Source: Naganishia liquefaciens
Taxonomy: Eukaryota; Basidiomycota; Tremellomycetes; Filobasidiales; Filobasidiaceae
Length of the DNA: 64,000 bases
NCBI GenBank assembly: GCA_013423385.1
Contig: BLZA01000030.1
Span: 1,505,168 to 1,569,167, forward strand
Direction: 5' to 3'
Part shown: piece by piece, positions 1 through 64,000 of the stretch
Layout of the letters: every line of letters starts with the position of its first letter
How positions within the stretch are numbered: the first letter of the stretch is position 1
Program-made: the position numbers and the translations under genes
Notes under the pieces: model-generated
What the model was told of the DNA's origin: nothing
Database searches by the model: none
Seen by the model: only the letters and a program-made list of their open reading frames with translations

Positions 1-1920
1 TGCGACCTCAACCTCCTTCGCACTTGTCTTCCGACTCGGGCGGCTCGGATTCATCCGCATCCGCTCATCGAAACACCATGTCGACATCGAATTCTCCCGA
101 TCGTTCACGGATGGAAATGCGGCCAGATAGCAATGGCAACGGAAGCCTTCCCATGCGTCAACCCAGTCCGTCAGGGACAGCAAGCAAAGCGCCACTCTCC
201 GACATTCTGGGTCCTACCAGCTCAAACAAGTCGTCGCCCTTCCGCATGGGTCCTGCGGGGGAAGTCTCGCGGACGCTTGCACCTCTTCCAGTGTCTGGCT
301 ACGAACGACGAGGATCGGCATCGGGAACTCCAATGCAATCTCGTGATCATTCGGTGGATCCGCGCGCGGAAGGAACAGGACGCAATGATGCCGAGGCAGA
401 GGAAGCGCGAGACAAGGTGGGCGATCCGGCCGATTTTGATTACTCGATGCGACGACATTCGATTGCCGTTTTTCACGGAGAAGACAACGGTCCATTACGT
501 CCGCTTGCAGCTCGTCCACCACCAGCACCATCTCCGCTCGGACTCGGCGCGAACAACAGCGGTCTAGGAATGGATGCGGAAAATGAGGCCGCACGATTGG
601 CGATGAATAGGAAACGCAAGGAATCCCATGACAGAGCTGCAATGGGACATTTCGGCGATGCACACCTTCCCGGATTCGAACCCAACGGCGGCCCCAGTCG
701 GATTCCAAATCCCTCGGCGCCGCCCGCGAATCATGTCTTCCAGCCTCCAGCTCCACCGTCATTCAGTAACCCATTCGCTTCTTCGACAAGCTCGGCGACA
801 AGTATTCCATCAGAGGAGCTCGGTCCACCGGCGAAACGGCGGGGTTCGACGTACGATACCAAGATGCGACAGCTTTCGTTATCGGGAACACATCATGATT
901 CGCATCCAGGCAGTGCCGGGATGCTTCAAAACGCATCTCCGCAGCCCTGGAATCCTGCATTCGGCGATCGAAGAGATTCTACCGTCTCGGTATATTCGAC
1001 TCGGTCTCTGGCAAGTTCGATGAGTAAGTGGATCTCATTCCGTTCGAGATTGGTACTGACTTTCATCGATTCTCAGGCTCACAACCATCAGCCAACCCAA
1101 TGAATCCCCCATATCCTCCATATGGCACTGACCCGACTCAGCCCAATCATCCATCTGGTTACCCTGCATACCCAGCCCCGCCACCGCCCGGCAGCATGGC
1201 GTATCCACCTACAACCAATCACTCTCTGTACCAAGATCCCCGCGGAAGTGCATCTTCGGTTATGTCATCCTCAACGGCCGTACCGGACCACGCCCGGGCC
1301 GATCGGTCAAATCAAGCATCACCAGACTCGAACTCTGGCAAAGAATATACTCCCGTTCCCGTGTTGAGCTCATTGCCGCCGGAAACGAGGGACAGCATCG
1401 TCAATGGCTTGTCTGCGCCCTATTCGCGGTCGCCGGAATTGCGCGTGTCGCACAAGCTCGCAGAGAGGAAAAGGCGAAAGGAAATGAAGGATCTGTTTGA
1501 TGAGCTCAAGGAGCAGTTACCGGCAGACAGGGGAATGAAGTCGAGTAAATGGGAGATCTTGACACGGGGTGAGTAAAGTCGCTGTCATTGCCTCTTCCGT
1601 CAAGCTGATCATCAAGGACACTGGTAGCTGTCGACTTTATCGCCAATCTGAAGCGTCAAAACAGTGACATGACAAGAGAGATAGAAGGACTCCGCGCTGA
1701 AGTCAACACATTACGAGTGGGCGCTGCCGCGGCCGCGGCGGCGAGTGGGGTAACCTACGGCGTCCCGCCACCGCCACATTACCCCATGAGTCTCGGCAGC
1801 GGTCCGGCGTACAACTTGCCGCCGGCCGGTTATGCTCCGCCTGTGGCAGCGTATCCGCCGATGGGGAGCGCGAATGGATCGGCGCCGCCATCGCACGGGG
1901 GAACGCCGGTGCCGAGATGA
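1..1920 (+). CDS. bHLH transcription factor, 5' end outside window
   Basis: The reading frame is open from the window edge, so the start is missing. Exons end at about 1023, run 1077-1568, and finish 1628-1920, joined by introns with GTAAGTG..CTCAG and GTGAGT..GGTAG ends. A basic helix-loop-helix domain straddles the second intron: the basic region and helix 1 ([20 protein letters not shown]) lie at the end of exon 2, and helix 2 ([12 protein letters not shown]) opens exon 3, followed by a short coiled coil and an Ala run. The rest is Ser/Pro/Asn-rich and probably disordered. The H-E-R residues of the basic region fit E-box binding, so a DNA-binding dimeric nuclear factor is expected. This basic region followed by [15 protein letters not shown] is typical of a widespread fungal bHLH group. 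The target genes cannot be read from the sequence. Confidence 0.85.
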
Positions 1921-2288
1921 TATTACGCATGACGTCAGTTGTAGGGGTTTGTAGGGCAGAATGTATGAAGGCAGACTGCTGGTTGTGCATGCCTTTGACA
2001 GGTGTGATGAATGCTTGATATAAGATGCCTCTATTATACACGACGGCGACGATGCTGGGTGCCGCGGAAAGAGGTCGGCACAGAGAGAGAGAGCGCTCGC
2101 GAGAGAGAGAGCGCTCGCGAGAGAGAGAGAGAGCAGCAAGGAAAGTGCGCGACGGCTAGAAAGCGCGACTGCCGACTCTGGACAAACGAAAGCGAATGAC
2201 GCAGCGAGATTTCGACACGAGGGGTGCATGATGATTTCGCTTTCTGCATTCCCCGCCTGCGTTTCGTCTTCCCTATACTCCATTCACC
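1921..2288. other. Intergenic spacer upstream of TIM50
   Basis: This 368-bp stretch holds the 3' flank of the bHLH gene and the promoter and leader of TIM50. No gene is seen. It contains the GA-rich repeat listed separately. Confidence 0.6.
2081..2136. repeat. GA-rich tandem/inverted repeat
   Basis: Runs of (GA)n alternate with the self-complementary unit GCGCTCGCGAGAG, which occurs twice, about 150-200 bases upstream of the TIM50 start. It could form small hairpins or act as a GAGA-type promoter element, or it may be a microsatellite without function. Confidence 0.7.
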
Positions 2289-4160
2289 ATGTTCCGCACA
2301 GCACTCCGCCGCTACCCAGCATCCACCCGCGTCCTCGCCTTTCCCAAGTCCGGCCTGCCGCCCTCGGGAGCACAGCCAACGCCGGCCGAACGACCGTCCG
2401 ATGTGCCCGACTCGATCTCGTTCGAGCACAAGCCTGTCCCCGCCGAGGTCGCCGACAAGTTTGAACCGATCGTCAATGACATGTCCAAGGCTGCGCCCGA
2501 GGATGCACCGGTAGAGGAACCGAAAGCTACCACGACAACGCCTGCCCCGCTCGAACCGCCCGCAGCAGACGCAATTCCGGATAAGCCAGACCTTTCTTCC
2601 CTGCCGTCGCTCGACATCGACCCGGGCATGCCCGCTTCCATCGCGGAGCCCAACACATCTTCCGGAGGAGATCAGAATGCTGGCGGCAAAGAACGCACCG
2701 GTGCCCGTGCGAAACACAGCATGTCCTCGATTGATCGTCGATGGCGCACGATGCGACGGCTCGCGCTCGCCGGGTCGCTCGTCGGCGGTGGGATTGGCGC
2801 GTGGTACCTCGCGAACAAGGATGAGCCAGGAATGAATGATGCCGGAAGTGCGTGGGAACGGTTCAAGAACAACGCGAGCGAGTTGACGGACGTGAGTTGG
2901 GCGGTTTTTTTGGCCGAGTAGCTTTGTGCTGACAGAATCTCGGGGGCAGTACTTCAACAAGCCGGCATTTGACAAGTTGTTGCCGGACCCTCTTCCAGCG
3001 CCTCATCAGCGTCCATACACGCTACTCGTCGACCTTGACGGCATGCTCGTCGCCAGCTCATGGGATGTGAGTGATCGTCATCATAATTTGCGTGCTGTAT
3101 CTGAACCCATATCAGCGAACCCACGGATGGCGGACAGCGAAGCGTCCAGGCGTAGACTACTTCCTCGCCTACCTTTCGCAGTTCTATGAGATTGTACTCT
3201 TCACGTCGCAGCCGCTCTACGTATGTCTCCTTTCCCCCCGTCCGTACGCACAAGCATTCAAAGCTAACCTGCTCTTCATCAGACCGCGATGCCTGTTGCG
3301 GAAAAGCTCGATCCCTTCCAGGCGTATCTGCCATACAAGCTCTACCGTGAATCCACACGATACATCAAGGGAAAGATTGTCAAGGTAGGTTTGGTTCCGC
3401 GTGACTCCTGCCACCGCATGTTAATCGGTCGCCCTCCCAGGATCTTTCTTACCTCAACCGTGATCTCAGCAAGGTTATTCTCCTCGATACAAACCCAGAG
3501 CACGCAGCGCTACAGCCCGAGAACTGCATCATCATGCCAAAGTGGGAAGGTCAAGCCGGCGACCACGGTCTGGTAGATTACATACCTTTCCTCGAATGTA
3601 CGCTAGCCCCTCTGGCCATCTTGCCTTACGAATCACTCACCCACATCTGCTTTTTCACAGCTATCGGTATCTTCCAGCCTCCCGACGTCCGACCGATCAT
3701 CAAAGCGTACGAGGGCAAGAACATTCCGATTGAATACGCCCAGCGTGAAGCCGAGCGTAAACAGGCGGCCATCGAGGAGTGGGAGCGCGAGCACGGAGGA
3801 GCTCTTGTCGGCGCTGGAGCGGGATCGAGTTGGCTCAGCAAGGCGTTTAGCGGACTGGGCGGCGTAAGTTCCTGTTTCTCAGATCTTTTTCAACCCCGCT
3901 GATCCCCTCCGTAGAAGGCCGCACAAAAACCGACGCAGCCCATGACCTACCTCGAACAGAAGCGCGCACAGGCCCAGAAGCTGTATCAAGAGGAACAAGA
4001 ATACTGGCGACAGAACGCCGATGAGATTAAGCGGCTAATGGAGGAGGATCGACAGAAGCAGATGGCCGAGATGAAGGGCAGCTTGATGGGGATGATGCCG
4101 TTCGGGCAGTCGGCGAGCGGCGCGAGCCCGGCCGAGGGGCAGGCACAGCCGGGCAAGTGA
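2289..4160 (+). CDS. TIM50: Mitochondrial inner membrane import receptor subunit TIM50
   Basis: Seven exons (2289-2891, 2950-3066, 3116-3220, 3283-3384, 3441-3597, 3661-3863, 3915-4160) join in frame to a 510-residue protein. Residues 1-25 look like a presequence. A disordered acidic region follows, then one membrane segment near residues 155-175 ([17 protein letters not shown]), then the FCP1-like phosphatase fold. Diagnostic motifs are [44 protein letters not shown] and [14 protein letters not shown]. The phosphatase signature DxDxT reads DLDGM, so the catalytic Thr is absent, as is usual in Tim50. The C-terminal tail is a charged helix that may form a coiled coil. In the TIM23 complex Tim50 faces the intermembrane space and receives presequences from TOM. 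Confidence 0.95.
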
Positions 4161-4539
4161 TCGGCTTGTGAATAACAAGAAAAACAATATGACATGGCGC
4201 ACCACCTCTCTCTGTCCATGCGGTCTCCAAACCCGATGACGTTGATCCGGCGATGCTAATGTCGACAATTCACCATTGTTAGTCTCTTGAGGTTTGGTCT
4301 CGGGCCGATGCAAGGGTTAGTGTTTTCGGCATCACCTTCCGCTCGGCGTGAGGATAGCCGAGCCGCCATGGAATGCCTCTGTGACATAATTAACCTCAGG
4401 CCGTTTTATCCTCTGCCAAATCAGAGATCGGGAGGTTATGCGTCTCTGATTCCCGCGGTCCAAGGTCAACTACAAGCCATACAAAGGTGTCCTGGCGAAT
4501 CTATTTATCGATTACACGGTTCTAGCTAATATTATACGT
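4161..4539. other. Convergent 3' spacer
   Basis: This 379-bp stretch lies between two converging genes, TIM50 (+) and the membrane protein (-). It presumably holds both terminators. No ORF, tRNA or repeat was recognised. Confidence 0.5.
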
Positions 4540-6036
4540 CTATAGCACACTTTCTCGGCTTTCACTCAACATCATCTTGGTCAATCCCGTTTGGCCCTGT
4601 CGCGTTGGTGTCAAAGGCATATCCGGACGCCCGAAATATCCGGCCGTCGCTGCGTCGGTACCGGCACGTAGCGGAGTAGCATTACTTGTCGTCGCAGAAC
4701 GCCCACGTCCAGGTGGCGGTGGCCGCATCTTTCCCTCATCATCCAAGTTTTCACGGGGCCCGCCCACATCGGCTTCCAGAGCGACGCCGTCTTTCCGCGT
4801 ACCGGCATGCGAGACCGTCAATGCACGATCCCGTGCGCGCGGGCGTTGAGCTCGACCGCCCGTGCCGCCGAGATAGAATGAGCCAGTGCCCGTTGACGAG
4901 GCCGTTAGTGCACGTGGGCGTTTCGGCGCGGGGCTGTATGGCGGAATCTGGGATTGGGGAGACGTGATGGTGCCTGCTTGAGGGATCGGGACGAGCGGAC
5001 CTAGTGGTGACATCGGCAGTTTCGGAGCTAGGTGTAACATGGTGACGTTTGCTGTCAGAGATGACGAAGACCGTCGTCCGCGGGGAAGCATTCGCGGACT
5101 TCGCGTGGCGCTCTGTGCCGTTGACGATTGATGGTGGAACGCCGGGCGCGGCGTGACGGGCGGTGTTATTTGCGTCATGTCGGTCGTCGGTGCTTCTAAA
5201 TCTTCTTCGACGTCGATATAGACAAGGTGGTGTTCCGCTTGACTGCCTAGAGCAAGAAGTGCGATGATTGGGTTCGTAATGAGCCCGGCAAGGAATCCGT
5301 AAACCGGTTTGATCGCCTGCAGTAACCGTCAGCAAAGTCGTCTTGTCAAAAATCGAAAGGCGCATACCTGCGGAGCCCATTTATTGCCCATATTTCCCGT
5401 TCCGTAAATGGGACCCAGAATGACGATAGCAAGGCACCACAATGGCAAGCCGAAGACAACGCCCAAGCCGAGGCCCTGGATTCCTGTTAAAATGAATCGC
5501 TTGAGGAATGTTCGCGGTCCATGCCAGTCAAAAAGCATGTTGTTCTCTGTCCCTTCGAAAATGAAGCGGATCAACATGAGCGGATAGTAGCTGAAACGGT
5601 GGTGGGAAGACGTTTCACGCTCCACAGGTTTTTCTTCAGGTGTCGAAGCTTCGGACGCCTTTTGCGCCTTCGCCGAGTCCTTTTTCTTGCCAAATCGATT
5701 CAAGACCTGCCTCGGATCTGGCAGGTCTTCCACATGGGGCCACACAAAAGGCAATGGTCGCACCGCATGGTGATGCAAATCGGAGTGAATAAGACCGCTG
5801 GAGATGATCATTGAAATCGCGGTTTGAATCAACGGTGTCACGCCGAGATCTCCGGCGATGGTATTCTCGCTAAAAACCCACATTCGGACCGTTGATTGGG
5901 AATGGTACATGGCATAGGCGATTCCAAAGTTGGCTCCGGCATCGATGAGGGCGGCGACCAGGCCTTGAACGACAAGGATGTAAAAGTACTGCCGACCTGT
6001 CAGCGGGGTCGGGAATGGAAAGAAAATTGACGGCAT
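4540..6036 (-). CDS. Fungal multi-pass membrane protein of unknown function
   Basis: Two exons (5368-6036 and 4540-5316, read right to left) are separated by a 51-nt intron with GTATGC..GCAG ends and give 481 residues. Hydrophobic segments lie near residues 12-32, 62-78, 155-185 and 190-212, with a further one after the splice (GFLAGLITNPIIALLALG). That suggests five or six membrane passes with a charged loop between. The last roughly 200 residues are Ser/Pro/Arg-rich and likely cytosolic and disordered. The core resembles an uncharacterised conserved fungal membrane family, perhaps one of the DUF2456 type, but I am not certain of the family. No catalytic motif is visible, so function is left open. 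Confidence 0.75.
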
Positions 6037-6756
6037 GACAAAGTGCGAGCGGGACGAACGAATCGCTATGTTGACATGATGTTGCGAGTATTGAGAAACG
6101 CCAAGTCCCAGATGGCCTCAACAGTCACCACAGAGTCTCATGAGGCGAAAGAAGGCATCGTCCGAGAATTCAGCTCGAGCGAAGCGACGTCTGCCGGTTT
6201 TTTGGCGACGCATGTCTCAGCGGACGGATGCAACTGCGGAAAGGAGGCTGGCGCGTTTCACCACTTCGTTTCAGGTCTGCGCTATCTTGCTGGATACGTG
6301 GAATGGTAATGTTGCCAATGCGACGACCAACGAGACAAGTTGGAGAATGGGATGCAAGCTCGTTCATGGACTGATACATCCTTTGTGTCCAATGTTCAAA
6401 CCTGTACACTCTTTGGCTGAGCTCTCTTTTCGATATCGTAAAAGGATGACAATAGCCCAGCCCGGTGTCATTGGGGGCAGAGAAAGAAAGGTTATCTTGG
6501 TTTGATTCTGTTCTTCTTGCAGTATCGATCAGTACATATGGACACCCCTTAGCACCGGCTTAGGCAATGGGCCCGGGCATCACACATTCCTCTTCAAGCC
6601 AACCACTCCATCTTCGCTCCCTTCGCTTCCATCTGCCAAGCAAGTTAGCAGTTCAAACTTCCCTCTGGGCAACGGTCACGCTTTGAGCCTACTCGAAACG
6701 CTCTTTGTGACACTTTCTTATCACATCATTTGCATCTCTCCCTCACCACAACAGTG
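6037..6756. other. Divergent promoter region
   Basis: This 720-bp stretch lies between the starts of the membrane protein gene (-) and the secreted-protein gene (+). Only short overlapping ORFs without recognisable content are present. A pyrimidine-rich tract of about 150 bases (6580-6745) precedes the downstream start and is the likely core promoter and leader. Confidence 0.5.
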
Positions 6757-7935
6757 ATGCATCTCAACGCCTTGATTCTTGGCGCAATCGCGCTGTCTAA
6801 GCTCGCGCGTTGTAAGTTGCCGTCGAATGCTCTCGATGATTTTATCTGGACCTGACCTTTTCGCCAGCTTCCCCTATACCGACCAGTGACGCCCCATCGA
6901 CCGATCTCCAGGCACGTGAAACGGTGAATCCCGACTGCGCCGAGCTTCCCGTGATGGTCGTAAACAGTGCAATCAAGCTTTGGGACCAAGTGCCCACCCG
7001 GTACGATATGGCTCGTAGTCTTCGAGCCAATGATGATTTCAAAGAGCTCGCGGGAGTCGCTGATGCCATAACCAATGTCAGGCCCGAGTACGTTTATTCC
7101 GATGAGGCGGGCCCATAAGCTGATGTTTCATTCGCCTGCAACGAAGCTGGATACCTGGAACTGTTTTCCAGGCTTCAACCGCATTTTACAAGAATGGAAC
7201 ATCAAGGGAAAGTAACGCCTACAAGCCGCTGATCCAGGTCGAGAGGGACAATTTGAAGAAAGTCCATGTTCCGGTGTTGAAGTTGTTTGGCAACAAGGAT
7301 CCGGTCTACCTGACGGATTACACCTTTGAGCTCGTCGGGGACGGCTCAACGGTTGTTTGGTATCAGTCAGTCTGTTCAAAGTCCGTTGATAATCGCCAAC
7401 TGAATTTTCCTCCCCTAGTGCCCTTCAACAAGCTTTCCACGTGCCCATCGTGCAACAGCGACTAGCAAGCATCAACCCAAACTACACGGCCACCGATCTC
7501 ACGACCGAAGATGACAAGATTTACAAAGTCATGGCCAAGATGGAGATGCTGACAGGAGAGACACCACAGCAGATGCGATACAACGATTTTCCCTGGAAGA
7601 GCGATGGAGGAGAACTCAACGTCGTGCCAGGCTTCGATCCGCTCAGCTATAGCCCCACTGTCCTCTACACAACGGACAAGAAGCTGCGCCCAATCACGCG
7701 ATCCCAGCGCGACAAGTACCTTCTCCTCGACTGCAGAGTCTACGGACCAGGGGAAGACGGAACACCCGTAGACAAGGCCGATGATCTGCTGGACCTTGAC
7801 CAATTGACGGATCAAACGTACTGGGGTATCCGTCTTCCATTCCAGGCACCAGTGGAGGGTGACTTCCCCTTGCTAAAGGTCGCACCGCCAACTGTCAATA
7901 CAGACGCATATCTCAGTCACTCTTCCAGCTCGTAG
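6757..7935 (+). CDS. Secreted protein of unknown function
   Basis: The start ATG at 6757 opens a short hydrophobic leader (MHLNALILGAIALSKLA), and the first intron (6812-6867, GTAAGT..CCAG) falls right after it. Exon 2 starts at 6868. Its end and the next acceptor are uncertain: GTACGT at 7088 with an AAG acceptor at 7146 keeps frame, as does GTTTAT at 7092 with TTTTCCAG at 7171. A later intron (7366-7418, GTCAGT..CTAG) restores the frame of the last exon, which runs to 7935. The mature protein, about 320-330 residues, is soluble, acidic and has a Ser-rich tail. I recognise no catalytic motif. A signal peptide followed by a soluble body suggests secretion or vacuolar delivery. Confidence 0.65.
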
Positions 7936-8249
7936 TTGGCCGAAGAAGGTATCTTTGTCGTAATCTAGAGGTCGCTGGGACGTTATGTCATCGGGACTTA
8001 GTTTCGCGTCATAGAGTTTCAGTATGCACGCTGGTCTTATTTTCGACGCGAAGAAGGCGTTGATAACCTTATTTATATCCATGTCACCCTGAGAAGATTG
8101 GCCCACAGTCTCGTCCCGCTTGATACGCCGTGGAGTCGGCGTTATACCTCGTAATCCTGCACTTTTTGGAAGAGCAGAGAAGCACATGCACTTGCGCGCA
8201 AGCGAAAATGAATTTGGCTGCCGCTGTCTTGTTGCCATAGATTCCAAGA
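7936..8249. other. Convergent 3' spacer
   Basis: This 314-bp stretch between converging genes shows no recognisable element. Confidence 0.45.
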
Positions 8250-10122
8250 CTACAGACTTGTACTGTACACCCTGCGCCACCACTGTCTACGCCTTGTCAC
8301 GTGAATTGGCACTGCTCCCTCCGGAATCCTAACCACGACCGGCGACGGCCTCGCGTTCTCCCAGACATCATCACAGTAGACCCATCCAGCCTCATCACAC
8401 TCGCTCGTACTCCAGTCCGCTGCAAGATCAACGCGCCACTCTTCGCCCGGGACAAAACTCCAACCGGGAACGAGACTGAGGGCGACGCGGCCGTCCGAGG
8501 CGGCGGGAGGGGAGTTATTGACAGCCGGGAGGCCTTCGGACCAGAGCGACAACGTGGGATTGCGCGGTAAGACCCGGACCCAGGGTCTCCGTTCCGAGGA
8601 TTTGAGGAAACGTGAAGACCATGCGGTTTCCGGCGGGACGAGCATATCCTGCGCATTCCCAGCATCCGCGTCTGTCGACGCCTGCTTGAGCGGCTCGGAC
8701 TTCCAGGCCGGATCCAGGCGTTCATTCTCCCATACGCGTACCTCACGAATCTCGCTTTGAGCGATGGCGTCATCCAGTCGGTCTGTGAGAACCCATCGCT
8801 CGGCTTTGGCGCGCCATTGTTTGAGGCGCGACGGGCGAAGGAAGCCTTGACTCCAGAGAGCGGCGTAGACGAATGCCGGATGGAAGACGACTGGAGGGAG
8901 AATACCGAGAGGAAGAAGCAAGAAAGGGATCGCGCCAGAAGGCAGGATCGGAAGGAAGAGAGTTGGTGGCAGGAGCAGCATTAGAATGTGAGTTGCCGAT
9001 AGCGGGAATGTTGTCGGTGGCGGCGAGGTCGTGGCGATATTCGGCGAGATCATTGTCAAATACGGCAAGATGCCGTCATAGATGTCCGAACTATCTGACG
9101 TGAGATTCCATCAACAACATGGCATACTGTACTCACGTCAGTCCCATCAAGTTCTGGATTCCCTGGAGATTCATGTAGTAGTCCACACCCGATTCCGGGA
9201 CGCCCGCGGATGCTGCCGGAATGATGGTGCCATCACTATCAACAGTACTTCCGTGTGCTTTGCCCTCGCTGCCTTGATCGCCTACATCTCCTCGAGCGGC
9301 CGGATTTGTTGCGGGATCAATGTTGGCTGTTAACGATGCGCCGATGCTTCCTGCGAGCGGATTCGAGAGCATGGACTTGGGAGCCGGTACAGCCGTCGGG
9401 AGTGAAGAAGGATTAGACAGGGTTGGATGTGCCTTCTCGTATTGATGCAGAAGGATGAGGATCAATGCCGCCGATGGGACGCATAGTAGGAGCCGTGGAT
9501 AAAAGGCTGAAAGGCATGAGGATTCAGGGATTCGAGGTCGCCGAGAAGACTCACAGATCATAGTCCAACACATGATCCACGTCCAAGTCCACAGCGGCTT
9601 CCTCCAAAACATGACCTCTTCAACCCGATCCATCGTCCAAAAGAGGAATCCCACGCGAGCCACGAAACGTCGAAAGTTATTTGTCATGTTGGGCAAGCTC
9701 AGTCCCTCTCTCTGCGAAGAAAGCATTCGTATCTTTCCGGGTGCTCCGGGATGGGTCGATGTCGGGGACGACTTGTTCGGTATCGAAGATGGAAGGATGC
9801 TTGATAAGAACATGTCCGCTACACCGCCTGACAATGCTCCAGCCGTAAAGCTTGACGCGGAAGGCATAGATCCTGTGCCTTCTCGCGGAACCGACTTCTT
9901 GCCATTGTTCGCTGCTACTACCGTCGCCGGTGGGGGGAAGGACGCGAGTCTCGACCGGTGCTTCGTATCCTGCGCATGTGAGTCCTGGACGTCGAGATTG
10001 GGATTGCCCGCTGTTGATTGACCCTCGTCGGCAGACGGTGGCGGTATGCGGATCGCGCTCGGCGGGATCTGGGCGAAGGCGAGGAGAAAGTCTCGCTCGA
10101 TTTTCAAGGGGTCCGAGGGCAT
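8250..10122 (-). CDS. Peroxisomal membrane peroxin of the Pex23/24/30 class (dysferlin domain)
   Basis: Three exons (9555-10122, 9137-9506, 8250-9090, transcribed right to left) give 592 residues. The 48-nt first intron is a multiple of three and open, so plain ORF calling reads through it. The N-terminal 140 residues are disordered. Then come several membrane segments: around the first junction (FWTMDRVEEVMFWRKPLWTW), just after it (LLLCVPSAALILILLHQY), and a paired hydrophobic stretch after the second junction (LMLLLPPTLFLPILPSGAIPFL is the core). The C-terminus carries a dysferlin-type module: GWSFVPGEEWRVD, a WSTSECDEAGWVY segment, and the terminal TRRRQWWRR. This layout matches fungal Pex24/Pex30-type ER-peroxisome proteins that regulate peroxisome number. 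Which paralog it is cannot be settled here. Confidence 0.85.
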
Positions 10123-10891
10123 GGCTGGATGGCTGGATGGCGTGAAGGTGATTGAAAGGGAACAGAGCAGACTGCGTCAACTGAAATGGCCGCTCGTCTG
10201 ACTTTGAGTAACCGGCGATGACGAATGACGCTCGATCGCTCCGTCGCGCTTGCTCGCCATTGCGGGCCTGACGGACCTCCCCTGCACCTTCTCAGCCTAG
10301 CGAGTCTGCAATTCTTGAGCCGGCTTGGAGATGAGACCGCTGCTCATGCGTCACGGTTGGTTCTTGTCATTGCATCTCCAGGACTTCGGGACAAAGACTC
10401 GCGTTTCCCTGACGATTCGCCGCAAACGTAATTGGACCATTTATTGCCTTTTGACAGAGGCAACCCACTAAACTAAAGGGAAAGCAGAGGACTAAGGGAG
10501 TTTGAAAGACCGGTGATGAAGGAAAGGGCAGGAAACACGAAAGGTCTCCAGGCTGATAGGGCCTTTGTGTATACTGGCAGACAGCACCGATTGAGGGAGC
10601 GATGTTCGGTCCACGAAAAGAAATTCCAGCAAACCTCTACGGGTTTTCTTGAGCGACGCCACGAATCTCAAAATTCTACTTCTGCTTCAAATTGACTGCA
10701 AAAGAAGGGAGCCAGGGGGCGCTGTACTGGCGTGGTCCAGACCAGACCAGTGCGGGTTTCAGCTCCGAGACCCCGGCTTCTCGTCGACACCACTCCTAAT
10801 CAATAAAAGATAGTAAGAACGATGATTAGCGGGGCGAATCCGCTCATACAACCGTTTATCTGGTTCGAGGGTTTCCATCCATCACCAGGTC
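10123..10891. other. Intergenic region between peroxin and CYSTM genes
   Basis: This 769-bp stretch holds the promoter of the peroxin gene (-) and the 3' flank of the CYSTM gene (-). Short ORFs are present but none has recognisable content. A small direct repeat, CCAGACCAGACCAG, lies near 10736-10752. Confidence 0.45.
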
Positions 10892-11496
10892 TTAGAACAT
10901 CATGTCGCAACACATTTCTTCGGCTACACGCCACGAAGGGAAGAATCAGATGGACGTCAGATACATGAAGGATCGTATCGCACGCACCGCAACAACAGCA
11001 TAGCGCACCGGCGCAACATGCCAAACATCCCGACCCGCCACCTGACGACTTCTGCGGAGCTTGTTGAACCATGATCGGCTGGGCTTGTTGCGGAGGGTAG
11101 CTGCAGGAGCCGAGCAAATTAGCGGTTAGTATCTCGAGCCCTTCGTCATACGTACTATTGCTCTGCCAGGAAAGAACGCGAAGATGCAAGATCGCATCGT
11201 CAACTTGCTCTATCATTCCCCGTAAGAATTCACTTACGACCAGGTTGAGCATACGCCTGTTGCGGCTGCGGCGGATAGTATCCCCCGCCCTGCTGCATCG
11301 GTGGTCCTCCGTAACCACCCTGCATCGGCGGTCCGCCGTAGCCCTGTCCCTGAGGTGGTCCGCCGTAGCCTCCCTGGTTTTGGTAGTACTGCGTGTCGGG
11401 TTTGCGAGACGTGAAGGGTTTGAGAAGAGAGAAGCGGAGACGGTTGAGTGTGGTGGTTGGTGCGAGAGAGTCGAGGGTGGAGAGGGAGTCGTTCAT
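10892..11496 (-). CDS. CYSTM (cysteine-rich transmembrane module) protein with a 7-nt microexon
   Basis: Four exons join in perfect frame: 11238-11496 (259 nt), 11156-11162 (7 nt), 10988-11100 (113 nt) and 10892-10923 (32 nt), 411 nt in all, giving 136 residues. The middle is Gln/Gly/Pro/Tyr-rich with repeated GGYGGPP units. The C-terminus is a classic CYSTM tail: GCLACCAGALCCCCAEE followed by MCCDMMF. The ALCCCC/AEE junction exists only after the last intron (GTGCGT..TGTAG) is removed, and the tail would otherwise run on into nonsense. CYSTM proteins are short tail-anchored membrane proteins, usually at the plasma membrane, linked to stress and metal tolerance. The long N-terminal part before the Gly/Pro repeats may mean that the true start is further in. 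Confidence 0.85.
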
Positions 11497-12995
11497 GGTG
11501 TATAGATGCAGGTAGCACGCAGGAAAGCGAGGAGATGAAGATGATTAGCATGCCATGCTTTAGCAGGTACTTTTACAATCCGTGAGTGCTCCAATGCTAA
11601 CTATCGAGTTCTTCTACGAATTCGTCGTCAAGCCTTCTTTCCATCAGGTCAAGATGGGATTTCCCCTATTCCACGGCTGATCGGAAATTCCGAGATCGGT
11701 TCTCCTCTCTTGCCCGTTCCTCGCGACTTCCTGCAGACCTCCCACCGAACGACATGTATATTGCGAGACAGGCCCATGCATAGCTGCTTTTGCGTCGGTC
11801 GTGCCCAGCGATCCGTGCGATCCCAGATCTTCATGATCAATTCTTCCAAGCAGTAAACTCACATCGCGGGAAGCCATCTTTGTCTCGTCTACGGTCTTGC
11901 GAAAGTCTCGGTGTGCGTTCAAAGTCCTTGATGGGGTATAGACTAATGAGTGTATAGCAACGCAACTACGAACTCGACAAGAGCTATAAGGGCTGTTTTT
12001 TCTGTTGGCGGAGCCATTGACAGCCACTTGGCTGGTGACTGCGGCGGAATGAGCATGGCCTAAATATAGACTGCCAGCTTAAGATGAGACTATTTCCGCC
12101 GATCGTGTGAATTACGTAATCGACACCAGGGGTACGAGGACTCTTATCAGCACTAGAAGGTTGAGCCGTCTTCTTGTCTTCTCAACAGCACAATGGCCGA
12201 TGGGGCTCTGACTTGTCGAAGAGGGGGTGGTCGAACGACCTCATGCGTCCTCTCGCACAGGTACGCAGAACCGACATTAGGCTGCGCGCCATACCAATCC
12301 AGCATTTCAGCCGAGCACGACCCGCTGAGAATTCGTCGCATCTCGTTACCATTAATCATTTGTGAGAGACTTTGCCTTGCCCTGCCCTTACCGCTCTTAC
12401 CATACTTGGCTTTGCAGGCGCATATCGATGATGTGGCTAGTCAGGTTGGGTTGTGTCAAAGAGACTGTCAGCCGGCTCTGATATCCGGTTCAGACGACTT
12501 TGCACATGGTCAGACGAGGAATAGTCGTCTACAGGATGATCGGCAAACCGCTCCGGCTCCTTGAAATCCTGTGCAAGCTCGCTCACGTCGATGGTGTGGG
12601 GAGAAGTCAAGGGCTTGGCTCTGATCAAGTGAGTATAACGAGAAGTGAAGAGGACGCGATGCTGATGTCGCAAAGTCAAGGAATTGGATCGAGATAGGCT
12701 ACAGGCCTGAAATCTCGATGCTAGAAGACGATGTCCATGCCACGAGCTTCCAGAATTAGTCACTCGGGGTCACAGCAGAAGCAGTCGGCTAGGACAGGCT
12801 CATCTCGTCATCAGGGCAAGCAATCAACCCTTCGCGACGATACATCAAGGTACATTCGTTACGGTCATCCCCCATAATCGAGTAATACGTATGCTATTAT
12901 TCGCTCTTTATAAAAGGAACCACCCTTACAACTATTTGTCTATACCATCGGCCTGTCTCGAGACCGACTTTATTTCAGTTTTACGCCTAGCTTTT
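11497..12995. other. 1.5-kb region without a supported gene
   Basis: This region lies upstream of the CYSTM gene and downstream of the RidA-like gene, both on the minus strand. Two ORFs of about 125 codons (minus 11644-12027, plus 12193-12564) show neither a recognised domain nor convincing splice partners. Given how many small spliced genes hide in this window, a missed gene is possible. Confidence 0.4.
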
Positions 12996-13566
12996 CTACA
13001 ATGCTGCGATGGCTTCGATCTCGACGGAGATGCCGCTGCCGCAGAATATCGTCAGCTAAACTCGATCAATATTTGCAGTCATCTCAACTCACGCGACGGG
13101 AAGGTTTCCGACTTCAAAGGCAGATCGAGCCGGCTTGGGGTCGGGAATCATGGCGTTGTAGACTTCGTTCATGTTGGCAAAGTCGTTGATGTCTGAGAAT
13201 GGATACTGGTGAGGACAATAAACGTTATGGGTCTAGAGAGGATGACTTACCTTGCATCAAGACCGTTACCTTCAGAACCCTCGACCAGTCCGTGCCGGCC
13301 TCTTTCAAGACCGCAGCGACCTTCTCGATACAGACCGCTGTTTCATTCTTGATACCTCCCGGAACGACCGTATTATTAACGACAGGTACCTGTCCACTGA
13401 CAAAGACGAGGTTACCGAAGCTGGTACCGCCAGACAAGGTCTTGCCGACGGATCCGAGACGGGTGATGTCGGAGTTTCGCTCAGCGAGGGAGCTGGAGGT
13501 GCTAGAGAGCGGGGAGGCGCTAGCAAGTGCGGCAAGGGTTGCGAGGAGACCAAAGTTGAACAGCAT
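12996..13566 (-). CDS. Secreted RidA/YjgF-like imine deaminase
   Basis: Exons 13251-13566, 13093-13192 and 12996-13035 join with GTAAGT..TCAG and GTGAGT..GGCAG introns into 151 residues. Residues 1-18 form a signal peptide (MLFNFGLLATLAALASAS). The RidA fold follows, with GNLVFVSGQVP, the helix ETAVCIEKVAAVLKEAG, the strand VLKVTVLM, DINDFANMNEVYN, and PKPARSAFEVGNLP ending in VEIEAIA. The Arg of PARS and the Glu of VEIEA, which bind substrate and water in RidA, are present. The usual GPYSQA loop with its Tyr is replaced by KTLSGGTSF. Two N-glycosylation sequons (NNT, NET) fit passage through the ER. RidA enzymes hydrolyse 2-imino acids to 2-keto acids and ammonia. A divergent gene for an L-amino acid oxidase, which makes such imino acids, lies about 1 kb away. 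Confidence 0.9.
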
Positions 13567-13668
13567 GGTGTTGGAGGCAATGAGGATGGGGTGATGTATG
13601 CGGTTTGGTGGCTGGATCAGTGAAATTGCTTTTCTTTACCTGGGAAGCGGTCGTTGGACAAAGTGCTG

Positions 13669-13679
13669 GCCTTTATACC
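13669..13679 (-). promoter_or_regulatory. TATA box of the RidA-like gene
   Basis: On the minus strand the sequence GGTATAAAGGCCAGC lies about 105-115 nt before the RidA-like ATG, a plausible TATA position. Confidence 0.55.
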
Positions 13680-14552
13680 TCGATTCAACGATGAACGCGG
13701 AAAGAATTTTTACCGCTTCCGGACAGTCTCGTTGTCGGGGCGAATTCCTTCATGCTCCCCAGAGCTCGCCTCAGCAGAGTATTCTGCAGTCGTTACCAAT
13801 CTTCGGATGGGACTGGTTGCCAATCCGTCGACTTGATCTTGGCATGGCCATCCTTATCTCGACTTGCTTCGCATGACAAAGTTCGCAGACGGCTCATCAG
13901 CTTGAGCGTTCTTCGGGGCCCGCCTTCCGTCCTGAATCCATGCCTAGTCCAGCGACTGCGCCGTGTTCGAATGCCCGAATCCCGGGATTCATGCGGACCT
14001 CATGCCAGCTACATCGGTATTCAACAATTGACCTATCTCGGAGAAACCGAACTTGGCCTTGGCAAGCCACGTTGCAATAAGCGCGCGACCGAGGCGAGCG
14101 AGAGATAAGGTTCCGCTGAGCGACCTCATGATGGTATGTTGCGCTATCGTCTCGCTCGATTGCAAGTCGTATCAGACCTCGACCCCGAGCGCTTGCGGCG
14201 CCTGTACATCCCGGTCCGTCGACTCGGTGCTCGCCGTTATCTATCACCACAAGTCCAGTCGCGGCTTTGGTTACAGCGAGATGACAGATACCCCGGATAC
14301 ATGGGTGCACTGGATGGCAGAACTCTCGGGCCGCGCGCAGGAGATCATTCGGATTACAACGATCGGGTCAATGATCTGACCAATGGGAACGGAAGGAGGG
14401 TGTGAAGCAGGAGATGAAGGGATCAGATAGGATCTCATCGGCTGGGACCGCTGAACGCACCGCATCCGGAGCACCAACGGTGGTTTCCCGAAGCAGTGTC
14501 CGCTGATATGGGGAATTTGGAATGCTTGCGCAACATTCCGTGCAGACTTCCA

Positions 14553-14568
14553 GGTATTTAAAGGCTGG
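14553..14568 (+). promoter_or_regulatory. TATA-like box of the L-amino acid oxidase gene
   Basis: GGTATTTAAAGGCTGGC lies about 65-75 nt before the oxidase ATG. It resembles the divergent RidA promoter element apart from two extra T and one or two substitutions. Confidence 0.5.
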
Positions 14569-14627
14569 CATCCTATTCTCGAACGGTCTGACCTCTCCTT
14601 TGTCATCATCATCCTCCACAGACGAAC

Positions 14628-17224
14628 ATGAAAGACTCCAAAATCATTCTGCCGCTCTCGCTCCTGATCGCCGGAGGCAAGCTTGCCAAGGCCTCGCCAA
14701 CGCCTTTACCTTCCATCAGCTTTGTCAAGTGAGTAGCGGCTGGGCTTGACTGAAGTTCTACTAACTCTTCGACTTTCAGCCCGACTGGTGTTCAACGAGG
14801 TGGAGCGCACAACTTCCACATCTCGTACGATCGTCCTGAATCCTTGGCCGGTGACATCGTCTTCGTTTACGGAGACTGTGGTATCGATCACCACTCGAAG
14901 GCACACCATGAAGTCGGTCGATTGGTGACAAATAGATACGCTGCTGATGACATGCCGTGAGTTCATCGCGTGCGTATACTTGACTCCGAGCTCACGTACT
15001 TTGGACTCAGAACCCGGTTCGTCTGGATCACCCCCGAAGACGCACCGACCAAAGGATGCTTGCACGCCTTCTCGGATCTGGGCGTCGTCGGCTCCTCTGA
15101 AGCCATCGAGATCACCCACGATAACCTCGCCAAGCGAAACACCTTGTCGTCCATCAATGATCCTTACGGTGCATGGTTTGACGGTGTCGCCTATCTCCAG
15201 GCCAAGGAGCCGGATGCGGCATTCGTTGCCGGTAAAAAGGACCAAAAGATCGGTATCGTGGGTGGTGGTATGTCGGGTCTCATGTCGGCACTCTTGTTGG
15301 ATTCTGTTGGCATCCACAACTGGGAGATCTCGGAAAGTTCTCACCGAATCGGAGGGTATGTCTCGTTCTTTCGCAAGAACATTGCACGTTGCTAATGCTA
15401 CATGGCTTCGTTTAGACGACTTCATACGGCTTACCTCAATGGAACGGCGCCTGAAGATTATCAGTACCAGGAGATGGGGTGAGCCAAACAGCCTTTAGGG
15501 CAGCAAAATTGTCTCTGACACGAGCATCCGCAGTCCTATGCGATTCCCCGTCAGCCTATCCTACACTGGAACCAACGAGACTCTCGAGATCCAAGACCAC
15601 AAGCTTGTCTTCCAGCTCGCCGATGTTTTGAACGAGATGAACAAGGGCAAAGACCCCAAGCTTCAGGTCAAGTTTATCGAATGGATCCAGTCCAACCCCA
15701 AGTAGGTCAACCTTCCAGTTCCTTCATGGCCATCGCTAACATTACCTCTCCAGCACCTACGTTTATAACAACGGCCTTCGAAACCCGGACGGCACTGTTC
15801 CTCGGCGAAGCCAGTACGCTGCGCTCCTCGCCAATGCCACATCGGGCGTTCCTGCAGTTGAACCCCCCGAGAAGCAAGAGGCTGCTGAAGAAGCGCTTGA
15901 GCACTTCATTGATTACACTGACAAGTATGAGCTTTCTGCGAAGAATATCTTCAAGGCACACAAGCAAGCCATCGGTATGTCTACTCTCACGAAGAATGCA
16001 TGACATCGGCTGACAGCATGGCACAATTTCGTCTTCAGAGGATGGTTTGCACAGCTTCTCCGAAGTTTCGTTCTTGAGGTCGCAAGGCTTGGGCTGGAAC
16101 GAGACGTCGGCTGTCGGAGGTACTGGTAAGCAGCGAGACGAGACTGATCGGTTTTGATCGCTGAGATATCAACACCTCAGGCACATTATGGGACGAGATC
16201 TACGATGGTGTCTACTTCTCTGCAACCCAGTGGAAGACTATCGACAAGGGACTCACCCGATTGGCCGAGGCCTTCCATCCCATTGTCGACGGCAAGATCA
16301 CCTACGGCAGGAGGATCAACAAGTTGAGCTATGACGAGAAGACCAAGAAGACGTCAGTCAGCTGGTACGAGCACGAGACCAAGAGCACGGAAAGCAAGAC
16401 CTACGACAAGACCATTGTGGCTGTACCTTTCTCCGTTGCCCGACTGTGGCGATTGCCCAGCTTCAATTCAGTCATCAAAGAGGCCATCACCGGCCTAGGT
16501 TACTCTTACGCATGCAAGGTCTCTGTAAGTACATCGTGTCCTCTTCCGCGTTGTCCATAGCTAACATGGTCTTTCAGCTCCTTTACAAGACCCGATTCTG
16601 GGAACACATTGAGCAGCCCATCTTCGGAGGTTGCGGCTCCACAGACTTGCCTGGAATTGGATCCGTTTGCTACCCCGCTTACAACATCAACGGTACCGGT
16701 CCGGGCGCTCTGCTTGCCAGTTACACCACCCCTGTCGGACCTTCCCTCTCTGCCCTGTCGGAAGCCGACCACGTCGGCATGGTTGTCGAAGCCATGAACG
16801 AGATCCACGGAGAAATCGCCGCCGAGCAGTACACTGGCAAGTACGACAGGATCTGTTGGGGTCTCGACCCCCATCAGGCAGGCTCTTGGGCCTCTCCCTA
16901 CACCGGCCAGCACGAGCGATACATGCCTGAATACCACAAGACTCACTTGAACCACATCTTGTAAGCAGCATTGTGTCAGTTATTTTCCGCTCTTCTAACC
17001 GCTCATTCGTTACAGCGTCGGCGAGCACACCAGCGTTAACCACGCCTGGATCTTCTCGGCTTTGGAGAGTGCTACTCGAGGTGTTGTCCAGGCCCTCCTG
17101 GATGACGGTCTCGTTGACGAAGCCAAGGAAGTGAGTTGCTGAGTTTCCTGAGATCCTGGACTTGTGCTCATTACTCTTGCGCCAGATCGTCAACAAGTGG
17201 ATGGCACGATGGATCTCCGTCTAA
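14628..17224 (+). CDS. Secreted FAD-dependent L-amino acid oxidase
   Basis: Eleven exons (14628-14728, 14780-14956, 15011-15355, 15416-15478, 15534-15701, 15754-15974, 16039-16125, 16181-16524, 16578-16960, 17016-17130, 17186-17224) give 680 residues with frame kept at every junction. The N-terminus is a signal peptide (MKDSKIILPLSLLIAGGKLA). The dinucleotide-binding motif is KIGIVGGGMSGL followed by ESSHRIGGR, the RxGGR signature of amine oxidases. The region QEMGPMRFP matches the substrate-side loop of LAAOs, and the C-terminal VGEHTS..WIFSALESATRG is the second FAD-binding segment. At least five N-glycosylation sequons are present. It should oxidise L-amino acids to imino acids with release of H2O2, outside the cell. 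The nearest neighbour upstream is a divergent secreted RidA-like gene. Confidence 0.93.
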
Positions 17225-17740
17225 AAGGGGGAAGTACGAATGATCAACGTTTGAGAGTTTGAAGGTAAAAAAGCCAAAGGGTTTTCATAGTAGATTATTT
17301 ATAAGGGATATCTTCATAGTTTTACATAGATAGTTTGGTATAACGAATTGTATGAAGGGGTGTCGGAAAACGGTATCCAATCTTCCAAAAGTGGAAAATA
17401 GGTCGCATTGCGCAGACTGCGAGCCGCAGTGAACAAGGAGCTTGCGCAAAGGGAGATCACTCTGATAAACCATTCCCTGCGGTTGCCTGCGACAGGAGGC
17501 TCAGGAAAAGACTTTCCCATCACCAGAGCGGCTGCTGAGAATGGTCCTGATTCGCTTGTCAGCGCGACGGACGGTCACTGAACTGCGTGCCATCGACAGC
17601 GGCCATCCGCTGACAACTGCGAATTTCAACAACTTCGCAAATCCAAATCAATGTATATGGAAGATGATACAACGGTGGCGTTCTGGCATGGCCCAAACTG
17701 CTGATTGGTTATTGTGTGCTACTCTTCGACTCTGGGTTTT
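17225..17740. other. Convergent 3' spacer
   Basis: This 516-bp stretch lies between the oxidase (+) and MAPEG (-) genes. It is partly AT-rich just after the oxidase stop (17300-17345), as expected for a polyadenylation region. No gene is supported. Confidence 0.5.
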
Positions 17741-18636
17741 CTAGTAACCCGCTGCGATTCCGGCGCACTTCAATAGGACAGACAGACAGCCGAACATACC
17801 CGCAACGTAGATCACTGATGCAATAAACGAGTTAGCGGCCTTTCTGAAACAAACCCAGCCAAAAACACCCAACACACCCGTGCGAGCCGAGTCTGACATG
17901 AATCCGATTTGGTTGTAGTAGACGATGTTGTATAGCACCCGGGAGCCAGTGTAGGCGAGCGCGAAGGAGTTCAGGTAGGGTATGGGTAGTCGCATCAAAT
18001 GAGCTACCGCCTGCAGAATTGAAAGTTTTAGCTTCGAGACGGAAGTTGGCGGGAATAGAGATGTAATCTGCTTCGCTCGGCGACTCCTAGGCGATGACCT
18101 CCACAGTGACAGCGCAGGCGATAGAAAATGGTACGCATAACGGGACCAGCACCCAAGATACCAGGAAGAAGATGGGTCATGGTTGCAGACTCACGAGCGT
18201 GATAGCAAATAATGGCCAAGATTCCATTCCATTGTGGTGAATACCCTATTCAATGGCGACAGCCCGCGTCAGTCGAGAGCGCAAGGGTAGCTGCCAGCCG
18301 TGTAGCACGTACACCAAGTTTCTCGATCTCTGTATGCTCACGACAACGACATCAGGATACAAGCCTTTGGTAGCGCAAAGGGGAGGAGGTCTGACCTTGT
18401 TTATATGTCTCCGTATCCCCTTGGCGGAACTTGACAGGATCTCGGGGCTTGTTGTTGTTGTACCGTGTGCCGAGGCGAAGCAGCTTCAATTCATGTGGTG
18501 AGAAAGCAAGCATATACACCTAGTCGGGACTGTGAGCAAGGATTCCCGAAAGTCGGCGACCTCTTACCACGGGCAAAGCGTACAAGGACAGGTTTCGATC
18601 CGAGATTGCTGGGAGGGACAGGAAAGTGGCGGACAT
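17741..18636 (-). CDS. MAPEG family membrane protein with a 17-nt microexon
   Basis: Five exons fit in frame: 18568-18636, 18396-18519, 18313-18329 (17 nt), 18195-18245 and 17741-18010, total 531 nt, 176 residues. MAPEG landmarks appear in order: an N-terminal membrane stretch (LYALPVVYMLAF), the basic loop RLGTRYNNNKPRD, HHNGMESWPLFAITLAVAHL, and LPIPYLNSFALAYTGSRVLYN with R in the third helix, then a fourth hydrophobic helix. MAPEG proteins are four-helix ER enzymes with glutathione-transferase or peroxidase activity on lipids. Here the His-Asn-Gly segment replaces the usual AH-NG. The 184-nt fourth intron (18011-18194) is long for this window. An AT-rich TATA-like stretch (GATATATATC) lies about 60 nt upstream of the start. 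The gene converges with the oxidase gene. Confidence 0.75.
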
Positions 18637-20829
18637 GTTGAAGACAGTGGATTGCTTTCACATAGCTGCGTGATATGATCGTGCGCAGAGTTGGCATGAT
18701 ATATATCACGCAAGTCGCTCCTCATGACAGCCCAATCCCCGATTTGAGCATGACGTCGGGAATCGTGGTATCGGATCGAAGGATGTAGCTAGTAACTAGC
18801 TGGCAAAATTGGGTGATAGCGGTATTCATGAGTCGGGTAAATGGGGAACGATTAGATTCCAGAGAATCTTTTCGCTAATGCATGTTTAGATGACGAGTCA
18901 CTTAAACTGATCTTTGATCATGTATATCTGCAACGCGGTGATGACTCCTGAATCCCGACGCAACTCTCGATCGCTCGCGTGTCCGGGTTCCAACAGCGGT
19001 TTCAGCGGCAGAAAGATAACCCGCCGAACGCCGAGGTGACTGCTCTCCGACAAGCAGTCCGAGCTGTCCGACAGCTCTTCGTGATGGGGACGCACCAGCC
19101 GACTCAGCTCGACAGGTGCGTTTCTCGTCAAGCTCAGATCGATCGATACCTACCTGGTGCATGCTGAGCGCCAGGCAAAGGAACCAACAAGTCAGCGTTT
19201 AATTATTGATAGATGCATTGGCGCTTCCTATAATCGTACCAGAGTCATTACCGCGTGGATGTTCCGAAACAAGATGCTTCCCCGGAATCAAGTCTCGAAA
19301 ACTGTGATTCCCCGCTTGGATGCCCTGGAAGAAAGGAGTCTTTATGCGATTGCCTCGATACTGGTGAAGCGCTACCAATATATATCAGGCTGCTGAGCCC
19401 CTTAGGACCAGTAGTGTTGGTGTCTCACTGGCTTGAGAGTGATCTTCTTCGTGGTATGATGATAGGCCAAATCACCATGAACGCAAACGGTACTGCAGAG
19501 CCACCACTAGCTCTAAAACCCTTATCGCAAATATCAAATGCGAGTGTCTCCCCTCCGAGACATGTACGTCGAATGGTAGGAAGATTTGAAACTGAAAACT
19601 GCCTTGACACAGGGGAAGCTCGATACAGGTATGTCGACACTGGCAGGTCCAGCCAAGACCGCTGAATCGTACCTTTCGTCTATATTAGCGGGAGATTCAA
19701 GAAATGGCTGAAGAGATGCTATCGAGGTAGTTACCGATATGTCGCACGAACTTTGACTCGTAAACAAAATTCGGTCAGAAAGAATCGTTTCCAGTCATCT
19801 GTCCTTGGAGATTTAGAGAGAGACTCCCAAACTTCTCGCTTCATACGATGCTCAACTGAAATTTCGATTGAATTTTCGGATGCACCGCATAAGCTGGACG
19901 TCAACGCGAGTCAGTACCTAGGTTCTGTAGACTGGTGTGACCTCAGCAAAGGCCCAGGTTCTCAGTCAGTGTTCGGTGTAAGCGTAAAGGTGTCTTCGGA
20001 AGGCACATCAAAGTGACCAAATTGGCCATCTGCCCGATTACAACAATGAGACGGAGATGGAAATCACATGCGACATCAGAAGTAATCAATTTAATGGTTC
20101 CGACTCGTTAAGAGAATCTTGTTAACATCAGTAGCCGTTGAGTATAGCAATCAGAGACAATATCTCAAGAGCTATACCAGCTATCAATCGCAACATTATG
20201 CTAAAGATTGTTGATCGTTTAGAAACTGTGTTGCGTTGGAAGGCCAAACCCCCACCACCGTTTGGCTATGCCTGCTTTTGCCAAAACTTCGGCCAGTTGA
20301 TGACTATCATGACTTACAGCTTCTGCAACTTTCGCACTGACAATTTCCACCTATGAGGAAGCAGAAAATTGTTTGCGCAAACATCAAGGTGCCGCCAAAT
20401 TTTGGTATCTATGTGTTGCAGCCCGATCCGATTGTCTTGTAGCTGATATGTACTTCCTTACCATTCTATGTGCCAGAATCGACGTGTTTGACCCATGCGC
20501 GTCATTGGCCCATCAATGCTTCGCTTTTATCAATCTGCCCCTCATTTAGCGCTCGTCTGGGTACCTTTACACATCTCAAAGCGCTTACAAACATCCACTT
20601 CTTTTGAACCCGACATCCTTTCAATGCAGGGTAGTGCATCAGCCTTTGAGGATCCGTAAAATCCCCTCGAATTCGGGATCTTGATACCGACTAGTACAAG
20701 GGAATCCTGTAAATTGGCCCTCTTACTGCAAGTACAAAAACCCAGCAGCCAGTAAGATGTACTGTCTTGCCTTGAATGCCCTTTACCATCTTCAAGTCTT
20801 TCTTTTACCGTGAAATACCCCAGCAGGCA
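18637..20829. other. 2.2-kb gene-poor stretch
   Basis: ORFs of 60-136 codons exist on both strands, the longest on plus at 19255-19665, but none shows a recognisable domain, a signal peptide or convincing splice partners. GC content looks lower than in the flanks from 19.7 to 20.8 kb. It may be a lineage-specific or decayed region. Confidence 0.4.
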
Positions 20830-21971
20830 ATGGCGTCCAGTATTTCAGAGTCCAACCAAGTGTACTTGGATGATGCTGAGAGATCTTCTCCGCGGACGGT
20901 GAAGCTACGCTCGGCTACCTGTACATCAATGACGCCGTCCGTTTCAAGGCAGTTCGATGTAACGCGGAACGTTATTATCGTCGTGGCTGTTCAAACATAT
21001 TTAAAGCTGCGCAAACCTTTGAAGAAATCTATCACGACTCACGAAATCTTAGACACAGAGGCACACTCGTCGATCGTGCTAGGTTTCTGAGAGATCTGCG
21101 CGGCTTTGTCGCTAGTCTACCGCATCAGGAGCACCAAAAGGTACTGCATATGCTCAGGAATAGACAGGACTGCGATGACCTTGTGGGTGTCTCAAGGGAT
21201 CTCGCATTCGGTTTGAAGTATAGCGAGGACGACCTTGATTCCAGCAAAGGAGGGCTTGAACGATACGTTCGTGGTTTCTACTTTCAGGCCGCCCATTCTG
21301 AAGCTGGAATCATCATCGGAAAGTTCGCTCTGAGCGACTCCGTTCCCGTTTCAGACACGACCTCCACCGTTCAAACTCCAATTGTGGACAATTTTATGAA
21401 GCAGAACTTTGGTCACACAACAACTCCTACCGAGGAGATCGAGAACGCTCAGCGCGGCATTTTGTTTCTGGAACCTGTCTGTCTCGATGACTTCACTCCT
21501 CTGTGGACCTTGCCTGCCAACGATTCCTTTGTTCTCGGGGCTATACATTTTGGCAGAGATATACATCTCGCATCACCCAGGAAGCCCTCTGACCTGTTCT
21601 GCCACAAAGTTGGAGGTCGGCTGTCCGTTTTCGGTAGAGAACTGGCCGTCATTTTAAGCAGTGGTGCTTATGAGCTTCACTGTTCTGCTTTAATGGGCGA
21701 GACGTTCAAGTTTGTCGGAACCGAGGAAAAGGTTACATACAACATTCCCGAGATAATGAATGCAATCCATGAGGTCAGTTGGAATCATAGGCTTCAGTCA
21801 CTGCTGAGCTGGATGCATTATGCTAAAGATGGATTGAACCCGGGTGATGTAATCGTAATGTCCCGAGAAACCCTTCTTCGGGGAGAACGTTCCTCCGAGA
21901 CGCAAACAAAAACAGCCAATTCAGTTGCCGCAAGCCCCGTCACTCCTGTAAGAGATGTCAATACGTTGTAG
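20830..21971 (+). CDS. Unrecognised protein, 5' end unresolved
   Basis: One frame is open without a stop from about 20880 to 21971 (about 360 codons), and its first internal ATG is at 21150. The open region upstream of that ATG has protein-like composition (LGYLYINDAVRF, FEEIYHD, LRDLRGFVASLP), so the gene likely begins before it. A possible short first exon, ATG at 20830 with a small GTATTT intron ending near 20876, would keep frame but is a guess. The protein looks soluble. A GGRLSVFGRELAVIL segment is predicted to form strand and helix, and the tail is Ser/Thr-rich. No family was recognised. Confidence 0.5.
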
Positions 21972-23028
21972 CAGGTGGCACTACGGCGTTAATGCGACTC
22001 ACTATGATATGAGGCTCGAGTGTGTGCTATCCGTGTTCTGAGTCAGCTGCTGTCATCATTTCGGCTCCTGCGTGGCGGAATAGTCTCGACGAAGTCTTGC
22101 TAGTGAAGACCTAGCAAGTCAGACTTCTTCACGAGGTTTTCTACCCTTTTTGAAGGAAATCTCACTCAATCAGAACATCTCTGTCAAACAGGCAGGCGGT
22201 CAGGCATCGACCAGACTACTGTCATCGTCGATCAGATACTATGTCCCACAGGTCGTATCGCTATCCTGCCTAAGCATTCGGATTGCGAAATACCCTCTCA
22301 ATGAAATTAATGATCCGTGACATCAATAATCGCTGAGTAGCTATTGACACTGCTACTTCTGAGATATGCAATGTCGCAACCAAATTTGATGTGCATCAAG
22401 CTGTAGAGTGTGAGCCAGAACTCGGAAGTGGTCTTGTTGGTCTGCTTGACATCTTGTTTCTTGTTAGATGCATTACCGTGTGGAACCTTCACATGGTAGT
22501 CTGACGGCTGCACAAGGGCTGTATAAAGAGTCATGACTTGGTGACTATAGTCCTCGGGTTCGGCTTCCGCTTGATTAAATATCAAGAAGAGACGTCAAAG
22601 CGAGTTATCAATCGCATTGCATTATACAAGCCGAAGAAACCGTCCATCATGAGACCGTCTTCGAGCGATATGGACTGCGTACGACCCAGGCCCTCAGAGA
22701 GGCTAGATACCTCGCATACCCAGTGATTGTGCTTCCAGGCTCCTCCTATGAAGTAGGCTTCCCTTCGGAGTCTCTAGGCTGCTTGGACTCAGTCCGAGGC
22801 AGAACGCACCACAAGTCAGTCTGCCCAGCTAACACGAGCCTTTCTTTCGTTTGATACACCTCCTGGGCAATCCCTTCAGTAGAATTTTTTCACGCGAAAT
22901 GATTCCGAAGATGTTTTCGAACATAAAGCGGGTCCCTCTGCAGGAATGCTGGTTCCTCCACTTGTCTTCCGATTCACGACTACAGTTGTCCGAGTTGCGC
23001 ACTTCCAGCCGCAGATTCCAATATCGAT
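21972..23028. other. About 1 kb without a supported gene
   Basis: Only short ORFs are present. A 92-codon minus ORF at 22307-22585 has a protein-like look but no splice partner or known domain. The perfect inverted repeat CTTGCTAG..CTAGCAAG near 22096-22119 could be a hairpin or terminator-like structure. Confidence 0.4.
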
Positions 23029-23776
23029 GGCGTCTACCGCTCCCTCAAACGAGTCTGTCTACACGTTTGGTTTATACTCGAACGCTGATACTGCAGCGTC
23101 ACGTGGCCAACCGCTTGAGACTCGCCTTCAGAGCCGGAAACGCGATCTTAGCTCATCCTTTTGCGACATGCGGACTATCTTTTGCCCAAGTACCACATCG
23201 ACATTCGAGCTACAAATGGGCACGGTGTTCCCCAAAGAGAAAATGCGATTTCAGATGAACGTGTGGACTCAGGGTGACCAAGTTTGCCAAAAGCTTACCC
23301 TTCACTCCTTGTCCGATAGCGATCTGCAAGAGCTAAGCAAAACGGCTGCCTATAAAGAATTGTCAGAGACGCCAAAGTGGTCAATCAACCCGACAGAGAT
23401 CTCATTCAACCCTTTTGAACGAGTCCAGCCCATTGATACTGGCTTGGCGGATCCAGCAACGGAGAATCCTTCTGGCGCGGGGATGACAGACGAGGAAGCT
23501 GGCCTATACGCCATGCTTCTGCAGCTACAGATGTTGTACTACAGCACTCCGGAAGTCGTTTTAATGGATCACGTGGGAGACGTGCCTGAAGGTGGATACT
23601 CAGGACCGGCTGACTTGAAGCCTGAAGTTCTGGGCATACTGAAAAAACGTCATCCTCGATTCTTCTTCGGAAATGTGTCCAGAAAGGAGTACGAGGAGTT
23701 GCTGGATGCCACTGGGGAAGCCGTAGAAACATGGAGGTCTGGGCAGTCGCAAATAGAGATGAAGGAGGACTTGTAG
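23029..23776 (+). CDS. Unrecognised single-exon protein
   Basis: The frame is open from 22946 to 23776. The ATG at 23029 (MASTAPSNESVYTF) is preferred because the 27 residues before it are hydrophobic and Arg-rich without signal-peptide features, although 22946 remains possible. From 23029 the product is 248 residues. It is soluble, acidic towards the C-terminus, and has a helix-rich segment (MTDEEAGLYAMLLQLQML) and a charged end (KKRHPRFFFGNVSRKEYEELL). No domain was recognised. It sits in the same gene-poor island as the preceding unknown gene. Confidence 0.5.
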
Positions 23777-24262
23777 ACTCCGAATATCAGGAGGACAAGG
23801 TTGTCGCCGGCGATGCTTGACAGTAGTCAAGGGTTGTCGTGGACCGCATATATAGAAAGACTCGAGCTCTCGATGTGAAGGCGTTTTGTATCCGCGGCTC
23901 CTTGACTTGCTTGCTTTGAGTACTTGTCGGTTCGGTCCGAATGTGGAGGCTGCGGCGTTGTGCATGTGCTGCGAGGGAGTCGTATCGCGTCTCGTTCATC
24001 CGATGCCATGATCTTGCTTCAAAGATGGAATCTGGCAGCAACTCCCGTGATCGCCGAGCCATTTCTTCACGACCACTGCAGAAACATCCGAACGCCCTTG
24101 GAGGCCTTTGGCATTTCGAAAAACAGTTCAATCAGCGTGAAATCGCGGATACCGTTCAAATCAGCATCTCGACTTGAGTGGGTAGAGACTGACACAGTCT
24201 CGCTAGAGCTATCTAGATCATCCGATCTCTCCGTTTTCCCAAAGTCTAGATTGATTCGCAGC
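23777..24262. other. Upstream region of the hydroxyproline dehydratase gene
   Basis: This 486-bp stretch is presumed promoter. The frame of the downstream gene stays open back to about 23924, but that extension lacks similarity to the family and is not used. Confidence 0.45.
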
Positions 24263-25828
24263 ATGCAGCACACGGTCGGTCTGTACGGCTATGACGAAGA
24301 TGCTATTCACGTTGTTGACATGCACACCACTGGCGAGGCAAGTACACGATGACATAGAGTTCTATATCCTTGCCTGACTGATTGATCTCACCTCATTCAG
24401 GCGACGCGTATTATTATTCAAGGCTACCCAGAGCTAAAAGGTACAACCCTATTAGAGAAGCGAAGGGATGCCAAGTTGCGCTTGGATCACTTGCGTCGTA
24501 GGTCAGTCATGTCTCGGGGTTCTCTGAGGCGGCAGCAGCTGATCAGATGGAAAGATTGATGTTCGAACCTCGAGGGCATCGTATGTTCTTGAGTAAAATT
24601 GTATATGCAAACTTCTCGAATCTAAAACGTATCTCGCAGGCGACATGTACGGAGCCCTCCTTGTCCGCGAGACGGAGCACGTCTTCGACGGGACTGCGGA
24701 TATCGGTGTACTGTTCCTGCATAATGAAGGCTATTCGACTAGTGAGTGTATCACGAAGAAAAGCATCATACATTGCTGATCGTCGCAAATCAGTGTGTGG
24801 TCATGCGACATTGGCGCTCGGTCGGTTCCTCGTAGACACGCATGATAGCACAGTCTTCCCGGGCCGAAAAGATCTGCCTTATGACTCAGAGTCCCAAACG
24901 TCAACAGTCAGGATCCATGCACCCTGCGGAGTAGTTACCGTCACCGTTCCGACGACTATCAAACAGATTGGCGGAAACGACGTACACGTTTCGGATCCAA
25001 GTAGAGCCGTCAGCTTCACTTCGGTCCCGTGTTACGTTTCCCTGTTGTCCTACACTCTACCAATCCCGCAAACGCATACATGGCCACACCTGGAGGAATT
25101 GGGCAAGTCAGACATCCAGATCAGCATCGCTTATGGCGGCGCCTTTTACTGTCTTGTCGAAGCCAGGGAACTCGGGTTTCAAGACGGCCTTCGCACAAAA
25201 GGTATCGAGCTGGAAGACTATGATCGGGCGACCGGAAAGATCAAGGCTCTCATCGAGAGCGACGAAGAGTTTTGCAAGCGGTACCTTCGACATCCAGATG
25301 AGCCGGACTTGTCGTTTCTCTGTAAGTCACGCGGGTATACTGAATTTCCATCGATTGACTCTTTGCAGACTCTGTCATGATTGTCGACCATGACGTCCCA
25401 TCTGCAAATCTCTCGTCTTCGCCTCCCGCAGAGGTTGGACTTTGCTTTTTTGCCGACCAGTAAGTCGAAATGCCGCGCCAAGATTCACTCTGATACCGCT
25501 TTGCTGCAGACAAGTTGACCGCTCACCCACCGGGTCGTGCGCCGGCGCGCGCGTAGCACTGCGAATGGCCGAAGGCACCATGCGCATGAATGAGCCTCGT
25601 GATTTTCACTCGCTTGTCTCCCTCGCAAAAGTCGGGTCAGGCGACGCGCTAGACCGAGGCGCGTTTCGTGCGTTGGGAATTGAGGAGACAAAGTTGAGCG
25701 ATGGGACATCGGCTGTTGTCGTGCGCCTGGATGGGAAGGCGTGGTACACGGGAACAAGTATATTCGTGGCGGAAAAGTTGGATGAAATTGCCAGGAATGG
25801 GTTCCAGTTGCGTTTGCCGAATGCCTGA
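24263..25828 (+). CDS. trans-3-hydroxy-L-proline dehydratase (proline racemase family)
   Basis: Seven exons (24263-24337, 24401-24501, 24555-24580, 24640-24741, 24794-25321, 25369-25459, 25510-25828) give 413 residues. The start MQHTVGLYGYDED leads into VVDMHTTGEATRIII, then FEPRGHRDMYGALL, the first catalytic motif MCGHATLALGR with its Cys, and the second site DRSPTGSC. In true proline racemases the second site reads DRSPCGTG with a catalytic Cys. Thr at that place marks the dehydratase that turns trans-3-hydroxy-L-proline into delta-1-pyrroline-2-carboxylate, a cytosolic catabolic step. Intron 1 has a GC donor (GAG/GCAAGT). Exon 3 uses a weak AAAG acceptor, so its left border is the least certain. 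The usual family length is about 340-400. Confidence 0.9.
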
Positions 25829-25937
25829 TGTCTAGAGCATTGCAAAGACCCATCTATATATGATTTTGTTTGTGGTATACAACCAGTGTCGTCAATTCAT
25901 GCGCCAAATCTCATTCAATCTCGTCCGCTGTCCAGTA

Positions 25938-27290
25938 TCACCCATATGAATACGCCTTTTCCAGCCGCCGCATCCAGCCTCCCGCGGGATTTGCTATCGG
26001 CGTCTTTGCCTGCGCCTGATCCTCCTCATCCGACTCATCGTGATTTGCATCAAACGCCGATACATGGTGTACGCCAGGGTACTCGTGGAATTCATCAGCG
26101 TGCGCAAATGAGACGCCCAGTCCCGTACGTTCGCGGCCCTTTTTGCTCGTTGGGCGGGACGATTCGGCGCTGTCGGATTTAACAGCAGCAGACTTTTTGG
26201 CATTGGCGGCGTCGACGGCGTTCTTGACGATATCGAGGGTCTCGTCCATTCCGAGACTGAGCGAAAGCGACGTATCTTTCAGAGGGGACGCTCTCTTGGG
26301 CGCCTGGACCGGCGCTGGTTGCTCTTCTTCTTCGTGCTCCTCACTTGCATCCTGCCCGCGTACCCGATCCAAATCCAGGAAATCCACGCCACTCATCGCG
26401 TTACCGAGCCGCTTATCCATCCATCCTTGTTCCCCTCCCGTCACAGGACCAAACCACGGTGAACTCTCCTCGCTGATCCATCGATCCGACGATGGCGGGG
26501 TGACTGTCATCGGCAAGTCGCGCAGCGCATCACTAAACGTCGGCAGCGTCGGATTCGATGCATACCCAGCTGGCATAGGGTGCGCCTTGGGTGTCGTTGG
26601 TATGCTGCGCGACGTGTACGATCCATGATTGGCAGCTTGTGTGATCGTAAGCCCCGGCGGCAACCCACCTCTGGATCCCGGTCGACTCCTGCGCCGTCCG
26701 CCTGTGCGACCGGAGCTGAACGCCGCCGCACCAGCCGACACTGATCCGGGGAAGGGGAATTCGGCCGCTTGCTCGGCGTGGTAGTCTCCCTCGGAGAGCA
26801 ATACGGGGAAACCAAATGCGGGCGGTCCGGGCGTTGCTGGGACTACGGGGGAATAGACGTGTGATCCCGGCCACGGCAAAGGCAATGTTCTGTCCAGCTC
26901 TTCTCCTGTTGATCCAGGCGGACGAAGGGGTATCGGATGAGGCAAGAGTCTCACAAGCGCATCATCAGGACTCCAAGGGTTCGGCGCCGGTGCTGGCTCG
27001 ACCTCGACGGCATCTAGCTCTTCCAAGAGGGCGATGGCTCCATTCAACCGCTTTTCATCCATGGCGTGGAAATGCTGCTCGAGCGAAGACCAGAGGAGGG
27101 CATGGTCGTCGTAGAACAAGAGAAGGATGTGTATCCGGAGTGCATCTTCTTCGCGCTGAGAGAGGCCGACGGGACGGTACAGGAAGCCGAAATTGGGCGT
27201 GGCTGATGGCGCCGAGATGAGATGCCCGGCGTGCGGATCCTCGGGCGGTCCCGGTGGAAGGGTATCGAGGGCGGAGACGGGGGCTGTCAT
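25938..27290 (-). CDS. Disordered protein of unknown function
   Basis: This is one uninterrupted frame of 450 codons, unusual here because neighbours are intron-rich. The N-terminal 110 residues contain a folded-looking helical block (LSQREEDALRIHILLLFYDDHALLW.. and MDEKRLNGAIALLEELDAVEV). The rest is Pro/Ser/Gly-rich with an RRRSRPGSRGG patch, an acidic EEHEEEEQ run and a conserved-looking end (NPAGGWMRRLEKAYSYG). No known domain was recognised. The gene converges with the hydroxyproline dehydratase gene, about 110 nt apart. Confidence 0.7.
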   Translation of the reverse strand: MTAPVSALDTLPPGPPEDPHAGHLISAPSATPNFGFLYRPVGLSQREEDALRIHILLLFYDDHALLWSSLEQHFHAMDEKRLNGAIALLEELDAVEVEPAPAPNPWSPDDALVRLLPHPIPLRPPGSTGEELDRTLPLPWPGSHVYSPVVPATPGPPAFGFPVLLSEGDYHAEQAAEFPFPGSVSAGAAAFSSGRTGGRRRSRPGSRGGLPPGLTITQAANHGSYTSRSIPTTPKAHPMPAGYASNPTLPTFSDALRDLPMTVTPPSSDRWISEESSPWFGPVTGGEQGWMDKRLGNAMSGVDFLDLDRVRGQDASEEHEEEEQPAPVQAPKRASPLKDTSLSLSLGMDETLDIVKNAVDAANAKKSAAVKSDSAESSRPTSKKGRERTGLGVSFAHADEFHEYPGVHHVSAFDANHDESDEEDQAQAKTPIANPAGGWMRRLEKAYSYG

Positions 27291-27541
27291 GTCGGTGCGG
27301 GCATGATGGTGTGGTACAGGGGACGGCGCGGGTCATCAGTGTTGGTGCAATAAGAATGGGCGACCTTATCATGCGCGGAACCATTTAGCGACATGATGGC
27401 CACGTGCGCGGCCGCCGAGTGGCGAAAGGCAGGCCTGGCCGTGCCGTACCGTACCGTACTTTGCTCTTACTGTCAGTCGCGACCATGGATACAGCTATAC
27501 AACGGGTGTCTCTCGTTCGCTCCACACATATGCGCGCCACA

Positions 27542-28704
27542 TTAATACATCGCCCTGCCCTCGCCATACCCCATGCCCATCCCCTCCATTACATGTCCGT
27601 AAGCGCCCGGCGTCCCGACCGGCGTCCCATTCATCCCGCCTCCCGCTCCGCCGCCGCCGCCGCCAATATTCGACATTCCGATACCCGGAAAGGCGCCCGG
27701 ACCCGGTGATGGCCCAGGATTAATGTTGGCGGGCGGAGAAGCTCCGAGATTGATCATATCGTTGGGTGCGTAGCGCACGCGAGTTTGTGCTGATGCAAAG
27801 CCATAGAGGAAGTTTCTGTCCAGAGGTCAGCCTAGAGGGTAATGGCCACGTCGCCTAGAGACTCACTTGTAGTATTCATCGTCTAGATAATCGTCGAAAA
27901 AGTTCTTCTTCATCCGGAAAAACGCCAGCGCCGTCAACAGCGAATCTGAGCCTGCCTGGTGTTGCGGTCCTATTCTCGTGATCTGCGAGGGGTCAGCAAG
28001 ACCGCTGCTTGATGTGTTCAGCAACGTACACCCATAGAGTCGCTGATCTCTTGTAGTCCTCCCTTCAAATTCCGCACACTCCGCATGATATGTTTAATGT
28101 CGTAGACGTGTGGGAACCATAGATGCAGGGTATTGAAGAAATCCGACTCAACAGATGGAAGAGGCGCATTGGTGAGAATTTTCAGAAGGTATCCAAAGTC
28201 GTATCCCCTGCGCACCGTCAGCGATCTCTTTCACTTCAATCGACGAGCAACTCACGAATGAAAGCTGACCCATTTCACATTCGGAAACAGTACCAGCCCG
28301 CTCGTAATGAGATGCTCTGCAAATGTCTCGATCTCGATACCCTCGCGCTCCAGCCGGTCAAAGTCGATCCCGCTATTCTTGAGCAGCTCTATCGATTCCG
28401 GCGCATACATGTCCTCGGTCAAGCTGAACTGAAAATTGAATTGCCAGCAGCACGCCTCCTCGGGCATATTCCCGTCGATATCGCTCAAGCATAGGCCTAG
28501 CTGAATCATCTTGAGCAGATCGACGTTACACCGCATCGTCTGGAAATGATAGTCGCTGCCCGTGCGAAAGGTGCCGATCGGCCGTGCGACGATGCCGGGG
28601 AACTCGGTGTCCATGCTGACGACGGGGAAGCGCTCAATGGCGGTCCGGAGGAGATTGAGTTCATGATCGAGGTTGTGTGCCCATACTTCGCGTATGCGTG
28701 CCAT
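27542..28704 (-). CDS. CCR4-NOT deadenylase subunit CAF1/POP2
   Basis: Exons 28256-28704, 28030-28207, 27867-27982 and 27542-27815 give 338 residues. The DEDD nuclease motifs are in place: MDTEFPG (first Asp and Glu), the LxLGLCLSDIDG strand after MIQ, the HLITSGL helix, VKWVSFHSGYDFGYLLK with the second Asp, and HQAGSDSLLTALAFFRM with the last Asp and the His. IREVWAHNLDHEL at the start is the usual CAF1 opening. The C-terminal 80 residues are Gly/Pro/Met-rich and likely disordered. The enzyme shortens mRNA poly(A) tails within CCR4-NOT. The frame remains open upstream of the chosen ATG, but that part lacks similarity. The gene is head to head with eIF3f, 233 nt apart. Confidence 0.95.
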
Positions 28705-28937
28705 GGCTGGCGGGATGTATACAGGATAGACGAGCACGGGTTCCGGTCCAGACACAGGGAGATCACCTCGTCGACGTTCAAGTTGGCTCCTCATACCGCA
28801 GCGGGCTCCCCGGGTGCGCCCCCCACTGCCTGGGTCACGTGCAGCGCAGCCAGACGGGTCGCTCGTAGGGAAAATGAAAGCCAAGGTGATCGATGAGGTC
28901 CCTGTCTTGTCTGATCCTCTAGCCTCTCCCATCCACC

Positions 28938-30172
28938 ATGTCTGCCCTGTACCTCGACCTCCCATCGACGTCCGCGACCGCTCCGTAAGATTGTGCTCGA
29001 ACACCCGTGTCAATTTCCACTAACGCCTTCCCTTAGTCGAGCCCCAGCCCGAGTAACCATCCACCCTTCAGTCCTCGCCCAAATCCTCGACCATCACGCC
29101 CGCCGACCTACCACCGACGACTCGGACCTCCCCACATCTCGCGTCATCGGTACCCTGCTCGGCGTTCGACATGCCGATACCTCTGCTGCCGCCGCTGGCG
29201 GTGTCGCGGAACTCGAGATCAGGTCGTGTTTCGCGCTGCCGCATTCCGAGACGGAGAGCCAGGTTGCCGTGGATATGGATTATCACAAGACAATGACCGA
29301 GTTGATGGGACGTGTGAATGGATCGGGACCGCACAAGGAGGTGATTGTGGGATGGTGAGTGTCTTTTTCGTGGGCTCTCGTAGATCCGCTTCACGAAAGG
29401 CTGACTCTTTCATCAGGTACTCTTCCTCTGCCGAGATCAACCCCTACTCGGCCCTCATCCACAACTTCTTCGCCCAAGAGACGGGCCCGGTCGCGCCGGC
29501 GATCCATCTCACCGTGGACACGGAAGCCCTCACGAACGGAAACGCGCAGGGCGCTTTGGCCGTCAAGGCTTACATTGCGTGAGTTGGCGGGCGGAACGGA
29601 GACATTGATCAGGAGCGGTAAAGTTGATTCCCGATGACCTGTTGCAGCCAACAAGTCGGCGTCAACCCCAAGCCGGAAAACTACATTTTCTTGCCTGTGC
29701 CATGTTCCGTCAAGTACCATTTGACCGAAAAGGCCGGCCGTAAGTCGCGCCTCTGCGTATTCTCTCTTCTCTGCTGACCTTGTCCTCTTTCCCAGTCGAC
29801 CTCCTTGTTCCCGGACAGCAAACAACAACCCCAACCATCTCCGTCCCCCCGTTGCAGACCCTCTCGCAGTCAATACAGACCCTCACCCAGCAGATCTCCC
29901 AAATCCAGTCCTACGTCTCCCAGTTCACGTCGAGCGACACCGCCGCCTCGCCGTCGGACATTGAAGTCGGCAAATACCTCCTCGAGGCTGTCGGCCGATG
30001 GAAAGCCGATGCTGCGACGGCTGCGGGCAACGCCGAGGATGCTGCGGAGGGCGAGGATGACGACGAGGCGGGCGTCAAGCGTGGATTGCAGGATGCGTTG
30101 AGCGTCAGCTATTTGAGCGCGCTCGTGAGGAGTCAGGTCGAGTTAAGCGCGCGGTTGAACTTGTTGGCGTAA
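28938..30172 (+). CDS. Translation initiation factor eIF3 subunit F (MPN domain)
   Basis: Five exons (28938-28984, 29037-29354, 29417-29578, 29648-29739, 29796-30172) give 331 residues. The MPN domain begins at VTIHPSVLAQILDHHARR and includes VIGTLLGVR, VDMDYHKTM, EVIVGWYSS and ENYIFLPVPCSVKYHL. The JAMM metal-binding residues are not seen, as is normal for eIF3f. The C-terminal part has the helices used for assembly with other eIF3 subunits (LSVSYLSALVRSQVELSARLNLL). Linkers are Gln/Ser/Thr and Glu/Asp-rich. It acts in the 43S preinitiation complex and shares a short divergent promoter with CAF1. Confidence 0.95.
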
Positions 30173-30772
30173 GTGTGTCCACGATGCGTGGGGGAAAATG
30201 CCGAAGAGATCTTCGGCAACTTGGGATGGTGAGGTGTGTTGGATGAGATTGTATTGTAGCGGTAGCGATTCACATGCCTCGCGTTTATGCATAGAGCTTG
30301 CATCGTATATGACCGGCTCTCGTTATGTTTTCTGCAACATTCGCGGGTAAAAAAGCTGGAAGGGTCGCGATCGGTACGTGATTTGAGGTCGAATCTCGCA
30401 CACAAAAGACACGGGGAAACATAAGTAAGCTCTTACGGTATCGGTATACGATACAGGACGAGCAGCAGTCAGAAAGGCATAGTGTACGCTTCTCTTCTTG
30501 CGGATACTCGATAGGAGAACTTTGATCCGATCGCATTTTCAGATCCGCACGTGCGGGGAGGGGAGTTCGCCACCCTTTCGCCACCTCCTATTCACCTCTC
30601 ATCATCTTGATGGGTTTGAGGATATCCCTCTATTCGTCATTAGGCGTCAAGTGCTCTTCAAGTACCGCTCATTACGCCCAAATACGCCTCGTACCCTGCT
30701 CTCTCAACGCCACCGTCCTCCTATCAAGTCTGATCTGAGATCGCGGCCTCATCACCGCCACACCCCATCACG
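30173..30772. other. Intergenic 600 bp
   Basis: This region holds the 3' flank of eIF3f and the promoter of the coiled-coil gene. No tRNA or supported ORF was seen. Confidence 0.5.
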
Positions 30773-33700
30773 ATGGAGGAGTTTCTCAGTGCAGGATTCT
30801 CCTTCCAGAAAGCACAAGACTATCAGCCTATCGTCTCGAAGCCGCTTACATTGCCCCTTGCGCACTGGCAATCCGCGCCGCATCAACCGCCAGTCTCCGT
30901 GCAAGGTCTTCCTTTTGGCAATCAGTCCCGGCATTTCTTTCCTGGCAGCGTGTCTCAAATTGCGACAAGTCCCAAGATTACCCATACTCCGGAATCAGCT
31001 CAACCTTTGACAGCGGATAATGCTGGTAGAATGGGAGAGACTATTCGGGAAACCGCTCCAGAGAAACCCATGGACGTTGACAGCGAGGGGAGTAGAAGCG
31101 AGGTAAGATTTGGAATTCCTCTTTGATAGCAGCACTAATAGCTTCCGGCAGCAGATGACTCGTACAAGCAACGAGTCACAAGGCAAATCCACCGAACAAT
31201 GCAATTCCCGACATCTCGCAGGAAATGTGTTCGCGAGGCTCGCGCGCAATCAAGCTCAGACCTCTTCTCGTATCTCCGAACAGGAAAAAGTCGACTCCAT
31301 GGATCAGCAAGGTTCGCATGCAGATATTCAGGTCGATATCGAGGCGGATTCCACCTCTCGTCAGAATGACGCTCGAATCGACAGCGAAAAGGAAGCGACA
31401 TCTTCGCAGTCTCTTGCCTTGCCTCCACAAAGCTTCGTTCAGGATACATGCGATTCGAACACTGTAGCCGCCTCTGCGATGGAGGTCGATGAAGATGAGA
31501 ACGCGGGTGCATCTACTTTGTCTTGCCGCATTTGCGAAACGGAAGTGCAGGATACCGCTGACATGGCGGATGTGAATGCTGGGACGGGTTCTAGCGCTCC
31601 CCGACAAGAGGAGCAAGAGATCTCTCACAAACAGGATACTTCGAATGGATCGGTTACAGATACACTCGCCCAAAGCGCCGCTGAAGATGCAATGAGAGAT
31701 GAACCACGAAGTGGGGATGTCAATACACAGGGCGAGAACTTTGGTTCTAACAGATCCGACAAGACTTCCGTTCCACCTGCCTTACAATCAGTTCCCCTCG
31801 ATCGAACACAGCCTGTTCAACAGCCGCAACACGACAATCCCGAGCCGAAAAGATCGAAAGTCAGTGCTGTCGCCGCGTCATCGCTACACGTTCCTCTCGC
31901 GCATCCACAGCCTGTGCGACGAAGTGCCGGCTTGCAACTCACAGGGCACTTAAATGAATCGCATGATCAGACTGACGTCGCGAAATCGGCACCACAACAA
32001 GTTTCAACAAGACCTAGTCGTCCCGTTGCTGCCGACCCACAAGTTGCGAAGCCCGCTGTAGATGCGCATGCTCAGAAGAGGATTGTTCATCGGTCGACTT
32101 CTAGTTCGCGTGTCGGACGGGTCTTGTCTTCCAGACCAGCTTCGCGGGAGCAGCTGTCAATGGAAGTGAACAATGCAGCACCTTCTATCGAGATAGCACC
32201 TCCTACCGATGACCGTAGGATCGCTCTAAACAATGGAAACGTTGCCGATGTTACTTCAACCGAGGGCAGGAACTGCAAGACAGCTCACCTACAGGGAGAC
32301 TCCTCCCGCATGGGATTGGAAGGCGCCAATGACATTTCATACGCAAGCTCCGTGCAAAAGCGTTCCCATGACGCTCAGGTAGAAGCTTTTCAAGCGACTG
32401 AGACCGAGAAGAATCTTTCCACAGCAGGCGCTGATAAGACGTGCAGCAAGTCTCGCAAAGGGAAAGGTGCCAACTTGACTGGAAATGCTCGATTTCTACA
32501 GATGCTCAAGCAAAGCTCAGGCCGGGATCGAATGACGCCTGAACAACTCGCCGCTGCAAAAGCTGCCGCTTTGCCTCCAGTCAATTCGCGATCCTTGAGT
32601 GACGTGATAAATCGTCCTTCTGTTGATACTACTCCTCAGCAGAAAGAAGCCATTTTGACAAGTCTCCTAGCCCAAACAAGTAGTCCTCTAACCGCTCGAG
32701 CCATGAAAGCTCACCATCGAGCCGCCTCCGTCCAGGAGCGACGTACTCAACAAGGACCACTCAAGACTTCAACACAACAAGTCCAAGCTCCTCAGAGGCA
32801 AGCCTCAACAAGAGGCTCGCAAGATGAACAGATCGCAATGGACCTCATTCTCAGAGCCAAAAACCGCGAGGCGCAGATCATCAAGCTTAGGCAGGAAATC
32901 GAAATGCTTGAACAGCAAAACGCAAATCTGGAAAGGCTCAATGCAGATCTGGTCAAACAAAAGGCCGCAGCGTTGACGGATAACGAAGCGATTCTGCTGC
33001 AGAAGAAGGAGGCTATCACGAAAGCGAGGAAGCTGATCACTGCAAGCCAGACTGTGTAAGTACTCATGAAAGTTTAATCAATTCGCTTGTGCTGATTGCA
33101 TCCCGTTTCTCCCAGTGCTGCGACGTGTCAACAAGAACTCGCGGATCTTCGAAAGTCTTGCGCGAAAACGGTCAGAGAGCTATCGCTGACAAGAACCGAC
33201 CTTGACGCCGGTCTTGAGGGACTTCGCGGGGCCCTGGAACCCGTTCGTCAGAGTAGGTGCTCTCCGCAATCCTGGCGGCTATTTAGACAGCTGATTCTGC
33301 TGGCGGATAAGGTGTCGACGCATTGAATGAGAATGCAGAGAATCGTAATGAATCCGATCACCCCATAGTTATCGCTCAGTGTAAGGCGCCGATTCCGCAA
33401 AGGAGGTTCAAGTATTGACAGCAGAACTCGATTCCGGTCGATAGTGCGCATGCAGTACGAGACGCTGGGTCAAACGACAGTCAGGTTGCAAGCGGATCTG
33501 GAAGAGGCGCAGACCGCGAAGTAGGTGTCCTTCTCGGCCTCCTCTGTGACTGTTAATTCAAGTCCTCCTTCAGATTCGCTCAGGAGGCACACATGGAGAA
33601 GATCAAGAATCAAGTCGAGCAACTGGAAAAGGACAACCGTGAACTCGTCGACGAGAAGTACGCGCTTCAAACATCTTTGCAAGTCGAAGTCTTACGGGGC

Positions 33701-36262
33701 AATTCTCTGAAAGGCGAACGTGATAGGTCAGTGAATACGCAAACGGTCGGCTCGATCCTGACACCATCCTTCTTTTCAAGGTTGACCGGTCTTGAAGCAC
33801 AATTCGAGAAAGAACGCAGAATGTTGCAATCACAAGTCGGAAAGCTAGAGGTGGAGAAGCTCTCTCTATTGCAGAAACACCATGCGCTGGAGGTGTCTTG
33901 TGCTAAGGCGAATACACTGTCGGATTTGCTAAGTGTACAACTGAAGGAGCAGAAAGCAGATAACCTGAAGTACGTTTCATTCTCATGCTTATGTCGTTGC
34001 GAGCCTTCTGACAAGATGTTTTGCATCAGATTGGACACTATGTATAGAGCCGAACAAGAGAAACGCGAGAGGGCAAAATCTGAGCTTGAAGAAAAGAATC
34101 TGCGACTCCTCGGAGAAGTGGAGACGCTGGGAGTAGGGAAGGAAGACGCTTTGCGACATTGCCAGAAACTGCAAGAGCAACTTGATCGCCAAGAGCAGGC
34201 AATGGCGACAGCTCGAGCGGAGTACGAAGCCAAGATACAACACTGCACACAAACGGCGCAAATGGCAGGTCTTGAGTCCACGAAAGGGCTGCACGAAGCG
34301 CAGGAGGAGTTAGCGGAGACTTTGGTACGTCTTCCGATGAGACGACTCTTATCTTGTCATCCGCCGAGTTTACTTTTCTCGGATTGTTGGGGCAGAATGC
34401 GTTGAAAGCCAAGGAGTCCGACCTCCAACGAGTTGAGCTTGAGCTAGGCGCAAGAGCCGTTGAGAAGCAACAACTCAACACGACGCTCGCGAAGTTGCGT
34501 AAACAATATGAACAAAGCATGAAAGACGTGAGTATGATTGCACTATCGCCTCCGTGCTTGGCACCCATATCATATGTTTAACCATCAATGCAGCGAGACG
34601 AAGCCCTAAAAACGAGCATGAAGCTCTTGGAAGACCAGTCAGAGCTCAAGAATGCCACTTTGAAGCTTGAACGAGATAGAGCAGAGGTAATTTCTACTCC
34701 GACTGGCAGGAAATACACCATCATCTCATGTTCTGTCGTAGCTGCACTCACGACTATCAGCGTCCCAAGATGCCCATGCGGTCGTTGAGCAGGACTTGAA
34801 TGTGTTAAAACAGAAGCATGACGAACTCACACTCAACCTCGTCGATCTTCAAGAGAGGTATCATGCCTTAGAAGAAACAACAACAGAGCTTGGCAAGCGA
34901 CTACAAGATGGCAAGAAAGCTCATCGGGACGATATCGCAGCAGAACGCCGCCGATTTGAGGCTCTAAAAGCGGAGCAGGACAATTTGATGGAGCGGTATC
35001 AAACGGGCAAGCTGGTCTGTGTTGTTCGAATCCCTGCAGAGTCCCGGCTTACCTCTGTCCGCTGTGGATCAGTCTGATCTGGAGCAAGGTACGTTCGGCG
35101 AATGTACGCATGACATGCCATACTGACAAACGGTTCGGCTTTCTCCAGCCGTACTCCTTGTGGAATCAAAGAGGCACGACAGACACGTTAGCGAAATCAA
35201 CGGTATGCAAGTGCAAGCCACCCGGCCTCGGTGTACATCTGACCTTGCAGCATCTTAGCGAGCTTCGAAGAGAAAATCAAAAAGGTACGAGTTATATCAA
35301 CCCTCCTTCGTTCATGCTGAGATGGGACAACCTGCACCGTAGCTGGAAATCGAATTGGCAGAAGCGCAGATGAGCAGCAGTCAACTGAAACAAACGGTCA
35401 AGCGACTGGTTATGGAAAAGGTAGGTTCCTTTATCTGGCTCCAAGGTTCCTTATTTGGCTTCAACGAGATCGTACTAACTATGTACCCGGTCGCGTAGAG
35501 TCAGAAGGAGGGTGGACGCTCCTTGATTGGTAGCGACTTTGACGACACGTCTTCCAGTCCTCATGAACATCTTCGGTCCGCTCTTGCGAAAGAATCGCAG
35601 AATGCCGGCCCTCAGTCGCATATACCGGCCACTCTTCCCCAGACCCCGACATCGCCATTGACGGCTCTCAATACTAGTAAGCAGATTGATCGGCTAGCTG
35701 TCCCTCTTCTGACTGCTCTTCAGGCTCAGGAAAGCAGTCCACAGTCGAAGCAGATGGCCAGGGTCTGAGATCCTTCCTTTCCGGTCAAGTTTCGACGTTG
35801 AAGCGCGTCACTTTCCAGGAAATGGCCGCTGATTCGGACGAGATGGATAACGACGTTCCGGACACGCTTGGCAAGATTGTCGAGGACGATGACGAGGACA
35901 GGGAGGAAGACATTGAAGAGTCGGAATCTTTGATGATAGCCGCCCCTGTGAAGCCTTCGCAGGCGGCAAGCTCGATCCGTGACTTTACCCAGACCGTCCC
36001 GAAAGGACCTGTGACCCAGGATCCAAACGCTCGACAGGACGTCTCTGTCCCGACTGGCAAAGCTGTCAACGGAAAGCCTACGAACGCGACGCTTGGCACG
36101 ACTCGAATCACCCGCTCTTCTCTCAATCAGATGACATACTCGACCGTCAGCAAGAAGCGTGCCTCATCGGTTCTCGCTGGTAACGATATGGAGAGCTTTA
36201 CATCTACCCAGGAGGATGCAATTTACGGCAAGCGAAGTGCATTGAAAAAGCAGCGCAAGTAG
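30773..36262 (+). CDS. Long coiled-coil protein, many exons, RVxF motif
   Basis: Start MEEFLSAGFSFQKAQ. Exon 1 is 30773-31102 and exon 2 is 31152-33055 (634 codons), followed by about a dozen short exons to 36262. The first part is disordered, Gln/Ser-rich and basic. From about 32850 onwards heptad-like helices dominate (REAQIIKLRQEIEMLEQQN, EKIKNQVEQLEKDNREL, EYEAKIQHCTQTAQM). The last exon carries KRVTF, a perfect RVxF docking motif for protein phosphatase 1, then an acidic stretch and a basic tail ending in KKQRK. The product is likely 1300-1400 residues, nuclear or spindle associated by composition. No family is recognised. Exon borders between 33.2 and 35.6 kb are not fully resolved. Confidence 0.7.
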
Positions 36263-36736
36263 AGAAGACGCTTCAGCGTCGATCTAGCTCTCGGAGCAGT
36301 ACCGCAGTAAGCAATGAATGTACAACTCAGACTGCAACCTTTAGACTTGACGGTGCACTTTCGGCTGTGGATGGATCGTACTTGATCCTCAATGGAGAAT
36401 AGCATGTTGTACTGATAAGATTTTGCTCATGCGGCACTTGACAGTATTGCGTCTCGAAAATTTCATGGTTGCGAAGTCCTCTTGCATTCGACCTGGACTG
36501 GACTTGCAATTCGAACCGTAGCGCAAGGGCAAGTGACGATGAGCTGAGACGTAAGGCCTTCACGAACGGACTTCTCCTGCGTCATCTCCGCGTTCTAGCT
36601 TCCGGAGTCTCGGTCCGGTGAGCGGACGGGTTAGGTTTCAAGCATGCAGCCATCTCGCCGGAATATATAAAATGCTTGTGATTCACTGACTTTCTGTTCA
36701 CGAGTGACCGTGGCTGCCCCATCACCCACAATCGAC
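36263..36736. other. Promoter region of the KduD-like gene
   Basis: This 474-bp stretch has a TATA-like GAATATATAAAATGC at about 36660-36674, roughly 65-75 nt before the start. No other feature was seen. Confidence 0.5.
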
Positions 36737-37699
36737 ATGACCAACTCATATTTGGAATCCCTCTTCTCACTCGCAGGCCGAACGGCTCTCATTACCGGTG
36801 CAACCCGAGGCATCGGCCAAGCCATGGCTGTCGCCCTTGCTAAAGCGGGAGCCGATATCGTCCTCGTTCAACGATCAAAGGAGAATTCGGAAACAGCACA
36901 GAAGATCCAGGAGGCTGGCAGGAAGGCGACGATAGCCGTCTGTGATCTGTCAGACAAGAAGGCCGTCAGGGGTTTGATCAAGAATGTCGTCGGAAAGACA
37001 GAAGAAGGTGGCATGGGACTCACTTTGGATATTGTCGTTAATTGTAAGCTTCGGCGGCGGACGTGTTTCGATTCGGAACTGATAGACACTTCTACCCTCA
37101 GGTGGTGGTATCCAGAGACGTACACCTGCCGAAAACTTCTCCGATGACGACTGGGAGGAAGTGCTGCAAGTCAACCTCGAGGCCGTCTGGGTCATCTCTC
37201 GAGATGCCGGACGTCATATGCTCGAATCGCGGGGTGGCGTCTCGGGTGGAGAGCCGGTCGCTGAAGGGGCTGCCGACTCGAATCCACGTGGACGAGGAAA
37301 GATCATCAACATTGCCAGTCTTATCTCCTACCAAGGTTCGTTGTGTGTGTCCCCGCTCCAGTCATCTCCCACCAACTCTCTGTTTCAGGCGGTCTGACGG
37401 TACCGGCCTACGCTGCCGCAAAGCACGGTGTTGCTGGACTCACAAAAGCCCTTTCAAATGAATGGGCATCCAAGGGCATCAACGTCAACGCCATCGCACC
37501 AGGATACATTGACACCGACATGAACACAGCATTGCTCGCCAACCCTACGAGGTCACGTCAGATCCTGGAACGAATCCCTGCTGGCAAATGGGGCAAACCG
37601 GAGGACTTTGAAGGTGCGGTCGTCTTCTTAGCTTCGCAGGCGAGTGGGTATGTGAGTGGCGAGACTATTGTTGTTGATGGTGGTTGGATGGGACGATGA
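36737..37699 (+). CDS. KduD-like short-chain dehydrogenase (2-deoxy-D-gluconate 3-dehydrogenase type)
   Basis: Exons 36737-37043, 37102-37335 and 37389-37699 give 283 residues. The Rossmann fold begins at [16 protein letters not shown] (TGxxxGIG). Catalytic residues sit in [11 protein letters not shown] and [21 protein letters not shown] (YxxxK). The end [36 protein letters not shown] (quoted in part: DGGWMGR) is very close to KduD. Members reduce or oxidise keto-deoxy sugar acids with NAD(H) in pectin or alginate breakdown. The insertion [20 protein letters not shown] before the Ser is longer than usual. GTG at 36704 is in frame but the ATG at 36737 is the natural start. Confidence 0.88.
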
Positions 37700-38440
37700 G
37701 CGGTCGCAGGAACGAAATGATAAGTCTCACGTTCGTCGATTTACCGCGTCGAACGTGTAGCGGTAGTCACATACAGGTTGTACAACAAACGAAAGGAGGT
37801 ATAAGCATTGATCTCTCTCATCCCCTGGAGTCAGCATACACTGCTGTCACCCAGTGTTTCACATCAGCTCTTGTGAAGCGGCGAGACAGTCATGCGGAAT
37901 TTACCGCTTCGGATCACGCGCAGCAGGACCCACTCTTGCCTGCACCCATTCAATTTCTGACATACTCTCCAGCGGCGTGTTGGCTTGTCGTCCGCTGTCA
38001 TCGCATGGCCAAGCTCAGCAGGGGCGGCACCGTTACTCTGTACCGGTGACGGTAATCCAAAGCGCGAAACATTCTGGACAAATCGGGAATGACGGCCGGA
38101 TCTATCAACGCGCCGATACACTATTTGGCAGCACCATGGGAAGGCAAACTATTTGCCGAATGGAGCGGCAAGGCAGTCCTTGCAGTATGTCCGCTGGCGA
38201 GCCGGGATCTCTTGATGAGGTCATTCGGATCAACGCCTCAGAAACTCGCGATCATGTAGCTTCACGTTGCGTCGTGCAAGGTGCCACTCGCGACCATGGC
38301 TGCGAATCACCCGAAAAGATCCCGCCAGGCATCACCAGGGGTTGGAATTGAAAGCTCAGAGGCAGAGCTTTCACAGGATAATTAATGCTAGACGTGCGGT
38401 TTCCCACCCACGATCCCCCCATAATGCAAAAAGAAATGCC
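37700..38440. other. 3' flank of SDR gene, no gene seen
   Basis: This 740-bp stretch has short ORFs only and no recognised element. Confidence 0.4.
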
Positions 38441-38525
38441 AGTTCCAAGCCTGGATCGAACAGGCGACCTGCGGATAACAGCTTGATAGTTGCAATCCGA
38501 CGCACAACCACCGTGCTCCTGGAAC
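38441..38525 (-). tRNA. tRNA-Cys (GCA) with a 13-nt intron
   Basis: Read on the minus strand from 38525: acceptor GTTCCAG pairs with 3' TTGGAAC (one G-U at the base), the discriminator base is U73 as in all Cys tRNAs, the D arm is GCAC-GGTGGTT-GTGC and the T arm is GCCTG-TTCGATC-CAGGC. The anticodon stem CGGA/TCCG closes a TTGCAA-A loop holding GCA. A 13-nt intron (CTATCAAGCTGTT, 38477-38489) interrupts it after position 37, the canonical tRNA intron site. A TTTCTTTTT run just downstream is a Pol III terminator. The 27-43 pair of the anticodon stem is a mismatch. Confidence 0.9.
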
Positions 38526-39361
38526 GCTGAATCTGCACCTTTGCTTCTATAAATCTATCAACGTGATGTTCTCCGGCCATGAGCGATTTATCGCAAGAAC
38601 TCCGGCATTCTTCGATGATGTTTCCCTTTCGCAAGCGGGTGGGCCGTTGCAGTCTGCCCCTTCCACTTGTCAAGGTTTACCGCGGCAGAGAATCGAGGAT
38701 CAATCGATACTCCTGCCCGTCATTACCGTCTGATTGTCAGCGGCAACCGAGCGGCCAGAATCTGCCAATCTGCCCTGCACGGACGCATTCGCCCTTGGCG
38801 CGCGTTCGATCGGTGTCTCATCCGCGAAGTATATGTTGGGTGATCATCTATTCCACACCGTCACCTGGCTCGTTGTCCATATCCATCCAGGAGCCTCGTC
38901 TCGCCATCCTGAGGACGCTGAGAGGCCACAGACAATCAGCTAGGTAAGCAGAAATCCCCCACACCTTCCTCCAGCTTTCGCGCCATCAACGGACTCGCGG
39001 CAAGCGATGGAAGAACAAAAGAATGGACTTCGAAGCATCCCAAGGTGTTCTATCACTTCGACGGTGATGTCACTGTTCGGGTCTGGCCACCGCCAAACAA
39101 ACCCGCCGTCAGATCGAGATGAGGGTCGAGGCTGAGCTCTGCAATTTTAGCGACTCTGTTTCGCGCGATACCGGTTTGCATAAAGGCTGACTTGTCAAGC
39201 CTTCATGCTCACAGTATAATATGTGGAGAACAGTTGAAACGTAGTCAAGTAGAGTCCTCAGTACCTCGACGCAAAACTTGATCAAACGGCCCCTGTGAGT
39301 CTTCATCTCCATCGCCTGCGCCAGTGTCGTCTTACCACCATGATACAAGAACATCTTATAC
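38526..39361. other. Region upstream of the kinase gene
   Basis: This 836-bp stretch holds the presumed promoter and leader of the kinase gene and the 5' flank of the tRNA. No gene is supported. Confidence 0.45.
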
Positions 39362-42002
39362 ATGGTCCCCCTTCAACGTCCCCCGCTTTCGCCAACTCCA
39401 GCTATTCACCGTGCACCTGCATCACAACCCGTCTACCTTCCAGCTCACACGGGACTCTCTGCCCAGACATACACTTCCTCAAGCTACTCGCCGGCCGGCA
39501 CGCCTCTCGACGAACAGCCTCATATCGTTCTCGCTACGCGTGTCTTCGACATGCCAGAATCACAGAAGGGCGGTCTCAGAAGGCTCGATACCGAAGAAGA
39601 AGACGAGGAGTACATGACAGGAGATTCTTTTCGTGAGATGCATCTTACGACGGAGGATCACGCAGGGGATCCCTCTGCTCGGTACGAGTTGATGGAGCTG
39701 CTGGGCACGGGCAATTTTGGCAAAGTCTTCAAGGCGTAAGTGCTATGCTGGAAGTAGATGCACGACGCTGATAGCCTTCAAAGCCGTGACCTGAAGACTC
39801 GCAGAGTGGTCGCCATAAAGCAGATCGGTGAGTCGAACGCCGCGAAAGACTGCGCGGGGGCTTATACGGAATCTCAGATCTGGAGAATACGGATGACGGC
39901 AAGTATCCCTACATGTCGGAGTGATCAAGTCTGAGACGGGGTCTTGCACAGACTTTACCGAAATACAGGAAGAAATCTCCCACCTTCAGGCATGCGACTC
40001 GCCTCACATCACTCGGTACTATGGGAGCTTCGTCAAGGGCTACAAGCTCTGGATTATCATGGAGTTTCTGGCGGGAAGCGTCAGCGATCTCGTAAGCCCG
40101 TATCCGCATGACGTTTCGATGGAGCCCTAACTCTGAACAGTTGAAACCCGCGCCCTTCTCGGAATTTCAAATCGCCATCACAGCGCGCGAGATGCTGCTT
40201 GGACTCGAATACCTTCACGCGATCGGCAAGATCCATCGGGATATCAAGGCGGCCAATGTGCTCATCAGCGAGCTAGGGGATATCAAGCTGGCGGACTTTG
40301 GTGTATCGAGTCAATTAAGTAATGCTATGAGCCGGCGATTCACCTTTGTCGGCACGCCATTCTGGATGGTGAGTCCCAAGATACGTGGCGAGGATTGTTC
40401 TGACGCGCATGCCAGGCTCCCGAAGTCATTACGCGTCAGTCCGGCTACGATACCAAGGCAGATATCTGGTCACTCGGCATCACGGCCTTTGAGCTCGCCA
40501 AGGGCGAACCTCCGCATGCCGATAAACACCCGATGAAGGTCGTCTTCCATATTCCTCAGGCTCCACCACCGAGACTCGATGCGCGCGAAGGCTGGTCGAG
40601 CGAATTTCAGGATTTCGTTAGCAGATGTCTCGAGAAGGACCCTGAGGCTGTGAGTTGTATGTCTCGCGTTGGATTACAAGCTGACCGTTTTCTCTAGAGA
40701 CCGTCCGCCACAGATCTGCTCGAACATCCATTCATCAGACAAGCGGGATCCAAACGTTCCCTTGTTCGGCTCATCAACCGATATACGGAATGGAAGGCAC
40801 AACACAAACGACGTAATGACAAGCTAGTCGCTCCAACGGTTGAAAGTTACCCTGATGCAACGATGATGAGCGAATGGAATTTCGACGGGACTGTAAAGGG
40901 TATGACAGTAGTGGGACTGGCAGGCAAGGATAGCGGTCGGCCCGTCGAACCAAATATGTTTGGCCAATTGGGAGAAGACTATGAAGAGGATCCGAGCGGC
41001 TCGTCGTTGCGTGGTGAAAGGGCAAGACTTGAGACTGTCGTCGTCGCGGAGCATAAAGGCGAAGTAAGCCTGGCTCTCTATTTTCGTTGAGCATTGTCTT
41101 ATACACCATCGCCAGGCACAGCGACCACCGCCACCGCACCTCACATCCAAATCACGGACAAGCTCAACCAACGACCTGAAGGCGCGCGTCAAACACGAAC
41201 GACATCCTTCGGTTTCAGATGCCGAGTCCGTTGCAAGTGCACAACGGTAAGACGGATTACAGTCTACCTCAAACAGAAAGCTGAAGCTTTGATAGCACCG
41301 TCAAACCTGCCTCGAAAACACCTGCAACGCCTTCGCGACAGCTCCGTGAACCGACGGCGATTGGTAAAGCCGCAGGCGCCAAAGCCATCCTGTCGAGCTC
41401 GCAAAGCAAGACCGCCGATGTCTTGATTGAGGAAGCCGTGTTACCGGCTATCAGTAAGGTGTGCCATATGTCATAACTTTGCGCTCAGCGCTGACCGATC
41501 CTACAGGCTCTCAGGAATGCTGCATCCGCGGCGGAGGTGCAAGCTCTTGAGGCGATGCAAGACGGCTTCAAGGTCTTGGGAGCCAGTAATCCAGAGCTGA
41601 CAGATCAGCTCATGCTAGACATGTTGGACGGCATTCGGCAGTAGGTTCAGGCTTTCGTTACTTGAATGCCGACTGACAGTCTCTAGGAATGGCTCGGTTC
41701 GAGCCAATCTCACGAGAAAGGCGAAAGCGCGGGCTTCATTGGAAAACGTACGAGACTCTTTCCCAGAGACGCCGGGCAAAACAGAAGTCGCTGGTCAAGA
41801 GACGCCGATCGACAATCCAGGCAGATCAGCCATTCGTAATAGCAATCAGATAGCGGACGTGCTTTATCTACGATGTAGGTACACGTCTTTCTGGAATCGT
41901 TCTTTTTTAGTTTTTGACAAGATGGTAGAGTTCCATGCTGATTCGATTGTTTGCGCAGGGCTCGATAACCTGCGCCTGAAGTGGCCTCTTGGCGGAACAT
42001 GA
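39362..42002 (+). CDS. Ste20-like / germinal-centre (GCK) Ser/Thr protein kinase
   Basis: About twelve exons. The first seven are 39362-39735, 39775-39827, 39878-39898, 39952-40091, 40141-40368, 40416-40649 and 40698-41063, and four or five shorter ones run to the stop at 42002. Kinase motifs: GTGNFGKVF (Gly loop), VVAIKQI (Lys), DFTEIQEEI (helix C Glu), [20 protein letters not shown], the GTPFWMAPE activation segment, [18 protein letters not shown] and [13 protein letters not shown]. About 120 residues before the kinase domain are disordered. The C-terminal part is variable and ends in a helical stretch ([22 protein letters not shown] in part). It resembles the Sps1/Kic1/MST branch that acts in polarity, septation and sporulation pathways. 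The third intron (39899-39951) has a GC donor. Confidence 0.9.
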
Positions 42003-42190
42003 TCAGCGAGTCTAGATCGGAGGCGCGATGTCGATGAGCTGGTCCTCGCCGCCGCCCGAACTTTGGTCCGCGTGTGGCCCATGTATCCTAGAGTATGCCT
42101 GTACTTGCTGTAGAGCAGACTGTATCCATCGACTGGCCGTTTGATCGGGCTGGGTCGCATGTGGAAATGATGCAATGCATGTCCGCCCGT

Positions 42191-45100
42191 TCAGCCAAAT
42201 GGCATAAAAGGCGGATTTGCGTCGCCGACCTGTCGATCCACGCGCCTCATCGTAAAGTCGGGCACGGTAGGCGACCCAAAGGAATTGGCGGCATCCTGCT
42301 GCGGCGTCCTATGCAAGTCAGGTGTACCCCACGGCGATGGGCTGTGAACGGAATCCCGCTGTACTCGAGGGAATCCTGCACCTGATCCCGATCGCGAACG
42401 AGGAACGTCCATCGTATTGACTTCCCCCATGGCGGGCGCCCAGATCGAGCCGACGCTGCCGCCAAAGAGACGATTAGGCGGTCGGGCCTGTTCGGAAAAG
42501 CTCTGTCGGTGCGTCGGGGACGATATCTGAGAGGGTCGTCGGACGGTGTGATTGACGAGGTTGTTGACGAGGTCGAGCGCGGTCGTTGCGCCCGTTCGAG
42601 GTGTATCCGCCAAGGCAGGCGGGGTTGGGGCATTTCTGCGAAGAGTGAGCCTAGTCTCCAATCGACACACGACGCGCTTACCTCCCGCCCCAGACCAATT
42701 GCTCCTCTTCCTCTTCGAGCTCCTCGTCGAACATTTCATCCTCGTCCTCCATGCTACTGCCATCGCCCATCGTTGCCCGCATGGCCAGATTGACAGGATC
42801 GTCTTCCGTCTCGGTGCTGACAGACGCGACCTCGGATTCGATTTCAGGGTTGCTGCGAGGCACGAATGCCCGCACGTGTTGTAGTTGTAGGTTGGCGAGC
42901 TGATTGGCGGTTTGCGCGACGACAGGCGCGGCAGGTGCGGCGGGAATTGCATTGAACAGTTGTTTTGCCTTGGACCAGAGTAAGCACATTCTCTTCAGGC
43001 GACAGAATCAGTTCAACGCTCACCTCAGCCTGTAGCAAGACGAGTTTACCATCCAACAAGATATCCGAGATTCGCATCAACTGCTCCTCGTTCGGATGAA
43101 CCTCGGGCGGATTTGCCCCGCCGGCATCACTCGACTCGCTCTTATCCATCATCCCACGCTTCAGCGGCGAAAAGCCCTTCATATCATGATCCTCTTCCAG
43201 CGGCGCATCAAGCCTGGGCAACTGCTCGAGCGGAAAGAGAGCACCCATATGCCGCAAGAGGTCCGTGTACCCGCCGGCGAAACGCTCGACTTCTGCTTGT
43301 TGCACCCCGCCGCCCTGTTGGGCGCGTGCGAGACGGGTCACGTTGGCCTTGACCCATTTGGAGATAATCCGCAGGGCCGGCAGCATTCGGCGGAGAGCGG
43401 CAGTGATGTTGGTCGAGAGGTTAATATCGACTTGGCCCTCCGAGGCCGCCGTTGCGGAGAAGCCCCGGCCGGCTTCCACAGCTCGGAGCGTCTCGGGGTC
43501 AAGGCACGAGGCCACTTCATCTCGCGCTGCACAGCAGATCGTGTAGGCCACGTTTAGGCTATCGAGAAAGTACCATTCGTCGCTAGCGAACGGGACTTGG
43601 GCCATCATCGTATTGAAGTCCGCGGCAATGGCGAGGACGATGATCTTGACAATGATGGCGGAGGGCAAGACACGATTCATGAGCAAATGGTGAAGGTGAT
43701 CCTCGTGCGAATCCAAGAGATCGTTGCTGCAAAGAGATAAGCAAGAGGCTATTCGAGACGCGCGAGAGACTCACTCATACAGCCTTTCATCGCCGTTGAT
43801 CGCCTGCATGACTACCACCTCTTGCTTGTACCCTTCGACTTCTTGCCCCTTTGCCACCTCAAATCCAGGCACGCAGCCCTCATGCGCCGCCTTGAATTCT
43901 TCCACATACACCGCCCAGTCCCTGCGCGCTCGTTCCAGGCTCCGCTCGAGATTCTGTCCGGCCGATGTGAACGGCTGGGCGCACGCGAGTGCACGATGGT
44001 AATGGTAGATAGCGTCGAATGTATCGCCGGTCTCGACCGAGATGACGGCTAGTTGGTTGAATGGGTTGCCTTGCGAGGGGATTCAGCACACGTGTGGGCC
44101 GAGAATGGAAAGAGTACCGGAAAATTGACGTACCGTTGTCCGGCAAAACACCCTTGGCGACGGCATAATACCGCTTTGCACGCGCGAACCGTTCCTCCTG
44201 CTCCTTGAGCCTTCCGCCCGCTGGGCCCGGCTTTCCATTCCTGCGCCCTACCCCGCTGCCGCTGCCGTCGCGCTTTAACCGTTTCCTCTCGCGCTCGGGC
44301 CCGTACAGTTCCTTGTACCGCGAGATATCCCCGAGGCAGAGCAACGCCTTGTGCACGAGCTGGAGTTTCTTGTGGGTCTCTTCGCGCGAGAGGCGAAGCG
44401 GCGTGGAATCGAGTGATGTCAGGCGGTCCGGGTGGTGTGTGCGTTCCTCGTCGGATGATGAGCGGCGTTGTCCCGGGACCGCACCATCGTCGCGCTGCTG
44501 CTCGACCTCGTCGTTTGTCTCGTCCAGTCCTTCACGTAGCATTGCCAGGTAGCCTTTGACCTCGGCTCCCTCGACATGCCGCCCGAACAAGTCGAATCGA
44601 GCGACGAGCGTCCGGATGAGCCATTGGTAAAACGTAATCTCGCTCGTCAAGAAGCGCTGGAACCGCGTCACCAACTTCCTCAACTCGACCGGGCCCGATT
44701 CCCTTTCCCTCTCTCCCTCTGCTGAAGGACCCCGTCTCTTGCCCCCGACGCCGCCCCCGACCCCGGCAGCGCCGACTCTCCGCTCGACATCGGCAATCAT
44801 CGACCTGTACGCGCCAATAAGCCAATAACTCGTTGTCATCCACAACGCATCGATCCCTTGTGCTGCAGGATTCGTGTAGTGTTCCACGAGCAAGACGACG
44901 TGCGCCGTGCGGAGTCTGCGCGCGGCCGTTTGCACGGTCGTATCCCAGGGAACGCCCGCTCGTCGGGACCCATGCCCGTGCCCATGCAGCGCCTGCTTGA
45001 GGACGCCCGTCTGGCGTTCAATCTCGGCAACGAGCGCTCCACCGGATTCCCTCCCGCTGGAATTGTTCCCCGAACGTAGCACGGTCGAAGAAGAATGGGC

Positions 45101-45313
45101 ATCTCGACGACCGCCCGAGGAACGTCCGTCAGTGCGTGCGCTGTCCCGCGGGATACGACGCATCGTCGGTTCCGGTTCTTCTCTGCGCGGTCGGTCACCG
45201 TGGTCCCGTTGCGAGCGTTGCCTTGATCGGGCGATGCCTGCGTCACCGGGAGTGCGTCTGGCGGCCATGATGGGTCCGCACTGTGCGCTCTCGACGGCAG
45301 CCATGCGTGTCAT
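42191..45313 (-). CDS. EST1/SMG7-like mRNA decay factor (14-3-3-like/TPR plus EST1 domain)
   Basis: Exons 44134-45313, 43775-44069, 43024-43726, 42682-42968 and 42191-42635 add up to 2910 nt, 969 residues. The N-terminal helical part (FLTSEITFYQWLIRTLVARF, LVHKALLCLGDISRYKELYG, FARAKRYYAVAKGVLPDNG) is a TPR/14-3-3-like array, and the EST1 signature NPFNQLAVISVETGDTFDAIYHYHRAL (first ten residues diagnostic) follows across the first intron. The central region is helical with acidic stretches and the C-terminus is disordered. No PIN nuclease domain is present, which points to the SMG7/EST1/EBS1 side rather than SMG6. Expected role: binding phosphorylated UPF1 in nonsense-mediated decay, or telomerase recruitment. 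ATG at 45268 is an alternative start. Confidence 0.85.
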
Positions 45314-45582
45314 CCATCTCGCCTGTTTCTTCTTGTCAACGTCCCGTCGACCGAGTGATCATGATTCGCCGTGCGATCGGAACCAAACCAGAGATTTGCA
45401 TCCGCCAACGATGCGACCGAGTCAGCCATGCCCATCTCCTATCATCGACTCGCCACCACGGCCACTGATGCATGCACTAGTATACAGACAATTCGCCTTC
45501 TATCCGAGAGCCACAAGCACTTGTCGCCCGGCCCCATTTCACACCACTCTATCGCGGTACCGAACGCCCCCCCCCCATCCCT

Positions 45583-48294
45583 TTACGCAGATGAGGCAGC
45601 CGCACCACCGGCCGCTCCTCCCCTCCCGCCCCGGCTACCGCCCCTGCCAAAGCCGCCCCGACCGCCACGCACACCCGGCGCGCCCCGTCCGCCGCCGCTA
45701 CCTCGACCGCCGAATCCGCCCCTTCGCGACGTCGTCTCCGGAGGCGGGTTCGAGACCGTGATGCTGAGCGTCGTGCCGTTGATCGCCTGTAAACGCCGCT
45801 CGTGAGTAATGGAAAGCAAGTGAAAAAAACCAAAAGGGCGAACTTACACCCGCATTGTTGGCCAGCGCTGCCTGCATATCCTCATCATTGCCAAACTCGA
45901 CGTATCCATAGTCCTTGTTCTGTCCATTTGGATGAACCGGGATCTTGGTCTTGGTGATCTGTAGACAACCCCATCAGTTCATCGTCGTTGTTTCCCATAA
46001 GCCAAGGTTGACGTACCTTGGCCCTGACATCCTCCTTCCACAAACCGCGCAGCTCCTCATCCGTACAAGGCTGCGGCAATCCCTTGACATACAGCGTGTG
46101 CGGGTTCTTCTCGACCAATCGCGACGCGCGCGCAGGAGGGAGACCGGTTGCCGCGGCCGTTGTTGTCGTCGCCACCGCCGCGCCCCATCCTTCCTGGGTC
46201 TTGCCTTCCCCCGTCTGGCCCTCCTCGGCCACCGTGGGCTTGTCGCTCGTCTCCGCCGGCGCAGCAACAGGCGTTTCCGCAACCGTACCCGCCGTCGTCG
46301 CGGGCGCTCCATCCGTCTTTCCAACCTCGACAGCCTTGCCCGCAGCGCCCTGTGCGCCATTCGCCCGCGTCAACCCGCCGCGCCCGGCGCCCATCCCGCG
46401 CGCACCGCCCCGTGGCTCCCGTTCACCTCGTCTGAGGACCCCGCGCTCGCCGTGGTTTCCGCCCTCGGAGAAGCTGCCGTCACCGGCGGGAGACTTGGTT
46501 CCGCCCGACGTGCCGTTCGTGCCCTCGGGCTTGCCCTGGACAGGTGCAATCTGCGCGGAAGATCGGATGGGGGCCGTCGGCTGGTTCCGAGCGGGAGCGC
46601 CGGTGTTGAGCGGCTTTCGCGTGAATTGTCCAAACTTGTTGAACGATTCTTGTGCTTGCTGGCTCTGGTTGCCAGAGGACATCATGGCGTTATCCGGACG
46701 AGGGACTTGGTGCTTGACGGACGCGTTCTCCTTGGCAAACGGAGCTTGCGCTTGCTGGTGTCGTCGATAACCAAAGTTGAGTCCTGTCGCAATGTCAGTC
46801 CGGCGGCACCCAGAATGGCAAATCCGACAAACCTTGACTCTGCGTTTTGGCCGAAACCCGTCCGTCCTTGATCTCAAACAGCAAGTGCCCATACGCCGCC
46901 TCGCTCAAATTCCAATTCCAGCAATTCTTCCACGCAGTCTCCTCATCCTCATCCGCTTTCCCGTTCACGCCCGAAGCTGCATCCCCACCCGGAATCTTGT
47001 TGGCAACCTTGAGCGCCTTTTGCAAAAACTCGCGCTGGTCGGGCAACATGCTTTGCTCCAGCTGAATCTTGGCCGACTCGTACACCTCGGTGAATGATTT
47101 CTGCGACCTTTCAAACTTGGCGCGCAAAGCGTCGTGACTCGGAAGCACACTGTAATCGTTATACGAACCGACGAACCGGACTGCGGAGCCACGTTGAGCA
47201 CAAGGAGGGGACAGGAGGCATACGACTCACAGTGCAGAGCACCCGATATCGTCAAATCCGCCTTGACGGCCAGCGCGACTTGTCCGAGCATTGCATCTCG
47301 TCCAATCGATCCGTGAGTCACAAGGATTCGGGTCTCTGTCGGGTCATACGACTGTCGCTAGGTGAGCGCGATCCAGCGGCGCTCGGTTCGTTTGGCTTAC
47401 CCTCTCTGCCGAATCGACTAATTCACCAATCTGCAAAGCCGTCGTCCAAATCGTTCCATTACCTCCTGCAATCGTACCAGTGCCCTCGCCATTGTCGACT
47501 AGAAAAGATCAGCACAGCTATCTCAGGGCCGCTAAGCACTTACAAATCCTATGCATTTGCAATCCTCCTCCCAATCCAAACAACCTCAACTTTAATCCAC
47601 CAATCTCGATGCTCCTGGTCACCGATTCATCCAGAATGCACAGATTCTTCACCTCGTACTCGCCCGTCCTAAACTTTTCCAACACTCGGATGTCCTCGAG
47701 CGGTCCGTACACGGTGTAGACGGGAACCGAAAGCTCGAGTTGACCGGACAGGAGCGCGCCGAGTTGAGAGAGTTGGAATGATGAGGAGTTTGATGGTTCT
47801 GGGTTGAGCTTGGAAAAGAGGGAAGCGTCGTGTGGCATGGATAGGAGTTCAGATCGCAATGCTGGGTTGAGTAGCGGGTTGTACAGCAGAACATGGCGAA
47901 GAATTCTGGAGGGACAATCAGCATCTCCTATCGGAAAAATCCACACAGGAAGAGGCGCAGCCACGCCACGAGCGGCTCACTTTGGCGCCATCCGTCCCGG
48001 ACTGTTCCCATCAAGAAACCCAAAGTCTCCTGTGTGAATCACCGCGACCGCTCCCGTCTCCGCCACCAGCTGATTCAACCTCTTGAAATCACCCCTGATA
48101 TCCGCAATACACAGGATCCTTCCGCTTCCCGTCTCAATCACGCGGTCGAGTGGATTCATGGACGCCTGCGAGGAGACCGCGAGTGGTCTTTGCGAGGACG
48201 CGGCGGTGGACATGGTGTGCGCAGAGGTGGACGCAGTCGCGTGGGTTGTTGTGGAATCGGTTGAGTGGCTCGGAGGAACGGCGGCAACGGACAT
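45583..48294 (-). CDS. Calcineurin-like metallophosphoesterase (DUF2433 type) fused to RRM and RGG tail
   Basis: Eight exons transcribed right to left; the first two are 47981-48294 and 47544-47905. The N-terminal half opens with [17 protein letters not shown] and [11 protein letters not shown], then [19 protein letters not shown] and [11 protein letters not shown]. These are metallophosphatase motif blocks in which the first Asp-x-His is Asp-x-Arg and the usual GNH(E/D) reads YGPLED, so activity may be altered. A helical middle ([21 protein letters not shown] in part) and a long disordered RGG/Ala/Pro region follow. The C-terminus is an RRM with RNP2 TLYVKGLP and RNP1 KDYGYVEF, ending in an RGG box of about 40 residues. 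The layout suggests an RNA-associated phosphoesterase or scaffold. I recall DUF2433 as a fungal metallophosphoesterase family. Confidence 0.85.
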
Positions 48295-49375
48295 AACGAA
48301 AGTGAGAGGATCCAGTCACGCGATGTGTTGTGCGGGAATGTGTGTGGTCTACGGATCAATCGATGCCATCATCTGTGCCATTCATCATCCCTCGCCAGAT
48401 CCACGCTTGGTCCCGCTGGAAGACGCCTCCCCCGCGCGGACCCCGTCCAAATAGAGGCGCGCGGCGATCTAGGGGGTCAGATGGGTGGCAAACTGAATCC
48501 ACCATGCATGATTGCTACGGAGGGCGAGTGTAGTCATCAGCATCTGGAAGACTAGACATGGCAGATATCGAAACAAAGGCATATGAGTCCAGTGTATACT
48601 TCCTGAGCGGGGATATGCTCGGCCGCGCGGCAATACTCTAGAAAAGTGCACCCACTGGCGAGTCATCTCATAGTATGCATGCCGTGGATTCTCGTCTGCC
48701 CTCTTGAGGTGGGAAATATATCTTGACGTACATGCGCTGATTTCACTGGAAGGCTGCATCGTGCCGCGACAATGTCAGCAGAACTCTTGCCGAAAGGTAT
48801 GAGTTTTAAATACCGAGCGTAATAGCTTTGTAACGCTTGGCGCATTCGCAAGAGACCATGGGAGTCATAATCACACTTATAAAGCATGATGGGGAAGCGA
48901 TGCACATGCGTAAACTCTGGTAACACATCGAGAGGCTGGGCCGAAGTGCTCTGCGCCGTGCGCCGTCTGCCAGGGTTTGCCAATTCCAGCGATCACTTGC
49001 TTCTGTAGCATTCGCGGCTGCCTAATGCTCTGACAAGTCAATACGTCACTCAGAGTCTGGTCGACGATGTTCCAGGACATGTAAATGTGGCCTGCTCCTT
49101 CATTATGCGGTAGAAATTGCGGCGCTTGTCTCTCGCTGCTGATCATGGTAGTGGTAGAGATTCAGCGGATTGGTGAAGGATCCTTTCCGCTAGATCTCAC
49201 GCATAGGAGGAACGAGTTTGCTGACGTCATACTTGTCTTCGGTGAGCGCAATCGACCGAGTCGTCAGCATTCGAGGTCAGGCTAGTTATGCTCCAAATCT
49301 TCAGAGCCTCTTCAACGGCGTCTATCCACCATTAAGGGCTTTTACAGTGAACTATCTCCTCAAGGAATCCTAGCA
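48295..49375. other. Divergent intergenic region, about 1.1 kb
   Basis: This region lies between the starts of the metallophosphoesterase gene (-) and the first MDR gene (+). Only short ORFs are present and none is supported. Confidence 0.45.
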
Positions 49376-50753
49376 ATGAGTGCAGTCTCCGCAACAGCTC
49401 AACGAGGTGAGTCGCGACTCTTGGCCAGCAAGCCAGATAACTTATCCGCTTATCTCCTGTTCTTTAGTTTGGTTTCAGACAACCCGAGGGTCGCCTTCCG
49501 ATGTTCTTACCGTCAAAGAAGATGCCCCAATTCCCAAACCCGGACCCACAGAGGTCTTGGTCAAGGGTAAAGAATTTAGATTGGGAAACCGCAAGAAAGC
49601 TGATTTTCCTTGCAGTTCACTCGGTCTCGCTCAACCCCGTTGGATACAAGCTCATGGAGATGTTGCCCTGGCCTATGGTCAAGCTGCCGATGATCCCGGA
49701 AGGAGACTTTGCTGGCTGGATCGCGGATCCGAATGGACACGAGGACAAGTGGAACATCAACGATGGTGAATTGGCGCTTCCGGACCAAGAGATTGCGGAT
49801 GACGCTGACTCCAGAATGCCGCATGGTAGAGGTCATCGGTCTGATTGAAGTCCCTACGAGGATCAACCAGGGCAAAGGCGCGATGGCACAGTACATCGTT
49901 GTTGAGGTGAGCTCTGGTAGTTTCGATTCCCGTCAATGTCTAATATGTTGCGTTCAGGCCTCTCGTCTCGTTCGCAAACCCGCTAGCGTCCCTTTCGATC
50001 AAGCCAGTGGTCTCCCTACCGTCGGTATGACCGCTCATCAAGGCCTTTTCGAACACGGCAATCTGCAAGCGCATCAACGTGTCATGATCAACGGAGGAAG
50101 CAGTTCTGTCGGCGCGGTTGCTATTCAGCTTGCCAAGGATCACGGCGCGACCGTTGTCACAAGTTGTTCGGGACCGAAGATGGAGATGGTGAAGGGCTTT
50201 GGAGCGGACGAGGTGTGTCACGTCACATCACTTAGAATGACTTGACTAAAACCCCAAAAAGGTTCTCGACTACACGGCGTCCCCCCTCGGCGAACAACTT
50301 GCCAAACTTCCTCCTGTCGACCTCGTCTTCGACGCCATAGGAACTCAATCCCTGTACGACGCCTGTCCATCCTTCCTCAAGCCCGAAGGCCTCTACGTCT
50401 CGATCTCCCTCGATGTCCATGGCGTCGGAATGCTCGGCACCGTGAAACTCGCCCTTCACACCATGAGCAACTTCCTTCGACCGACGATTCTCGGTGGCAC
50501 GGAACGACCCTTCAAGATGATCATGATGCATTGGAGCGAAGCCAACTTGCAGGACCTCGCAAAGTCGATGGATTTGGGGAACTTGAGGGTGCCAATTGAC
50601 TCGACGTATACGTCTGACAGGCAAGGTGTCATGGCGGCGTACGAGAAACTGATGTCGAACAAGGTAAGGCGTCGCGTTGCGGGTGCGTTAAACCTTGCTA
50701 ATTCGCTGCCGCAGGCCAAGGGGAAGATCATTGTCGACATGCAGAGACCCTAA
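49376..50753 (+). CDS. Zinc-independent medium-chain dehydrogenase/reductase (quinone reductase-like), copy 1
   Basis: Exons begin 49376-49406, 49468-49566 and 49616 onward and continue in frame through further short introns to 50753; the product is about 370 residues. After a short leader (MSAVSATAQRVWFQ) come the GroES-like part (VHSVSLNPVGYKLME, MIPEGDFAGWI), the nucleotide-binding part with INGGSSSVGAVAIQLAK and the following TVVTSCSG, and the end AKGKIIVDMQRP. The structural and catalytic zinc Cys/His residues are absent. Members reduce enones or quinones with NADPH in the cytosol; the exact substrate cannot be read. A paralog follows in tandem about 0.9 kb downstream. Confidence 0.88.
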
Positions 50754-51669
50754 GAGGATGTTAGTCTTTAAGCTGGTTTCGTATCGTGCGCTTTCGCTTC
50801 ACATCTCAATCGATAAAACCATCGTGTTGTCTTAGCTTTTCGAGTAACGATCTCGATCCCGATCCCTGTAATTAAGACTAGAAAAAGCAAATGACATATG
50901 GTTCTATGCGCAACGACCGGGAAACGTCGAAGAATTAAGGATGAGAGAATAATGAACTGTGAGCAAGCTCATGCTTGCCAGCGGGCAAATGCGACTCTGA
51001 TGCATGAATCAGTCTTGAATTCCGAAAATGACGGAATGGCAGGTTCGTTTGCGCGGCGCATCAACGCTGGGAATTACTGCTCTGTCGAGCTCAGCGTGCT
51101 GCCTTGAACGCTGATAGAACTCAGACTGTCATTGCATGACCCGCATACGAAATAAGAGGTTGACTATCAATCAGCTTATCCATCCCTTAATTCCAGAACA
51201 TCGGCGTAAGGCTCGGGCCTGAGCCGCCTCGGGCGTGACCAAGCATCGGATGAGCGTCAACGACGATCGCTCCCGCCTCCAAGTCGGTGGTCGTCGCCGG
51301 TGGCATGAGCCTAGGCGTTGCGTCATATGGCTGCTGCTGTGGAAGACAACAGTCCCCACGTAGATCTTATCTTCCACGGCCATCATCGCCGACGCCGGGA
51401 TCCGGATGCAAATGTTGGGACTGATGATGAGCAATTCAAGCAGTAGCAAGGGGCAAGCATCTCGTTTGCAAGCAGCCTCCTGGGAACGGTCGGGCATCGT
51501 ACTATTCTGGGCAAGTGGCTACCCAGGTCGTAACAGATCAATCATCAGTGGAACGCGTCAAAGATGCCGTCGATAAAGATATATACCGGATCGGCGAACA
51601 GCGTGGGCTCGTCTTCACCTGGTCGATAGTCATCCTCTTCTCCATTGCTTTCAACATCAATTTGCAAAC
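50754..51669. other. Spacer between tandem MDR genes
   Basis: This 916-bp stretch shows no gene, only promoter and 3' flank. The short minus ORF at 51171-51497 has no recognised domain. Confidence 0.45.
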
Positions 51670-53071
51670 ATGATGAAAGAAGGTATTCCCACAACACAGC
51701 GAGGTGGGTCCTGTCTTCATAGGTGTTGTGCCACCACCAGAACGTCATGCTCATCTGTATTCTTCAAGCCTGGCAACAATTCAAGCGCGGTAAACCCAAG
51801 GATGTCCTTCGTCTCGTTCAAGACGCTCCGGTTCCGCGGCTTTCGGCTGATGAAGTTCTGGTCAAGGGTACGCTGCTTGCTACCACTCTGCCGAATATCA
51901 GCTCATCTTTGTGTCTCCTACGCCGCTTCTAGTGCATTCCGCGGCGCTCAATCCTGTCGGTTACAAGATGATGGGCAGCGTTCCATGGCCAATCGCCCGT
52001 TTCCCAATCATCCCCGAAAGCGACTTTGCTGGAGTTGTAGTGGATTCGAACGGTCATGCTGAATTATCTGTCGGACAAGGTATGTCATCTTGCAGGGCAT
52101 GATATGACAGAGCGCTGACACATGCGGTAGAGGTGATTGGACACCTGGACCCGTTCCAGAAACTCCGATCAGGGCAAGGCGCTCTCGCAGAATACGTCAA
52201 CGTTTCCGTACGCTGTTTTCCTTTATCAGACCTTTCGCTACCTTTTGCTAACCTACTCCTTTTCAGTCAGATCACATCGTGGCAAAACCGGCCGAGGTCC
52301 CATTCTCTGAAGCTGCGGGCTTACCGATCGTTACGCTCACGGCTTACGAAGGCATCATGAAGCGCGGAAAGGTCAAGTCTGGGGATCGGGTCTTTATCAA
52401 CGGTGGAAGCAGTGCTGTTGGCTTGATGGCCATTCAATTGGCCAAACAGCGCGGTGCGACCGTAGTTACTAGCTGTTCGGGAGCCAAGCGGGAGTTTGTT
52501 CAGGCACTCGGAGCGGATCTCGTGAGTTGCAACATGACGACGAACAAAGCTTGCGAAGCTGACTCGTCTTCTCTTTAGGTGGTGGATTATACTGCCTCTC
52601 CTCTGGTGTCTCAGCTCGCCAAAATGGAACCTTTCGATCTCGCGCTCGACTGCATCGGTGTAATTTCTCTCTGTCGTGGCAGCGCAAATTTCCTTAAACC
52701 AAGCGGACCTTACCTTGCCATTGGACTCGACCTCAAAGGCTTATCCACCCTGCAAACGATCGGCTCATTCCTGCGACTATTCCGCCTCGCTGCTCTGCCG
52801 AGTCTCTTGGGCGGCGCCGGGAGAAAGGTCACGATGTACAGTATGGCCTGGGACCAGAAGGCGCTTGCAGAGTTGGCGGAGATGGTTGCGACGGGGCAGA
52901 TCCGGGTGCCGGTTGATGGCGCGTATGGATGGGAGAAAGAAGACGTGATGAAGGCGTATGAGAGACAGATGTCGGCTCGAGTGAGTTCACTTATTGTCGT
53001 TTTTGATTATTGGCTGACGATGTGTTTAGGCCCAAGGGAAAGTTATAATTCAGATGGAGCGAGATATATGA
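51670..53071 (+). CDS. Zinc-independent medium-chain dehydrogenase/reductase, copy 2
   Basis: ATG at 51670 or 51673 (MMKEGIPTTQRAW). Exons splice in frame to AWQQFKRGKPKDVLRL, VHSAALNPVGYKMMG, IIPESDFAGVVV, EVIGHLDPFQKLRSGQGAL, INGGSSAVGLMAIQLAK and VVDYTASPLVSQLAK, and the last exon after the GTGAGT intron reads AQGKVIIQMERDI, ending at 53071. The introns fall at the same places as in copy 1: after TQR/AQR, after EVLVK, and before EVIG and VxDYTASPL. Several motifs are shared almost word for word, so this is a tandem duplicate. Copy 2 has a longer C-terminal half segment (LRLFRLAALPSLLGGAGRK) that is not in copy 1. Confidence 0.87.
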
Positions 53072-54501
53072 TTGCTGGCCGAATATATACTGCGGCCGCT
53101 ACCTTGTTGTATTAACCGTATTAACATAATTTATCACTTGTGGCAGACTGATTCAGATATGAACCTATAAGAGCAGGCAGAAAAAGGCAGACACGGATCA
53201 AAAGCTGCAAGACCGCAATCACGACTAGAAGACATTCCGTAATCCAGACGCCTTCCTCGTTTAGGGAATTGGCCTAGCTGAATGTGAACGACTCGACTAG
53301 AGCGAGTTTCGAGAGGCTCCTGGATCGACTCTTGATCATCGCCAACATTATCTGCTTGAAATAATGGTGGACATGCCATGATGACCGCCCCGGATGTGGG
53401 ACGCAAAAGACAACGGGGTTTGATCCCAGCGGAACGTAACGGATGCGGCTGCACAGGGCGGCAGGTGCGTTCTGAACAAACTTGCCGCACGCCAACTTGA
53501 CTACTGGCAGAGTTCCTCGACGACTCGCCTGCCAGATGGCCTGTGCTTGCTCAGCCAAGACGTTTTGATTGGTGCTATCAGTCAAGCCTGCAGGATCGCC
53601 TTTTATTGTCAAAGGATCTTGAAGTTTTGATAAGAAACAGTTGAGTATCCAATGGCTGCAGGACAGATTGTTGATAGCCCGTAGCGACATTGAGCAAAGT
53701 GGTATATTTCCTAGACACCCGAACGATGCAATGGTTGATCTCATGGATTCGGTGTCAGATGTAATACGATGAGGCGAAGCCCATGAACGAATCTTTGCCG
53801 CCCCAGTGCAATTATGTTCAGGAGCTATGTGTGTGTCTGTACGAATCTAAGACGACAGTCACTGCTCAAAGACGAGACAGCATCGAAACGACAACGCCAC
53901 CAGTGTTGAATTAGCGATCTACGTGGCATCGGCCTCAATCAGAGCCGCCTCGATCTTGTAGGGAGGTACTAGCATTTGCAGTGTAAACAAACGAGAACTG
54001 AGCTCGTTGAACAAATGTCGTTGATGCCGGGCATTCGAGTCCCCAACACCTCCAGCCGAGCCGACGTCGGAGCTCGCCTGTCGAAATGCAATGCTGTCGA
54101 ATTAGTTGAAAGGACAACCGACGTGAGTCCGCCTGCTTCCAGGAAGACGCCATCGGGGTGACTCTGAAGTGCCGTTGCATTTGTCGGCTGAGTCATGTAT
54201 CTCCGTCGATGGCGGATCGGTCAAGGAGGCATTGGAACTTGCCACTGCCCTCTTTGCACCGAATGTCCGGTCGGCATCGATGGCTCGGTCATTCGATCGA
54301 CCTCACCCGTGTTCGGTGGATTGCTAGGGAAAAGAACATTCCATCGTATCACCTCTGATATAATCGTTTGACGCCGCCGCGAACTTCAGCTGTATGAAAA
54401 AGGAATTATGATCATCTATAAAGTCTATGGATACAGTCTCGCTGGCCTTCGAGCGGCCGTTGTGCTTGGTATTTTTGTAGAATTCTGTTAACGCCAAGCC
54501 A
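53072..54501. other. 1.4-kb convergent region without a supported gene
   Basis: This region lies between MDR copy 2 (+) and the hydrolase gene (-). A 156-codon minus ORF at 53274-53744 and shorter ORFs near 54 kb lack domains or splice context. The sequence just past the MDR stop (53081-53140) is AT-rich. Confidence 0.4.
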
Positions 54502-57062
54502 TTATGCCTGACCCTTCAGAAACTTGATGATCCGCTCCAATGCATCTCCACGCAAACCCTCCCCGTGATTTGCCAGTGAGTCAAAGACGATACTTTCCCG
54601 CATGCCGTCTGTAAGACAAGGATAAGCCCCATCAACAGGATCAAGAACGAGGCACTTACGGCGATTCAGATATCCCTTGACCCGCTGCACCTTGGATTAG
54701 CAAAGAATCACACACTGCGGGACAGGAAAGCTCACCCATGCATCGATAATCACGTCCTCTCCGCCCAAGACGACCAACGTCCGCCTCGGATCGTGTGCGT
54801 GAGGAATCTCATCATGGAACAAGGTATTGGCCGACCAGTCAAAGTGCTACCGGTACCACGTGTTAGCGAGGCACCATGGCACCAATACGACGAGCGTGAG
54901 GAACGTACCCTCTGAATGCTGGTGGCAATGCCAATTTCTGAGGCGATAAACCAATGTAGCAGCAACTCGATCGTATTATGAGGCTCGCGATAGCAGAAAT
55001 TATAGCACACATCTACCGCCGCCCCGAGAGATTCAGCCCCTTTATCCAAACTCGCCGTCCGGGAAAATCCCGACTCACCGCCTTCCCACAGGCAAAAGAC
55101 GACCGGGTCGACGAGCGCGCTACGGAGGATCATCTCGGGGCAATCCTTGATGAGCCATCCGTGCGCAATGCTCCCGTTCGAATGACTAAACACGACGATC
55201 CCGCGTCTCGGCGAGTCGACGTTGCTGCCGCGCGCATTGTGCCCAGCGAGGCTCTCCCGCGAGAGGCGCTCAGCAGGCCAGAAGCCCCATCGAGCGCAGA
55301 TGGCACGGATGGCGGCGGTGGTTTCGCCGCGTGAGGGAGGCTTGAGGTGACGGGGGTGGAAGATGTGCATGCTTATGTGTGGTTGAATCGGGACGATTAG
55401 GGGGTTGTGGGGCAGGCGGTGGACGAGGGATTGGAGGACATGGATGTTTTGGAGCTGTGGGAAGGGGGTGGGGGGGGGGCGCCGTCTCGTCAGCTGTGGG
55501 ATTTCTTAGGAGGGCTACACACGTACCGAGACAAGACCAAAGCCGAGTCCGTGGATGTATACGATTGGGTCCCAGCCTTCCGAGTCTTGTTTCTCGGGCG
55601 TCCATTCAGGCGGAATACGAAGCAAGTACCTACGCCTGATGTCAATCACGCTCAAATTTACATCCTTCCATGACGTACTCTAGATCTCCCTCTCGGTACT
55701 GAGCGGGATCAGCCTCCCGTTCATCCGGTCCTCATCAACAGACTTACCACCTCGAACCCCATCCGTCGATACACGCCACGCTTCAACCACCAATCCATCC
55801 CCGCCCTCGCCGCATACACACCCAACGGCCGTGTCCTCGTGTTGACCGGATCGAGCGTCAACCGCATCAGCTTGCCGACATCACGTACCCTGCCTCTCGC
55901 GAGGCGTCCGACGTGGGTATCCTCTTCTGCTGGTTCGGGATCGGGGTCGGGAAAGGTGGTGCCCGTGCGTGCTTCAAGAAGGTCGAGGGATGCCTCGAGG
56001 AGTGTCATCTGGACGGGACTGCGTGAGGCTTCGGCGTAAGAGAGGTTGCAGCATGACCAGGCGAGCCAGTGGAGGACGACAGGGCGGGTGATGGTGTCCC
56101 ATGGTCGACGGCCGAACCAGTTGCGCATCTTTTCGCGGAATTCAATCGCGCGGGGATCGGCGGATGCGAGGCGATGGAGCTTGACCATGGGTGTGCCGGT
56201 GCCCTTGTGGGCTGATGATGCTTCGTTCGTTCGCGTCGAGGGTTTGCGGTGGCGCAGCGTGGGGGAAGAGGTATCGACGACTGTTGTGGCGGATGAAGCG
56301 GGGTCTTCGGAAACGTCGGTCGAGGATGGTGAGTCTTCGCGGACAAGATCAATGGCATCTTCGAGTCTCTCCTGGATTTCCGAGGCCGAGGGGACGGATT
56401 CCGCGCCGCCGGCGTCGTCAGTCATACCAGTTTGAAGCATCTTGATGAAAAAGGCGCGGCATTCGTCGGGCGTGAGTGTGGATGGTGGCGCGGGCCGTTG
56501 GATGATGGATATTATGTAGCGTTGGTAGAGAAAGAACAGGACCTTTTTTTTCGTACAGGGTTTTCCCCGAAACGTCAGTGGCAGTGGTAGGGGCTCATCG
56601 CAGACGTACCTCGGCAACAGCCACGACCAGCCCTATGAACGCAAGAACACCGCTGACCCCTCGCACATCCTTGCCGCGTACGGCATACCAGACAATCCAC
56701 GCGGCCGCGACCCACGTCGATGAAAAAACGACGCCGACGACAGCCAAGGCGAGGTAGTATCCCACACCCTTGCGCCGCTTGTGAAACTCGAGCGGAAACG
56801 TCGGGTTTGCGCGTGCTGCGGGCGCCGCGGGGGGCGGAGGCGAGAGGAGGCGGACGATTGCTCCGGGCTTGGGACGGAGCATGGCGCGGACGAGGCTTGG
56901 GCTGTGTGTGGGGCTGGTGGGGGAGGTGGGGGAGGTGGGAAAGGATGCGGGCCGGGTGTCGCCATTCAAGGAAATGAGCGAGGGGATCCCTCTGAGCGTA
57001 AATTTGCTTCCGCGGGCGGCCACAAAGTCAACACGGCGTTGAGGCAGATTCCACTTTCCCAT
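54502..57062 (-). CDS. Membrane-anchored alpha/beta hydrolase with a 20-nt microexon
   Basis: What look like two unrelated ORF blocks are one gene. Exons run 56610-57062, 55748-56542, 55679-55698 (20 nt), 55527-55629, then from 55454 through three further junctions to 54502. The N-terminal block has two hydrophobic segments (YLALAVVGVVFSSTWVAAAW and VSGVLAFIGLVVAVAEVLFF). The middle is acidic and disordered, then helical (LHWLAWSCCNLSYAEASRS). The hydrolase part opens with YLLRIPPEWTP and PIVYIHGLGFGL (oxyanion HG), has the nucleophile in FSHSNGS, the acid in LGGEDVIID and the His in LANHGE. It is probably a lipid or ester hydrolase on an organelle membrane; the substrate is unknown. The second acceptor is preceded by a run of A instead of pyrimidines. 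Start 56884 is an alternative. Confidence 0.8.
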
Positions 57063-57247
57063 GCCCCGGTACTAGGGACGGGGTGGATTCCCCATTCGGC
57101 GTATCGGCGTACGCCATCATCTCGGCCTCGGGACTCTCGGACGATGCGCAACGCCAGGATGTCTCTGTGTGTACAGCGCGCGCGCCCCGCTAGACTCCAG
57201 AACGTTGACTGACCACGCATCTTCACAGCGCGTGCTTTGATGCCCCG

Positions 57248-60200
57248 ATGGATACCGTCGATTTGATGAGCCTGCCGCCGCTTCCCGATACGCCTCCGTC
57301 GCGCACCAGTATCTTAGCCGTTGACGCCGAACAACAGCAGAGTACGCAAGAGGCCGGCAGCTACGAGAAACTCGTCGATATTGTGACTCCGATGCCTTTG
57401 CAGCGGACTCTGCAGCGAAACACGCCGCGGAGCGATCATCATCCGATCGAGGGCTTGCCATTGGTCGAACAGTCGAAAGTATCCATGAAGGACGGACTCG
57501 AGCAGAGGAAGTTGGGGCCGGTCGAACCCCTGAGGATCCTCGCAGAGGGAGATGAGCGAGTCAAGACGATAACGCCTCGACCCATCAGAACAATTGCCCG
57601 CGAATCAAAAACCGACTCTTCCGCGCCTGCCGACACCCGGTCTTCGTCATCCTCAAAATCTACCGATTCCACTCACACTGATCGGTCCCCGAGGAGACCT
57701 GAACCTTCTTGCCGAGGAATAAGCCATGCCCTGGTCAACATGACCACCAAGATTACGGGACTGGACGACTCGACAACGACAGATCTCATGTCGGACGACA
57801 TGAGCTTTCTCCGCGCCATGCGTTCCCCCTCGGATACGCTCTCGGGATCACCGCCTTCCCAACGGATTTCCCCGTCGCCGAGTGACCCGGTGGACAGAGT
57901 ACCGTCGGTCACTGACGCAAACGACATGACTCCACGCAAACAAGCGTTCAGCGTCCTCGCGGGCATGGCAGCGTTCGAGGCGTCCCATGCCACGCGTGGT
58001 GGTTCTACAGCGGCGCCACAGCTGGTCGTTTATTCGCCCGATGATGCTTCGCCGGCGAGTCGGCGCGTTCGACAGGTGGAGGCAAGGCAAGGTGGGTGGT
58101 TGGCGGTCGAGGCGCAGGAAGGAGAGGTGTCGACGGTGTTGCCTTCGTCGCCTTCTATCAAACGATATCTCGCTTCAGCACGTCAAGCGGACGGGAACGT
58201 TGGCAGTATCTCGATGCGGCCGACCGACGAGGAATCGCGCCTGGATCTGGTGGACCTTGATGATCTGCGATCCACGGAGATTGATCCACGACTGGCGGAT
58301 GCGACGATACACGAGCGGAACGACGTATTGGATCAGTCGACGATTTACCCTTCCTCCCCGGCCGTACGACGGAACATGATGCGCATGGACGGCGGGGATC
58401 TGATGACCAGGGAACTATCGCTTCTGGATCCGCGGCTGGATCGTAGCGTTTTCCGTGGCCCCTCAGGAGACCGTCGACCGACCTCGGAGATGGCAAGAGC
58501 GACGGACAGCGCGGTGACGAGGTCCCCGACGAAGCGGAACCTCGCGCTTGTGCAGGACGCAGGCGATCAGACGATGGATCTGGGCGCGCTCATCAAGAAG
58601 ACAAGCCGCAAATTGACGTCGGATTGCGCGGATGTGACGGGTTTTGCGCCGGGTGTACGCACGCGAGGTGCAAAGCCGGCGCATGACATGTCAATGTCAA
58701 TGTTGATGGATATGCAGAGCCCGTTCAAGACGCGCGAGGGAGTAGAGGAGAGCTATTATGATCTTCTTGCTGGAGATAATACGTTTATGCAGCAGGTCGA
58801 GCAGGTCGAGGCGGAGGATGATAGGTGAGTGGCGTCGTCTGACGCGCTGAGAATGCGCTGACGAACAATGATGTTAGTCCGGTCAAGGGGAATGTCTTAC
58901 CACCTGCGATATCAACCAGCCGCGTGACGGCACCCGGGAACGCAGATGACTTGGTGTTCAAGGTGCCGGCACTGCCGCGGCACGTAGCACCGGCGACCGG
59001 TTCCGACGGGCCAGAGGCGCCGCTAAATCGTATTGATGGCGAGCCCTTGCCACGTATGGCAATGGAAAAGCCCGTGGCCACGCAAGATTTTGAGTTCAAG
59101 GTACCCGAGCTGCCGCGGATTTTGCCTTCAAAACCCCCATCGAGCGGATCGGTCCGCCCCGGAGTGTCACCCAATCGAGAGAGTAGGCAACTACCACTTT
59201 CGTCCGCACGACTCGCCTCACCTGACCGCTTGGCCACGAGAACTACAGGGGCCACTCGGACGGCGCCCCGGACCATGTTCACCCCTGTCGCTCGTAAGGT
59301 GGAGCGTGAACGTACCCCACACAAGCGCAACCCAAGCTCAGAGTACAGGTCGACCACGCTGGCCCCGCGAACACCCTTGGCAGAGCGCGGATACGGTCCC
59401 CAGTCGGCGAAAAAGGCATCCACCTCTAGCCTATCCGGTGTGCTAGCGGAAACGGCTGGACGAAGCTTGAATACCAGGCTGACGAGTGCGCCAGGCGGAA
59501 CAGGAATCAAGCGATCTGCGACGATGAATGATTTTGCGCCTGGAGAGTCTCGGGATCGTGACGAGAAGACGCCGGTGCGACGGCACCTGCGGGCACCCTC
59601 AGACTCGATTGTCCGATCAAGAAGCAGTACGCAACTTGATAGCCAAAGCCGTCAGACCGCACTTTCGTCCGCCGAGATCACCGCGCTTGTACCTCCCGCC
59701 GGCACTACCTCTCGCATTAGACTGCCCGGCGAGGGTCTCCGACAAGTATCCGGCCAAGGCAAGGTAAACGACGCGGACGCGCGCAGTAGGAAACAAGCGA
59801 CGAGTCCCGAAAAGCTGTTGGCAGCGGGCAAAGCGCGGGTGAGTCTCGTGCCAAAGCCAAAGTCACCGCCGAGGCAGCGCACCGGGTTTAGGCCGGTCGC
59901 AAGTCAACAGAGCGCCCTGGCGCGAGTCGTCGACAGGCCTTTGGTGACCGCTCCCGGAAGGCAAGTCACGGCTCCAAGGCAACCGGTTTCTCGTACCGGA
60001 AGCAGCTCTTCGACAATACTGGGACGGACGTCGACGATTCCCTCAAACTCGAAGATATCGGCCGCAACGACCCGACCTTTGACCGGCGCGACCGGCTCCA
60101 CAACGAGAGTGTCAGCGCCTTCTGCGACAATGCCTGTCAAGGCATCAAACGGCCTTCCCCGCGCGACTTCACGTGTCGTTCCCTCCGGCACCGCTCAAAC

Positions 60201-60384
60201 AGGTTCAACCACGTCCGTTAGCTCCGTAAGCCGATTGACGAGGCCGAGCGTATCAAAGGACAGACAAGGCTCGTCGTCGACCGTTGGAACGGGTCTTGCG
60301 CCTGTCAGAAAGACGCTTGCGGCAGGAACACCAGAGGACGCCATCCGTAGCAGGCTCGACCGTTTCAAGCCGACCCGCAAGTGA
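57248..60384 (+). CDS. Large basic disordered protein of unknown function
   Basis: Two exons (57248-58824 and 58878-60384) separated by a 53-nt intron give 1027 residues. Composition is Ser/Thr/Pro/Arg-rich throughout with many SP/TP sites, which suggests kinase regulation. A helical block lies near residues 430-520 (MDLGALIKKTSRKLTSDC, YDLLAGDNTFMQQVEQVE). Two copies of a short motif, VFKVPALPRH and EFKVPELPRI, lie about 45 residues apart just after the splice. The C-terminal 300 residues are strongly basic and could bind microtubules or nucleic acid. No known domain was recognised. The start is divergent from the hydrolase gene (about 185 nt). Confidence 0.75.
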
Positions 60385-60455
60385 TATTAGTTCTCGAGAT
60401 CCGATAGTGAATACTTTACAACCAATATATACATGGATTGAAATTGATACATTGT

Positions 60456-61165
60456 CTATCGCGGCAACCCCTTTTCGCCCTCGGACTCGAGTGTTTCCCG
60501 CAACGTCGGCTCACGTCGATGGTTCTCAAACACCGAACGAGAAGAGACGCCCAATTGAGCCTTCTCCTGCTCCGACAGGCTGGTAAGCGAGCGTGTGTAA
60601 GTCCCGAATTGACGGCGAATCTAGGGATGCCGCCGATCAGTATCGCAATCTGCCTCGCCAGCACTGCGTCTCACGGGTGAAAAGACGTGTTCGCGGTCCC
60701 CGAAATCTGCGTAGAGAACCATGTATCCAGCGGCGACTGGCGTAGAAGAAGATGCATAGGAAAACAGGGCACGCGGATGATAAGCATGCGGATCATAGCA
60801 TGATATAGATTAAGGTAGATACAACGAGAGAGCCGCGGCGTCGCGATTAGACCGCAACGGGTCCGACGTCCCGCACAAGGCGCTACTAATCGCGGAATCA
60901 GGCGTCCTACAGGACGGAGGAACAGAAACTTACAGGCGCCTGCGACCCATCCACCAATGCTCAGCCAGCGCATCGTCCTGCTCGGCGGCTGATTCTCGAG
61001 TGCGATCCGACGGAAAAATCGTTCGGCCTCTTGTGGTGTGCGTGGACGGCTGGCATCGTGTTCCGGTAATTTAGGATTCGAGCTGGTGGACGTAGACTGC
61101 GTTGATGCTGGCGATGTGGCGGATGCGTCAGGCGACGGTGGTAGTGATGGTGGTGCGGGAGACAT
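60456..61165 (-). CDS. Small single-pass membrane protein, probably mitochondrial
   Basis: Exons 60934-61165, 60675-60736 and 60456-60620 join in frame to 152 residues. The first 50 residues are Ser/Pro-rich, then RPRTPQEAERFFRRIALENQ, one membrane helix (LSIGGWVAGAFAAGYMVLY) and the conserved-looking tail ADFGDREHVFSPIRRQFG, followed by a helical charged end (LSEQEKAQ, TLRETLESEGEK). The end of exon 1, the 62-nt exon 2 and exon 3 make sense only when both introns are removed. The membrane helix followed by DFGxxEHVFSP resembles a small eukaryotic family I cannot name with confidence. The localisation is an inference. The frame is open upstream to 61327. Confidence 0.7.
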
Positions 61166-62438
61166 GTCGGCCTGGGGAGATGATTGATTAGCACGAATTC
61201 CGCGTATCTGGCTTCCTCCAATTCGTCCAGCGAGCTTGTCCCTCAGTGTAACTATGACATAAGGAACCCTCAATGCACCAGTATCGACGTTCCGCCCCCC
61301 GCCCTCCACGTTAAAGACGCTCCCCAAGTAGAATCATAACGAGTTCTGCAGGAAACTAGCGGAAAATGGCGGGGATCGAGAACAGTCTAGAGTCGTTTTT
61401 GGTGACTCCCTGGGCTATGGCGGTATTTGGATTGGTTTTCGTCCTTGGGAGCCCGCTGATCGGAGGGGAGGAGTACAAGGGGAGAGAGTGCTCACCTGAA
61501 GTATGAATGATATGCACACAAAGGCGTACGGGAAGCAGCGCGAGCCCGCCCCACTTATATCTGCCTTGCTACGGCAGGTCGAGTGAACCGAAATTTCGAG
61601 GTGATCGAGAATGCACAATAATGACGTGGAAATGTGGCGCGCGCCTCTTGTGCCAGAACCTCCAGGTGTATCCTTCTGTGGTCTCTGGTAGACAGAGCAC
61701 CGGATCATCTCAATGCCACAGGAATGCTTTCCCGCCTCGACACTTGGCAAACCAAAAGGACAGTCGACTCATACGTGATCCGCTAAGGAACGGCTCATAA
61801 ACCTCTCAGAAGCGTTCGGAGCTGGCGAGCCTCCGTGTAAATGTAGAATTTACCAGTCTCCCAAATGCAGAACGTTGAAGCGATCCGCAACAAGACAGTT
61901 ACTTGGTCAAGATGGCAGATGCATACCCTGAGTGCGGTACGACACAGCCGCTAGAGCGCACGTGCCTGTCCGTCCCACAAGCAGCCTGCAAACAGCATGG
62001 TCGATTCACCCGGGATATCTCCGACTGAGGTGCCTGGACCGCTGCGATGATGCCGTTCAGACCGGCGGGATGGCGGACCATTCATGCTGTCGAAACGATC
62101 CGCCTGCTCGAAATCTCTTGCCAAACGCTGATCGTTTATCCTTTCACTCGCCCTCGATCGATGAAATTGCAATCCAGTTCGAACGTGCGCTTGTCAACGT
62201 CGCAGCCCTTTTCCACTTCCACTGATCCAACGCGGCTTCCGTTGCTTCGTTGGACCATTTGACCATCTGCCATGCGCCGGTAAACGTCCTGCATCCGAAT
62301 TGTCCCGGCACCACTTGTATAGTCATGCACCCATAACCAATACAACTACACCCTCTCCTCTGTCCTGATCCGTCCGTCTCCCCAGCGTGATTCGATGGTC
62401 TGGGCGGGCTCGATAAGAGGCGAAGTCGCTTGGCGCAT
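61166..62438. other. 1.27-kb region, mostly without a supported gene
   Basis: This region lies upstream of the small membrane protein gene and downstream of RPS29, both on minus. It contains one candidate short ORF (61367-61510, listed separately) and otherwise unrecognised ORFs. Confidence 0.45.
61367..61510 (+). CDS. Possible 47-residue membrane peptide
   Basis: An ATG at 61367 opens a 47-codon frame with one hydrophobic stretch (TPWAMAVFGLVFVLGSPLIGG) and a polar end. It is divergent from the small membrane protein gene by 201 nt. A GTATGA donor with a CGGCAG acceptor near 61578 could replace its last codons. The size alone makes it weak evidence. Confidence 0.25.
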
Positions 62439-62970
62439 TTAGTGCTGCGAGGTAGAAAGATGTTGAGGTCAGTTTCTCGAAAGCAAGGCAGGGCAGATAG
62501 AAAGCGGTCGGGATCGCACCTTTTCGAAACCGATCTGGGCGGATCGTTCACGGAAGCACTGTCGGCAGATGTTCATGCCGTACTTTCTACTCGCGAAAGG
62601 ATGGAAGCGGAGAGTCGAGGCGAAGCGAGGGATTGCAGATTGTCGAGACGCAAGATCACATAGGAAAGAGGGTCACAGTTCCGTCAGATCCCACAGATCA
62701 AGCGACATCACAGGTGCAAACTACTTACCGGATGATACCGGCCTGGTGAGCGCAAACTCGACTAAGCAACACGCGATCCGAAGAAACCAATCAGCCCTGC
62801 CGTCATGACCCTCGTGCTCCGCCTCGTTCCTGCATACCATTGTCGAGAGCCCTTGCCGTAGTTTCGGGGGTGGGAGAACCAAACGTTGGAGTGAGCCCTG
62901 CAATGCAAAACCAACAGCCGTCAACGATAGTCCAGCACGAAGTCGTAGGTCGGCCTCGGCAAACGCACAT
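62439..62970 (-). CDS. RPS29: 40S ribosomal protein uS14 (RPS29), AUG split by an intron
   Basis: Five exons (62969-62970, 62838-62897, 62729-62761, 62520-62586, 62439-62444) add up to 168 nt, 55 residues. The protein reads [41 protein letters not shown] and [13 protein letters not shown]. The four Cys of the zinc site (CRVC..CRQC) are intact, with the expected spacing for eukaryotic uS14. The first intron (62898-62968, GTGCGT..TGCAG) divides the start codon as AT/G, with AAAAT before it. The last exon codes only His and stop. No frame longer than a few dozen codons covers the gene, so ORF calling misses it. It sits in the small subunit head. Confidence 0.92.
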
Positions 62971-63588
62971 TTTGACGAGTTGAAGGGGTTCAAGGAAACT
63001 TGAAGAAGATGGCTTGACGAGGACGTTGGATCGCTAAAGCGGGAAAAGGCGCCGCCGGCATCGTCGCTGACGGTGAAGTCGACAATGCTGATGATGATTC
63101 CGTCGTCCTGCCAGGCCAGAGTTGCCTCGACGGCACAGTGAGACATTGGAGCGCGCTAAAAATCGCGCTTTTGATTTGAAGTACACGCCGGATAGACTGC
63201 AATTGCCCCTGACCGCGGGTCTAGTTGACGTTTCAGGCTGTGTTGATACGCCTCATCCGCAGTCCTAATCGCATTCACATGACAAGAGATGCCCACTGAG
63301 GATTACACTCGCGCTGATCGTCGCTGGAATGCGCCTCACACGCGCAGATGCAGCGATATGCCGCGGCACTCAAGTTTCGCGTGTCGATATGACCAGAATT
63401 GCAAGCAAGTCTGCACTCGAGATATCGCTTGGACATTCAAACGAAACTGTTGAAAGTTACATCCAGTTGCGCAATTGAGTGTCTATCTATCATCCCTCCT
63501 GTACTCAGCCTCGAATATCAGATTTCCCTTACGCGATGCGACCTGAAAAGCCTGCTTCTCGTGCTTTATCCTTGCCCCATCACCAAGT
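62971..63588. other. RPS29 promoter and permease 3' flank
   Basis: This 618-bp stretch shows no gene apart from overlapping ORFs that run through RPS29 introns. The minus-strand leader just before the RPS29 start is pyrimidine-rich, as often seen for ribosomal protein genes. Confidence 0.45.
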
Positions 63589-64000
63589 CTAAGCTTTGTG
63601 AGATTCTTCATTCGGTCCATGCTCGGTCTCCTCCTCAATTTTGTCGATTCTCTTCCTGGGCTGCAAGCGAAAGAGTGATATAGCCGCTTTCTTGCAAGAT
63701 GCTGGTACCAGACTTACGAGCCATGCCTCGGCGGGCGTCAACCACCAAGTGAGAATGCCGAACAAAGTAGCACCGCCAAAGATGACGCTGTAGTCAAGTA
63801 CGGTCAGCGCCAAGAGAACAGGGAGTTCACATGACTTGCCTGGCGTAGTTGAAGGTTTTTCCGGACGTGGGGAAGCTGAAGGGCGAAGCGTAGACCTTAA
63901 GAAACAGATCTCAGTCATATCCTCGTCTATCGATATATCTACTGACGGCAAAGACGACGCCGTTCCACAGAAAGGCAATCAAGTAAAAGGGGCGGGCAAA
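63589..64000 (-). CDS. Amino-acid/polyamine/choline permease (APC superfamily), C-terminal part
   Basis: Only the last three exons are inside: 63947-64000, 63840-63895 and 63589-63787. They read FARPFYLIAFLWNGVVFA, then VYASPFSFPTSGKTFNYA, then SVIFGGATLFGILTWWLTPAEAWL. NYASV..FGG, the final membrane helix and WWxTPxxxWL form the usual end of fungal GABA/choline-type permeases. The middle intron (63788-63839) has a GC donor in CAG/GCAAGT. The tail after the last helix is basic and then acidic and would be cytosolic. Substrate cannot be decided from this part. Confidence 0.85.

Follow-up and report, generated by a model that had tools for sequence, protein, structure and literature searches.

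RidA has mainly been studied as an intracellular metabolite-repair enzyme. In the window analysed here, a stretch of 64,000 nucleotides from the basidiomycete Naganishia liquefaciens, a RidA gene (NliqN6_5114) and an L-amino acid oxidase (LAAO) gene (NliqN6_5115) lie divergently under consecutive locus tags, which raises the question of what a RidA with a signal-like start might do beside a secreted-type oxidase.

We regard it as probable that the two genes form an extracellular module by which fungi deaminate amino acids and release ammonia outside the cell. The oxidase would be secreted and would convert external L-amino acids to 2-imino acids and H2O2. RidA, exported via the ER and probably N-glycosylated, would hydrolyse the imino acids to keto acids and ammonium. 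This proposed hydrolysis would lead to a fast release of nitrogen, and the reactive imine would not be left lingering near the source of H2O2. The gain from RidA may be small, as free imino acids hydrolyse spontaneously in water.

Gene models and surroundings of the locus

The RidA gene (12996..13566, reverse strand) comprises three exons (13566-13251, 13192-13093 and 13035-12996) and encodes 151 amino acids. The gene of the FAD L-amino acid oxidase (14628..17224, forward strand) comprises 11 exons and encodes 680 amino acids; its ten introns measure 51-64 bp each in the splice model. Both spliced models were identical to the public proteins of NliqN6_5114 and NliqN6_5115 (100% identity, full length), and their products matched PF01042 and PF01593, respectively. 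The preliminary description of this DNA had proposed head-to-head RidA and LAAO genes at 12996..17224, and both the arrangement and the outer ends agree with the public genes. The genes upstream gave weak Pex24p-like and weak CYSTM-like matches, all under the cut-off, and neither the two downstream stretches nor the one just beyond the oxidase matched a domain. A hidden gene between RidA and LAAO was rejected, since the four open stretches there contained no Pfam domain.

Fold and pocket residues of RidA

The N. liquefaciens RidA scored 103.7 bits against Pfam PF01042, above the cut-off of 27.3, and 100 bits against TIGR00004, which describes archetypal RidA, below the cut-off of 106.25. Its AlphaFold2 model (mean pLDDT 87.2, pTM 0.76) matched solved RidA structures with target-normalised TM scores of 0.74-0.90 among the 50 chains listed, and the predicted structure supports a RidA fold for the NliqN6_5114 product.

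In an earlier study, Arg105 of RidA was essential for imine hydrolysis and the Salmonella enzyme hydrolysed imines made by LAAO (PMC4433059). The equivalent residue in N. liquefaciens is R128 (codon 13125..13127, reverse strand), and the alignment holds Arg in this column in all 73 chosen fungal rows and all 47 comparison rows. The Glu120 equivalent is retained in 70 of the 73 fungal rows, which together with the Arg suggests selection for catalysis. At the Tyr17 position 72/73 fungal rows carry Leu, the prokaryotic rows being gapped there in that alignment and the equivalence resting on alignment A2, in which six non-fungal rows hold Tyr (four), Leu (one) and Phe (one). Replacement of Tyr17 by Ala in S. 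enterica RidA had little effect in that study (PMC4433059). Thus, the fungal secreted-type protein resembles archetypal RidA (TIGR00004; Salmonella RidA, yeast Hmf1 and Mmf1) in its fold and in the equivalents of Arg105, Asn88 and Glu120, but differs in its signal-like start, a loop sequon, Leu for Tyr17 and the TIGR00004 score below the cut-off. The last two features would count against an extracellular deamination module.

Signal-like starts and sequons of RidA

Signal peptides were called by our own rule of thumb applied to N-termini. By this rule both proteins have signal-like N-termini, as had been described before along with several N-glycosylation sequons, of which we counted two in RidA and five in the LAAO. 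The approximate signal peptide of RidA comprises residues about 1-19 (13510..13566, reverse strand) with a hydrophobic core and a putative cleavage site. It is followed by a Ser-rich stretch up to Arg30, which is invariant in the ten rows of alignment A1; this stretch is possibly a pro-segment that would be cleaved at its end. A mitochondrial presequence was rejected, as residues 1-25 hold neither Lys nor Arg. By contrast, the genome's canonical RidA (C26) fails the signal rule, its start being rich in Arg and mitochondrial-looking.

The two sequons lie at N64 in a loop (NNT, codon 13375..13377) and at N74 (NET, codon 13345..13347), both on the reverse strand. The loop sequon was present in 73/73 chosen full-length fungal RidA rows versus 0/47 presumed prokaryotic rows, and the rule of thumb gave the same counts for a signal-like start. 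At the N74 site a sequon was found in 18/73 chosen fungal rows and in 0/47 comparison rows. The fungal rows were chosen from the matches listed (75 picked, two with an incomplete start dropped), and the comparison rows are P0070-P0120 minus four; two of the 47 are named bacterial, and the rest are taken to be prokaryotic. Of the four rows left out, P0089 and P0076 pass the signal rule: the former has an export-like start and does not look fungal, and the latter is a fungal-looking fragment that also carries the sequon. Wider counts were made as well. Rows P0001-P0069 of the matches listed had the sequon in 65/69 and passed the signal rule in 59/69 cases; the failures of the rule were mostly extended starts, P0006 and P0028 look fungal and lack the sequon, and P0068 and P0069 look prokaryotic. 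For the 118 rows P0048 and P0241-P0357 the sequon was found in 96 of the 104 rows covering the loop, and 72/118 passed the rule, failures being mostly pieces without a true start. The corresponding counts for P0070-P0120 were 1/51 and 2/51. The signal-like starts of the chosen rows lean against an intracellular RidA product, which would have told against the preliminary description. Judged by their sequences, these proteins form a distinct fungal RidA subfamily with a signal-peptide-like start, a loop sequon, the essential Arg and Leu at the Tyr17 position.

A signal-like start might also lead to the ER, the vacuole or the cell wall instead of the medium, so that the module would belong to the secretory pathway and not be truly extracellular. 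The evidence for export consists of N-terminal signals and sequons only, with which such a destination would agree. However, the 151-aa RidA, read by eye, has no evident transmembrane segment or retention signal, and we consider retention of this kind very improbable.

Features of the oxidase

The LAAO matched PF01593 over residues 180-653 (139.1 bits, cut-off 19.8), and its nearest solved relatives were L-lysine oxidase (E 1.7e-28) and several L-amino acid oxidases. Invariant in 20 family rows are G177, G179 and G182, which we take to be the GxGxxG dinucleotide motif, and R232, presumably the substrate Arg in GPMRFP. The approximate signal peptide covers residues about 1-22 (14628..14693, forward strand) by the rule of thumb, again with a putative cleavage site. 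The same rule was passed by 85/120 oxidase rows (best 120 of 436 matches), the failures including incomplete models and proteins with charged residues in the core, and by 10/14 paired oxidases.

Enzymes of the LAAO family generate H2O2. Amid this oxidant the secreted RidA could act as a protectant, namely as a holdase chaperone that is activated by oxidation and shields the oxidase and proteins of the wall. HOCl turns E. coli RidA into a chaperone by N-chlorination, but the abstract of that report gives HOCl or chloramines as activators and does not name H2O2 (PMC4284807). Moreover, such a role would leave the conserved imine-binding Arg unexplained, and we judge it highly unlikely.

Pairing of RidA and oxidase in other organisms

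For RidA the best 120 of 395 and the best 120 of 1,527 matches were listed, and for the oxidase the best 120 of 436. Listed clusters name one member each, which together with the limit of 120 matches makes absences weak evidence, and the organisms compared are the named ones. Of the 15 further organisms named for both families among these matches, 13 have RidA and oxidase on contigs of equal size. Four of the 13 pairs have consecutive tags (N. vaughanmartiniae, N. cerealis, Rhinocladiella mackenziei and Sarocladium strictum), and for nine the equal contig size is known and adjacency is not. Six of the 13 pairs are on contigs of 73-386 kb. Therefore, chance neighbourhood was rejected, and the outcome in relatives favours the preliminary description, whose proposal depended on conserved adjacency. 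Metagenome contigs sized 25,029 and 40,005 were also present in both the RidA and the oxidase listings.

The two families also occur apart. In two Stachybotrys species RidA and oxidase are on different contigs. For Dioszegia and Papiliotrema (Tremellales) a RidA was listed and no oxidase was found among the best 120 of 436 matches, and for Aspergillus and Penicillium an oxidase was listed and no secreted-type RidA among the matches listed. In A. fumigatus the tag of LaoA, AFUA_7G06810, lies apart from two listed L-PSP tags (PMC8743625). The Tremellales, Aspergillus/Penicillium and Stachybotrys cases among the matches listed oppose a tight coupling of RidA and oxidase. The two-step secreted deamination suggested earlier gains partial support from the recurring pairing and the signal-like RidA; the separation of the families in some fungi speaks against it.

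Alternatively, the substrates of secreted RidA might be other reactive compounds outside the cell. Its adjacency to the oxidase would then reflect shared nitrogen regulation and not a shared substrate. The two Tremellales with RidA relatives and no oxidase among the matches listed would fit this explanation, as would the GATA-type sites enriched between the genes. So would 80 bacterial/archaeal RidA-like loci, several with export-like starts, in which no LAAO-like ORF was found near RidA with a fungal profile (E 1e-5, flanks of up to 5 kb) that may miss distant oxidase types. However, the two genes are found paired in fungi that are only distantly related, and the reaction of RidA fits the LAAO product (PMC4433059), which makes this alternative unlikely.

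Among the bacterial/archaeal loci, some RidA ORFs of L021-L029 begin, as judged by eye, like signal peptides or lipoproteins. A bacterial counterpart, with an LAAO gene beside that of an exported RidA, was nevertheless rejected, as the fungal profile gave no LAAO-like ORF within the flanks of up to 5 kb in any of the 80 loci. No relative was found in the viral contigs searched. The RidA tree and the LAAO tree both separate basidiomycete from ascomycete sequences, which counts in favour of the proposed module. The four Filobasidiales oxidases are set off from the remaining 41 rows as a single deep branch (quick tree, midpoint root), and therefore a recent oxidase transfer from within Pezizomycotina is not favoured.

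Comparison with known systems

A fungal secreted oxidase-RidA pair was not found described in the open-licence literature (titles and abstract openings), outside of which most subscription journals lie. The pairing is not categorically new, since the Chlamydomonas LAO1-LAO2/RIDA and Gluconacetobacter lao-cccA-ridA clusters precede it (PMC10805672, PMC5053998). The source on the Chlamydomonas reinhardtii gene cluster depicts LAO2/RIDA next to LAO1 in the periplasm (PMC10805672), which the preliminary description overlooked in taking known eukaryotic RidA to be cytosolic or mitochondrial. Like the fungal pair, the cluster is eukaryotic and combines an LAAO placed outside the cell or in the periplasm with a putative RidA, the two being depicted as acting together on external amino acids. 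It differs in belonging to a green alga, is likened to the fungal pair by gene arrangement, and glycosylation is not mentioned in the accessible parts of its sources. LAAO and RidA side by side were found by consecutive tags in N. liquefaciens and four others. The Gluconacetobacter diazotrophicus cluster also combines an LAAO gene with ridA, and its LAAO is predicted to be exported; it differs in being bacterial, in having a cytochrome c and in its tie to auxin synthesis, and an export of its RidA is not mentioned in the accessible part of the source (PMC5053998).

The same source describes a periplasmic complex of Chlamydomonas in which the LAAO (M-alpha) is joined by a RidA (M-beta) that is not catalytic (PMC5053998). 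By analogy, fungal RidA could belong to an extracellular complex with the LAAO as its structural or stabilising subunit, its binding outweighing its own catalysis, and both the recurrent pairing and the loss of Tyr17 would be consistent with this. The retention of the essential Arg and the Glu120 equivalent, with its suggestion of selection for catalysis, argues against it, and so do the Aspergillus oxidases without a secreted-type RidA among the matches listed. We therefore think that a mainly structural role is rather unlikely.

Aspergillus LaoA has been described as an areA-dependent nitrogen-scavenging enzyme (PMC2526178). The listed Aspergillus oxidases fall in the same LAAO family as the N. 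liquefaciens oxidase, but differ in the lack of a secreted-type RidA among the matches listed and, in A. fumigatus, in the non-neighbouring LaoA and L-PSP tags (PMC8743625). A Sarocladium pentosidine oxidase belongs to the same family as well and is 51% identical to the N. liquefaciens oxidase; in S. strictum, the locus tags of its relative and of a RidA are consecutive. The name pentosidine oxidase is that of a database entry, and no paper on this enzyme was found in the open-licence literature. By analogy, the areA dependence of LaoA and the Chlamydomonas and Gluconacetobacter precedents would count for an extracellular deamination module (PMC2526178, PMC10805672, PMC5053998).

We tentatively propose that the module is an ancient fungal extracellular couple, which either dates from before its basidiomycete and ascomycete carriers separated or passed between them a single time as a unit. 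In this view a dedicated RidA subfamily, processed in the ER and N-glycosylated, would have evolved in support of the secreted LAAO, perhaps in a complex. If true, imine clearance would be a general extracellular need of organisms that deaminate external amino acids, to which algae, bacteria and fungi would each have found their own answer. The fungal subfamily, with its signal-like start, near-universal sequon and oxidase neighbour, offers a testable case of extracellular imine repair. Moreover, such pairs bear on the nitrogen gain of fungi from amino acids and represent natural enzyme pairs for deamination chemistry.

The region between the two genes

Chlamydomonas LAO1 is induced by nitrogen limitation (PMC10805672, PMC7412212). 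In N. liquefaciens, the divergent layout and GATA-type sites might likewise allow joint induction of RidA and oxidase under nitrogen limitation. The region shared between the two start codons (13567..14627) spans 1,061 bp and contains seven HGATAR sites. The mean of shuffled sequences was 2.3, and 0.5% of 1,000 shuffles reached seven, HGATAR being one of four patterns tried (GATAR 2.6%, GATAA 18%, CTGATAA absent). When the window was divided into 630 overlapping tiles, 0.8% of them contained at least seven sites.

Results

The preliminary description had noted a divergent RidA / L-amino acid oxidase pair, and splice modelling bore this out. The RidA gene (NliqN6_5114, window 13566-12996, minus strand; PF01042) has three exons and encodes 151 amino acids, and the FAD L-amino acid oxidase gene (NliqN6_5115, 14628-17224, plus strand; PF01593) has eleven exons and encodes 680; the spliced models are identical over their full length to the two public N. 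liquefaciens proteins, which places the window in that genome. The start codons lie 1,061 bp apart, and a Pfam search of four open stretches in this intergenic region recognised no domain. The region contains seven copies of HGATAR, the best of four patterns tried, vs 2.3 in shuffles, and seven copies were reached in 0.5% of 1,000 shuffles and in 0.8% of 630 overlapping window tiles. The excess is only suggestive and would be compatible with nitrogen control by a GATA factor, as for LaoA of Aspergillus, which is areA-dependent according to an excerpt of PMC2526178. On the minus strand, two open stretches at 8253-10176 gave weak, below-cut-off matches to Pex24p, an integral peroxisomal membrane peroxin, and a Cys-rich stretch at 10803-11492 gave a weak CYSTM match, also below cut-off.

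NliqN6_5114 begins with an uncharged hydrophobic stretch, followed by a Ser-rich segment up to Arg30. Arginine occupies this position in all ten rows of the RidA alignment A1; the site is dibasic in five of them, the non-fungal P0089 included, and monobasic in N. liquefaciens. This suggests that the Ser-rich segment ending at Arg30 is a possible pro-segment. Signal-like starts were judged by a simple rule of our own, which was passed by 73/73 chosen full-length fungal RidA rows vs 0/47 presumed prokaryotic ones, and a loop sequon around N64 was distributed identically (73/73 vs 0/47). The wider sets among the matches listed give the same picture, less clean: 65/69 rows of P0001-P0069 carry the sequon and 59/69 pass the rule, compared with 1/51 and 2/51 for P0070-P0120. 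For P0048 plus P0241-P0357 the sequon is present in 96 of the 104 rows covering the loop and the rule is passed by 72/118, many of these rows being pieces without a true start. The oxidase NliqN6_5115 also passes, as do 10 of the 14 paired oxidases (the window protein counted) and 85 of the 120 oxidases among the matches listed; two of the four paired oxidases that fail are truncated models.

The essential Arg (R128) and the Asn88 equivalent are present in all 73 chosen fungal rows, and the Glu120 equivalent in 70. At the Ser30 position 64 rows have Ser and nine have Ala, and the Tyr17 position, as assigned from alignment A2, is Leu in 72/73. For Salmonella RidA, an excerpt of PMC4433059 reports that Tyr17- and Glu120-equivalent mutations have little effect and that the Arg is essential. 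The predicted structure of NliqN6_5114 shows the RidA fold. On sequence grounds, we class its type as a separate Rid subfamily and not as archetypal RidA, because NliqN6_5114 (slightly) and two relatives tested alongside fall below the TIGR00004 cut-off.

Naganishia liquefaciens belongs to the Filobasidiales. Pairing elsewhere was tallied for every named organism, the window species excluded, found in both the RidA and the oxidase matches listed (n = 15), and was scored when both proteins lay on contigs of equal size (longest per protein), with locus tags where given. Lithohypha guttulata was excluded, as its two proteins carry different tag series. Equal-sized contigs were found in 13/15 organisms among the matches listed: N. 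vaughanmartiniae, N. cerealis, Filobasidium floriforme, Rhinocladiella mackenziei, Lojkania enalia, Polyplosphaeria fusca, Clohesyomyces aquaticus, Corynespora cassiicola, Sporormia fimetaria, Dendryphion nanum, Paramyrothecium foliicola, Cephalotrichum gorgonifer and Sarocladium strictum, which we take to represent Filobasidiales and three classes of Pezizomycotina. In the remaining two, Stachybotrys chlorohalonatus and S. elegans, the proteins are on different contigs. Equal contig size is an indirect sign, and adjacency is claimed from consecutive RidA/oxidase tags (N. vaughanmartiniae 001246/001247, N. cerealis 008942/008943, R. mackenziei 06048/06049, S. strictum 8828/8827); gene orientation was read in the window pair only. 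At least two metagenome contig sizes are also common to the RidA and oxidase matches listed. Paramyrothecium foliicola has two RidA-type proteins (P0294, P0353) on a contig equal in size to that of its oxidase, one with a signal-like start and the other without, as modelled.

The trees were quick maximum likelihood trees, which have one support value and drew long-branch warnings within the outgroup. In the RidA tree, 41 fungal-type rows come together as a single group vs eight presumed prokaryotic rows. This group divides into Tremellomycetes and Pezizomycotina, and the oxidase tree divides likewise (four Filobasidiales vs 41 others). Such a topology would fit either a long-established pair or a single early transfer of both genes. 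The two families can probably exist apart: the Tremellales Dioszegia and Papiliotrema have RidA and no oxidase among the matches listed (best 120 of 436), and Aspergillus and Penicillium have the oxidase and no secreted-type RidA among the matches listed (120 of 395 and 120 of 1,527). In an excerpt of PMC8743625, LaoA of A. fumigatus (7G06810) is not adjacent to the L-PSP tags 2G17470 and 7G02340.

Discussion

Parts of PMC4433059 state that Rid genes are found clustered with FAD amine oxidases and that LAAO-made imines are hydrolysed by Salmonella RidA and Rid2. Excerpts of two further papers describe a lao-cccA-ridA cluster in Gluconacetobacter (PMC5053998, where a Chlamydomonas LAAO-RidA complex is also cited) and a LAO1-LAO2/RIDA gene cluster in Chlamydomonas, depicted as acting in the periplasm (PMC10805672). 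By analogy, the fungal pair would thus work like an already known kind of LAAO-RidA system. Judging by titles and abstract openings, no description of a fungal oxidase-RidA pair was found among the papers listed; what seems to be new is that the pair recurs across fungi and that its RidA forms a separate subfamily, in which the start is signal-like and the sequon near-universal. The earlier interpretation as a secreted two-step module is supported in part: we regard an extracellular deamination module as the best reading and a fairly probable one, in which activity, secretion and co-regulation are predictions.

A profile search of the genome revealed two tandem PF01042 genes without signal sequence on contig C11 (L001 and L002, C11:415447-417260), mutually similar and each matched in one open frame. 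PF01042 also matches one gene on C24, which resembles diphthine-ammonia ligase. A canonical RidA on C26 (L101, C26:247700-249200) has seven exons and an Arg-rich start with an inner Met, and it does not pass the signal rule. It keeps GPYxQ (Tyr17 type) and ARSC (Cys107 type) and looks mitochondrial or cytosolic. NliqN6_5114 thus appears to be an exported relative that exists alongside an ordinary, intracellular-looking RidA. An LAAO-like ORF was sought with a fungal profile in flanks of at most 5 kb around the bacterial loci L021-L029 and none was found. The RidA-like ORFs of these loci start like signal peptides or lipoproteins, an early Cys being present in several, and bacterial RidA may be exported for other reasons.
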